From Gallionella sp. (lineage in GTDB: Bacteria; Pseudomonadota; Gammaproteobacteria; Burkholderiales; Gallionellaceae): a stretch of 45,203 bases of DNA. The stretch's first letter is position 1, and each line of letters begins with the position of its first letter. A model generated the notes under the pieces. The model saw only the letters and a list, made by a program, of their open reading frames with translations, was not told the origin of the DNA and did not search any database. Position numbers and translations under genes: made by a program. This document shows positions 1 through 45,203 of the stretch, one piece after another. The stretch is taken from positions 1-45,203 of the forward strand of contig JABEVG010000067.1 in NCBI GenBank assembly GCA_013044075.1, written 5' to 3'.

Positions 1-495
1 CAAGTGGAAAGACACGACCATCACCGGCAATCCACCTTCGCCATCGGCAAAGCGTGGGATGCCACGCAATGGAGCAGCGTGTTCCGCCAACTCATCGCCA
101 GCGGATTTTTAACGGTCGACATCGCGGCCTACGGCGGCTTGCAACTCACCGCCGCCGCGCGTCCGGTGTTGCGCGGCGAGCAAGCCGTATGGCTGCGCCG
201 CGATGTACAAGTGGCGAAACACAAGCGCGGCACACGCTCGGCAAAACCCACTCCGACTGGCGTGCAGGACGACGGGCTATGGCCGGCTCTCAAAGCCAAA
301 CGCATGGAGCTGGCGCGTGAACAAGGCGTGCCGCCCTATGTCATATTCCACGACAGCACGCTGGTCGAAATGATGAGTTTGCAGCCGCGCACCCTGGATG
401 AAATGGCGCGCGTCAGCGGGATCGGACAAGCCAAGCTGGCACGCTACGGCGATGCGTTCTTGAAGGTGTTCGAGGATGCAGTGAACAGGGTGTAA
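1..495 (+). CDS. recQ: RecQ ATP-dependent DNA helicase, C-terminal part (5' end outside the window)
   Basis: RecQ is a 3'-5' DNA helicase used in recombination and fork repair. Only the last ~164 codons are here, and the frame is open to the first base, so the start lies outside. The visible part begins inside the winged-helix RQC domain (STFAIGKAWDATQWSSVFRQ, then a strand-rich stretch ending LTAAARPVLRGE). A charged linker follows, then the HRDC domain (LKAKRMELAREQGVPPYVIF, later the helix-hairpin signature VSGIGQAKLARYGDAF). Both domains in this order are characteristic of RecQ. The helicase motifs are not in the window. The gene is convergent with apbC, with only about 23 bp between the two stop codons. 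Confidence 0.93.
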   Translation, partial: QVERHDHHRQSTFAIGKAWDATQWSSVFRQLIASGFLTVDIAAYGGLQLTAAARPVLRGEQAVWLRRDVQVAKHKRGTRSAKPTPTGVQDDGLWPALKAKRMELAREQGVPPYVIFHDSTLVEMMSLQPRTLDEMARVSGIGQAKLARYGDAFLKVFEDAVNRV

Positions 496-518
496 TTCCG
501 TTCGCCCCGAGTAGGTGT

Positions 519-1613
519 TTAGGTGTTCTGCACCACGATCTTGGGGAACGCCGCACTGTGATCCTGCGCCATCTCCGCCACTTTCACGGCAATGCGCCGG
601 GCGATGGTCTTGTAGATTTTGCTGATGTCACCATCGGGTTCGGCGACCACGGTGGGCCTGCCGGAATCGGCCTGTTCGCGGATGCGGATGTCCAGCGGCA
701 AGCTGCCCAGAAACTCCACGTTGTAGTCCGCACACATTTTCGCGCCGCCGCCCGCGCCGAAGATGTGTTCTTCGTGGCCGCAATTCGAACAAATATGCGT
801 GCTCATGTTCTCCACGATACCGATGATCTTGATGCCGACTTTCTCGAACATCTTGAGACCTTTGCGCGCATCCAGCAGCGCGATGTCCTGCGGGGTGGTG
901 ACGATGATGGAGCCGGTGACGGGCACTTTTTGCGCCAGCGTCAATTGCACGTCGCCTGTGCCGGGCGGCAGGTCCACCACCAGATAATCCAGATCGTCCC
1001 ATTGCGTTTGACGCAACAACTGGTCGAGTGCCTGCGTCGCCATCGGGCCGCGCCAGATCATGGGCGCATCGTCGCCCGCGATCATGTAGCCGATGGACAT
1101 GGATTGCAGACCGTGATTGCTCATCGGCTCCATCGATTTTCCGTCACGCGATTTTGGCTGGCCGCTGATACCCAGCATGGTGGGCTGCGACGGGCCGTAA
1201 ATATCGGCATCCAGTATCCCCACGCGCGCGCCCTCGGCAGCCAGTGCCAAAGCCAGATTCACGGCAGTCGTGGATTTTCCCACGCCGCCTTTTCCCGAAG
1301 CGACCGCGATGATGTTCTTCACTCCGTCCACCAGTGCCACGCCGCGCTGCACCGCATGCGGCACAACTTTGCTGGACACGTTCACGGTGATCTTGCCGGC
1401 ACCGGACAGGGTCTGTTTGAGATGATTCTCCACCAGCACGCGGATGTCGCCCCACACGCTGCGCGCGGGATAACCCAGCAGAATATCCAGGCTGACATCG
1501 CTGCCGCTGATTTTGACGTTCTTCACCGATTTGCCGGCCACGAAATCTTTTTGCGTGTTGGCATCGATCAGATTCTTTAATGCGCTTTGCACATCGGCTT
1601 CGGTAAAACTCAT
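519..1613 (-). CDS. apbC: ApbC/Mrp iron-sulfur cluster carrier ATPase
   Basis: A 364-residue Mrp/NBP35-family P-loop ATPase that transfers Fe-S clusters to apo-proteins in the cytoplasm. An N-terminal MIP18/DUF59 domain covers roughly residues 5-85. The deviant Walker A SGKGGVGKST is at 106-115, the Walker B-type DLPPGTGD near 214-221, and a CxxC pair at C275/C278 (CSNC) bridges a cluster in homodimers of this family. Length and domain order are those of full bacterial Mrp. The ATG start directly precedes the DUF59 domain. A minus-strand terminator at 1630-1665 separates it from the upstream fusion gene, so it is probably transcribed from its own promoter or by read-through. Confidence 0.96.
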   Translation of the reverse strand: MSFTEADVQSALKNLIDANTQKDFVAGKSVKNVKISGSDVSLDILLGYPARSVWGDIRVLVENHLKQTLSGAGKITVNVSSKVVPHAVQRGVALVDGVKNIIAVASGKGGVGKSTTAVNLALALAAEGARVGILDADIYGPSQPTMLGISGQPKSRDGKSMEPMSNHGLQSMSIGYMIAGDDAPMIWRGPMATQALDQLLRQTQWDDLDYLVVDLPPGTGDVQLTLAQKVPVTGSIIVTTPQDIALLDARKGLKMFEKVGIKIIGIVENMSTHICSNCGHEEHIFGAGGGAKMCADYNVEFLGSLPLDIRIREQADSGRPTVVAEPDGDISKIYKTIARRIAVKVAEMAQDHSAAFPKIVVQNT

Positions 1614-1629
1614 GGCGAACTCCAGTGAG

Positions 1630-1665
1630 AAAAAAACAGGCGGCGATTCTAAACGAATTCGCCGC
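1630..1665 (-). terminator. Intrinsic terminator between the methyltransferase fusion gene and apbC
   Basis: Read on the minus strand, a GC-rich hairpin (arms GCGGCGAATTC and GAATCGCCGC, one bulged base, five-base loop) is followed by CTG and seven T residues (plus-strand A run 1630-1636). It lies 13 bp past the stop of the fusion gene and about 17 bp before the apbC start, so it probably ends the upstream transcript. Confidence 0.75.
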
Positions 1666-1677
1666 GACTAAAGTCGG

Positions 1678-3429
1678 TTAAACATTAGGGGATTTGGGTA
1701 AGAACCAGTTCAGCTTGTCGCGCAACGTCACCACTCCGCCGACAATGATCAGAGTCGGTGCTTGCGGCTGTTCGGCTTGCACGATGCCGGGCAGAGTCGT
1801 TAGCGTGCCGGTGAGCACACGCTGGTTCTGTGTCGTGCCCTGTTGCACCAGTGCGGCAGGCGTGGTTCCGGCGAGGCCATGTGCTATCAGCTTTGCGCAC
1901 AATGTTTCCACGCCCAGCAGCCCCATGTACACCACCAGCGTCTGCCTGGGTCTGGCAAGCGCGTCCCAATCCAGATTCATCGTGCCGTCTTTGAGATGGC
2001 CGGTGACGAACACGCAAGATTGCGCGTGGTCGCGGTGCGTGAGCGGGATGCCCGCATAGGCCGCCACACCCGAAGCTGCGGTGATGCCGGGCACGACCTG
2101 GAAAGGGATACCGTGCGCTGCAAGCGTTTCGATCTCTTCGCCGCCGCGCCCGAAGATGAACGGGTCGCCGCCTTTCAGCCGCACCACCCGCTTGCCCTCG
2201 ATAGCCAGACGCACCAGCAGATCGTTGATCGCTTCCTGCGGCAGCGTGTGCAGCGCGCGTTGCTTGCCGACAAAGATCTTCTCGGCATCGCTCATGTCCA
2301 CGATAGCCTTGGCGACGAGGTTGTCATACACCAGCACATCGGCGGCCTGTATCAAGCGCAACGCCCGCAACGTCAGCAGGTCCGGATCGCCGGGACCGGC
2401 ACCCACCAAAGACACCGAGCCGATTTTTGGTTGGGGCGACACCGGTTGTCCGGATAAAAACTTCAGGTCGCGCTGCCGCCATAAATCATTCGCTTGCTGC
2501 ATGGCATGCGCGCTGTCATGGGCATGACCCAAGGCGCGCAGTGCGATGGCAGCCGTCCCCATGACTGCCGCGAGCGCGTATTCATCCTCGATTTCGCCGC
2601 GCCACAATCGCCCCAGCCGCGCGACATCCATGCCCTCGTCTTTGACATGACGATGGGAAAATTGTGCGGGCCATGTTTCTTCGCCGGGCCGACCCTGCAA
2701 CACCATGCGTACCGTACACGCGCTGTCGGGATTCCGCTCCGCCTCACCGCCCTCGCCCTTGAACACTGCCAGATTCTGATCGGCCAGCAACACGGCGGCC
2801 GCTTGGTGGGTCACGTCGTAGCCCGGATGAAAGATGCCTAGCATCGATGTCGCCGCGCGCGCGGGATTGAGCATGCGCACCATGCTGTGCACCGGAGAAC
2901 GCAGGCCCAGTGTGGCTTTCAAGTCGAGCAATCGCTGCAACTGCGGATCGAGCGCGCGCAGCGGAAGATAGGCGAAATTGTGCTGCTGTAATTGTTGTGC
3001 GGCTTGCGCGTGGGACGTGCAACCGGCGAACCCCAGACTGGCGAGCGCATCGTCGGCGCAGACCCGTCCCGCGACATGCGTGCCGTGCATCAGGACTGTG
3101 ATGCCATGCTGTGCCAGCAACAGCGCGGACAAAACGAACCACGGCAGTTGCCGCCGCTTGCCCGCATAGGCCGCCCAGTCCAGCTCGACACGGGGAAAAT
3201 CTGCCGGGGCGGCGACACGTTCGCGCGCCGCCTGTACAAAGCCCGCCAGCTCATCCGGCGTTTCTTCTTTGACGCGCAGCAACATCAAAAACGCGCCCAA
3301 CTGTTCCGCCCGGACTTGACCGCCCAGGATCATGCGCATGGCATGTTCGGCTTCGGCCAGGGTCAGGTCGCGCGCGCCGCGCCGCCCTTTACCGAGTGCC
3401 TGGATATAGAGTGCAAAAGGATGCGTCAT
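1678..3429 (-). CDS. Fusion: TrpD2/YbiB-like phosphoribosyltransferase-fold domain + uroporphyrinogen-III C-methyltransferase
   Basis: About 583 residues in two parts. Residues ~1-325 resemble the YbiB/TrpD2 branch of the anthranilate phosphoribosyltransferase fold ([40 protein letters not shown]). The glycine-rich PRPP loop of true TrpD is not evident, so synthase activity is unlikely; E. coli YbiB is reported to bind nucleic acid. Residues ~336-583 are a complete SUMT ([15 protein letters not shown] near 342, [15 protein letters not shown] near 418, [20 protein letters not shown]), which uses SAM to convert uroporphyrinogen III to precorrin-2 for siroheme or other tetrapyrroles. ATG 3429 is preferred over the adjacent GTG 3432. 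No CysG-type dehydrogenase/ferrochelatase domain is attached. The role of the N-terminal half is unknown. Confidence 0.85.
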
Positions 3430-3457
3430 CACGTACCAATCTCAACTTAAGGACGAT

Positions 3458-3479
3458 AAAAAACCAGCCTAAGCTGGTT
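3458..3479 (-). terminator. Strong intrinsic terminator upstream of the methyltransferase fusion gene
   Basis: On the minus strand a perfect 7-bp stem (AACCAGC / GCTGGTT) with a four-base loop runs into a T tract (plus-strand A run 3458-3463). It sits about 30 bp upstream of the fusion-gene start and points towards it. It must therefore end a separate minus-strand transcript from 3480-3680, or act as an attenuator in the gene's leader. Confidence 0.75.
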
Positions 3480-3490
3480 CTTCATCGCAT

Positions 3491-3507
3491 CATACTACTT
3501 GGCTTAT
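3491..3507 (-). repeat. 17-base motif, copy 1 (upstream of the methyltransferase fusion gene)
   Basis: Read on the minus strand, ATAAGCCAAGTAGTATG. Copy 2 at 41552-41568 differs at one base. Both are minus-strand sites upstream of minus-strand genes. The core TA(R)TAT could be a -10 box. Confidence 0.4.
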
Positions 3508-3522
3508 AAACGAAGGAAACTG

Positions 3523-3567
3523 TTATTCACCAAGGACTGCTGCACCTACCGTGGCGATGGCCGCCAT
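3523..3567 (-). other. Possible 14-residue leader peptide or small RNA reading frame
   Basis: ATG 3567 to TAA 3523 encodes MAAIATVGAAVLGE. It has GGGAG five bases upstream of the ATG and a minus-strand terminator about 45 bp downstream (3458-3479). It could be a leader peptide of an attenuator, or chance within a small RNA. No codon run points to a specific amino acid beyond alanine. Confidence 0.2.
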
Positions 3568-3658
3568 CTTTTCTCCCCCCGGAGCATTGATCTCTTCCCG
3601 ATAACATCCGGGATAGAAACCGCACCCAACCCACTGGCGCGCATCCTAGCACAAGTCT

Positions 3659-3687
3659 TTGCGCCAACATGGCCTTTTCGATAGAAT
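3659..3687 (+). promoter_or_regulatory. Probable sigma70 promoter for miaB-ybeY-corC
   Basis: TTGCGC (3659-3664), a 17-bp spacer and TAGAAT (3682-3687). The -10 is good and the -35 weak. It would give a 5' leader of about 85 nt before the miaB GTG. No other match of equal quality is seen between this point and miaB. Confidence 0.5.
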
Positions 3688-3779
3688 CTATACCTGACTT
3701 TTTTACTCGATTTTATTTCAGATTCAGGCGGTTATTGATTTACCATGCCGCGCCGCATTCCCACCTTCCAGATTCCAAC

Positions 3780-5102
3780 GTGAGCAAAAAACTTTATATC
3801 AAGACCTATGGCTGCCAGATGAACGAGTACGACTCGGACAAGATGGCGGACGTGATGCGCGACTACGACGGCATGGTGCAGACCGACAAACCCGAAGAGG
3901 CGGATGTCATTTTGTTCAACACCTGCTCGATACGCGAGAAAGCCGAGGACAAAGTGTTCTCCGATCTCGGGCGCGTGCGTCCTTACAAATTGGCGAACCC
4001 TGATCTCATCATCGGCGTGGGCGGCTGCGTGGCGAGCCAGGAGGGTGCGGCCATCGCCAAGCGCGCGCCCTACGTGGATGTGGTGTTCGGCCCGCAGACC
4101 CTGCATCGTCTGCCGCAACTGATCCAGGCGCGCAAAGACACCGGACAGACCCAGATCGACATCAGCTTTCCCGAGATCGAAAAGTTCGATCATCTGCCGA
4201 CCTCCGGCAATACCAGCGGCACGGCGTTCGTTTCCATCATGGAAGGATGCAGCAAATACTGCACGTTCTGCGTCGTGCCTTACACACGCGGCGAAGAAGT
4301 GTCGCGCCCCGCGAATGACGTGTTGCGCGAGATCAACGAACTGGTCGCGCTGGGGGTGAAGGAAGTGACCTTGCTCGGTCAGAACGTCAACGCCTATCAG
4401 GGTGAGACGGAGGACGGCGAGCTGGTGGATTTCGCCTATCTCATCCAGGCCGTCGCCGCCATCGACGGCATAGGCCGCATCCGCTACAGCACTTCGCATC
4501 CCAAAGAGATGACGCAGCGACTCATCGACCTGTACGCCACCACGCCCAAGCTGGTCAGTCATTTGCATCTGCCGGTGCAGTCCGGTTCGGATCGCGTGTT
4601 GGCGGCGATGAAGCGCGGTCACACCGTGTTGGAATATAAATCCATCATCCGTCGCGTGCGGGCTGTGCGTCCCGATGTGTGCGTCACCTCGGATTTCATC
4701 GTCGGTTTCCCCGGCGAGACCGAAGCCGATTTCGAAGCAACCATGAAGCTGATCGACGACATCGGTTTTGATAACAGCTTCAGTTTCCTGTACAGCCCGC
4801 GTCCCGGCACACCGGCTGCGGAGCTGCGCGACGACACGCCGCATGAGGTGAAAGCCGCGCGCCTCAAGCGTTTGCAAGACCGCATCATGGAACAGGAAGC
4901 CGCCGTTGCCGCTGGGATGCTAGGCACGACACAACGCGCATTGGTCGAAAGCGTATCGAAGAAAGATGCCGCCGAATTGGCCGCGCGCACCGACAACAAT
5001 CGCGTGGTGAACTTCGTCGGCACGCCCGATCTCATCGGGCAATTCATCGATGTGAAGATCACCCAGGTGGTCAGGCACACGCTGCGCGGAGAACGTGTTT
5101 GA
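3780..5102 (+). CDS. miaB: tRNA-2-methylthio-N6-dimethylallyladenosine synthase MiaB
   Basis: A 440-residue radical-SAM methylthiotransferase that adds the 2-methylthio group to i6A37 of tRNAs reading UNN codons. The N-terminal UPF0004 domain carries cluster cysteines C12, C49 and C83. The radical SAM motif CSKYCTFC supplies C157, C161 and C164. A C-terminal TRAM domain follows residue ~375. The GTG at 3780 is chosen because [20 protein letters not shown] aligns with the usual MiaB N-terminus. The frame is open further upstream to 3669, but those codons overlap the proposed promoter and look non-coding. The stop is two bases before the ybeY ATG. The phoH gene often found between miaB and ybeY is absent. 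Confidence 0.96.
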
Positions 5103-5104
5103 AG

Positions 5105-5554
5105 ATGAAGCAATCTCCCGCAACAAACAAACTTTCCCTGACCGTGCAATACGCCAGCGAGGCAAAAGACCTGCCGACGCGCGCCCAATTCCGTCGCTGG
5201 TTTGCAGCAGCACTATTGGGCGATGTCAGCGTCACGCTGCGCATCGTGGACGTTGAGGAAGGACGCGAGCTGAACAAGAACTATCGCGGCAAAAATTACG
5301 CGACCAATGTGTTGACCTTCGTCTATGACGACGCTCCAGTGAGTGGCGATGTGGTGATCTGTGCTCCGGTGGTAACCAAAGAAGCCGCCGAACAAGGTAA
5401 GGATTTGCTGGCGCATTATGCGCACATGACCATTCATTCGGCACTGCATATGCAAGGTTATGACCACGAGGTCGAGAGCGAAGCGGAAGAGATGGAAGCG
5501 TTGGAAACTTCAATGATGCTAAAATTGCGCCTCAACGATCCTTACCAGAGTTAA
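5105..5554 (+). CDS. ybeY: Endoribonuclease YbeY (16S rRNA maturation)
   Basis: A 149-residue single-strand-specific, metal-dependent endoribonuclease needed for 3'-end maturation of 16S rRNA and ribosome quality control. The family signature H-x3-H-x5-H is present as [11 protein letters not shown] and supplies the zinc ligands. The upstream strand motif NVLTFVYDD and the [15 protein letters not shown] segment are also typical. ATG 5105 is preferred to the TTG two codons earlier because it is the first ATG after the miaB stop. The TAA stop overlaps the corC ATG by one base (5552-5556), indicating translational coupling within the miaB-ybeY-corC operon. Confidence 0.95.
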
Positions 5555-6423
5555 TGCCACACGAAATGGACGCACCCCAAAGCACCAAACCCAGCCTGCT
5601 AGAACGTCTCTCCACACTACTGCTGCGCGAACCTGAAGACCGGGCGCAACTCGTCCAGTTGCTGTACGGCGCATACCAAAAAAACCTGCTGGATGCCGAT
5701 GCGCTGGCCATGATGGAAGGCGTGCTGCAAGTTTCCGAGCGGCAAGTGCGCGAGATCATGATCCCGCGCGCGCAAATGGATGTCATCGACATCAGCCAGC
5801 CGCCGGAAAAATTCATCCCCTTCGTCATCGCCACCGCGCACTCGCGCTTTCCCGTCACCGATGGCGACAAGGACAACATCATCGGTATCCTGCTGGCGAA
5901 AGATCTGCTGCGCTATTACGCCGGTGAAGAATTCGACGTGCGCGACATGCTGCGCCCCGCCGTGTTCGTGCCCGAGGCGAAACGCCTCAACGTGCTGCTC
6001 AGCGACTTCCGCAGCAATCGCAACCACATCGCGCTGGTGGTCGATGAATACGGCGGTGTGTCGGGCATGGTGACCATCGAAGACGTGCTGGAACAGATCG
6101 TCGGCGACATCGCCGATGAGTATGATTTCGACGAGGAAGAAGACAACATCATCCGCCAGGACAACACCCACTGGCGCGTCAAAGCCGACACCGAGATCAC
6201 CGCATTCAACGAAGCCATGGGCACCGAATTCTCCGACGAAGAATGCGATACCGTGGGCGGCTTAGTCCTGCAGGCCGCCGGGCAACTCCCCAAGCGCGAC
6301 GATCATATCCGCATCGCCGATTTGAACTTCACCGTGTTAAGAGCCGACAGCCGCAGACTGTATTCGCTGCTGGTGGAACGCAAGCAGGATTTGTTTGAGG
6401 ATAGCTTGCACACGCACCCGTAA
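5554..6423 (+). CDS. corC: CorC/YbeX family CBS-domain protein
   Basis: 289 residues: a short N-terminal region, then a tandem CBS pair (about 65-190, beginning VREIMIPRAQMDVIDISQP and including VVDEYGGVSGMVTIEDVLEQ) and a C-terminal CorC_HlyC domain (about 205-285). The family is linked to magnesium/cobalt efflux in Salmonella and, in E. coli ybeX, to ribosome metabolism. No membrane segments are present, so this is the soluble short form. The order ybeY-corC is conserved, but lnt, which often follows, is elsewhere in this window (24454-25953, opposite strand). ATG 5554 overlaps the ybeY stop. An internal ATG at 5566 is also possible. Confidence 0.93.
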   Translation: MPHEMDAPQSTKPSLLERLSTLLLREPEDRAQLVQLLYGAYQKNLLDADALAMMEGVLQVSERQVREIMIPRAQMDVIDISQPPEKFIPFVIATAHSRFPVTDGDKDNIIGILLAKDLLRYYAGEEFDVRDMLRPAVFVPEAKRLNVLLSDFRSNRNHIALVVDEYGGVSGMVTIEDVLEQIVGDIADEYDFDEEEDNIIRQDNTHWRVKADTEITAFNEAMGTEFSDEECDTVGGLVLQAAGQLPKRDDHIRIADLNFTVLRADSRRLYSLLVERKQDLFEDSLHTHP

Positions 6424-6463
6424 TCGCGCCAAATACTTTCCATCCAACCAGGAATGTCCACAC

Positions 6464-6700
6464 CTAATCATCCTGCCGCGCCTTGCGCCGCGCTTGATCC
6501 CGCTTGATTAAACGCCTGAGAAACCAGACCACGACCAGTACCGTGACGAAGGTGGTTGCTTCCATGATCCACACGATAGTTTGCACATGCTCCCGTTCCG
6601 GCATCGCCATTTGAGTTCGCGCTTCAGCCGGCATTGGCAGCGCGCTTCCCGAAACAAGCAACGCGTGAATCACGAATGTTGAATAATTTTCCACGCTCAT
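6464..6700 (-). CDS. Small hypothetical membrane protein
   Basis: 78 residues. A hydrophobic stretch at ~8-22 followed by MPAEA could be a weak signal peptide. A clear membrane helix at ~43-61 (IVWIMEATTFVTVLVVVWFL) is followed by a strongly basic cytosolic-type tail (RRLIKRDQARRKARQDD). I do not recognise the family. An AAAGGAGG sequence lies about 13 bases before the ATG, a little far but the only candidate, and an in-frame TGA just upstream rules out a longer form. It is convergent with corC and stands apart from rpmG. The basic-tail single-pass layout is common in stress-related or membrane-complex accessory peptides, but no function can be assigned. Confidence 0.55.
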   Translation of the reverse strand: MSVENYSTFVIHALLVSGSALPMPAEARTQMAMPEREHVQTIVWIMEATTFVTVLVVVWFLRRLIKRDQARRKARQDD

Positions 6701-6813
6701 CTTCAGTCACGCGCCTCCTTTAATTTCGAGGAGGCAGAGCATAATACAAAGCAGAGGTTCGGAGTTATGTCCGCTAAGTTCTTCAGCGTGCGAGTCCGAT
6801 AGACACCCCCAAT

Positions 6814-6839
6814 AAAAAACCCGCCATAGCGGGTTTTTT
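6814..6839. terminator. Bidirectional intrinsic terminator after rpmBG
   Basis: AAAAAACCCGC - CATA - GCGGGTTTTTT: a perfect stem with A and T tracts on both sides, so it works in either direction. It lies about 20 bp past the rpmG stop and ends the minus-strand rpmB-rpmG transcript. Confidence 0.9.
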
Positions 6840-6859
6840 CAGTACCGGATCAAAGCGTA

Positions 6860-7018
6860 TTACTTCAGCTTGGTTTCTTTGTACATGACGTGCTTGCGGG
6901 CCTTGGGATCGAACTTCTTCATTTCGAGCTTTTCAGGGGTAGTGCGCTTGTTCTTGGTCGTGGTGTAAAAATGACCTGTACCGGCACTGGATTCCAATTT
7001 GATTTTTTCGCGAGCCAT
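6860..7018 (-). CDS. rpmG: 50S ribosomal protein L33
   Basis: A 52-residue ribosomal protein beginning [20 protein letters not shown] and ending [20 protein letters not shown], the typical L33 pattern of the cysteine-free (zinc-independent) type. It belongs to the large subunit near the E site. An AAGGAGA ribosome-binding site sits 6-7 bases before the ATG. It follows rpmB by 11 bp, the universal rpmB-rpmG pairing, and ends at a strong terminator. No Cys-x2-Cys pair is present, so no zinc-responsive paralogue switching is implied by this copy. Confidence 0.97.
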
Positions 7019-7029
7019 TTTCTATCTCC

Positions 7030-7266
7030 TTAAATGCTTTCGCCACGGGCGCGCATGTCCGTCAGCACCGCATCGATACCATTCTTGTCGATGGTACGCA
7101 GTGCCGCATTACTTAACCTCAGGCTGACCCAGCGGTTTTCGCTTTCAACCCAGAAACGGCGACGTTGCAAATTCGGCAAGAAGCGACGCTTGGTTTTATT
7201 GTTTGCATGGGAAATATTGTTCCCGCTCATCGGGCCTTTACCCGTAACTTGACAGACACGTGCCAT
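7030..7266 (-). CDS. rpmB: 50S ribosomal protein L28
   Basis: A 78-residue L28 beginning [20 protein letters not shown], with the conserved [20 protein letters not shown] core and the [18 protein letters not shown] segment, assembled into the large ribosomal subunit. The frame is open further upstream, but those codons overlap the promoter, and the MARVCQ start matches the family. It is the first gene of the rpmB-rpmG operon, driven by the promoter at 7301-7329. Confidence 0.97.
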
Positions 7267-7300
7267 GGTTCTACTCCAACCGATTTTCAAAAGAGCGCGG

Positions 7301-7329
7301 ATTCTACCGAATACATCCCAAACATTCAA
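7301..7329 (-). promoter_or_regulatory. Sigma70 promoter of rpmB-rpmG
   Basis: On the minus strand TTGAAT (7329-7324), exactly 17 bp, then TAGAAT (7306-7301). Both boxes are near consensus, and the start point would lie about 30 bp before the rpmB ATG. Confidence 0.75.
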
Positions 7330-7368
7330 CCCGAATTTTTCTTATCTGCTGATTTACCCTAAATAGCC

Positions 7369-8616
7369 TCACGGGATAAGGGCTTCACCGGCGATCAGAT
7401 GCGCGAATGCCTCGCGTTCCCGCACCAGATGGACGGCTTTCCCGTCGACCATGACCTCGGCGGCGCGGGGCCGGGTGTTGTAGTTCGAGCTCATGCTCAT
7501 GCCATACGCCCCGGCGGAAAACACCGCCAGCAGGGATTGCGGTGCGATGGACAGTCTGCGGTCATGGCCGATGAAGTCGCCGGTCTCGCAGATCGGGCCG
7601 ACGATTTCATAGCTCTGTTCCAAATGAGCCTCTTGCTGCACCGCTTGGATATTGTGATACGCGTCATAGAGCGCGGGGCGCATCAGGTCGTTCATCGCGG
7701 CATCGACGATGGCGAAGTTCTTTTCCTCGCCGTGTTTGAGATATTCGACGCGGGTCAACAACACGCCCGCGTTGCCGACCAGCACCCGGCCCGGTTCCAG
7801 GATCAGCTTCTGCGTGCGCCCGCCCAGTGCCTTCAACAACGCGTCGGCGTAGTCGGCGATGGCGGGCGGTGTCTCGTCGTCGTAGCAGATCCCCAGACCG
7901 CCGCCCAGATCAAGATGCTCCAGATGGATGCCTTCACTGGCGAGCGCGTCCACCAGTGCCAGGATTTTTTCCACCGCCGCGATAAAGGGACTGGTCTCGG
8001 TCAGTTGCGAGCCGATGTGGCAATCCATGCCGGTGATGTGCAGATTCGCCAGCGCGCGCGCCTTGCGATACAGCGCGATGGCTTCGGTGTACGCCACGCC
8101 GAATTTATTTTGCTTCAGGCCGGTGGAGATATAGGGATGTGTCTTGGCATCCACGTCGGGGTTGACGCGCAGGCTGACGGCCGCGACCTTGCCCATCCCG
8201 GCAGCCACGGCGTTGAGGCGATCCAATTCGGGGGAGGACTCGACGTTGAAGCACAAGATGCCGGCCTCCAATGCCATGCGCATCTCTTCCGCCGTTTTGC
8301 CCACGCCGGAGAACACCACTTTGCGCGCATCACCGCCCGCCGCCAGCACACGCTGCAATTCACCGCCGGAGACAATGTCGAAGCCCGCCCCCAGACGTGC
8401 GAACACATTGAGGACAGCAAGATTGGCGTTGGCTTTCACCGCGTAGCAGATCAGGTGTTCACGCCCTTGCAGCGCGTCACTGAACTGGCGATAACCGTCG
8501 GTCAATGCGGCGCGCGAATAGACATAGCAAGGCGTGCCGTAGCGCGCGGCGATATCGGACAACGGGACGCCTTCAGCGTGCAGTCTTGAATTTTGGTATG
8601 AAAAATAAGCGGGCAT
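7369..8616 (-). CDS. lysA: Diaminopimelate decarboxylase
   Basis: A 415-residue PLP enzyme of the fold-III (alanine racemase-like) class that decarboxylates meso-diaminopimelate to L-lysine, the last step of lysine synthesis. The Schiff-base lysine is K61 in ICYAVKANANLAVL. The glycine-rich phosphate-binding motif DLGGGLGI and the C-terminal active-site segment GPICETGDFIGHDR are present, as is the closing YNTRPRAAEVMVDG. ATG 8616 (MPAYFSYQNSRLHAEGVPLS) fits the family start; the longer open frame upstream belongs to lptM in another frame. It begins one base after the lptM stop, so the two form one operon, an arrangement common in proteobacteria. Confidence 0.96.
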   Translation of the reverse strand: MPAYFSYQNSRLHAEGVPLSDIAARYGTPCYVYSRAALTDGYRQFSDALQGREHLICYAVKANANLAVLNVFARLGAGFDIVSGGELQRVLAAGGDARKVVFSGVGKTAEEMRMALEAGILCFNVESSPELDRLNAVAAGMGKVAAVSLRVNPDVDAKTHPYISTGLKQNKFGVAYTEAIALYRKARALANLHITGMDCHIGSQLTETSPFIAAVEKILALVDALASEGIHLEHLDLGGGLGICYDDETPPAIADYADALLKALGGRTQKLILEPGRVLVGNAGVLLTRVEYLKHGEEKNFAIVDAAMNDLMRPALYDAYHNIQAVQQEAHLEQSYEIVGPICETGDFIGHDRRLSIAPQSLLAVFSAGAYGMSMSSNYNTRPRAAEVMVDGKAVHLVREREAFAHLIAGEALIP

Positions 8617-8617
8617 A

Positions 8618-8779
8618 TTATTTGTCGGTTTGTGTATTGGGGACTGCCGAAGCAGCCGGCGCGCCCGGTGTCGGCTGGGGCGCATGCGGCAAATAGAGCG
8701 GGCCTTTTCTACCGCAGCCTTGCGACAGCAAAGCCAATACCACGATAATACACAGACGTGATTGCATTGTTGCACCCAT
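8618..8779 (-). CDS. lptM: LptM-like small lipoprotein (YifL family)
   Basis: A 53-residue peptide (49 if the ATG at 8767 is used). A hydrophobic signal (CIIVVLALLSQ) ends in the lipobox LSQGC, followed directly by GRKGPLYLP, the hallmark of the YifL/LptM family. The mature part is proline- and alanine-rich and unstructured. In E. coli LptM assists maturation of the LptD/LptE lipopolysaccharide translocon in the outer membrane. It lies immediately upstream of lysA, as in many proteobacteria (or dapF in enterics). Only 25 bp separate it from the divergent cyaY, so the promoters must overlap the coding ends. Neither start codon has a convincing ribosome-binding site. Confidence 0.85.
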   Translation of the reverse strand: MGATMQSRLCIIVVLALLSQGCGRKGPLYLPHAPQPTPGAPAASAVPNTQTDK

Positions 8780-8804
8780 GAAATTGTAAAGAGGCGGATT
8801 ATAA

Positions 8805-9116
8805 ATGACTGAGCGTGAATTCAACCAACTTGCCGATGCGGCACTGGCGCGCATCGAGACCGCCGTCGACGGTTGCGGTGGCGATGTTGAGTGCAATCGC
8901 AGTGGCAACGTGCTGGAAGTCGAATTCGACAACGGCCAGAAGATCATCATCAACCGCCACGATGTGAATCAGGAAATCTGGGTGGCCGCGAAATCGGGCG
9001 GATTCCACTTTGCCTGGCAGGCAGGGGTATGGCACAGCAGGCGCGACCACAGCGAATTGTTCGGCAAGCTGCTCGAATTATTTGCGGAGCAAGGTGTGCG
9101 ACTGCCTCTCGCTTAG
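8805..9116 (+). CDS. cyaY: CyaY, bacterial frataxin
   Basis: A 103-residue frataxin-family protein that binds iron and regulates IscS-dependent Fe-S cluster assembly. The acidic first helix (MTEREFNQLADAALARIETA) and the sheet with GNVLEVEFDNGQKIIINRH and EIWVAAKSGGFHFAW match CyaY, including the conserved QxWxAxxxGGxHF signature. The length is normal. An AGAGG sequence precedes the ATG. It is divergent from lptM-lysA, the classical cyaY/lptM-lysA arrangement, and convergent with the kinase-receiver gene, whose stop is 7 bp away. Confidence 0.95.
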   Translation: MTEREFNQLADAALARIETAVDGCGGDVECNRSGNVLEVEFDNGQKIIINRHDVNQEIWVAAKSGGFHFAWQAGVWHSRRDHSELFGKLLELFAEQGVRLPLA

Positions 9117-9123
9117 CGGACGG

Positions 9124-11010
9124 TCAGCTCGCGCCGAACCATCGTCCGCGCAGTGTTTTGAGCGTGTCCAAGATGCGCGCGCCCACCCCGCTTCCATGTG
9201 TGAGCGTGGGAGGATCCACCCTGAGCATTTTCGTCAGTCTGGGGGTTTGCTTGTACGTGAGGTAGCGTTGCAGTGCGGCTTGTATCTGGCTCTTGAGCAG
9301 TCCCACGCTCAACGGCTTGCTCAGGATACGGAACACCTGCGCCTGATTAATGAGCTCAATCACGAGTTCCGAATCGGCCGCCTTGGTGACGATGATCGTC
9401 AATATCTGCGGGTTCTCCTGTTTCAACAATTTCAACAGCGAGATCAATTTCGCCTGCCCCGTTTCGACATCGGCAAGGATCACCGCGATTTCGTGTTGCT
9501 GCAACAGGTGCAGCGCGGACTGGCTATCGGCGGCATAGAACACGGGACACAGGCCGCTGATGAGTTCGCGAGTGGCACGGAAAATGTCCTCATCCCCGTC
9601 GATGACCAATACGCCGGGTGTCATTTTTTCGGGCAGCCCCACCACCGTAGCCGGCGTATCCGCGAGTTCGAGCGCGATGGTCACGGCTTCGGCCACCAGA
9701 GTTTGCAATGCCTCGTTATCCCAGGGTTTGTTGATGAAGCGATACACCTCGCCGTCGTTGATGGAGCCGACGATGGAAGCGAGATCCGAATAGCCAGTCA
9801 GCAGGATGCGCACACTGCGCGGCGAGATCTCGCGCGACTGCCGCAACAGCTCCACGCCCAGCATGATAGGCATGCGCTGGTCGCTGATGATCACGTGCAT
9901 CTGGTACTTGCGCAGGAACTCCAGTGCCTTGTTGCCGTCGGTGGTGACGAACACGTGGTAACGCTGGCGGAACAAGGATTTCAGCGCGGCCAGGATGCGT
10001 TCGTCATCATCAACGATCAGCAAGCGTGCTTTTTTGATGCTGGTGTCCAGACTGAGCGGGCTATCCTGGCGCGCTGCGATACCGAAAGCATCCGTTCCGG
10101 ACAAGGTCGTTTCGGTGTTCAGCATGCGCGAAACGTTCAGCAGCGCACCACCATCCGGGGCGGCGGCTTGCGCCGACTCGAGATGCAATGACACGCGTAT
10201 CGCTTCTCTGAACGCATCGGAAAATTCCCGTGCGGTCTGGTAGCGGTCGACCTTCTTTTTGGCCATTGCCTTGCGCAGTACTGCATCCATAGCCGGTGCA
10301 AGCTGGGTATTCAGCTCCGAAGCCGGTGTCGGTTCTACGCTCATCACCTGATGCATGACCGTGGCCATGTTGCCGGTGAACGGGCGTTTGCCGGTCAGCA
10401 GTTCGTAAGCGATCACGCCGATTGCGAACAGATCGGTCAGCCCGTCGATATTCACGCCCATGAACTGCTCGGGCGACATGTAGTGCGGCGTACCCAGCAT
10501 ATCGCCGACCTGCGTCAGTGTGGATGACTCGACATGCGCGATACCGAAGTCATTGATCTTGATACGACCATCTTTGTTGATGAGGAGGTTAGAGGGCTTG
10601 ATGTCCCTATGCACCACGCCCTTTCCGTGCGCGTAACCGATGCCATCAAGCAGCTGCGTGATGATCTGTCCGACCTCATTGATGTCGTAGCGGTCGCCCT
10701 CGGCGATGTGGTGAGCCAGTGTCTTGCCGTTGACCAGTTCCATGACGATGTACGCGCCCTGATCGTCCTCGATGTAATCGTATATCTGCACGATACCCGG
10801 ATGAACCAAACGCCCCACCGCTTGCGCCTCCTGGCGGAAACGATTCATCACAGCGGCCAGTTCATCGGTCTTATGCGAGGCCTTGTTGATGGATTTGATC
10901 GCCACGCCGCGCGCGATGGCGGGGTCCCATCCCTTGAGCACCACCCCCATGCCGCCCGTACCGAGCTCGCCGTGGATTTCATATTTGCCGATCTGAGCGG
11001 GGTGGGTCAT
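9124..11010 (-). CDS. Ser/Thr protein kinase fused to two response-regulator receiver domains
   Basis: 628 residues. An N-terminal Hanks-type kinase (~8-270) has the glycine loop GTGGMG (17-22), the ATP lysine K39, the catalytic loop HRDIKPSN (134-141), DFG (154-156) and the GTPHYMSPE activation-segment end, so it should be active. A linker leads to receiver 1 (~328-448: acidic pocket D334-336, phospho-acceptor D377 in SDQRMP, K428 in NKPW), which resembles RpfG-type receivers. Receiver 2 (~465-582) keeps D514 and K565 but is more diverged. There is no transmembrane helix, PASTA domain or DNA-binding output. The gene starts 6 bp after the histidine kinase, so the kinase output is probably controlled by phosphotransfer from it. 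Substrates are unknown. Confidence 0.9.
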   Translation of the reverse strand: MTHPAQIGKYEIHGELGTGGMGVVLKGWDPAIARGVAIKSINKASHKTDELAAVMNRFRQEAQAVGRLVHPGIVQIYDYIEDDQGAYIVMELVNGKTLAHHIAEGDRYDINEVGQIITQLLDGIGYAHGKGVVHRDIKPSNLLINKDGRIKINDFGIAHVESSTLTQVGDMLGTPHYMSPEQFMGVNIDGLTDLFAIGVIAYELLTGKRPFTGNMATVMHQVMSVEPTPASELNTQLAPAMDAVLRKAMAKKKVDRYQTAREFSDAFREAIRVSLHLESAQAAAPDGGALLNVSRMLNTETTLSGTDAFGIAARQDSPLSLDTSIKKARLLIVDDDERILAALKSLFRQRYHVFVTTDGNKALEFLRKYQMHVIISDQRMPIMLGVELLRQSREISPRSVRILLTGYSDLASIVGSINDGEVYRFINKPWDNEALQTLVAEAVTIALELADTPATVVGLPEKMTPGVLVIDGDEDIFRATRELISGLCPVFYAADSQSALHLLQQHEIAVILADVETGQAKLISLLKLLKQENPQILTIIVTKAADSELVIELINQAQVFRILSKPLSVGLLKSQIQAALQRYLTYKQTPRLTKMLRVDPPTLTHGSGVGARILDTLKTLRGRWFGAS

Positions 11011-11016
11011 GGATGG

Positions 11017-12759
11017 TTATGCCTCGAGTTCAGATTCGGCGGGCGGTTTGAGCGGCAACCAGACAGTGAATTTGGTACCCAGTTCTGGCCGGGAATCGAC
11101 AGTGATCCGCCCGCCGTGTTGCCGGATGATCTTATAGGAGATGGACAGACCCAATCCCGTGCCCTTGCCGATCTCTTTGGTGGTGAAGAACGGATCGAAT
11201 ATTTTCGGCAACACATCGGGCGGGATGCCTTTGCCGTTATCCACCACATCCACCGCGACTCCGTCGCCCTCGACACGCGAACTCAGGGTGATGATGCCGT
11301 GCTCGTCCGGCAAAGCTTGCGCGGCATTGGTGATGAGATTCAGGAACACCTGGTTGAGCTGCGAGGGTGAGCAGACGATCTCGGGAAGGTCGCTGAATTT
11401 CTTGTGCACCTCGACGCTTTTCAACAGATGTTTGGCGAGCAGCAGCGTGCTATCGAGCCCGTCGTTGAGATTGAACTTCGAAACTTTGCTGCGATCCAGA
11501 CGGCTGAAATCCTTCAGGTTGCCGACAATCTCCGCGACTTGTCCCGTGCCGAACAACCCGTCTTTGACCAGACTCTCCAGCTCCTCGATCACGTGTTGTT
11601 GCTTGAGTGCGGCGATCTGCATGGAGGTGTGTTTGAACTCGCGCGACAATTCGTCCGGATTGTCGCCCGCCTTGAGCAGCAGCAGCAATTTTTCACTGTG
11701 GTCTATGGTGCTGCGCAGGCTGGGCAGTTGTTCCGCCACACGACCCAGACTGTTCTTCACATAAGCCAAGGGCGTGTTGATCTCGTGCGCGACACCCGCG
11801 ACCATCTGACCCAACGACGACATCTTTTCCGATTGGATCAGTTGCGCTTCGGATTCTTTGAGATGCTTGAGTGCATCGGACAATTCCTCTGTGCGTTTCA
11901 CAACACGGTGTTCCAGAGACTGGTTGGCGGCTTTCAGCCTCAACCCCAAATAACCCAGCAGGATCAGCAGCGCGCCGGCGTAGTAGACCAGGTAGATACG
12001 GTAGCGTTCTTTTTCCTGAAAGATCGCATCCAGCTCGTTGTTGAAGGACAGGGTCATGTTGACCAGACGAGGGCCGGAGGTCAGGGCTTCCAGTTGATTG
12101 AACACATCCAGCTCGACCGGAATATGCTCGGACAGTGCCTGTACTGCCGTCGCGATCTTCGCAGTCTTGTCACGGAATTCTTCGGGAGCCAGTTGCAGCT
12201 GGGCGGAGGATGCAACCAGGGCTTCACGCTGCGTTGTTTGTGCCTGCACATAATATTGCGCGGCATGCTCGCTCAACTCATTGACCGTCTGCACCAGTGA
12301 GACAAACTCACCCGGCTTGGCAACCGCCTGTGAAGTAAGTTCGGTGGCGTTGGACAGGATGGCGAGTAACGCGTCTTTGTTGAGACGGTTTTCCGCTTTG
12401 AATTTTTCGAACAACTCGGCCTTGAGGGCGATGGTCTTGCGCAGCTCGGTGAGCCCGGAGCGCAGTGCCGAACTTGTGGTGTGCTCGGCGACTCGGGTGA
12501 TGTCGCGCAATGCCTTGTCACCCGCATCGGCGCGACTCAGTGTGGCCAACTCGCTCTTGCCCAGATCGATACGCGCGCGCTGCGCCTCAAAATCCCAGCG
12601 GTTGTCGATGTCCTTCAGCCCGTTGAGCAGGCCGAGCACCTCGTTCTGCTCGCGCAGGTCAACGGCCTGGGTCTTGTCATAGAAAAACGCCAGCACCCCT
12701 ATCATGATGAGGATCGCGGTCGCGATGAGTGTGTTGTGCAACATGTCGGACTTGTTCAT
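11017..12759 (-). CDS. Membrane sensor histidine kinase
   Basis: 580 residues from ATG 12759, which has GGGGTGAT before it and leads directly into the first membrane helix; the 31 upstream codons look non-coding. TM1 at ~10-27, a largely helical periplasmic sensor region of about 225 residues, TM2 at ~255-274, a short coiled coil, then a HisKA-like domain with the acceptor H325 in [14 protein letters not shown]. The HATPase domain has the N box ([13 protein letters not shown]), G1 ([12 protein letters not shown]), F ([13 protein letters not shown]) and G2 (GTGLGLSI). The ligand is not evident. The partner is almost certainly the downstream kinase-dual-receiver protein, which is coupled by a 6-bp gap. 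Confidence 0.92.
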
Positions 12760-12924
12760 ATCACCCCGTCTTGCCTTGCTGCCGAATGTCGAGTCAGAAA
12801 ACGACCCGTTCCTTGCTAAAGTAGAGCGCGATCTGTGTCGCTTGCCGAACACCGTGGCCGGATACAGGGATGCGGTGAACAGGCGATAAGATACCCGAAT
12901 GACGGGGAATTGAGGCGAACAAAT

Positions 12925-12936
12925 TTATCTAGATAA
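12925..12936. promoter_or_regulatory. AT-rich perfect palindrome upstream of the histidine kinase gene
   Basis: TTATCTAGATAA is a 12-bp perfect palindrome inside a longer imperfect AT-rich one (12921-12941). It lies in the 206-bp gap between the metallopeptidase stop and the histidine kinase start. It could be a regulator operator. No companion site was found. Confidence 0.3.
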
Positions 12937-12965
12937 TTTTTCGGTGTGGCGCACACAGCCCGTGC

Positions 12966-13757
12966 TCACAGCGCGACCGCTTTGAGTTCGGCGCGCAATT
13001 TCATGTAATCGGGGCAGGCGTTCCCCACCACTTTCCAGAATGCAGCGGAGTGGTTCATCTCGCGCAGATGCGCCAGTTCATGCACCACCACATAGTCGAT
13101 CAGACGTACCGGGAGTTTGATGAGTTGCACATTGAGCCGCACCGTGCCGCCCGCCGTGCAGCATCCCCATTGGGTTCTGGCGGCAGACAGCTTGATCTCG
13201 CGCGGCGCGACATCAAGCAGCGGCGCGTAATGGGCAACGCGCTGCGTATACAGCTGCAACGCCTGCGCCCGATACCAGACAGACACATCGCGCGCGATAT
13301 GTTTTTCCGCGGCGTTGGCGGCGAGAAACACACATAGCTCATTGCCGCGTCGCTGTGCCGGCGCGACGAATGTTCCGCGCTCCACGCGCAGCGTGAGCAG
13401 GTCGCCCAGGTAGTCGAGTGCCGCGCCGTCGTGCCATTCCACTTCCAGCGGCTTGCGGTCCTGCCAGCCTTGCAGCTTCTCCACCACCCAGTCGGCTTTG
13501 TCTTGTAGCACCTGGCTCAGCCATTGTTCGGAGGCACGCAGCGGCATGCTCACGGTCAGCCCCCGGTCGTCGATGCGCAACCCGATGCTGCGCCGTTTAC
13601 TGCTGCGTTTGAGTGTGTAAGTGATGTGCCGACCGGCAAGCAGGGCGGCGCGTTGTTCGATGACGGGAGGGTGGTTGCACAGCAACCGGGACACCCCGGG
13701 CATGCCCCCTGCGGGTGCGGCGGGAGGAGGGACGAGATTTTGCAAATGCTTGGGCAT
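12966..13757 (-). CDS. YgjP-like (DUF45) zinc metallopeptidase
   Basis: 263 residues from ATG 13757. The C-terminal half is a DUF45/M48-related metallopeptidase with HELAH (226-230), followed by a third ligand region in NHSAAFW. Also typical are RRSIGLRIDDRGLTVSMP in the N-terminal sheet and RTQWGCCTAGGTVRLN before the active site (WGSC in many relatives). It is cytosolic, and substrates in this family are largely unknown. The start overlaps the plsC stop by one base (TGATG), indicating translational coupling. A start 12 codons earlier (13793) is also open. It is the last gene of the glyQ-glyS-gmhB-plsC block. Confidence 0.88.
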   Translation of the reverse strand: MPKHLQNLVPPPAAPAGGMPGVSRLLCNHPPVIEQRAALLAGRHITYTLKRSSKRRSIGLRIDDRGLTVSMPLRASEQWLSQVLQDKADWVVEKLQGWQDRKPLEVEWHDGAALDYLGDLLTLRVERGTFVAPAQRRGNELCVFLAANAAEKHIARDVSVWYRAQALQLYTQRVAHYAPLLDVAPREIKLSAARTQWGCCTAGGTVRLNVQLIKLPVRLIDYVVVHELAHLREMNHSAAFWKVVGNACPDYMKLRAELKAVAL

Positions 13758-14464
13758 CAGTGCGCCAGATGTTGTATCTCGTTCTCTATCCACGCCTCAA
13801 CTTTGGCGTTGATCTCATCGGCTTTGAGGCCTTTGGTTTGGATAGGCGCGCCTATGCTCATGGTGATGAGGCCGGGATGTTTGCTGAACGCGTTGCGCCC
13901 CCACAAACGCCCGGCGTTGTGGGCGACGGGAATCACCGGGACTCCGCTGCTCGCGGCCAGCAGCGCGCCGCCGATCTTATATTTGCCACGCTGTCCGTAA
14001 GGCACGCGCGTGCCCTCCGGAAAGATCACCACGCAAAAGCCTTGCACCAGCCTTTCCTTGCCCTGCTTGAGCAATTGCCTGACCGCTGCCTTGCCGTCGC
14101 TGCGCTTGATGGCGATGGGGCTGGTGAGTGCCAGTGCCCAACCGAAGAAGGGTATCCACAACAGCTCGCGTTTCAGCACCCACACTTGCGGCGGGAATAT
14201 CTGTTGCAAAGCCAGCGTCTCCCAGGCCGACTGGTGTTTGCACATCACGATGCACGGTTGCCGGGGCAGATTCTCGATGCCTTTCACTTCATGGCGTATA
14301 CCGCACACCACGCGCAAGATGGGCAACATCATCTTCGCCCATTGCGAGATGAGGCGATAGCGCGTCAGGCGGCTGAAAGGAAAGCTCAGCAAGGCCAGCA
14401 GCGCAAACAGCGGCGTGATGATGAGTTGCAACAGCAGGAAAATCAACGAACGTAACACCAGCAT
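13757..14464 (-). CDS. plsC: 1-acyl-sn-glycerol-3-phosphate acyltransferase PlsC
   Basis: A 235-residue inner-membrane acyltransferase that makes phosphatidic acid from lysophosphatidate. The N-terminal hydrophobic segment is ~4-28. The catalytic motif reads H77-QSAW-E82, an HX4E rather than the textbook HX4D; I believe this glutamate form occurs in betaproteobacterial relatives. Block III is FPEGTR (148-153), and block IV is PVIPVAHNAG. ATG 14464 follows AGGGTTG and lies 8 bp after the gmhB stop. The longer open frame upstream is gmhB read in the wrong frame. It is coupled to the following metallopeptidase by a one-base overlap. Confidence 0.93.
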   Translation of the reverse strand: MLVLRSLIFLLLQLIITPLFALLALLSFPFSRLTRYRLISQWAKMMLPILRVVCGIRHEVKGIENLPRQPCIVMCKHQSAWETLALQQIFPPQVWVLKRELLWIPFFGWALALTSPIAIKRSDGKAAVRQLLKQGKERLVQGFCVVIFPEGTRVPYGQRGKYKIGGALLAASSGVPVIPVAHNAGRLWGRNAFSKHPGLITMSIGAPIQTKGLKADEINAKVEAWIENEIQHLAH

Positions 14465-14472
14465 ATTCAACC

Positions 14473-15009
14473 CTAACTTTTTAACAGTTCCGCGACCACG
14501 GCGGACAAATTGGCGAATACCTGCGTGCCTTCCGGCAAGTTTCCGGCGGTCTGGGTCTTCGTCCCCTTCCCCGTCAACACCAGATAGGGCTTGGTTCCCA
14601 TCGACACACCGGCTTGCAGGTCGCGCAACGAATCGCCCACAGCGGGAACGCCAGCCAGTTCGACGTTGAAGCGCGTGGCGATCTCCTCGAACATACCCGG
14701 CTTGGGTTTGCGGCAAGGGCAATGGCTGTCGGAAGTGTGCGGGCAGAAGAACACCGCGTCGATACGCGCGCCTGCCAACGCCGCCGTCTTGTGCATTTTG
14801 TCGTGTATCGCGTTCAGCGTCGTCATATCGAACAAACCGCGCCCCACACCGGATTGATTGGTCGCCACCACCACACGGTAACCCGCCTGATTGAGGCGCG
14901 CGATAGCTTCCAGACTGCCGGGGATCGGCAACCACTCAGCGGGGCTTTTGATGAACTGATCGGAATCCGAGTTGATGACTCCGTCGCGGTCGAGAATGAT
15001 GAGTTTCAT
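14473..15009 (-). CDS. gmhB: D-glycero-beta-D-manno-heptose-1,7-bisphosphate 7-phosphatase
   Basis: A 178-residue HAD-superfamily phosphatase of the histidinol-phosphatase/GmhB branch, acting in ADP-heptose synthesis for the LPS inner core. The catalytic aspartates D7 and D9 lie in ILDRDGVIN. Motif II is VVATNQSG (48-54). The zinc-binding loop is CPHTSDSHCPCRKPKPGM (C89, H91, C97, C99), and the GDSLRDLQAG segment supplies the last acidic residues. The length is normal. It lies between glyS and plsC as in other betaproteobacteria, but is separated from glyS by a 147-bp repeat tract. Confidence 0.94.
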   Translation of the reverse strand: MKLIILDRDGVINSDSDQFIKSPAEWLPIPGSLEAIARLNQAGYRVVVATNQSGVGRGLFDMTTLNAIHDKMHKTAALAGARIDAVFFCPHTSDSHCPCRKPKPGMFEEIATRFNVELAGVPAVGDSLRDLQAGVSMGTKPYLVLTGKGTKTQTAGNLPEGTQVFANLSAVVAELLKS

Positions 15010-15011
15010 GG

Positions 15012-15150
15012 TTTTAGTCGTAAGCTGGAAGTCGTAAGTCGTAAGCTGGAAGCTGGAAGCCGTAAGTTGGAAGCTGGAAGTCAGTGGTCGCTGGTTTCTA
15101 GTTGAAAGACGCGAAGCGACAACAACAACTTCCTACTTCCTACTTCCCAC
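15012..15150. repeat. Degenerate tandem GGAAG-based repeat tract, with an inverted second arm
   Basis: From 15016 to about 15082 the units GTCGTAAGCTGGAA, GTCGTAA and GCTGGAA alternate imperfectly (at least seven GGAAG/TGGAA steps). At 15127-15150 the same GGAAGTA unit appears three times on the opposite strand (CTTCCTACTTCCTACTTCCC). The two arms could pair into a long imperfect hairpin. The tract has no open reading frame and lies between glyS and gmhB, within what should be one transcript. Confidence 0.75.
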
Positions 15151-15156
15151 TTGTCT

Positions 15157-17274
15157 TTAAGCCGCCAATTTGGCAATGTCCGCCACCTGATTCATCAATC
15201 CTCCCAGTTGTTTCAGCAACGCGGCGCGGTTCAGACGCAGCTCCGGCTCTTTGCACATCACCATGACTTGCTCGAAGAAGTCGTCGATGAACGGTTTGAG
15301 CGTCACCAGTATCCGCAGGTTCTGGCTGTAGTCGCCGCGTTCCAGATAATCGCTGGCCAGCGGGGTGATGTCCTGCATGGCGTGGTACAGATCGCGCTCG
15401 GCGGGTTCTTGCAACCGCGCGAGATCGACTTTCGCATCATGCAGCTGCATGCCAAGCTCCTCGTGGTTCTTGCGCATGATGTTTTGCACACGCTTGTTGG
15501 CGGCGGCCAGGTCCTTGGCGGTGGTCAAGGCGGCGAAAGCACGCACGCCTTGCAAACGCGGCAATACCTGGTGGGTGCGACCGTTCAGCACGGCCAGCAC
15601 GGCTTCGATATGCGCCACCTCGAAACCCCTGTCGCGCAAATATCCACGCAGACGCTCCGCCACAAAATGCTCGACATCGCCCACCACCGTCGCGCCCAGC
15701 ATACCCGCAGGGAAATTCGCCGCCGCGAGTTTGATCAGCGCGGACAAAGACAGGTCCAGCGGGGTCTCGATCAGGATGCGCAGCACACCGAGCGCGTGGC
15801 GACGTAAACCGAACGGGTCTTTGTCGCCGGTCGGCACCTGGCCGATGCCATAGATACCGATCAAAGTCTCCAGCTTGTCGGCCAGTGCCACAGCGCAGGA
15901 GACCGGTCCTTGCGGCAGGACATCTCCGGCGAAACGCGGCCGGTAATGCGCTTCGATGGCATCACCCACCGCCTGCGGTTCGCCATCATGCAGTGCGTAG
16001 TAACGCCCCATGATGCCTTGCAACTCGGGGAATTCGCCGACCATATCAGTCAACAGATCGGCCTTGGCCAGGCGCGCAGCCGACACCGCCTGATCCTTGT
16101 CGGCTTGCAGCAGGCGGGCGATGGTTCCCGACAACTTTGCCACGCGCTCGACGCGTTGCAGTTGCGACCCCAGCTGGTTGTGATACACGACCTTGCCCAA
16201 GCCCTCGACACGCGAAGCCAGCGTCTTCTTTCTATCCTGATCGAAGAAGAACTTCGCATCGGCGAGACGCGGGCGCACCACGCGCTCGTTGCCACCGACC
16301 ACCAGACCGGCATCCGCCGGACGGATGTTGGAGACGATGAGGAATTTATTGGTGAGCTTGCCCTGCGCATCCAGCAACGGAAAATATTTCTGGTTCGCCT
16401 TCATGGTCAGGATCAGGCATTCCTGCGGCACGTCGAGGAACGTCGGGTCGAACTGGCCGAGCAACACATTGGGACGTTCGACCAGCGCGGTCACCTCGTC
16501 CAGCAAAGCCTCGTCTTGGATAGGTTTGAGTCCTTCCTTGGCCGCTGCCGCATCGAGTTGACGCACGATCTCGGCGCGACGCTGCGTATAACTGGCGATC
16601 ACCGCGCCTTCGCGCTCCAGTTGCGCCGCATAACCATCGGCATCCTGCAATACCACTTGCGCCACGCTCGCCTCAAAACGGTGGCCCTGCGTGCTACGTC
16701 CGGCAGTCAGGCCCAATGCCGTGATCGGCACGATATCCTGGCCGTGCAAGGCGACCAGTCCGTGCGCGGGACGCACGAAACTCACGCTGCTCCAGCCGTC
16801 CGCCAGTTGGTACGTCATGACCTTGGCGATGGGTAGCTTCAGCAGTGTTTCGCTGAGTGCTTTCTGCACACCTTGCGCCAGTGTCACGCCCTTGATCACA
16901 TTGTCGTAGAACAGGGCTTCCGCCTTGCCGTCCACGGCACGCTTGAGTTGCGGCAGGACAGACACATCCGCGCCCAAGCTCGCAAGTTTCTTGAGCAGTG
17001 CCGGTGTAGGTTGTCCGCTCGCATCCAGACCTACCGCCACCGGCATGAGTTTTTGCGCGACCGACTGGTCCGCTGCCTGCTGTGCCACATGGGTGATATG
17101 CACGGCAAGACGGCGCGGTGTCGCATAAGACGTGACGCTGGCGTCCGATCCCGCCAACCCTTGGGCCTTGAGACTGGCAGACAATTCGTCGGCAAAACTT
17201 TCGCCCAGTTTCTTCAATGATTTTGGCGGCAGCTCCTCAACGAACAACTCGACCAATAGATTCTTTGCACTCAT
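15157..17274 (-). CDS. glyS: Glycyl-tRNA synthetase beta subunit
   Basis: A 705-residue beta chain of the alpha2beta2 glycyl-tRNA synthetase, carrying tRNA-recognition and anticodon-binding modules. It opens with the family pattern [20 protein letters not shown], contains the central [17 protein letters not shown] and the HD-type region ([16 protein letters not shown]), and ends with the DALR-like anticodon-binding region ([20 protein letters not shown]). Its ATG overlaps the glyQ TGA by four bases (ATGA, 17271-17274), so translation is coupled to the alpha subunit. The length is typical. Confidence 0.97.
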
Positions 17275-18215
17275 GCTGCGGCTCCTTCGACCTTGCTCAG
17301 GGCAGGCTTCTTTTCGAGTTGCGCCAACACGTCATCCGCCCAGGCTTTGGGTGCCATGGGGAAACCCAGTTTTGCGCGGCTGTCCAAATAGGCGGCGGCC
17401 ACACTGCGCGCCAGATTGCGGATGCGGGCGATGTAAGCGGCGCGTTCGGTCACCGAGATCGCGCCGCGCGCATCCAGCAGGTTGAAGCTGTGCGCCGCCT
17501 TCAACACCTGCTCGTAAGCGGGCAAGGCCAATTGTTGTTCCATCAGGTATTTGGCTTGCTTCTCATGGCTGCCAAACGCACCCAGCAGAAATTCCACATC
17601 GCTGTGTTCGAAGTTGTAAGCCGATTGCTCGACTTCGTTCTGGTGATACACGTCGCCGTAGCTCACGCCCTCGGTCCAGGTCAGGTCGTACACGCTTTCC
17701 ACGCCTTGCAGATACATCGCCAAGCGTTCAAGACCGTAGGTGATCTCGCCGGTGATGGGTTTGCAGTCTATGCCGCCGACCTGCTGGAAATAAGTGAACT
17801 GTGTGACTTCCATGCCGTTCAGCCACACCTCCCAGCCCAATCCCCACGCGCCCAGCGTCGGGTTTTCCCAATCGTCCTCGACGAAGCGGATATCGTTCTG
17901 CTTGAGATCAAAACCCAGTACTGCCAATGAACCCAGATACAACTCCAGAATGTTCGCGGGCGCGGGCTTGAGCACCACCTGGAACTGGTAATAGTGTTGC
18001 AGGCGGTTGGGGTTCTCGCCGTAACGCCCGTCCTTGGGACGGCGCGAGGGCTGAACATAAGCAGCCTTCCACGGTTCGGGACCCAGCGCGCGCAGAAACG
18101 TGGCGGTGTGCGAAGTGCCCGCGCCGACTTCCATGTCGTAAGGTTGCAGGAGTGCTGCACCCTGTTTGTCCCAATAATTTTGCAGGGTCAGAATGATCTG
18201 TTGAAAGGTAAGCAT
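17271..18215 (-). CDS. glyQ: Glycyl-tRNA synthetase alpha subunit with a repeat-derived tail
   Basis: A 314-residue catalytic alpha chain (class II aaRS fold) that adenylates glycine. ATG 18215 gives [20 protein letters not shown], the invariant family start. [20 protein letters not shown] and [20 protein letters not shown] are diagnostic. Family members usually end near residue 300. Here the last residues, PALSKVEG (304-311) plus AAA, come from DNA at 17284-17307 that looks like a dispersed palindromic repeat (see that entry). The tail follows the final conserved helix and probably does not harm activity. The stop overlaps glyS. Confidence 0.97.
17284..17307. repeat. REP-like palindromic repeat forming the 3' end of glyQ
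   Basis: CCTTCGACCTTGCTCAGGGC followed by AGGC closely resembles, from memory, a dispersed intergenic element of the form CCTTCGACAAGCTCAGG found in many environmental bacteria, whose translation gives PALSKVEG-type peptides. Here it is read on the minus strand as the last codons of glyQ. Confidence 0.55.
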
Positions 18216-18267
18216 GGGCTTTAAGGGAGTTGCGAAAGCGCGCATTTTACTGGTTTTCAGCGGCGCA

Positions 18268-18291
18268 CGTCAGCACAACCTTGCGCTGACG
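18268..18291. promoter_or_regulatory. Inverted repeat between glyQ and dctP
   Basis: CGTCAGC (18268-18274) and GCTGACG (18285-18291) form a perfect 7-bp stem with a 10-base loop. The right arm also overlaps a second small palindrome, CGCTGacgCCAGCG. It lies about 50 bp from glyQ and 150 bp upstream of dctP. It may be an operator for either gene or a structured leader. Confidence 0.35.
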
Positions 18292-18307
18292 CCAGCGTGC
18301 CAAAAAA

Positions 18308-18397
18308 TATTTTTTGCATTTTGCCTGACTTGGGGTGGCGTTCAAATCGCAACGCTCGTATATTCACTCCCCTGACTGCTGTGGGTATTTTTTGCAT
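18308..18397. repeat. Pair of 12-bp direct repeats flanking the putative dctP promoter
   Basis: TATTTTTTGCAT occurs perfectly at 18308-18319 and 18386-18397, 78 bp apart. A second shared word, CCTGACT, lies between them in two copies. The arrangement around the proposed sigma54 promoter could mark regulator binding, but chance AT-rich similarity cannot be excluded. Confidence 0.4.
18336..18350 (+). promoter_or_regulatory. Candidate sigma54 promoter for dctPQM
   Basis: TGGCGTTCAAATCGCA has GG at -24 and GC at -12 with the required 10-base spacing (consensus TGGCAC-N5-TTGCA). The -24 TGGC is perfect and the -12 element is one base off. Transcription would start near 18362, 80 bp before dctP. 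TRAP dicarboxylate operons are commonly sigma54/DctD-controlled. No dctBD genes are in the window. Confidence 0.4.
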
Positions 18398-18442
18398 CAC
18401 AAGACCGTCACCAACAGTAGCGACCCTTAAGGAGAGACCATC

Positions 18443-19492
18443 ATGAAATTCCGCAGCACATTGTTGATGTTTGTTCTGGCACTGGGGTTCAGCGGGATGG
18501 CGCAGGCCACCGGTGAGATCGTCATCAAATTCAGCCACGTGGTCGCACCCGACACGCCCAAGGGACAGGCCGCCGAACGCTTCAAACAGTTGGCGGAAAA
18601 ATATACCAAGGGCAAAGTCAAGGTAGAGGTCTATCCCAACAGCCAGCTCTACAAAGACCGCGAGGAGATCGAAGCCCTGCAAAGCGGCGCGGTGCAGATG
18701 CTCGCGCCGTCCCTGTCCAAGTTCGGGCCTATGGGTGCGCGCGAATTCGAACTGTTCGACCTGCCCTATCTCTTTCCCAATCAGGAAACACTGCATCGCG
18801 TGATGGACGGCGAAGTGGGCAAGAAACTGTTTGCCAAACTGGATAGCAAAGGCGTGACCGGCCTGACTTTCTGGGATAACGGCTTCAAGCAGATGAGCTC
18901 GAACCGCCCCATGCACAAGGTGGCGGATTTTTCCGGTCTGAAGATGCGCATCCAATCCTCAAAGGTGTTGGGCGCGCAGATGAAGGCACTGGGCGCAAAT
19001 CCTCAAGTGATGGCATTCAGCGAGGTGTACACCGCTTTGCAGCAGGGCGTGGTGGACGGCACCGAGAATCCGGTATCGAATTTTTACACGCAGAAAATGC
19101 ACGAAGTGCAGCAACACATGACGATGTCCAACCACGGCTATCTCGGCTATGCGGTCATCGTGAACAAATCTTTCTGGGATGGCTTGCCAGCCGGGATACG
19201 CAGCGAACTGACCCGGGCGATGCAAGAAGCCACCGCCTTTGAACGCGAGACCGCGCAAAAAGACAACGACGACGCGCTGGCCAAAGTGATCGCCGCCAAA
19301 ACCACCACGGTCTACCAATTGACCGCGGCGGAACGTGCCGAGTGGCAGAAGACTCTGCTGCCGGTACATAGAGAATTCGAATCCGTCATCGGCGCGGACC
19401 TGATCCAGAATGTCTATGCGACCGCCGCTCAAGTCGAAAAAGAACAGGCTGTCACCGCCAAACCGGCAGCCAAATCGGACAAGAAAAAATAA
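18443..19492 (+). CDS. dctP: TRAP transporter solute-binding protein, C4-dicarboxylate type
   Basis: 349 residues. A cleavable signal peptide (~1-22, ending GMAQA) is followed by a DctP fold: EIVIKFSHVVAPDTPKGQAA, the ligand-contact region GLKMRIQSSKVLGAQMKALG with its conserved arginine, and the QQGVVDGTENPVSNFYTQ segment. It captures C4-dicarboxylates (malate, succinate, fumarate) in the periplasm and delivers them to DctQM. A strong AAGGAGAG ribosome-binding site precedes the ATG. The lysine-rich C-terminal tail (KPAAKSDKKK) is unusual but short. It is the first gene of dctPQM and divergent from glyQ. Confidence 0.94.
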   Translation: MKFRSTLLMFVLALGFSGMAQATGEIVIKFSHVVAPDTPKGQAAERFKQLAEKYTKGKVKVEVYPNSQLYKDREEIEALQSGAVQMLAPSLSKFGPMGAREFELFDLPYLFPNQETLHRVMDGEVGKKLFAKLDSKGVTGLTFWDNGFKQMSSNRPMHKVADFSGLKMRIQSSKVLGAQMKALGANPQVMAFSEVYTALQQGVVDGTENPVSNFYTQKMHEVQQHMTMSNHGYLGYAVIVNKSFWDGLPAGIRSELTRAMQEATAFERETAQKDNDDALAKVIAAKTTTVYQLTAAERAEWQKTLLPVHREFESVIGADLIQNVYATAAQVEKEQAVTAKPAAKSDKKK

Positions 19493-19505
19493 GCAGGCCG
19501 CCGGC

Positions 19506-20027
19506 ATGATCAACCGCCTGCTCAATCGCCTGGAAGAATTCCTTATCGCCAGTTTCATGGCGGCGGCCACGCTGGTGACCTTTGCTGCCGTGGTGATGCG
19601 TTATGCCACGGGGTCGGGCATAGACTGGGCGCAGGAACTCACCATCTATCTGTTCATCTGGATGGCCAAATTCGGTGCCGCATATGGCGTGCGCACCGGC
19701 ATCCACATCGGCGTGGACTTCCTGGTCAACTGGGTGCGCCCCTCGATACGCCGCGCGATGGTCATCGCGGCCCTGTCACTGGGCATGATCTTCACCGGGG
19801 CGATCGCGTTCTTCGGCGCGCGCTGGGTGATCTTCATTTACGGCACGGGGCAGGTATCGCCGGACATGGAGATGCCGATGTGGATCGTCTATCTGGCAAT
19901 CCCGTTCGGCTCGGGTCTGATGTGTTACCGCTTCATGCAGGTATTGGCGGGCTTCATCAAACATGGCAAGCTACCCGCACACAACTTCGGCGGCGGCGAT
20001 GAAGCACACGCGGAGGCGCACGCATGA
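19506..20027 (+). CDS. dctQ: TRAP transporter small membrane subunit
   Basis: A 173-residue, four-helix membrane protein that pairs with DctM to form the sodium-coupled TRAP permease. The first helix starts at EEFLIASFMAAATLVTFAAV. The family pattern WAQELTIYLFIWMAKFGAAYGVRTGIHIGVD is clear. ATG 19506 lies 13 bp after the dctP stop and starts at MINRLLNRLEE. The upstream in-frame codons overlap dctP and are rejected. The histidine-rich C-terminus (EAHAEAHA) overlaps the dctM start by four bases (ATGA). Confidence 0.93.
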   Translation: MINRLLNRLEEFLIASFMAAATLVTFAAVVMRYATGSGIDWAQELTIYLFIWMAKFGAAYGVRTGIHIGVDFLVNWVRPSIRRAMVIAALSLGMIFTGAIAFFGARWVIFIYGTGQVSPDMEMPMWIVYLAIPFGSGLMCYRFMQVLAGFIKHGKLPAHNFGGGDEAHAEAHA

Positions 20028-21313
20028 CCGCCGTGCTGATTCTGGGCATCCTGCTGGTGCTGCTGCTCACCAGCACCCCCATCTCCATCGCCCTTGGCAC
20101 GACAGTGCTGATCTATCTGCTGGCCTTCTCCTCGTTTTCCTTCGACACGGTGAACATCATCTCGCAGCGGCTGTTCACCGGACTGGAGAGTTTTTCCATC
20201 ATGGCCGTGCCGTTCTTCGTGCTGTCCGGCCAATTCTTGATCGATGGCAAAATCGCCGCGCGTATCGTACGTTTCGCCAGCAACCTGGTCGGCTGGATGC
20301 CGGGCGGTGTGGCGATGGCGGCGGTGCTGGCCTGCGCCTTCTTCGCCACCATCTCCGGTTCCAGCCCCGCCACGGTGATGGCGATCGGCTCGGTGATGTT
20401 GCCCGCGATGATCAAGGCGGGTTATCCGAAACGCTTCAGCGTCGGTGTCATCACGTCGTCTGGTTCGCTGGGGATACTGATCCCGCCGTCCATCGTGATG
20501 ATCATCTACGCGGTCGCCACATCGGAAAGCGCGGGCAAGATGTTCATCGCCGGTATCGTACCCGGCATCCTGCTCGCCGCACTGATGATGGGCCTGGTTT
20601 TTATTCAAGCCAGGCGCAAGCATTTCCCCACCATGCCCAAGCCCACCCCGGCAGAATTCTGGGCTTCGTTCCGCGACGCATGGGGCGGAATTTTTATGGT
20701 TGTACTGGTCATCGGCGGTATCTACGGCGGTCTGTTCACGCCCACCGAAGCGGCGGCGGTGGCGGCGGTGTACGCTTTCGTCGCGGCAAAATTCTTCTAC
20801 GGCGATCTGAGCTGGAAACAAGTGCCCAGGACCCTGCTGAGTGCGGCCAACACCAGCGCGATGCTGCTCTACATCATCACCAACGCGATCTTGTTTTCTT
20901 TCCTGATGACATCGGAGCAGATCCCGCAAAGCATGTCGCAATGGGTAGTAGAACAGAATCTGCAACCATGGATGTTCCTGCTGATGGTCAACTTTGCACT
21001 GCTCGCCGCCGGACAATTCATGGAGCCGACCTCCATCGTGCTGATTCTCGCCCCATTGTTCTTGCCCATCGCCAAGACCATGGGGATCGATCCTATCCAT
21101 CTGGGTATCATCATGGTGGTGAACATGGAGATCGGCATGATTCATCCGCCGGTGGGCTTGAATCTGTTCGTCGCCAGCCACCTCGCCAAAGAAGGGTTGA
21201 CCGAAGTGTCCATCGCCACCCTGCCGTGGGTGGGCGTGATGCTGATCTATCTGGCTCTGATAACTTACGTTCCCATCATCTCCACCTGGCTGCCGCATCT
21301 GCTGTATAAGTAA
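20024..21313 (+). CDS. dctM: TRAP transporter large permease subunit
   Basis: A 429-residue DctM-family permease with about a dozen membrane helices. It shows the conserved segments ESFSIMAVPFFVLSGQFLID, FFATISGSSPATVMAIGSVM, LGILIPPSIVMIIYAV and MEIGMIHPPVGLNLFV, which form the substrate and sodium sites. With DctP and DctQ it imports C4-dicarboxylates using the sodium gradient. The four-base overlap with dctQ gives coupled translation. Malate-consuming enzymes (mqo, maeB) elsewhere in the window fit with dicarboxylate use. Confidence 0.95.
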   Translation: MTAVLILGILLVLLLTSTPISIALGTTVLIYLLAFSSFSFDTVNIISQRLFTGLESFSIMAVPFFVLSGQFLIDGKIAARIVRFASNLVGWMPGGVAMAAVLACAFFATISGSSPATVMAIGSVMLPAMIKAGYPKRFSVGVITSSGSLGILIPPSIVMIIYAVATSESAGKMFIAGIVPGILLAALMMGLVFIQARRKHFPTMPKPTPAEFWASFRDAWGGIFMVVLVIGGIYGGLFTPTEAAAVAAVYAFVAAKFFYGDLSWKQVPRTLLSAANTSAMLLYIITNAILFSFLMTSEQIPQSMSQWVVEQNLQPWMFLLMVNFALLAAGQFMEPTSIVLILAPLFLPIAKTMGIDPIHLGIIMVVNMEIGMIHPPVGLNLFVASHLAKEGLTEVSIATLPWVGVMLIYLALITYVPIISTWLPHLLYK

Positions 21314-21337
21314 CGCCTTTTTCTGCTTAGGAATCCC

Positions 21338-21964
21338 ATGCTGGACTTCACCGAATACAGCAAGATATTCATCAGTCTGTTCGCCATCGTCGATCCGGTC
21401 GGCATCATCCCCATCATCATCGCGTTCACCGCGGGCATGACGGCGCAGAAACGCGAGCGCGTGGGACGCATGGCATCGCTCTCGGTGCTATTCATCCTGC
21501 TCGCGGCACTGCTGCTGGGCGAGGCGATACTGAGCTTCTTCGGCATCAGCATCCACTCCTTCCGCACGGCGGGCGGCATCCTGCTGCTGCTGATGTCGAT
21601 CAACATGCTCATCGGCAACAAGCCGTCCTACACGCCGGACGACACGGGCGAGGGTGACACGACCTCGTCGGTCGCCATCGTGCCGCTTTCCACGCCGCTG
21701 CTGGCCGGACCGGGTGCGATCAGCACTGTCATCCTCGACGCGCACAAAGGCACGAACACCGGACACTACGGCGTGATGGCACTCATTCTGGTGTTATTGA
21801 GCTGCACCGTGTGGCTGACCTTTCTGATCGCGCCGTGGGTCTCGCGGCGTTTGGGCAAGATTGGCAGCAACATCGTGTCGCGCCTGATGGGCCTGCTGCT
21901 CGCCGCCATCGCAGTGGAATTCATCGCGGGCGGCTTGCGTGGCTTGTTTCCGGCTTTGGGTTAG
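21338..21964 (+). CDS. MarC family integral membrane protein
   Basis: 208 residues with six predicted membrane helices in two related halves. It opens with FTEYSKIFISLFAIVDPVGI and has the second-half signature VPLSTPLLAGPGAISTVIL, both hallmarks of MarC/UPF0056. The biochemical role is unknown; despite the name, the E. coli protein is not involved in multiple antibiotic resistance. It starts 24 bp after dctM, in the same direction with a TAGGA ribosome-binding site, so it may ride on the dct transcript. Confidence 0.92.
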   Translation: MLDFTEYSKIFISLFAIVDPVGIIPIIIAFTAGMTAQKRERVGRMASLSVLFILLAALLLGEAILSFFGISIHSFRTAGGILLLLMSINMLIGNKPSYTPDDTGEGDTTSSVAIVPLSTPLLAGPGAISTVILDAHKGTNTGHYGVMALILVLLSCTVWLTFLIAPWVSRRLGKIGSNIVSRLMGLLLAAIAVEFIAGGLRGLFPALG

Positions 21965-21985
21965 AGCAAATTGGAACAAACCAGA

Positions 21986-22014
21986 TTGTCAGCATCTGCT
22001 CATAATGCTATACA
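21986..22014 (+). promoter_or_regulatory. Probable sigma70 promoter of the lipoprotein gene
   Basis: TTGTCA (21986-21991), a 17-bp spacer, TATACA (22009-22014). This lies 47 bp before the ATG at 22061 and just after marC. Confidence 0.6.
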
Positions 22015-22060
22015 GACATCCACTCATCCACATACGCTCACAACCAGACTTGGAATAGCC

Positions 22061-22828
22061 ATGGACAAACGCAGAAATGACAGCCGTCTTGCTACCGTAC
22101 TAATGGAACTGCCGTCGCGAGTAAACCTTCAATCGTTGTCTCGATCAAAAGTGCTGGCGATGTCCGTGGCGGGACTCATCGTAATGACGTTGCTATCCGG
22201 TTGTGCCGTCACCACTCAGTCCTATCCAACAACACTGGTTCAGTCAGTTAATATGGAACCGCATGCTTTGCAAACGGCAGGAATCGCCTTTATTACGCCG
22301 GGCACGGTGACGGGGCAGGAAGAGGACAAACAAAATCTGGCACTGGCGTTTACAGACGCGCTGAAACAGGCTCACCCTGACTTGCACATCGTTTCTTTGT
22401 CGGAAACACTCGGAATAATAAACAAGGAAGGACTCGCTGAAGAATACAAGAAGATGTATGAAGATTCCCGCTTAACAGGCATCTTCAATCGAGATACTTT
22501 GCGGAAAATTTCCCATCAAACCGGGGCCCGTTATATCGCCCAACTCAAACTTGGCGTATTCACGCAGAGTACACAAAGCCTGTGGGGATTTCTTGGATTC
22601 AACTTGTCGATAACGGAAATCACGACCTTGAGACTGTTCCTTCAGATCTGGGACGGTGAAAACGGCACGATAGCCTGGGAAGGTTCGCAAGAGCTCACTT
22701 TATCCAGCAACCAAATAAAGCAATCTCCCGTTTCATTCAAGGACACAGTGGAGCGGTCCGCGCAAGAGCTCATTGCGCGCTTGTTCCCTGCACCCGCGCA
22801 ACCCTTGGCCATAAACTCGCCAAAGTGA
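22061..22828 (+). CDS. Hypothetical outer-membrane-type lipoprotein
   Basis: 255 residues from ATG 22061. A long, basic N-terminal stretch precedes a hydrophobic signal (VLAMSVAGLIVMTLLSG) and the lipobox LLSGC at about residue 49. Signals this long are unusual, so the true start may be the in-frame ATG 22103 or 22157. None has a good ribosome-binding site. The mature part has an alternating fold: IAFITPGTVTG, a helix with LAFTDALKQAHPDLHIVSLS, then ARYIAQLKLGVF and LRLFLQIWDGENGTIAWEGS. This resembles periplasmic lipoproteins of the curli-assembly/TolB-like nucleotide-fold sort, but I cannot name a family. The aspartate after the usual +2 position is absent, so outer-membrane sorting is likely. 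Confidence 0.7.
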   Translation: MDKRRNDSRLATVLMELPSRVNLQSLSRSKVLAMSVAGLIVMTLLSGCAVTTQSYPTTLVQSVNMEPHALQTAGIAFITPGTVTGQEEDKQNLALAFTDALKQAHPDLHIVSLSETLGIINKEGLAEEYKKMYEDSRLTGIFNRDTLRKISHQTGARYIAQLKLGVFTQSTQSLWGFLGFNLSITEITTLRLFLQIWDGENGTIAWEGSQELTLSSNQIKQSPVSFKDTVERSAQELIARLFPAPAQPLAINSPK

Positions 22829-22867
22829 GTGCCATGCAGCCCGTAGGCGATGCGCCGCTCCACAAAC

Positions 22868-24097
22868 CTAGTGCGCTACCCACACCGGCAATTCTTCATA
22901 GCTAAAGAAATATGGGGAAACCCGGATCGCTTTCAGTAGCCCGCCTTCTGCGGGGCGTTTGCTGAGCCGTTCAACATCGGCGGCCGTCAACGGTTTGATC
23001 TTTTTGAAGTCACGCGAGCGGCTGAATACGCCGTTGCGCCACTGGTACACCTCATCGAGTTTTTGGAAGTAGGTGTAGGAATGATGGTTGTCGTCATAGT
23101 AATCATCGAATTTGTTGCGCCCCAGATAAATCGCGTTGGAGCCTTCGTAGCCGGTCTTTTGGTAAGTCACCGGATCCGTGTTCAAAAAATATATCCAGTC
23201 GCCGGGAACGAAATTCAACGGTTCGACATCGCGTTTGATCCTCAATAACTTTCCCGGGCGGCTCAATTCGTGCGGGTCGAAATCCTGTTCAAAATCCCAC
23301 ATCCGGGCCGGCTCTATACCGACCAGCGGGTCATGATCGGCCAACAACCGGGCTTCGATGAGCTTCAGGCGCGCGGGAGATCTTTTGATGCGGCGGTAGT
23401 AATCCAGCACGCCTTGTATCACCACCAGTTTGGTCGCGGTGTAGCAACCGATGGCGTATTTTTGCTGATTGAGGAACACGTCATTGAGTGCAACATGCAG
23501 AGGAATGCCCGGCTTGGGTGTGCCGCGCGTCCAGTACTTTTCATTCCATTGCGCGGCATCGCCATCGGGCCAGACCCAGGTGAGATGTTCCGCCCATGCC
23601 ACGGTGTTCTGGCGGATGGCGACATGGTCTTTCAATGCCTCAATGTCGCAGGCTTTGCCGGTGAACTCGGTCAAACGTCCATGTTGCAACAGGGCCAGCA
23701 GGATCTCCTTTTTTGAAACGGTATGTATCATTTTGCCGCTTCCGTGTTTGCCGGGAAGGTAAACGACATCATCGCGGATGTGCAGTGCCGGACGGTCTTT
23801 CAGGTCGAGTGTGTTGATGTCGCCTGCGGGTGTGTTCAAGGTGTACAGCAACACCCCATTTGCCGGATCGGCTCTTTTGATGACTGATCCGGTATCGATT
23901 TTCAACGTGCGCAGATAGGCCTTCATGCCTGCATCCAGGATATGAAGTTGGCCCGGCGCGCAGGCGAACCGGATGCCCGCTTCACCCTGCGGGGTTCCGA
24001 AATCAAGAGGAGCGATCCGTGCTTGCGGCTCGGCAAAAACGCGCAGTGTAAAGGCGGACAGGCAGCACAACAGATAAAAAACGCTTACGGATTTCAT
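22868..24097 (-). CDS. Secreted protein resembling Tgl-type protein-glutamine gamma-glutamyltransferase
   Basis: 409 residues with a signal peptide (~1-22, ending RVFA). From ~205 to 345 the pattern matches, by eye, the Bacillus spore-coat transglutaminase Tgl. YAIGCYTATKLVVIQGVLDY aligns with its active-site cysteine segment (C218 here), and FVPGDWIYFLNTDP followed by GSNAIYLGRNKF aligns with the GDCLYF...GENVILLGEDKYF block. Two glutamates next to the Tgl catalytic site appear replaced (G217 and S320), so activity or chemistry may differ. The N-terminal ~200 residues have no Bacillus counterpart. If correct, it would act on proteins or amines in the periplasm. It is monocistronic and convergent with the lipoprotein gene. 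Confidence 0.6.
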   Translation of the reverse strand: MKSVSVFYLLCCLSAFTLRVFAEPQARIAPLDFGTPQGEAGIRFACAPGQLHILDAGMKAYLRTLKIDTGSVIKRADPANGVLLYTLNTPAGDINTLDLKDRPALHIRDDVVYLPGKHGSGKMIHTVSKKEILLALLQHGRLTEFTGKACDIEALKDHVAIRQNTVAWAEHLTWVWPDGDAAQWNEKYWTRGTPKPGIPLHVALNDVFLNQQKYAIGCYTATKLVVIQGVLDYYRRIKRSPARLKLIEARLLADHDPLVGIEPARMWDFEQDFDPHELSRPGKLLRIKRDVEPLNFVPGDWIYFLNTDPVTYQKTGYEGSNAIYLGRNKFDDYYDDNHHSYTYFQKLDEVYQWRNGVFSRSRDFKKIKPLTAADVERLSKRPAEGGLLKAIRVSPYFFSYEELPVWVAH

Positions 24098-24156
24098 AGT
24101 GCCGGACGGGATCGTAATACTGCGGCTCAGTGTATCACCGCGCCATTGCGATGATG

Positions 24157-24441
24157 TTAAGGAAGCACGCTCGCACCAGCGTGAGGCGTGCGGGTGGCGT
24201 GGGCGAGTATCAATGCCAGTTTCTTGTCACGCGTGAGTCTTTTGATCGCCAACTCGCGCTTGGATGCTGCGGAGCGGCCAGCGCAAGCCTCGCTAAACAC
24301 CAGCTCGACGGGCGTGCGGGTACGGGTATATTTCGCGGCGGTGCCGTCGTTGTGCGCCGCCAAGCGTTTCTCCAGATTGTTGGTGATGCCGCAATACAGC
24401 GTGTCGTCCGCACAACGCAGCAGGTAACAGCACCAGCTCAT
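24157..24441 (-). CDS. GIY-YIG domain protein (YhbQ/UPF0213 type)
   Basis: A 94-residue small GIY-YIG nuclease-fold protein: CCYLLRCADDTLYCGITNNL carries the two sheet motifs (YLL...LYCGIT), NLEKRLAAHNDG gives the conserved arginine, and AASKRELAIKRLTRDKK holds the later conserved helix with the catalytic-type glutamate. YhbQ-like proteins have been linked to DNA damage response and nuclease activity, but the role is not settled. It starts 13 bp after the lnt stop with a GAAGG ribosome-binding site, so it is probably co-transcribed with lnt. Confidence 0.9.
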   Translation of the reverse strand: MSWCCYLLRCADDTLYCGITNNLEKRLAAHNDGTAAKYTRTRTPVELVFSEACAGRSAASKRELAIKRLTRDKKLALILAHATRTPHAGASVLP

Positions 24442-24453
24442 CCCTTCACCGCA

Positions 24454-25953
24454 TCACTCACGTTTGCGTAACCCCCATGCTGCCGCCAGCAGCAAAGCAA
24501 TCAGCAGCAACACCGCCGCGTTGCCCCAGCGCACAAAAGGCGTGCTGCCCGCATAGCCTTGTGCCATGCCTTGCAGCACACCCTCCTCGTGTTGCGGCAA
24601 TTGCTGCAACACCCTGCCATCCACACCGATGATGGAGGTCACGCCGGTGTTGGTAGCACGCAGCATCATGCGTCCGCTCTCCAGCGCGCGCAGTTGCGAG
24701 ATCTGGTTGTGTTGTGCCGCCGCCAGCGAATACCCGTACCAGGCATCGTTGGTCACGTTCACCAGCAGCGTGGCTTGCGGCAGGGCGCGGATGATCTCCT
24801 CGCCGAACACATCCTCGTAGCAGATGTTGACCGCCACCTGTTGTCCCGCCACCGCCAGCGGGGCTTGAGTCGCACCGCCGCTGGTCAGGTCTCCCATCGG
24901 AATGTCGAGCACGCCGTTGATGAACCAGCCGAACAGCGGGCGCAACGGAATGAATTCACCGAAAGGAACAAGGTGCTGTTTGCGGTAATGCAAGTCATCC
25001 GCGTAGCGGTTCTCGGAGCTGCCCAGCGCGAACACGCTGTTGTAATAGCGTCCGTTGTCGCGCTCGAACGATCCGATCAGCACGTCGCCCGCATTGCGTT
25101 TGGCGTGCTCGCGGATTTGTTCTACCAGCCGCTGCGGGACCTCCTGGCGCAACAGCGGGAACGCGCTTTCCGGCAACACGGTTAGGCGCGCGGGTGTTCC
25201 CAATATCTGGCGACGATAGCTTTCCAGCATGCCGACCAATGCGTCTTCATTGAACTTGAGGTCTTGCGCGATATTGCCTTGCACCAGTGCCACGCTGAAC
25301 GGTTGTCCCTGGGGATGCGTCCAGGCCACATTGCGCAGCAGTGCGCCCGCTATCCACACGCTCAACAGAACCAGCAGCGCGAACTTGCCAGCACGACTCC
25401 AACGCACTTGCCACATCCATACCAGCAGTCCCGCACTGACCGCCACGACCAGCGATACGCCATACACACCGAGTAGCGGCGCATAACCGGCCAGTGGGCT
25501 ATCGCTGTGCGCATAGCCCATCGTCAACCAGGGGAAACCGGTGAACAGCGTGCCGCGCAGCCATTCCACCAGCACCCAGACGGCGGGCATGACCACCAGT
25601 AAACGTATGGGCGACGACGCGCCAAGACGCGCCTGGGCATAACCGGCCAGTGTTGGCAACAACGCCAGGAACGCCGCAAACAATAAAGTGGCGGGCAGTG
25701 CCAGCCACAACGGCATGTCGCCGTAATCGTGCAGTGCGACATATATCCAACTGATCCCGGTAGCGAAGAAGCCCAGCCCGAACCAGAAGCCCAGCTTGGC
25801 GGCATCCCACGCCGTGGCGGCGCGTTGCCACAAGAAGAATAACCCCGCAAGTGCCAGCACGGGCAGCGGGAACATGCCGAAAGGCGCGAAGCCGAACACG
25901 CAGGACGCACCCGCCAGCAAGGCTGGCGCGTTATTTTTGTCGATCAATTTCAT
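24454..25953 (-). CDS. lnt: Apolipoprotein N-acyltransferase
   Basis: A 499-residue inner-membrane enzyme that adds the third acyl chain to the N-terminal cysteine of lipoproteins. Six to seven membrane helices (~10-205) are followed by a periplasmic nitrilase domain (~218-470) with the triad E262 (LPESAFP), K325 (YRKQHLVPFGEF) and C378 (NICYEDVFG), then a last helix (~475-493). The length and triad spacing match E. coli Lnt. Lnt activity fits with the lipoproteins in this window (LptM and the 22061 gene). In other betaproteobacteria lnt usually sits between corC and glyQ; here six kilobases of other genes separate it from glyQ. Confidence 0.96.
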   Translation of the reverse strand: MKLIDKNNAPALLAGASCVFGFAPFGMFPLPVLALAGLFFLWQRAATAWDAAKLGFWFGLGFFATGISWIYVALHDYGDMPLWLALPATLLFAAFLALLPTLAGYAQARLGASSPIRLLVVMPAVWVLVEWLRGTLFTGFPWLTMGYAHSDSPLAGYAPLLGVYGVSLVVAVSAGLLVWMWQVRWSRAGKFALLVLLSVWIAGALLRNVAWTHPQGQPFSVALVQGNIAQDLKFNEDALVGMLESYRRQILGTPARLTVLPESAFPLLRQEVPQRLVEQIREHAKRNAGDVLIGSFERDNGRYYNSVFALGSSENRYADDLHYRKQHLVPFGEFIPLRPLFGWFINGVLDIPMGDLTSGGATQAPLAVAGQQVAVNICYEDVFGEEIIRALPQATLLVNVTNDAWYGYSLAAAQHNQISQLRALESGRMMLRATNTGVTSIIGVDGRVLQQLPQHEEGVLQGMAQGYAGSTPFVRWGNAAVLLLIALLLAAAWGLRKRE

Positions 25954-26042
25954 GCTGTTTTAGGTATGGTCATGCGATGGGCAAGACGCATTTGCAGGGG
26001 CGACAGTTTAGAGTATTTTCGTGCCACCAACCCGGTGTGCAG

Positions 26043-26552
26043 TCAGCGTGTGAACAGCGCGACGGCCCCGGGCTTTTGTGCCATGACCTGCTCGATCTCG
26101 TTTTGCGTCAATGGACCCTGGTGACGACCCACCAATTGGCCGGATGGCGCATAGAGCAAGCTGGTCGGCAAACCCAGCAGTCCGCCGAAATCTGCGGCGG
26201 TGTCCTCGTTGCCCAGCACGATGGGATAGGAAAGGGATTGCCGTGCGGCCATGTCCAACACTTCTTTGCGGCTTTTATACATCACCGCGACACCCAGCAC
26301 CTGCACGTCTTTGTGCTGCTGTTGCAAGGCAACGAGACCGGGTAATTCCTGGATACAGTCCGGACACCAGGGAGCCCAGAAATTGACCAGCACCCACTTG
26401 CCTTTTTGCCCGGAAAGTGTGTGGCGTACACCGTCCTTGTCCTTGAGACTCCAGTCGTCGGCGCAGGCCGACTGCATCGAACCCAATGAGATCAGCAGTG
26501 CCAACCCGCACACCACTTTGCGCATAACAGATAATTTTTTCCAGACCTTCAT
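26043..26552 (-). CDS. TlpA-like periplasmic thioredoxin-fold protein
   Basis: 169 residues with a signal peptide (~1-31, ending SACA). The thioredoxin fold follows, with active site WAPWCPDCIQE (C63, C66) and a cis-proline in LGLPTSLLY. The WCxDC centre and the TlpA/ResA-type insertion suggest a reductase for periplasmic protein disulfides or haem-protein maturation. It follows the outer-membrane protein gene by 16 bp on the same strand, so the two probably act together. An internal ATG at codon 10 is an alternative start. The WCPDC motif differs from the usual WCxPC of TlpA; proline is at the second position. Confidence 0.88.
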   Translation of the reverse strand: MKVWKKLSVMRKVVCGLALLISLGSMQSACADDWSLKDKDGVRHTLSGQKGKWVLVNFWAPWCPDCIQELPGLVALQQQHKDVQVLGVAVMYKSRKEVLDMAARQSLSYPIVLGNEDTAADFGGLLGLPTSLLYAPSGQLVGRHQGPLTQNEIEQVMAQKPGAVALFTR

Positions 26553-26568
26553 ATTTTGCCAGTCGCCA

Positions 26569-27606
26569 TTAGTCGAAAGATTGTCTCACACCCATAGTGA
26601 ACGTGTAACGCGGAACCAGCTGCAGGCCAATCACATTCTGGTAAACGGGCAGTTGGAGAAAGCTGTACAAAGAGACACCGCCACCCAGCCGCATTAAAAC
26701 ACCGGGAGACAGATAGGCCAGCGTGCCACCGGTGGAGAGCATGCCGGTGACCGGATTAGCCGGAGCGGCGAGCGTGTCCATCTGACGGCTGATCACATTC
26801 AGTTGCAGCATAGGCGAGATCTTTGCTCCGTAGCCCGCGTAACCTATGCCGCTATTCCAGGAATAAGCGTCACCGGGACGGTAATAAATATTGCCCAGCG
26901 CGGCTTGGGTGGCAACGGCATGCTGGATCGTGCCCTGCGTGAACCAGCCATAACTATCCACAGTGCCGCTGGTATAGCCTCCCAGGATCACATCGGTCGA
27001 CCCTGTGCCCAGTTGCAGGGTCGGATCGAGCGGTGTACCCGCAGCCGTTCCCGCGTTGAAGTTCGCGCCGGTGTTACCGGTGGGCAGCTTGATTCCTGCG
27101 ACGATACCCGACACTTGATTCTCCGAAAATCCGTTGTACCGCCCCACCACTTTAATGTCACCGATGCCGCTGTCAGCGGAGCTGGAGTAACTCGAACCCA
27201 GCGGGGCGGTCGTGCCATAAGTGCCGTGGGTGCGATTAAGATAAGGGATCTGCGCACTGACTCCCCAGGTATCGTCGTTGTAGATCAGCGATGCCGTCGT
27301 TATTTCGGATTTGGTATAAGCCTCAACTTCCTGACCCGCTGCCACCTGGTTGTTGATCAATGCCGGTGACGCACCGCCCGAACCGTAGCGTTGCTGGTTC
27401 TGGTTGATGAATGTGGAAGAAACATCCACGGTAAAGCCCGGTCTGGTGGTATTTCCTTCCGTGTTCCAATCGTTGGACAAGGTGTCTCCGCAAGCCGCAC
27501 AGGCCCGCGCGGTGTTCATCGCGATGACCGGAGCAAGGATGAGGGCAGTGACGATGGCGACGCGCAGGGAGGTGTGCAAAATCGGCAAATGGCGAGTCGC
27601 GTTCAT
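26569..27606 (-). CDS. Outer-membrane beta-barrel protein with an N-terminal CxxC motif
   Basis: 345 residues from ATG 27606. After a signal peptide (to about ARA, residue ~36) the mature protein starts with CAACGDTLSNDW, then alternating amphipathic strands rich in Gly, Ser, Thr and Tyr (for example SGIGDIKVVGRYNGF, DVILGGYTSGTVDSYGWF, GVSLYSFLQLPVYQNVIGLQ). It ends YTFTMGVRQSFD, close to an outer-membrane C-terminal strand signature. It resembles the barrel family annotated as phenol-degradation MetA-like or transporter, but the substrate is unknown. The Cys pair at the mature N-terminus, together with the TlpA-like protein encoded 16 bp downstream, suggests a redox or metal-linked function. 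Confidence 0.72.
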   Translation of the reverse strand: MNATRHLPILHTSLRVAIVTALILAPVIAMNTARACAACGDTLSNDWNTEGNTTRPGFTVDVSSTFINQNQQRYGSGGASPALINNQVAAGQEVEAYTKSEITTASLIYNDDTWGVSAQIPYLNRTHGTYGTTAPLGSSYSSSADSGIGDIKVVGRYNGFSENQVSGIVAGIKLPTGNTGANFNAGTAAGTPLDPTLQLGTGSTDVILGGYTSGTVDSYGWFTQGTIQHAVATQAALGNIYYRPGDAYSWNSGIGYAGYGAKISPMLQLNVISRQMDTLAAPANPVTGMLSTGGTLAYLSPGVLMRLGGGVSLYSFLQLPVYQNVIGLQLVPRYTFTMGVRQSFD

Positions 27607-27776
27607 GGCATGAGGCTGCTTAAAGTTCGAATGATGGCGGGGATTATAACGACCGTGCGGCTTCGTTCCCTGCGGCATATTGTCGCAGCGGCGATTGGCA
27701 TTTTTTATGTCCGCACCTGCAATAGCGTAGAATCCGCACCTCGCGCAATTCCCGCCGCTTCATACGCTTTACTATC

Positions 27777-28508
27777 ATGGAAAAAATCCGCCTGTCCAAA
27801 CGCATGTCCGAACTCGGTCTGTGCTCCCGCCGCGAGGCCGATATCTATATCGAAAAAGGCTGGGTCGAAGTCGATGGCATGCCGGTCAGCCAACTCGGCA
27901 GCAAGGTGACCGCCGAGCAAAAGATCACGCTGCGCACACCCGCGCAGAACACACAGCAAGAGCGCGTCACCATCATCATGAACAAGCCCGTCGCCTATGT
28001 TTCCGGCCAAGCCGAACACGGTTACAAACCCGCCAGCGTATTATTCGACGAGAGCACGCGCTGGGCGAACGATCCGTCGCCCACCCGTTTCCACCGCAGC
28101 CAGCATCTGGGCCTCGCCCCCGCAGGCCGCCTGGACATTGATTCGCAGGGCTTGCTGGTGCTCACCCAGGATGGCCGCATCGCCAAGCAATTGATAGGCG
28201 AAGACTCCAAAGTGGATAAAGAATATCTGGTGCGCGTGCAGGGCAAACTGGAGGACAGCGGCCTCGCACTGTTGTGCCAGGGGCTCAAGCTGGACGGCGA
28301 ATATCTCAAACCCGCCAAAGTCACCTGGCAGAATGAAGACCAGTTGCGCTTCGTGTTGCGTGAAGGCAAGAAACGCCAGATCCGCCGCATGTGCGAACTG
28401 GTCGGATTGAAAGTCACCGGCCTGAAACGCATCCGCATCGGCAAAGTGAAGCTGGGTGATCTGCCCGTCGGGCAGTGGCGTTATCTGGGCGAGAACGAAC
28501 AGTTCTGA
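27777..28508 (+). CDS. RsuA/RluB/E/F-family pseudouridine synthase
   Basis: 243 residues. The N-terminal S4 RNA-binding domain (~3-60, IRLSKRMSELGLCSRREADI) precedes a catalytic domain with GRLDIDSQGLLVLT and the catalytic D120. The later KEYLVRV and KKRQIRRMCELVGLKVTGLKR motifs are also present. It converts specific uridines of rRNA (or a tRNA) to pseudouridine. The spacing and RTPAQNTQQERV linker look RluF-like (23S U2604 and tRNA-Tyr in E. coli), but the exact target cannot be fixed by eye. It is divergent from the outer-membrane protein gene and convergent with the DUF302 gene. Confidence 0.93.
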   Translation: MEKIRLSKRMSELGLCSRREADIYIEKGWVEVDGMPVSQLGSKVTAEQKITLRTPAQNTQQERVTIIMNKPVAYVSGQAEHGYKPASVLFDESTRWANDPSPTRFHRSQHLGLAPAGRLDIDSQGLLVLTQDGRIAKQLIGEDSKVDKEYLVRVQGKLEDSGLALLCQGLKLDGEYLKPAKVTWQNEDQLRFVLREGKKRQIRRMCELVGLKVTGLKRIRIGKVKLGDLPVGQWRYLGENEQF

Positions 28509-28538
28509 TACACGCGGCGTGCAGTATTCCCGTCGGGT

Positions 28539-28928
28539 TTATACGTTCTTCAGTGCGCGCTCGATCTTCACATCGGCCTCGCGCGCCAGCTCGGCGAGTT
28601 TGCTATCACCCAATATCCGCATCATCGCGGTCGGCATGACAAATTCCAGCGAGATTTTTCCCGGTCCGATTTCACGGATCACCGCGTTGCAAGGCAACAG
28701 ACTCGCCACATCGCTGTTCGCGGTGTAAGCCTCGTACGCCAGGTTCGGGTTGCATGCGCCAAGAATCACCGTGGGGATAACGTCCTTGCCGGTTTTCTCC
28801 TTGATCTTGCTGTGCATGTCGATGCGGGTGAGTACGCCAAATCCTTCTGCCGCAAGTGCCTTGGTTGCGCGCTCGATGGCATGGTCGACGGTGTCCGGGA
28901 TTTCGCGTTTGAAATTGATCGCGGTCAT
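28539..28928 (-). CDS. DUF302 domain protein
   Basis: 129 residues from ATG 28928. It is a compact DUF302 (TT1751-like) fold: REIPDTVDHAIERATKALAA, then EGFGVLTRIDMHSKIKEKTG, VIPTVILGACNPNLAYEAYT, LLPCNAVIREIGPGKISLEF and FVMPTAMMRILGD. Members are small soluble proteins, sometimes fused to redox or haem domains, and their function is not established. Two cysteines lie in conserved positions (GACNP and LLPC). The much longer open frame upstream (to 29231) is not protein-like, and no relative has such an extension. It is convergent with the pseudouridine synthase. Confidence 0.88.
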   Translation of the reverse strand: MTAINFKREIPDTVDHAIERATKALAAEGFGVLTRIDMHSKIKEKTGKDVIPTVILGACNPNLAYEAYTANSDVASLLPCNAVIREIGPGKISLEFVMPTAMMRILGDSKLAELAREADVKIERALKNV

Positions 28929-29004
28929 GGTATTGCTCCGATGTAAACAAGGTTGTCGGACATCATAACGCAAATGTCCCACAACACGGCCTGCGCACAT
29001 CTTC

Positions 29005-29925
29005 TTACATGCCGGCGATCTCGTTCCCCTTTGAAGCGTAGTCGATAAAATTCTGCATTCCGGGTGTAAGCTGTTTCTGATGATGCACAAGCAGGCTAAA
29101 CCGCCGATTGAGACTCCCAAAAACCGTCTTGAGCTTGACCAACCTGCCGGTTTCCAGCGCGTCGGCGACAACGAAGCGCGACAGGCAGGCGATGCCCAAC
29201 CCCTGTACCGCGCTTTGCTTGATGGCTTCATGATCGTTGAACTCCAGCGTGCTTTTTAATTGCGGTATATGCGGCAGCAATGCCTGTTCCAGCGCATCGC
29301 GGGTCGCTGAACCTCGTTCGCGCAACAACCAGTTGGTAGTAACTAGTCGTTTGGACGGTATAAGACGTTCACCATACTCCCTGACAACAGGATGATCGGG
29401 AGCCGCAACCAGTAAAAGCTCGTCCTGCAACCATGGCAGCACTGCAATATCCGGCCTGTGACACGGCCCTTCGACCAAGCCAATATCCACCTCAAAACCA
29501 GCCACCTTGGCTGCGATCTCGGCCGTGCTCGCGACGACGACCTGTAACGGTGGCGTGACATCACCCAATACCATGCCTTGCGAATGCCAGTAATCGGCCA
29601 ATAAGCGCGGCAGCAGATAATTGCCTATGGTCAGACTTGCGCCAATGATGAGCAAACTGGGGGCGGTACCGAGATAGCTCTGCTCCAGACTTTCGGCACC
29701 ATTCAGCACAGCCATGGCCTGCGGCAACATGGCTCGCCCGTGATCGTTCAACTGCAACCGCTTGCCTACCCGATCAAACAGCTGCACGTTCACTGTCCGT
29801 TCCAACTCGGCAATGGCCGCGCTAATGGCCGATTGCGACAGTGAAATGCGCTCGCCAGCGGCTGTGGCACTCCCACTTTGCGCGATGGCGACAAAGATTT
29901 GTAGCTGCCTTAGCGTCAATCGCAT
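29005..29925 (-). CDS. LysR-family regulator (YeiE/CbbR-like)
   Basis: 306 residues. The N-terminal winged helix (RLTLRQLQIFVAIAQSGSAT ... ISLSQSAISAAIAELE) is followed by a two-lobe effector domain. ATG 29925 has GGGGA a few bases upstream; a GTG at 29937 in frame is possible. The sequence most resembles YeiE and related regulators. YeiE is reported to sense sulfite, and it lies beside yeiH in E. coli as here. It is divergent from the membrane protein gene at 30059 and probably controls it from the shared 133-bp region, which contains a TTATC-N9-GATAA operator-like palindrome. Confidence 0.9.
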   Translation of the reverse strand: MRLTLRQLQIFVAIAQSGSATAAGERISLSQSAISAAIAELERTVNVQLFDRVGKRLQLNDHGRAMLPQAMAVLNGAESLEQSYLGTAPSLLIIGASLTIGNYLLPRLLADYWHSQGMVLGDVTPPLQVVVASTAEIAAKVAGFEVDIGLVEGPCHRPDIAVLPWLQDELLLVAAPDHPVVREYGERLIPSKRLVTTNWLLRERGSATRDALEQALLPHIPQLKSTLEFNDHEAIKQSAVQGLGIACLSRFVVADALETGRLVKLKTVFGSLNRRFSLLVHHQKQLTPGMQNFIDYASKGNEIAGM

Positions 29926-29955
29926 ACGTTTCCCCACCGAGCCAAAAGTCTCAAT

Positions 29956-29974
29956 TTATCATTTTTATTGATAA
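29956..29974. promoter_or_regulatory. LysR-type operator in the yeiH intergenic region
   Basis: TTATC - nine bases - GATAA is a perfect interrupted palindrome with the T-N11-A core of LysR-type operators. It lies between the divergent LysR gene and the yeiH-like gene. Confidence 0.6.
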
Positions 29975-30058
29975 GAAACACAAACACAATCCATTTAGTT
30001 TATATGCCTGAGGGCTGTAAAGTGCGACCACAACAGCCACCCTCAAGAATTTGTACAA

Positions 30059-31102
30059 ATGCCCACCTCTAGCAAGCACTATCTATCCGGCATTTTTCTG
30101 AGTCTGTCCATCGCCATGCTTTCGCTGCTGCTTGGGCAAAACCACTGGTTCCAAGCACATGCCATAGGTGCGCTGACTTTGTCCATACTGTTGGGTATTT
30201 TGATCGGCAACACGGTGTTCCCGCTGATTGCACACCACAGCATGAGCGGCGTACTGTTCTCGAAACAACGCCTCCTGCAACTCGGCATTGTTTTATACGG
30301 CTTCAGACTGACTTTTGCCGACATCGCGCACATCGGCTTGGAAGGGGTGATGATCGACGCCATGGTCCTCTCCAGCACTTTTTCCTTGGCGTTGTTCGTC
30401 GGGTGCAAACTACTCAAGCTCGATATCAATACTGTGATACTGATAGGAGCAGGCAGCGCGATCTGCGGAGCGGCCGCCGTCATGGCGACCGAGCCGGTCA
30501 TACGCGGCCGTGCCGAGCATGTGTCGGTCGCCGTTGCTACGGTGATCGTGTTCGGTACACTCGGCATGCTGCTCTATCCTGTGCTGTCCCACTGGAATCA
30601 AGTCTGGCATCTCCTGCCTCCCTCGCCTGAAGCGTTCGGTATTTTTACCGGCTCTACGATCCACGAAGTCGCGCAAGTCGTTGCCGCAGCAAAACCGCTG
30701 GGCGATGCCGCCACTGACACGGCTGTGATCACCAAGATGGTCAGGGTCATGATGCTGGCTCCATTTCTGATCCTGTTGTCGGTCTACGTCACGCGCACCC
30801 GACCGGCCATTTCTGACGAACCCAAGACGGCAATCAACCTCCCCTGGTTTGCGTTGCTGTTCGTGGCTGTGATCGCTATGAATTCGCTTGCGATTTTGCC
30901 GCAACACTTGGTTGGCGCTGCCATAAACCTCGACTCCCTGTTGCTCGCCACAGCCATGGCCGCTTTGGGATTGTGCACACACTTTACCGCGATTAGTAAA
31001 GCTGGCTATAAACCACTGCTGCTGGGTGGCATCCTGTTTGCCTGGTTGGTGCTAGGTGGTGGCCTGATCAACTGGTCGATGATGGCCGACAATTATCAAT
31101 GA
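30059..31102 (+). CDS. yeiH: UPF0324/YeiH family membrane protein, putative sulfate or anion exporter
   Basis: A 347-residue polytopic protein of about ten to eleven helices. The start MPTSSKHYLSGIFLSLSIAM, the IGNTVFPLIAHHSMSGVLFS segment, GAGSAICGAAAVMATEPVIR and GSTIHEVAQVVAAAKPLGDA are all family hallmarks. The family is annotated as a putative sulfate exporter, with no firm substrate. The neighbouring LysR regulator is of the YeiE type, linked in other bacteria to sulfite, so sulfur oxyanion export is a reasonable guess. No strong ribosome-binding site is seen before ATG 30059. Confidence 0.92.
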   Translation: MPTSSKHYLSGIFLSLSIAMLSLLLGQNHWFQAHAIGALTLSILLGILIGNTVFPLIAHHSMSGVLFSKQRLLQLGIVLYGFRLTFADIAHIGLEGVMIDAMVLSSTFSLALFVGCKLLKLDINTVILIGAGSAICGAAAVMATEPVIRGRAEHVSVAVATVIVFGTLGMLLYPVLSHWNQVWHLLPPSPEAFGIFTGSTIHEVAQVVAAAKPLGDAATDTAVITKMVRVMMLAPFLILLSVYVTRTRPAISDEPKTAINLPWFALLFVAVIAMNSLAILPQHLVGAAINLDSLLLATAMAALGLCTHFTAISKAGYKPLLLGGILFAWLVLGGGLINWSMMADNYQ

Positions 31103-31190
31103 ACAGCAGGGCAGGGCGGGAAATGGGGGGCTAGGCGCAATGTTGGCAAGCTCTATATCCGCGCCTTACGCTTTGTTTGGCTTTTGCATG

Positions 31191-31207
31191 CTCTGACTGG
31201 GTCAGAG
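31191..31207. repeat. Short perfect hairpin after yeiH
   Basis: CTCTGAC - TGG - GTCAGAG: a 7-bp stem with a three-base loop, followed by TATTGTTCCC. It lies in the 164-bp gap between convergent yeiH and the SPOR gene. It could be a weak terminator or a REP-type hairpin. The GGGTCAGAGTA word resembles, from memory, REP elements associated with RAYT transposases, but no transposase gene is nearby. Confidence 0.45.
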
Positions 31208-31266
31208 TATTGTTCCCGGCAGCCTGAGTGAAAACTTTAAAGAACAAGTTCTGTTTGAAAAAACAG

Positions 31267-31950
31267 CTAATGACACGCCACCTTCTTCAGCTCACTGGCT
31301 GGAAAATCCTTTTGCAGCCCGGCAAGTCTGTCTGCGGTCTGACCATCGAGCGCGTTGAACACGAACACTGTGGCTTTGAGCTTGCTGGCCCGCTCGCCTA
31401 TCTTCGCGCTGCGAATCTCTTTGGCGGCCAGACTTTCCAGGAATTTTTGCGCGGCTTCTTCGGACTTGAACACGCCCAGCGAGATCGCGTGTTGCCATTC
31501 TCCCGCTTCCTGCACCACAAAATATTCATCGACCCCGCGCGCCTTGAGCTGTGCGATCTTCTGGTTGATGGCTGCTTTGTCTTTGAGCGGCGGGATGTAT
31601 ACCCAGTAGCCGATGTTGTACTCGACCGTTCGCTGCGATAGCTTGCCGCCCAGTTGCAATTTCGCCAATGCCTCACTCCCGCGTTTCAGGTCATCCCCGG
31701 AAAAGTCGCTCCACTCCATACATACCGTCGCGGATTTTTCTTTGGCATCGGACGGCACAGTGGCGGACACGCCGGACGATGAAGCCACCGGCAGCGAGGC
31801 GGCTTGGGCCGGTTCCTTGAGCAAACGTATCTTGGCTTCATTCAGGGCGGGCTGCGCGACCACCACCGCCCCGTCACCCAACAGGTCGCCGCGCATCACC
31901 GCGAACAACACCAGGTTAGCCACCAGTAATATCCCGAACAACACTTTCAT
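31267..31950 (-). CDS. SPOR-domain protein
   Basis: 227 residues. A single N-terminal membrane helix (~3-18, VLFGILLVANLVLFAVM) is followed by a low-complexity Ala/Ser periplasmic linker and a C-terminal SPOR domain (~105-185; NIGYWVYIPPLKDKAAINQK ... SLGVFKSEEAAQKFLESL), which binds denuded peptidoglycan at the septum. A further ~40 residues (SKLKATVFVFNALDGQTADR) complete the protein. The start ATG overlaps the coaX TGA by one base (TGATG). This birA-coaX-SPOR order is common in betaproteobacteria. A one-pass SPOR protein of this kind is usually a minor cell-division or envelope factor. Confidence 0.88.
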   Translation of the reverse strand: MKVLFGILLVANLVLFAVMRGDLLGDGAVVVAQPALNEAKIRLLKEPAQAASLPVASSSGVSATVPSDAKEKSATVCMEWSDFSGDDLKRGSEALAKLQLGGKLSQRTVEYNIGYWVYIPPLKDKAAINQKIAQLKARGVDEYFVVQEAGEWQHAISLGVFKSEEAAQKFLESLAAKEIRSAKIGERASKLKATVFVFNALDGQTADRLAGLQKDFPASELKKVACH

Positions 31951-32672
31951 CACGCGCCTGTCTCCTGAGAAATGATCCCGAGTCCCTGCAATACCAAATC
32001 TGCCACCGCATCAACCGGCAGTCCAATCAATTCCAATAACGGTTGCGCCGCCCCGCCGCTCAACAACACCGGTGCATCCCGCTTGCCCAGCAATTCGTGC
32101 TGATGCCGTATCGCGCCGCAGGTGGCGTGCAGTGCGCCACTCCAAACTGCGTCGGCGGTATTCACCGGAAAGTCCGCGAATTGGCCTGTGCTTTTTTGTA
32201 ATTGCGCCGCCGTGGCGACGACACTGTTTTGCATCAACGCAATCCCGGGCAGGATCAGTCCGCCCAGAAACTCGCCGTTATCCGACAGCGCGTCTATGGT
32301 GGTGGCGGTGCCGCAATTCACCACCAGAGCGGACTTGCCGATGCGCCGCCAGGCCGCGATCAATGCCGCCCATCGGTCGCTGCCCAGTTGTTCGGGTGAC
32401 GTGTAGCCATTGCTCACCCCGCATTGTTGTCGCTGCGCGACGATGAACCGCGCTTGCCACCCGCGCGCTGCGCAAGCCGCCTGGATGTGCCGCGCGACCT
32501 CCGCCCCCGCCACGTTGCTCACCCACACTTCGTTCACGGCGGGCAGATGCGCCACCCGTGCGTCTAGTGTGTGCGCCTGATCGCCGGGCACCGCAGCCAG
32601 GTGCAGCCACTCGTCACCGGCCAGCAGTGCCCATTTGATACGTGTATTGCCGGCATCGATCAACAGTTTCAT
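31950..32672 (-). CDS. coaX: Type III pantothenate kinase
   Basis: A 240-residue ASKHA-fold kinase that phosphorylates pantothenate as the first step of CoA synthesis. PHOSPHATE 1-type LLIDAGNTRIKWALL is at the N-terminus, PHOSPHATE 2-type LVVNCGTATTIDALSDNGEF is in the middle, and the GGLILPGIALM loop and QSVW-like AVWSGALHATCGAI segment follow. ATG 32672 overlaps the birA TGA by one base. A GTG at 32675 is the alternative. Type III enzymes are insensitive to CoA feedback, unlike type I CoaA. Confidence 0.95.
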   Translation of the reverse strand: MKLLIDAGNTRIKWALLAGDEWLHLAAVPGDQAHTLDARVAHLPAVNEVWVSNVAGAEVARHIQAACAARGWQARFIVAQRQQCGVSNGYTSPEQLGSDRWAALIAAWRRIGKSALVVNCGTATTIDALSDNGEFLGGLILPGIALMQNSVVATAAQLQKSTGQFADFPVNTADAVWSGALHATCGAIRHQHELLGKRDAPVLLSGGAAQPLLELIGLPVDAVADLVLQGLGIISQETGA

Positions 32673-33649
32673 CACTCGCCCACTTCGCCCGAATTAAAAC
32701 GGCACAGACCTTGCGCGGTCTCCACCCGCAACTCGCCGGTGTCACTCACCCCGCGCGCGATGCCGGTCACCACACTGCCATCCGGCAGATGCAGGCTGAT
32801 CGCCGCATCTTGCCGCGCGTGGTGGCTCTCCCACTCGGCGCGCAAATTGGCGAACCCACGTTGCGCAAACTCGTCCAGCACCCTCGCCAGTTCTTGCAAC
32901 AGCGCGGCCAACAACTGGTTGCGCCCCGGCATCTGCCCGCACACTTGATCCAGCGCGCTCGAGGCCTGGTCGATACGCTGCTCCAGATGCAAAGGCAGGC
33001 TGCAATTCACGCCGATGCCGATCACCACCGCGCACGGCCCGAGCATGTCGCCCTGCGCCTCGATCAGCACCCCGCCCAACTTGCCGTGGGCAGTCAACAC
33101 ATCGTTGGGCCATTTTAATTGCACCCCCCGTGCGGCGAATCGTTGCAACGCCCGGACGATGGCGACTCCCACCGCCAAGCTCAATCCGGACAGGGCGTTC
33201 AGACCGCATTCGAAACGCCACAGCACAGAAAAGGTCAGCGCGTTGCCCAAGCCGGAATGCCAGATGCGCCCCCGGCGTCCGCGCCCGGCGGTTTGCAACT
33301 CCACCGCCAACACCGAACCACTGGGCGCACCCTGCGTCGCACGTTGCAACAGCAGGGCATTGGACGAGGTGGCTTGTTGCAAAATCTCCAGTTGAAATCG
33401 CGGTGCAACTTCGGCCAATGCCAGACATATCTGTTGTCCATCCAGACGCTGCCAAGGCTGGCTTAACCGGTAACCGCGTCCGTGTACACGTTGCAAGGCG
33501 ATGCCAAACGCTTCGGCTTCGGTCAGCGCGTTGAACACACTGGCACGGGAAACACACAAACATTGCGCCAACGTGTCGCCCGAATGAAATTCGCCGTCGG
33601 CCAACAAATCCAGCAATTGCCAGGCCCGCTGCCCCAACTCGTGACTCAC
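32672..33649 (-). CDS. birA: Biotin-protein ligase / biotin operon repressor BirA
   Basis: 325 residues from GTG 33649, which overlaps the patatin TGA by four bases (GTGA). The N-terminal winged helix (~1-65, ELGQRAWQLLDLLADGEFHS) indicates a bifunctional BirA. The ligase domain carries the biotinoyl-AMP loop GRGRRGRIWHSG, the KWPNDVL signature and GVLIEAQGD, with the C-terminal SH3-like domain (~275-325). It attaches biotin to acetyl-CoA carboxylase BCCP and may repress biotin synthesis. The 35 upstream in-frame codons overlap the patatin gene and are not conserved. Confidence 0.95.
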   Translation of the reverse strand: MSHELGQRAWQLLDLLADGEFHSGDTLAQCLCVSRASVFNALTEAEAFGIALQRVHGRGYRLSQPWQRLDGQQICLALAEVAPRFQLEILQQATSSNALLLQRATQGAPSGSVLAVELQTAGRGRRGRIWHSGLGNALTFSVLWRFECGLNALSGLSLAVGVAIVRALQRFAARGVQLKWPNDVLTAHGKLGGVLIEAQGDMLGPCAVVIGIGVNCSLPLHLEQRIDQASSALDQVCGQMPGRNQLLAALLQELARVLDEFAQRGFANLRAEWESHHARQDAAISLHLPDGSVVTGIARGVSDTGELRVETAQGLCRFNSGEVGE

Positions 33650-34812
33650 TGCGGCATCTCCCCGGAAACGGGTGTAGCCACATCCAGGAATGCCGATATT
33701 TTTTCGCGCTGCGCCAACGCGTCGTGGTAACCCAAGTCGATCAGCGCACTGCAAAATTTCTTTTCCGAGAGCAGGTAGCTGACCAGCGACGTGCCGCTGT
33801 GCTGCCTCACGCCGACCAGCCGCAACAACACGCGTATCGTCCAGGGCAGTTCCTTGGCAAATCGTTCCGCAATCTTTTCTATCGATTGACTGGGTGAAAT
33901 CGACAATACGTCCACGTGTTTCAAATTCAGCTTGTCGCGCACGGCTTCAGGCATGGCCGTCACCAGTTGGTTGATCTGGCTCACCCGTTCCAGATCAACC
34001 TCCATGCTGTCGAGGAAGATACTGTTCAAGGCATGACCGGCGATGTGCGCAAGCGACGGATGCCCGCCGATGTGTTCACGTTTGGACGGATCGTAATCAT
34101 CATCATGACTCACGCCAACCACCAGCACCCGAGTCGCACCGAGATGCAATGCCGAGCTGATGGGTGCGATCTGGCGCATGGAACCATCGCCGAAGTATTC
34201 GCGGTTAATGAGTACCGCCGGAAAAATAAAGGGAATCGCGGACGAAGCCAGCAAGTGTTCCAGCTTGATATGGGTCGGCACCCCGACACGCCGTGTGCGC
34301 TTCCACGGCATGATGTCTTTCGCACCCTGATAGAACGTCACCGATTGCCCGGAACCATAACCCGATGCCGTGACACTCAGCGCGTACAACAGGCCCGCGT
34401 CTATGCTCTGTTGTATCTTCTCGCAAGGCAGCACTTCTTCCAGCAATTCCACCAACGGCGAATTGTCCAGCAGGGAGATTTGCCTGGGCATGCGAAAACC
34501 CAGACTGGCCATGAGCAAGCCGGACAACCACAACACGCCGTTATTGAACACCCCGACGGCATCGGTGCGGTACACCTGATTGGCGTGAAAGTTGCGCCAG
34601 ATGTTGTGCGTGTATTGCACGCCCTTGCGAAAACTTTGTGCGTTCACCGCCAGCGCGGTCGCATTCAATGCACCCGCCGAGGTACCACAGATAATGGGGA
34701 AGGGATTATGCGCATGACGCGGCAAGGATTCCGCGATCGCCTTGAGCACGCCGATCTGGTAGGCGGCTCTCGCCCCACCTCCGGTCAGGATCAGGCCGAT
34801 GCGATGCTTCAT
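33646..34812 (-). CDS. Patatin-like phospholipase
   Basis: A 388-residue patatin-fold acyl hydrolase. The oxyanion glycine loop is GGGARAAY (11-18), the nucleophile elbow GTSAG (43-47, Ser45) and the catalytic aspartate D209 in YFGDGSMRQ, so the Ser-Asp dyad is intact. There is no signal peptide or membrane segment, so the protein is cytosolic or peripheral. Substrates are probably phospholipids or acyl esters. It is the upstream neighbour of birA with a four-base overlap and follows the 75-codon gene by 16 bp. Confidence 0.9.
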   Translation of the reverse strand: MKHRIGLILTGGGARAAYQIGVLKAIAESLPRHAHNPFPIICGTSAGALNATALAVNAQSFRKGVQYTHNIWRNFHANQVYRTDAVGVFNNGVLWLSGLLMASLGFRMPRQISLLDNSPLVELLEEVLPCEKIQQSIDAGLLYALSVTASGYGSGQSVTFYQGAKDIMPWKRTRRVGVPTHIKLEHLLASSAIPFIFPAVLINREYFGDGSMRQIAPISSALHLGATRVLVVGVSHDDDYDPSKREHIGGHPSLAHIAGHALNSIFLDSMEVDLERVSQINQLVTAMPEAVRDKLNLKHVDVLSISPSQSIEKIAERFAKELPWTIRVLLRLVGVRQHSGTSLVSYLLSEKKFCSALIDLGYHDALAQREKISAFLDVATPVSGEMPQ

Positions 34813-34828
34813 CAGCTATTCTCCGGCC

Positions 34829-35056
34829 TTATGCCGCGCGCACCGAACTCAACGCGTCCTGCAGAGTTTCTTCGGACAGAGTATTGAGCATTTCGGACAA
34901 ATCATCGGCGGCGTTCATCGCCTCATTCGACATGGTTTCGGGATCGCTGTGCGCGATGTAAATCGCCGCCGCCCCGACCACTTTGAGCAGATTGGCACGC
35001 TCCGCCATCAGCATCTCGACTTGTTCACCCAACAACGCGATCTCATTTTTATTCAT
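34829..35056 (-). CDS. Small hypothetical protein overlapping maeB
   Basis: 75 residues, mostly helical and acidic at the C-terminus, with no cysteine, signal or membrane helix. Heptad-like stretches (EIALLGEQVEMLMAERANLL; DDLSEMLNTLSEETLQDALS) suggest a short coiled-coil or helix-hairpin protein. The ATG lies inside the last codons of maeB (overlap 35049-35056), so translation is likely coupled. I do not recognise the family. It sits between maeB and the patatin gene on one transcript. Confidence 0.6.
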   Translation of the reverse strand: MNKNEIALLGEQVEMLMAERANLLKVVGAAAIYIAHSDPETMSNEAMNAADDLSEMLNTLSEETLQDALSSVRAA

Positions 35057-37337
35057 GTTTCTCTTCCTGGTGTGTTTTTACGCCGGCGACTGCCAGCGCA
35101 CTCATGTTGACGATACGCCGTACCGTCGCCGTTGAAGTCAATATATGCGCCGACTTGTTCGCGCCGAGCAGAATCGAACCTATCGTCACCCCCTCGCCCG
35201 CCGTCATCTTGAGCAGATTGTAGGCGATGTTCGCCGCATCCAGACCGGGCATGATGAGCAGGTTGGCCGCGCCTTTCAAACGCGAACTGGGGAAGATTTC
35301 GTTGCGCAGACTTTCCGACAGGGCGGCATCGCCGTGCATCTCGCCTTCGACCTCCAGCTCCGGGGCGGCCTGCTCCAACAGTTCGCGCGCGCGGGCCATC
35401 TTGCGTGCCGACTCGTTTTCATGGCTGCCGAAATTGGAATGCGACAACAGCGCGACTTTCGGTGTCAGCCCGAAGCGGCGCACTTCGGCGGCCGCCATCA
35501 GAGTCATCTCCGCCACTTGCTCGGCGGTGGGTGCCACGTTCACATGGGTGTCGCAGATGAACAGCGTGTGTTTGGGCAGCAGCAACACGTTCATCGCCGC
35601 GTACACGCTCCCTCCTGGGCTATGCCCGATGACCTGGTCGATATACTGCAAATGCAGCAGTGGCTGGAAGATCGTGCCGCACAACATCGCGTCCGCCGCC
35701 CCCATGCGCACCAGCATCGCGGCGATCAGCGTGCTGCGCCTGCGCATCTCGCGCTTGGCCGAATCCAGCGTCACACCCTTGCGTTCCATCAGGCGGTGAT
35801 ATTCGTTGCAATACTCGCGGTAACGCGGATCGCTTTCCGGGTTCACCAATTCAAAGTCCACTCCGGCGCGAATGCGCAGGCCGTGCCGGGCGATTCGACT
35901 CTCGACCACTGCCGGACGACCTATCAGGATCGGATAAGCCAGTCCTTCATCCACCACGGTCTGCACCGCATGCAGCACGCGTATATCTTCGCCTTCCGCA
36001 TACACCAGACGTTGCGGGGCTTTCTTGGCGGCATCGAACACCGGCTTCATCATCATGTTGGACTGGTACACGAAAGTGGATAGCTGTTCGCGATACGCGG
36101 CCATGTCGGCGATGGGTCGATCGGCCACGCCACTGTCCATCGCCGCCTGTGCCACGGCGGGTGCGATGCGCATGATGAGACGAGGGTCGAAGGGTTTGGG
36201 GATCAAATAATCCGCACCGAACGACAGATTTTCATCGCCGTATACCGACGCGACCTCGGCGGACTGCTCCGCCTCGGCCAGTTCGGCGATGGCATACACC
36301 GCCGCACGCTTCATCGTCTCGTTGATGGTGCGCGCACCGACATCCAGCGCACCGCGAAAGATGTAGGGGAAACACAGCGCGTTATTCACCTGGTTGGGAT
36401 AGTCGGAACGGCCCGTCGCCATGATCGCGTCGGGGCGCGCCGCCTTAGCCTCCTCCGGCAATATCTCGGGATGCGGATTGGCCAAGGCGAAGATCAGCGG
36501 CCGTTCCGCCATGAGCTTGACCATCTCGGCCTTCAGCACCCCGCCCGCCGATAGTCCCAGGAACACGTCCGCGCCACTGATGACATCGCCCAAAGTACGC
36601 GCGGTCGTCTGCACCGCATAACGCGCCTTGTTGTCGTCCATCTCCTCGCTGCGTCCCTGATACACCACGCCCGCAATGTCAGTGACGATGATGTTCTCCA
36701 TGCGCACACCCAGCCCCACCAGCATATCCAGACAGGCCAATGCTGCCGCGCCCGCGCCCGATGCGACCAGCTTGATCCTGGCGATGTCCTTGCCCACCAC
36801 TTTGAGGCCGTTGAGCAACGCCGCACCGACGATGATGGAGGTGCCATGCTGATCGTCATGGAACACCGGGATCTTCATGCGCTCGCGCAACTTGCGCTCG
36901 ATGTAAAAACATTCCGGTGCCTTGATATCTTCCAGATTGATGCCGCCAAAAGTGGGTTCCAGAGAGGCAATGATGTCCACCAGCTTGTCGGGATCGCGCT
37001 CGTCTATCTCAAGGTCGAACACATCGATGCCGGCGAACTTCTTGAACAACACGCCCTTGCCCTCCATCACCGGCTTCGCAGCTAAAGGACCGATGGCTCC
37101 CAGTCCCAGCACCGCCGTGCCGTTGCTGATCACCGCCACCAGATTGCCGCGCGCCGTCAGATTGCGCGCCTCGGCGGGATCATCGACGATCGCCTCGCAG
37201 GCCGCCGCCACGCCCGGCGAGTACGCCAGAGCCAGATCGCGTTGCGTGATCATCGGCTTGGTGGCGTGCACCGCGATCTTGCCCGCCGGGGCGAGTCGGT
37301 GATATTGCAGTGCCGCTTCGCGCAATTGCTTATCCAT
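35049..37337 (-). CDS. maeB: NADP-dependent malic enzyme (MaeB type) with phosphotransacetylase-like domain
   Basis: A 762-residue enzyme that oxidatively decarboxylates malate to pyruvate with NADP. ATG 37337 gives [20 protein letters not shown], the standard start. The catalytic domains (~1-425) include [35 protein letters not shown] and the Rossmann region [20 protein letters not shown]. The C-terminal ~330 residues form a phosphotransacetylase-like regulatory domain ([40 protein letters not shown]), as in MaeB. It fits with the dctPQM importer and mqo in malate use. A promoter lies at 37371-37398. Confidence 0.96.
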
Positions 37338-37370
37338 GTCGTTCCATCTGATCTTCAAAATGACGCGGCG

Positions 37371-37398
37371 ATTATAGCCCAGGCCATCCGGCTGTTAG
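37371..37398 (-). promoter_or_regulatory. Probable sigma70 promoter of maeB
   Basis: On the minus strand CTAACA (37398-37393), a 16-bp spacer and a perfect TATAAT (37376-37371). It lies about 34 bp before the maeB ATG. Confidence 0.6.
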
Positions 37399-37452
37399 TC
37401 GGGCAAACAGAATTCACGCCCCTCGTCTGCTAAAATAGCTTACCTTTTTCAA

Positions 37453-38268
37453 ATGCGTGATATGGAACCCTTACATCTGGACGGCGGCGAACACGCGGTA
37501 TTGCTGCTACACGGTCTGCAAAGCAGCCCTGCCGAATTGCAACCTCTCGCCAAGCGGCTCAACCAGGCAGGTTACACCGTGCATGTGCCGCACATCCGTG
37601 GTTACGGCTTTGAACACGGCGACACGCCGCGCTCCGTCACCTCATGGCGGGAGTGGCACGCGACAGCCCGGGCAGAATTCCAGTCACTCAAGAAGCAGCA
37701 CAAGAGCGTGTCCATGGGCGGACTGTGCATAGGCGCGGTGTTGTCGCTCAGCGTCGCAGCCGAACAGGGCGACGAGGTCGCCGCATTGACCTTACTGGCG
37801 ACCACGCTCTGGTACGACGGCTGGAGCATCCCCTGGTACCGCTTCATGCGTTACGTCGGCTATTACACCCCGTTCCGCTATATCTATACCTATCGAGAAC
37901 GCGAACCTTACGGTTTGAAGAACGAACAGTTGCGCAAGTGGATCGCCAGAGAGATGAGCCACAAAGATTCCACCATCGTGGGTGCGACCCAGCTCAACTT
38001 GCCCGCCGTGCACGAGGCGGAACGCATGATCGCGGCGGTAAAGAAGTCACTGTCCAAGGTGACCGCACCCGCCATCATCATCCATGCCGAAGAAGACGAT
38101 GTCTCCTCGCCGCGCAGTGCCCGCTTCGTGGCCGACAACATCGGCTCCCGGATCAAAGAGACGGTCATCCTGCACAACAGTTACCACATGATCACCGTGG
38201 ACAACGACCGGGAACAGGTCGCCGCCGACACCATCCGCTTCTTTGCCGCCGCACAAAAGTCGGGCTAA
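37453..38268 (+). CDS. Alpha/beta hydrolase with a cysteine nucleophile
   Basis: 271 residues (268 if the ATG at 37462 is used). A carboxylesterase/YvaK-like fold: the oxyanion region LLLHGLQSSPAELQPLA, the nucleophile elbow G90-L-C92-I-G94, an acid in HAEEDDVSSP (D215/D216), and the histidine H245 in NSYHMITVD. The nucleophile is Cys where most esterases have Ser; dienelactone hydrolases and PHA synthases also use Cys. It is followed by an acyl carrier protein and a ketoacyl synthase, so it may be a thioesterase or acyltransferase acting on ACP-bound chains. It is divergent from maeB. Confidence 0.85.
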   Translation: MRDMEPLHLDGGEHAVLLLHGLQSSPAELQPLAKRLNQAGYTVHVPHIRGYGFEHGDTPRSVTSWREWHATARAEFQSLKKQHKSVSMGGLCIGAVLSLSVAAEQGDEVAALTLLATTLWYDGWSIPWYRFMRYVGYYTPFRYIYTYREREPYGLKNEQLRKWIAREMSHKDSTIVGATQLNLPAVHEAERMIAAVKKSLSKVTAPAIIIHAEEDDVSSPRSARFVADNIGSRIKETVILHNSYHMITVDNDREQVAADTIRFFAAAQKSG

Positions 38269-38326
38269 ATACCCTCTGCCAATCTGCTACAATTCATCCG
38301 CTATATATTGACGGCCGATTACAACC

Positions 38327-38572
38327 ATGAGCTCACTGCAAACCATACAACGCATGATGGTCGAACAATTCGACCTCAAGCTTGAAGACCTCACCCCCGA
38401 TGCGCAACTGGAAGGGCTGGGAATCGATTCGCTATCGGTGATCGAATTCATGTTCAACCTCGAGGACGAATTGAAGATCAAACTCACCGACGAGCGTGTG
38501 GAACTCAAGACCGTACAGGATGTGGCGAACGTCGTGGACAAACTCATCGCCGATCAGCGCGGCAAGGCCTAG
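38327..38572 (+). CDS. Acyl carrier protein (second, non-FAS-type copy)
   Basis: 81 residues with the acyl carrier signature GIDSLSVIEFM and phosphopantetheine-accepting Ser35. Helices I and III (LQTIQRMMVEQF; VQDVANVVDKLI) match the four-helix ACP fold. It differs from the housekeeping AcpP type (usually ..LGADSLDTVEL) and lies 9 bp before a ketoacyl synthase, so it is probably a dedicated carrier for that enzyme. It would need a phosphopantetheinyl transferase encoded elsewhere. It follows the hydrolase by 58 bp, which may contain a weak promoter. Confidence 0.93.
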   Translation: MSSLQTIQRMMVEQFDLKLEDLTPDAQLEGLGIDSLSVIEFMFNLEDELKIKLTDERVELKTVQDVANVVDKLIADQRGKA

Positions 38573-38581
38573 ACACGCCAC

Positions 38582-39823
38582 ATGGCCCGGCGCATTGTCA
38601 TCACTGGCTTAGGAATCATCTCACCGGTCGGCAATCACCCAACCGAATTCTTCAACCGTCTCATGGCGGGGCAATCCGGCATCAAACGTCTCAACACCCC
38701 CTTCGTCGCACAGCTCGGCACGCGCATCGGCGCACCGGTAGAAAATTTTAATCCGTCCGAACATTTTTCCAAGATGCAACTCACCAGCATCGAACGCTTC
38801 AGCCAGTTCGCCCTGGTCGCGGCAGCCCAGGCGGTCGCGGATGCAAGACTGAATTTGCTCGACGGGGAAAAACCACGTGCGGGCGTGAGCATGGGCTCGT
38901 GTCTGGGTGGCGCGGGTACGCTGGAAGATGGCTATATCCAACTCTTCCAAAGCGATGAACAGCGCATCAAGCCCTTGTCGGTATTGCTCAGCATGAACAA
39001 CGCGGCGGCTTCGCATATCTCCATCAAATACGGATTGCAAGGTTCCAACGTCACCTACGCGACCGCATGCTCTTCCTCCGCTATCGCCATAGGCGAGGCC
39101 TATCGCCAGATCAAACACGGCTATTGCGACGTGATGCTGGCGGGCGGTGCAGAAGCTATGCTCACTCTGGGCGCGATGAAAGCCTGGGAGGCCCTGCGCA
39201 CACTGGCGAGCGAAGATGAGCTGGATGCGGGAGCCTCGTGCAAACCGTTCGCCAAGGACCGCAGCGGACTGGTGCTGGGTGAAGGTGCGGCGGTATTGGT
39301 ATTGGAAGATGCCGAACGCGCGGTCCAACGCGGCGCGAAGATTTACGCGGAACTGGTGGGTTATGACTGCTCATCGGATGCCGGCCACATCACCAAACCG
39401 GATGCGGCAGGACAAAGTCGCACCATCGTGAACGCCTTGCGCGATGCGGGTTTGCAGCCGCACGACATCGGCTACATCAATGCCCACGGCACGGCAACCT
39501 TGGCGGGCGACGTGCAGGAGACGCTGGCAATCAAGAACGTGTTCGGCTCGCACGCCGGAAAAATCCCGGTCAGCTCGACCAAATCCATGCACGGTCACCT
39601 GATGGGCGCGACCGGCGCGGTGGAGTTCATGGCCGCCGTGCTGGCACTCGAAAATAATTCCATCCCCCCCACCATCAATCTGCATCACCCCGATCCCGAA
39701 TGCGACCTCGACTACGTGCCGAACCAAGGCCGCACCGGCTTGCAGCTCAATGCCGTGATGTCGAATTCGTTCGCCTTCGGCGGGAGTAATGCGGTGCTGA
39801 TCGCGAAGCGATTCATAGCTTGA
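38582..39823 (+). CDS. Beta-ketoacyl-ACP synthase, FabF-like
   Basis: A 413-residue thiolase-fold condensing enzyme. The active-site cysteine C163 lies in TACSSSA, the histidines are H302 (INAHGTAT) and H337 (STKSMHGHLMGATG), and the conserved K334 and the C-terminal FGGSNAVL are intact. The elongating FabF type is indicated by the two histidines. Together with the adjacent ACP it forms a mini elongation unit; reductases and dehydratases are not encoded here, so they would be supplied by the main fatty acid synthase. The product is unknown. It is convergent with mqo. Confidence 0.93.
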   Translation: MARRIVITGLGIISPVGNHPTEFFNRLMAGQSGIKRLNTPFVAQLGTRIGAPVENFNPSEHFSKMQLTSIERFSQFALVAAAQAVADARLNLLDGEKPRAGVSMGSCLGGAGTLEDGYIQLFQSDEQRIKPLSVLLSMNNAAASHISIKYGLQGSNVTYATACSSSAIAIGEAYRQIKHGYCDVMLAGGAEAMLTLGAMKAWEALRTLASEDELDAGASCKPFAKDRSGLVLGEGAAVLVLEDAERAVQRGAKIYAELVGYDCSSDAGHITKPDAAGQSRTIVNALRDAGLQPHDIGYINAHGTATLAGDVQETLAIKNVFGSHAGKIPVSSTKSMHGHLMGATGAVEFMAAVLALENNSIPPTINLHHPDPECDLDYVPNQGRTGLQLNAVMSNSFAFGGSNAVLIAKRFIA

Positions 39824-39853
39824 GTTCGTCGGTCTAACCCCGACCAATCAAAA

Positions 39854-39883
39854 CCATTCGTGATGAGCCTGTCAAAGAAGTGG
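39854..39883. repeat. Decayed REP-like repeat between the ketoacyl synthase and mqo
   Basis: CCATTCGTGATGAGCCTGTC, then AAAGAAGTGG, resembles, from memory, the dispersed CCGTTCGTGGTGAGCTTGTC repeat family with several G-to-A changes. It would belong with the repeat forming the glyQ tail. It lies in the 68-bp gap between two convergent genes. Confidence 0.4.
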
Positions 39884-39891
39884 CATCAACA

Positions 39892-41526
39892 CTACTCCAC
39901 CAAACGCAACACCCTCAACGTCCGTTCCCTCACTTCATGCAACAGCGGCACGTTCTCATCCAGCGATTCGCCATACGACGGGATCATTTGCCTTAATTTG
40001 GTCTGCCATTCGGCACTCGCGATGCGCTCCGGGTAGCAGCGTTCCAGCACTTCTATCATGGCTTGCACCGAGGTGGATGCGCCGGGTGACGCGCCCAACA
40101 GCGTCGCCAATGTGCCGTCTGCCGAAGTGACGATCTCGGTACCGAACTCCAGCTTGCCGCCTTTGCTGTCGCATTGTTTGATGATCTGCACGCGCTGTCC
40201 GGCGGAGGCTAATTCCCAATCTTCTTCACGCGCTTCAGGGTAGAAGTTTCTCAGTGCTTCGACCCGCTCTTTGTGTGTCTTGAACGCTTCGCCTATCAGG
40301 TAACGCATCAAGTCCAGGTTATCCATCGCCACCGCCATCATGGGTTTGAAGTTGCCGGATTTCAGCGAGGCGAGCACGTCGAACATCGAGCCTTCTTTCA
40401 GGAATTTTCCGGTGATGCTGGCGAATGGACCGAACAGCATCGCGGGTTCGCCGTCGATGATGCGCGCATCCAGATGCGGCACGGACATGGGTGGCGCGCC
40501 GATCGGGGCTTTGCCATACACCTTGGTCTGGTGGCGTTTGACCACCTCCGGATTCTTGCAGATCAACCACTGGCCGCTGACCGGAAAGCCGCCGTAGCCC
40601 CGTGCTTCGGGTATCTTGGATTTTTGCAGCAGGGGCAGCGCGCCGCCGCCCGCACCGAGGAACACGAAACCCGCATTGATGCTGCGGATCTTGTCGTCAT
40701 GATGGTCTTGCACCCGCACCCGCCAGCGACCGTTCGGCAACTGCTTCATCCCCACGATGCTGTGGCTCAATCTCAACTCGAAGTGGTCATGCTTGTTCAG
40801 CGACTTGACCAGACTGCGCGTCAGATGCCCGAAGTCCACGTCGGTACCATGCGCAACCTGGGTGGCGGCGACCTTCTGCCCGGAGTCGCGCCCATCCATC
40901 ACCAGCGGCATCCACTCGCGCAACACCGCCGGATCTTCGCTGTATTCCATCTCCTCGAACAGATGATGCTCGCTGAGTTGATTGAACCGCTGGCGCAGGA
41001 ACGCGACATCCTGATCGCCCCACACCAGACTCTGATGGAAGATAGGATTGATGAATTTTTCCGGCGCGGGTAACTGGTGATGTTCGACCAGATACGACCA
41101 GAATTGCAGCGACACCTCAAACGCGGCATTGATCTGCAATGCCTTGTCGATGGCGACACTGCCATCGGGTTTTTGCGGCGTGTAATTCAATTCGCAATAG
41201 CCGGCATGCCCGGTACCGGCGTTGTTCAGACCGTGCGAGCTTTCGTGCGCGACTTTGCTGAGCCGCTCCACCATCATCATCTTCAGCGACGGATCGAGAT
41301 GCGACAACAGCGTGCCCAGCGTCGCGCTCATCACACCCGCGCCCACCAGCAACACATCCACCTTGGACAACCTCGAAACACCTGCTGCGCGATCAGATTG
41401 CGGCGTTGCGCGGTGCTCGCTTCCTCGCCTACCTGATCGGTATGTCCCGGTCGCTGCGCTCCGTGCGCCTTGCACTCCGACCGCTCGCGACGGTTTTTCG
41501 AGGTTGTCTGTTTTCTTATTGGTCAC
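39892..41526 (-). CDS. mqo: Malate:quinone oxidoreductase with a repeat-derived N-terminal insert
   Basis: 544 residues. Mqo is a peripheral-membrane FAD enzyme that oxidises malate to oxaloacetate and passes electrons to quinone. The Rossmann loop LLVGAGVMSATLGTLL starts at ~59. SSHGLNNAGTGHAGYCELNY and LGAGGGALPLLQKSKIPEAR are family hallmarks. Usual Mqo proteins are near 490-500 residues and begin just before the Rossmann loop. Here residues ~7-54 are an Arg/Ser/Gly-rich insert encoded by a 143-bp segment with perfect 13-bp inverted ends. The GTG 41526 is chosen because AAGGAGG lies five bases upstream. The rest of the enzyme is intact. Confidence 0.93.
   Translation of the reverse strand: MTNKKTDNLEKPSRAVGVQGARSAATGTYRSGRRGSEHRATPQSDRAAGVSRLSKVDVLLVGAGVMSATLGTLLSHLDPSLKMMMVERLSKVAHESSHGLNNAGTGHAGYCELNYTPQKPDGSVAIDKALQINAAFEVSLQFWSYLVEHHQLPAPEKFINPIFHQSLVWGDQDVAFLRQRFNQLSEHHLFEEMEYSEDPAVLREWMPLVMDGRDSGQKVAATQVAHGTDVDFGHLTRSLVKSLNKHDHFELRLSHSIVGMKQLPNGRWRVRVQDHHDDKIRSINAGFVFLGAGGGALPLLQKSKIPEARGYGGFPVSGQWLICKNPEVVKRHQTKVYGKAPIGAPPMSVPHLDARIIDGEPAMLFGPFASITGKFLKEGSMFDVLASLKSGNFKPMMAVAMDNLDLMRYLIGEAFKTHKERVEALRNFYPEAREEDWELASAGQRVQIIKQCDSKGGKLEFGTEIVTSADGTLATLLGASPGASTSVQAMIEVLERCYPERIASAEWQTKLRQMIPSYGESLDENVPLLHEVRERTLRVLRLVE
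41366..41508. mobile_element. MITE-like 143-bp element inside the mqo coding region
   Basis: Perfect 13-bp terminal inverted repeats GACAACCTCGAAA (41366-41378) and TTTCGAGGTTGTC (41496-41508). Inside is a further inverted pair CGATCAG / CTGATCG. No transposase is encoded. It is read in frame as residues 7-54 of Mqo without any stop. Flanks share only a possible TG, so a target duplication is not established. Confidence 0.65.
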
Positions 41527-41551
41527 TCATTCCTCCTTAATTTTTACGCCC

Positions 41552-41568
41552 CATATTACTTGGCTTAT
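41552..41568 (-). repeat. 17-base motif, copy 2 (upstream of mqo)
   Basis: Read on the minus strand, ATAAGCCAAGTAATATG. It shares 16 of 17 bases with copy 1 at 3491-3507, and both continue to GCG after two differing bases. Here it includes the proposed -10 box of mqo. Confidence 0.4.
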
Positions 41569-41581
41569 GGGTGTATCTAAA
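41553..41581 (-). promoter_or_regulatory. Candidate sigma70 promoter of mqo
   Basis: On the minus strand TTTAGA (41581-41576), a 17-bp spacer and TAATAT (41558-41553). It lies between hrpA and mqo, about 27 bp upstream of the GTG start. The -10 falls within the 17-base motif shared with the region upstream of the methyltransferase fusion gene. Confidence 0.45.
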
Positions 41582-41592
41582 AATTCAAACAG

Positions 41593-44500
41593 CTAAGCGC
41601 GTATCCCGACCAACATTTTTTCCAGCCGCTTCACTGACACGATCACCGGCGTCTTCAATTCCTGCGCGAACAGCGACACGCGCAACTCCTGCATCAGCCA
41701 GGCGAACTCGTCGACACGCGGATCGGCACTATGCGCCTGACGCAACTTTTGCAATGCCTGCGACAAAGGTTGCAGCTGCGCCATGCATTGCGCGTCGCGT
41801 GCCGGATTGCCGCGCAGTTTTTCGATGCGCAGATTGATGCCCTTCAGGTAACGCGGCAGATGCTGCAAGCGTTCGTAGGGTGTAGCTTCCACGAAGCGTT
41901 TGTGTATCAGGAATTCCAGTTGCGCGCGGATGTCCGACGATGCTTGAACGTGCGCCTTGAGTTGCGGCAAACTTTTTTGCAACGCGTGATATTCGGTCAA
42001 GATGCCGAACGCAAGCCGCGCGATCTCCTGCGCGATGAGCAACAAGCGGTTCTTCGCTTCCTTGCCGCGCGCGACGAAGGTGGTTTCGTTGAAGGGCAGC
42101 GGGTCGCTCAGACAACACCGCTCGAAGGTCATCGCCAGTATCTGTTGCTGCAACTCCTGCGGCGTGCCGAGCGGCATATACAACATGCCGAGTTTCTGCG
42201 CGTCGGGCAGGTTCTTCTCCATGTACTTGACCTGCTCCTTGAGCAGCAGCATGAACAGGCGGCGCAGTCCGCCACGGTGCGCGGCCTGTGCGGCATCGCG
42301 TGTGTCGAAGGCGCGCAGAATCACCGCATCGGTGTCGTCCACCAGCGCGTTGTATAGCGTCACGCTTTGCCCTGCGCGCTGCACCACGCGCGTCTCTGCG
42401 AACTCACCAAAGCTCCACGAGGTGCTGCGTTGCTCGTTGACCGGCGCGCTGATCTCTTTGGTCGCAGCGACGATAGCGGGTGCTGCACGCGGCGCGAGTT
42501 CGCTGTGCAATTGCGAAAAATTGCGTGACATGCCGAGCTGTCGGCCATGTTCGTCGATGACGCGGAAGTTCATCAGCAGGTGCTGCGGCAGTTGCTCCAG
42601 TCGAAACGCATCCAGCGGTACATCGAGTTGTTTCTGCTCGCGCAAGTAGCGCGACAGAGCTTGCAACAGCGGCATGCCGGACGGTTGCACAGCACGACAG
42701 AACGCCGCCGCGAATTCGGGTACCGGCACGAGATTGCGGCGTATCTTTTGCGGCAGGGTCTTGATCAGTTGCACCACCTTCTCCGCCAGAATGCCCGGTA
42801 TCAGCCACTCGCAGTGCGCGGCCGAGACCTGGTTGATGAGTGCCAGCGGCACGGTGAGCGTGATGCCGTCGTCGTTTTTGCCCGGCGAGAAGTTATAGCT
42901 CAGCGCGAAGCTGACGTTGTCTATCTTGAGTTGCGGCGGAAACTTGTCGGTGGTGATGCCCTGCGCCTCGTGGCGCATCAGATCGTCTTTCTTGAGATAA
43001 AGCAGCTTCGCGTCATTGCGTTCGACCTCCTTGCGCCAGTGCTCGAAACTCGCGCCGTTGTGGATGTCGGCAGCGATGCGCGCATCGTAGAAGGCATAGA
43101 TGAGTTCATCGTCCACCAGCACATCGGGTCGGCGCGCCTTGTGCTCCAGTGCTTCGATGTCGGCGATGAGCTTCTGGTTGTGCGCAAAGAACGGCGCACG
43201 CGTGTCGAACTCGCCGCCGACCAGAGCTTGCCGGATGAATATCTCGCGTGACTCGGCCACGTTCATCGGCCCGTAATGCACACGCTTCTTGGCGTTCAGC
43301 AACAAGCCGTGCAGCGTGCTGCGCTCGTAGGCGGTGACCTGCGCGGCCTTCTTCTCCCAGTGCGGATCGAAGTAATGGCGTCTAATGAGATGCGCGCCGA
43401 CCTCTTCCAGCCATTCCGGTTCGATGCGCGCCAGACAGCGCGCGAACAGGCGATGCGTCTCGACCAGCTCGCCCGCCATCACCCACTTCGTGCCCTTCTT
43501 CGCCAGCACCGAGTTGGAGGCGATGACGAACTTGATGCCGCGCGCGCCCAGATAGTCATTGCCTTCCACGCCCTTCATGCCGATGTTGCCCAGCAGGCCG
43601 CACAGCAGGGCTTTGTGTATCTCTTCGTAGCTGGCGGGCTGTTCGTTTTCCTTCATGCCCATTTCGGCGACTTGCGTGTGCAACTGCTGATGCAGCTCGC
43701 GCCATTCGCGCAAGCGCAGCGGCGACAGGAAATTCTTGCGGCATTCTTCCGCCATCAGGCGGTTGGATTGTTTGTGCGCCAAGGCCTGCTCGTACCACGC
43801 CCATATCTTGATATAGGCGAGGAAGTCGGAACGCTCATCGGCAAACCGTTTATGCGCGGCATCCGCCGCCTCTTGCCGTTCCAGCGGACGGTCGCGCGGG
43901 TCTTGCACCGACAGCGCGCTGGCGATGATGAGTATCTCGGTGAGGCAGTGATATTGCCGCCCCGCCAGCAACAGCCGCGCAATTTTGGGGTCGAGCGGCA
44001 GCTTGGCGAGTTCGTGTCCCAGCTTGGTGAGTTGTCGCGCTTCGTCGATTGCGCCGAGTTCGGCTAGCAACTGGTAACCATCGGCTATCATGCGCGGCGT
44101 GGGCGGCTCAATGAACGGAAACTCGGTAATCTCTCCCAGCTCCAGCGCGCTCATGCGCAGAATCACAGTGGCCAGCGACACGCGGAATATTTCCGGGTCG
44201 GTAAACTCGTCGCGTTGCAGAAAATCCGCCTCGTCGTACAGACGCACGCACACGCCGCTCATCACGCGACCGCAACGCCCCTTGCGCTGATTGGCAGCGG
44301 CACGCGAGATCTTCTCGATGTGCAACTGCTCGACCTTCTGGCGGATGCTGTAGCGGTTCATGCGCGCCAGGCCACAGTCGATCACATAACCGATGTTGGG
44401 CACGGTCAGCGAGGTCTCCGCCACATTGGTCGCCAGCACCACGCGCCGCTGATTGCCAACCTTGAACACCCTGTCCTGTTCCGCTGCCGACAGCCGAGAA

Positions 44501-45203
44501 TACAGCGGCAATACTTCTATCCCTTTCGGGTTGTGTTTGCGCAGCACTTCCGCCGTGTCGCGTATCTCGCGCTCGCCGGGCAGAAACACCAGCACATCGC
44601 CGCGCAGTCCTCCGGCGGCCAGTTCATCGAGCGCACTACTGATGGCTTGCGGGACATCTTGCGCTTCACCTTCTTCGGAAATTTGCAGAGGACGATAGCG
44701 CGTCTCGACCGGATAGCTGCGCCCCGATACCTCGATGACGGTCGCGTTGAAATGTTTGGCGAACCTATCCGCGTCGAGCGTGGCCGAGGTGATGATGAGT
44801 TTGAGATCGGGACGGCGCGGCAACAATCGCTTGAGATAGCCCAACAGAAAATCGATGTTGAGCGAACGCTCGTGCGCCTCGTCGATGATCAGCGTGTCGT
44901 AATGTTTGAGCAGCGGGTCGCTGTGTATCTCGGCCAGCAGGATGCCGTCTGTCATCAGCTTGATGCTGGTATCCGCACCCACCTTGTCGTGGAAACGCAC
45001 CTTGAAACCGACCGCACCGCCCAGCTCGGTCTTCAGCTCGAACGCGATGCGCGTCGCCACGGTGCGCGCCGCCACACGGCGCGGCTGGGTGTGGCCGATA
45101 CAGCCCAGCACCCCGCGCCCCAGCGTCAGGCATATCTTCGGCAACTGCGTGGTCTTGCCCGACCCCGTCTCGCCGCACACGATGACGACTTGATGTTCGG
45201 CGA
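41593..45203 (-). CDS. hrpA: ATP-dependent RNA helicase HrpA (5' end outside the window)
   Basis: At least 1,202 residues of a DEAH-box helicase; the frame runs off the right edge. The first visible codons read HQVVIVCGETGSGKTTQLPK, so Walker A is present and only a short N-terminal part, up to about 100 residues, is missing. DEAH appears in TLIIDEAHERSLN, followed by SAT-type motif III (ITSATLDADRF), the QRKGRCGRV motif VI, the HA2/OB regions and the long C-terminal DUF3418 found in full-length HrpA. In E. coli HrpA processes fimbrial mRNA and helps rescue collided ribosomes. The stop is 66 bp before the mqo GTG. Confidence 0.96.
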   Translation of the reverse strand, partial: AEHQVVIVCGETGSGKTTQLPKICLTLGRGVLGCIGHTQPRRVAARTVATRIAFELKTELGGAVGFKVRFHDKVGADTSIKLMTDGILLAEIHSDPLLKHYDTLIIDEAHERSLNIDFLLGYLKRLLPRRPDLKLIITSATLDADRFAKHFNATVIEVSGRSYPVETRYRPLQISEEGEAQDVPQAISSALDELAAGGLRGDVLVFLPGEREIRDTAEVLRKHNPKGIEVLPLYSRLSAAEQDRVFKVGNQRRVVLATNVAETSLTVPNIGYVIDCGLARMNRYSIRQKVEQLHIEKISRAAANQRKGRCGRVMSGVCVRLYDEADFLQRDEFTDPEIFRVSLATVILRMSALELGEITEFPFIEPPTPRMIADGYQLLAELGAIDEARQLTKLGHELAKLPLDPKIARLLLAGRQYHCLTEILIIASALSVQDPRDRPLERQEAADAAHKRFADERSDFLAYIKIWAWYEQALAHKQSNRLMAEECRKNFLSPLRLREWRELHQQLHTQVAEMGMKENEQPASYEEIHKALLCGLLGNIGMKGVEGNDYLGARGIKFVIASNSVLAKKGTKWVMAGELVETHRLFARCLARIEPEWLEEVGAHLIRRHYFDPHWEKKAAQVTAYERSTLHGLLLNAKKRVHYGPMNVAESREIFIRQALVGGEFDTRAPFFAHNQKLIADIEALEHKARRPDVLVDDELIYAFYDARIAADIHNGASFEHWRKEVERNDAKLLYLKKDDLMRHEAQGITTDKFPPQLKIDNVSFALSYNFSPGKNDDGITLTVPLALINQVSAAHCEWLIPGILAEKVVQLIKTLPQKIRRNLVPVPEFAAAFCRAVQPSGMPLLQALSRYLREQKQLDVPLDAFRLEQLPQHLLMNFRVIDEHGRQLGMSRNFSQLHSELAPRAAPAIVAATKEISAPVNEQRSTSWSFGEFAETRVVQRAGQSVTLYNALVDDTDAVILRAFDTRDAAQAAHRGGLRRLFMLLLKEQVKYMEKNLPDAQKLGMLYMPLGTPQELQQQILAMTFERCCLSDPLPFNETTFVARGKEAKNRLLLIAQEIARLAFGILTEYHALQKSLPQLKAHVQASSDIRAQLEFLIHKRFVEATPYERLQHLPRYLKGINLRIEKLRGNPARDAQCMAQLQPLSQALQKLRQAHSADPRVDEFAWLMQELRVSLFAQELKTPVIVSVKRLEKMLVGIRA

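Follow-up and report, generated by a model that had tools for sequence, protein, structure and literature searches.

The mqo gene of Gallionella sp. (contig JABEVG010000067.1; positions 39892..41526, minus strand) predicts a malate:quinone oxidoreductase (Mqo) of 544 amino acids in which residues about 7-54 are encoded by a palindromic segment, which raises the question of how such a sequence came to lie inside a protein-coding gene and whether it serves the protein. The window analysed here is the whole stretch of 45,203 nucleotides. The initial annotation described a MITE-like segment of 143 bp bounded by perfect 13-bp inverted repeats, and both repeats (GACAACCTCGAAA) were confirmed, at 41366-41378 on the plus strand and at 41496-41508 on the minus strand. 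The segment (41366..41508, minus strand) is assigned to subfamily A of the family described below, with its conserved core oriented in the mqo sense. Its arms extend to 17 nt with 94% complementarity, the one closer to the mqo start at 41492..41508 and the downstream one at 41366..41382 (both minus strand), and the structured core, recognized by our covariance model R1 at 135 bits and by covariation, covers 41377..41497 on the same strand. As DNA, positions 41361-41513 fold better than every one of 200 shuffled sequences (z -3.8). Rfam 15 gave no covariance-model match in 41200-41700 at E up to 10, and a scan of 41200-41800 for promoters and terminators found none.

The mqo frame (39892-41526, minus strand) is free of stop codons through all 49 codons of the element. 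It had seemed puzzling that a segment whose length is not a multiple of three should leave this frame open, and the puzzle is resolved when the 4-bp target duplication is added, since 143 bp and 4 bp make 147 bp, or 49 codons. The presumed places of this duplication, both on the minus strand, are 41509..41512 upstream (AACA in the mqo sense) and 41362..41365 downstream (CAAG); they would be degenerate, an intact duplication being absent from this copy. A Shine-Dalgarno-like AAGGAGG lies at 41532..41538, 5 nt before a GTG at 41524..41526 (both minus strand) that its spacing to this ribosome-binding site marks as the likely start codon. Judged from the sequence, this GTG looks like the original start of mqo, so a start and leader reshaped after the insertion, as the initial annotation had proposed, need not be assumed. 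The ribosome is therefore likely to read the element as part of Mqo, and translation could also begin inside or after it.

Comparison with other Mqo proteins agrees with an insertion. A search of the genus with this protein gave matches in 42 of 61 genomes, among which we found 21 full-length Mqo loci, this one and 20 others; the remaining listed matches were short and fell on the element-coded part. The insert is missing from all 20 of the other full-length proteins, which begin, at ATG codons that we picked, 3-6 residues before the motif VDVLLVG, as in MSNKKVDV (L043) and MPKNNTVDV (L037). Likewise, the Pfam and NCBIfam Mqo models begin at residue 50-57 among the matches listed, and the claim that normal Mqo lacks the segment thus holds. 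When 143 bp and 4 bp were subtracted by hand, the remaining N-terminus read M(V)TNKKTVDVLLVG, which is close to MPKNNTVDVLLVG of L037, and the insert in Mqo hence amounts to 49 codons.

Is the segment part of a dispersed family? With BLASTN it matched one other copy in this genome and had matches in 29 of 61 genomes, this genome counted. The covariance model R1, which was built from the core without the outer arms, gave 10 hits in this genome (G000), the weakest at about 32 bits, in line with the MITE-like insert first proposed. Within the genus, 27 of 31 genomes, again counting this one, gave model hits, and hits numbered 40 in G056, which belongs to another family of the order, 31 in G027 and 23 in G064. 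In a collection of named genomes, an exact core pattern matched 67 stretches, from Gallionella, Sideroxydans (which we take to be the genus of the S. lithotrophicus mentioned below), Ferrigenium, Rhodocyclaceae, Thauera, Azoarcus, Vogesella, Pseudogulbenkiania, Methylophilaceae and others, and furthermore from Lysobacterales, one Pseudomonas and two Nitrospira-type bins; many of these matches are metagenome bins, so that individual taxon names may be wrong. The segment at 41366-41508 is thus a member of a family of IS5-type MITEs that is dispersed among iron-oxidizing bacteria and also occurs in other Betaproteobacteria and some Gammaproteobacteria. Phages gave no match to the element, and the open-access literature that we searched held no account of this family. 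Among plasmids there was one core-like match of 67 bp, at 67478-67544 of the Nitrosomonas sp. sh817 plasmid NZ_CP133084.1; this plasmid is predicted to be conjugative and is a possible vehicle between species.

The ends of the element point to the way in which it may move. Pairing of the arms continues to about 12 nt outside the core in a set of 166 distinct copies, and a copy's own arms pair at 9.6 of 14 positions compared to 6.4 with shuffled partners (G-U counted), reaching at least 11 of 14 in 87 of the 166 copies as against 4.4% of shuffled pairs. Exact 4-bp direct repeats stand just outside the arms in 25 of the 166 copies, where about 3 are expected, when scored at 10-12 nt from the core, a distance chosen from a scan of 6-23 nt; the other 141 copies have no exact repeat at the expected distance. 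Such repeats are, for example, ATAA on either side of GGGCACCTCGA in L214, and TTAG or CTAA on either side of CAGGCCGTTG in L123, L127, L130, L182 and L187. Several versions of the terminal repeats exist (GGGnACCTCGA, CAGGCyGTTG, AAGCTGCCTT, GGAAACGCTGA and others), and because the copies with exact duplications carry different but self-consistent versions, the arms belong to the element. We had also considered that the arms are inverted host flank, or that the element inserts into existing hairpins, and dropped both ideas.

A candidate for the mobilizing enzyme is available for subfamily B. Seven copies of this subfamily in G056 share 95-100% identity along some 142 nt but lie in flanks whose left 200 nt match at 18-33%, the level of unrelated DNA. 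The same genome has two IS elements, of 1325 and 1320 bp, in which the subfamily B repeat CAGGCCG(T/C)TGAAAAAC surrounds a transposase gene; the first has no duplication, and the second has TTAA and CTAA outside it and a MITE copy adjacent. In the genome with the mqo insert, an IS5-family element of 1212 bp (L339; G000:C64, 585-1796) has CTAG on both sides and ends GGGAACCTCTGA and GGGAAACTCTGA, which share 12 of 20 bases with each other. Scored against the IS5 family, for which the curated cut-off is 140, the transposases of L339 and of the first G056 element reach 322.7 and 305.2. L339 has ends that resemble the subfamily A repeat (GGGnACCTCGAAAAAC) only in part, and the search gave no IS carrying precisely that repeat; nor did R1 find a core inside the IS elements L339, L340, L345 and L348. 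From the 4-bp duplications, the near-identical copies in unrelated flanks and the IS5 elements with like ends we infer that IS5 transposases mobilize the element. DDE_Tnp_1 matches were lacking in G027, G064, G007 and G086; since G027 and G064 hold 31 and 23 model hits, the mobilizer has been lost or is a different one there.

Y1 transposases are present in G007, G019, G027 and G086, and were rejected as mobilizers since Y1_Tnp is missing from G000, G064 and G056 despite many copies. Several Y1 genes lie near inverted repeats or hairpins (L352, L353, L354, L355, L356, L359, L361 and L362) and are perhaps REPtron/TIRtron-like, to judge from the available part of PMC3733652. Around these genes a search for ends of the element gave nothing beyond loose two-mismatch matches.

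While the ends vary, the interior is conserved as a fold of eight helices plus arms. In an alignment fitted to R1, comprising 101 distinct cores of which some had also built the model, 95.8% of cells pair as compared to 81.2% in shuffles, and changes on both sides occur in 25 of 30 pairs against 15.7. Compensatory cells number 415 versus 95 (sd 9) in shuffles of this 30-pair structure, and the covariation score is 0.446, where no slid version exceeds 0.078; how large the covariation effect is stays uncertain, given that related copies do not count as independent. An unfitted alignment of 46 copies has compensated changes in 31 of 40 predicted pairs. A double-stranded palindrome is expected to show G-U and A-C mispairs equally often. 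In the core, G-U outnumbers A-C by 184 to 25 in the fitted alignment and by 88 to 15 in the unfitted one, or 36 to 13 when two nearly constant G-U columns are set aside, which argues that one strand is constrained, as RNA or as single-stranded DNA. In the 11 arm positions next to the core the counts are 142 and 131 in 166 copies and 39 and 20 in the 46-copy set; we make no claim of RNA-level selection on the arms, the excess in the smaller set being gone in the larger one. The core is common to subfamilies with different terminal repeats, and an interior kept as a covarying fold with strand-asymmetric wobbles between varying ends suggests a role of its own.

Where do the copies lie? We placed 82 copies out of 104 hits in four genomes (G000 10/10, G064 23/23, G027 25/31, G056 24/40) relative to genes called with our own simple codon score, by which the mqo copy itself was scored beside a gene and not in one. 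Of these copies, 46 lie between tandem genes (23 in sense and 23 in antisense), 21 between convergent and 9 between divergent genes, 2 inside a predicted gene, and 4 are of unknown placement. The gene ends are close: the distance to the element is at most 10 nt for 57 of 88 stop-facing and 23 of 64 start-facing sides.

In-frame insertions nevertheless occur in genes unrelated to mqo, and for Mqo, FGGY kinase and MoeA they are accompanied by relatives with an empty site. We scanned 192 distinct elements and read further those with coding signal on both sides, leaving the candidates L235 and L155 out of the count because they have no protein family. The FGGY kinase, with matches in 44 of 76 genomes, carries the element in frame in this genome (contig C100) and in G019, that is, in 2 of the 30 loci listed, the other 28 being without it. 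Pfam confirms the identity of MoeA, FGGY kinase, CobN (L245), Lnt (L058) and Dus (L247); for CobN and Lnt the in-frame insertion was read from the open frame together with Pfam. The element is antisense and between the two Lnt domains in L058, and N-terminal in L247.

Another such gene is moeA, which has matches in 69 of 76 genomes. Among the 30 loci listed, 26 were readable at the site: 6 are filled in frame, 9 are empty, with a plain spacing of 7 residues, 3 have remnants and 8 are longer without clear pieces, and all 26 interval lengths are multiples of 3. The empty genes include the moeA of the genome studied here (L289). Filled genes occur in five places of the tree, one of them sister to an empty gene with support 100/98, and the element core has 85-100% identity between genes with 67-94% identity in the flanks. 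Between-species exchange, repeated insertion or many losses must be invoked for this pattern, and the low divergence of the cores fits exchange or repeated insertion better than many losses. Two of the longer genes (L284 and L288) contain a short palindrome that is readable as a scar or as a target. Between KPGHPLAFG and FVFGLPGNP, the G029 moeA (L278) has an unrelated in-frame stretch of 44 residues (..LLNPLPPAGEG..) at the same site that looks like another palindromic repeat, and the MoeA loop may thus tolerate different insertions.

The initial annotation had further suggested that the element carries conserved open frames. The three sense frames are open in 26, 37 and 34 of 148 copies, compared to about 21% each in shuffles, and hence those in use here are no more open than by chance; the antisense frames are enriched, being open in 68, 90 and 58 of 148 copies against about 30% shuffled. 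The comparison of filled moeA cores took in five of the six, L265 being identical to L264. The inserts of L264, L267 and L268 differ by 0 synonymous and 1-5 nonsynonymous changes in host genes that differ at 50-63% of synonymous sites, and those of L276 and L277 by 0 synonymous and 4 nonsynonymous changes, whereas the six pairings of one group with the other have pS of 0.20-0.21 and pN of 0.06-0.14. In the FGGY kinase pair, pS and pN are 0.17 and 0.05 for the insert and 0.35 and 0.11 for the host. The signs of protein-level selection on the inserts are mixed and show no consistent constraint, and the low divergence of the moeA inserts speaks for either recent spread among species or constraint on the nucleotides.

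Structure prediction with AlphaFold placed Mqo residues 1-51 at pLDDT under 50 (blocks of 25-30) in a model that is poor overall (mean pLDDT 51.5). In a likewise poor MoeA model (61.9), the insert (residues 289-324) lies between two strands and is for the most part of low confidence. A targeting function or useful tail of Mqo, as once envisaged, finds no support in these low-confidence residues of a poor model or in the mixed signs of selection elsewhere, and with sense frames open at chance level a purposeful tail is unsupported. The element-coded peptide of Mqo thus probably does nothing that is needed. Overall, the first interpretation stood with regard to the MITE-like nature of the segment, its absence from other Mqo proteins and the open frame, and found no support with regard to conserved open frames and a useful tail.

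We consider it probable that a non-autonomous IS5-type MITE inserted in frame near the start of mqo and is read through as a leader. IS5-family transposases acting in trans would have recognized the terminal inverted repeats and inserted the element with a 4-bp target duplication after about codon 6. By chance, this copy would be stop-free in the needed frame, and a ribosome starting at the original GTG would read through it, the likely product being an intact Mqo behind an Arg/Ser/Gly-rich and probably unstructured leader. Host selection may have removed the insertions that broke genes, so that copies remain at gene borders together with a few harmless in-frame survivors in Mqo, FGGY kinase, MoeA, CobN, Lnt and the N-terminus of DusB. 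A separate constraint, acting perhaps on an RNA, could keep the interior folded, independently of the accidental coding. A rather unlikely alternative is that the element lies untranslated 5' of mqo, in which case the open frame upstream would be an annotation artefact and mqo would start inside or after the element, for example at a TTG or GTG directly beyond the downstream arm, with the GAGG of that arm as ribosome-binding site. Indeed, a start at TTG TCC AAG GTG GAT would yield an Mqo of normal length, arms within 10 nt of predicted starts are common in the family, as the start-facing sides counted above show, and N-terminal intragenic palindromes are often misannotated according to the available text of Di Nocera et al. 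(2013; PMC3733652). However, AAGGAGG stands five bases ahead of an in-frame GTG upstream of the element, the frame is open across all 49 codons, and the within-gene insertions in FGGY kinase and MoeA cannot be explained in this way.

It is conceivable, at less than even chances, that the core functions as a structured RNA, or as a single DNA strand folded for a protein, and spreads by riding on different IS5-type terminal repeats; the element at mqo would then be mainly a regulatory or RNA module, and its coding incidental. The covariation and excess of compensatory cells in the 30-pair structure, the surplus of G-U over A-C in both alignments and the sharing of one core by subfamilies with different arms all speak for it, but the copies are related, the unfitted surplus shrinks once the two columns are removed, Rfam has no match, and tandem copies face genes equally often in both orientations. 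A more far-reaching version, which we put forward tentatively and think somewhat improbable, is that such an RNA or strand-specific DNA fold swaps IS5-type ends across the Betaproteobacteria, and enters, is exchanged at and decays from the same MoeA loop in frame; selection would then act on a nucleic-acid fold, and in-frame insertion into proteins would be its by-product. Homology to the Rickettsia palindromic elements (RPEs) or to GTAG/CGTC REPs we think very improbable. The size is about that of RPE-1 and the in-frame habit is the same, the core begins with CGT(A/C)GCGAG in most copies, reminiscent of REP tags, and S. lithotrophicus is among the species with CGTC repeats in the available part of PMC3733652, yet REPs are single hairpins of 20-40 bp whereas this element has 143 bp, terminal repeats, 4-bp duplications and IS5-like partners, and Y1 transposases are missing from the three genomes named above. 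An origin of the 49 residues as an old, conserved Mqo domain, or of the palindrome by chance, deserves practically no credence, given the 20 of 20 relatives without the insert, the family models that begin after it and the repeats elsewhere; the segment is neither single-copy nor a conserved Mqo domain, the two features named at the outset as speaking against an inserted repeat.

The reading of an in-frame IS5-type MITE also sets the element beside known systems. In MITEs, the terminal repeats are usually better conserved than the interior; here it is the interior that is better conserved, the terminal repeats existing in several versions. Bacterial MITEs are described, in the part of PMC10969869 available to us, as short and non-coding, with terminal inverted repeats and a target duplication, and as moved in trans, and in-frame MITE-gene fusions are known from the same text. 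Our element has terminal inverted repeats, dispersed copies without a transposase of their own and, at the family level, a target duplication; candidate autonomous elements with the same ends are present for subfamily B, and for subfamily A only a partly similar IS5 in this genome. The subfamily B repeat is that of the G056 IS5 elements, from which the element differs by having no transposase. RPE-1 (Ogata et al., 2000/2002), as outlined in the accessible parts of PMC10969869 and PMC3733652, is a palindrome of about 150 bp found in frame in unrelated protein-coding genes. The likeness in size, palindrome and in-frame habit is drawn from such descriptions, whereas the IS5-like terminal repeats, 4-bp duplications, candidate autonomous partners, covarying core and different lineage are the element's own, and most of its examined copies are at gene borders and not in genes. 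GTAG and CGTC REPs, in what is available of Di Nocera et al. (2013; PMC3733652), are in-frame palindromes in genes of several bacteria; GTAG REP ends often supply the stop codon of flanking genes, and GTAG REPs are tied to RAYT tyrosine transposases and CGTC REPs to no transposase. That portion of the source describes hairpins of 20-40 bp and mentions no terminal repeats with target duplication for them, and with eight helices plus arms over 143 bp the element falls outside the REP definition of a single hairpin with an unpaired tetranucleotide tag. The in-frame habit as such is thus already known from RPEs and intragenic REPs, as far as the accessible parts of PMC10969869 and PMC3733652 go.

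A like habit is met here in free-living bacteria, together with terminal repeats, 4-bp duplications and candidate IS5 partners, and moeA offers empty, filled and decayed versions of one site. How a mobile element joins a protein without killing it, and why a non-coding interior is kept as a fold while the presumed transposase-binding ends change, are questions that can now be tested. In-frame selfish palindromes have so far been known chiefly from Rickettsia, with no clear account, to our knowledge, of how they move there.

Several variants were seen alongside the family. On contig C100 of this genome (L141), two copies of different subfamilies lie close together at 1501-1621 and 1752-1869, one in the FGGY kinase frame and the other just upstream of the start of that gene. 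Longer variants with some 50-65 extra core bases, giving core spans of 169-187 nt, are L132, L149, L151, L152, L153 and L169, as well as L175, L176, L178, L179, L194 and L196. A first survey of 14 stretches with single A-type ends gave another MITE type and no IS. This second type (L325 and L327-L332; 110-202 bp) has like ends, GGG(A/C)ACCTCTAAAAAC, around a mostly different interior (..CATCCCAACTGCTGCGTTGC..), and 4-bp duplications of ATTA in L329, TGTA in L331 and TTAA in L328; one member, L330, has a weak R1 match of 22.8 bits, and a distant kinship is possible.
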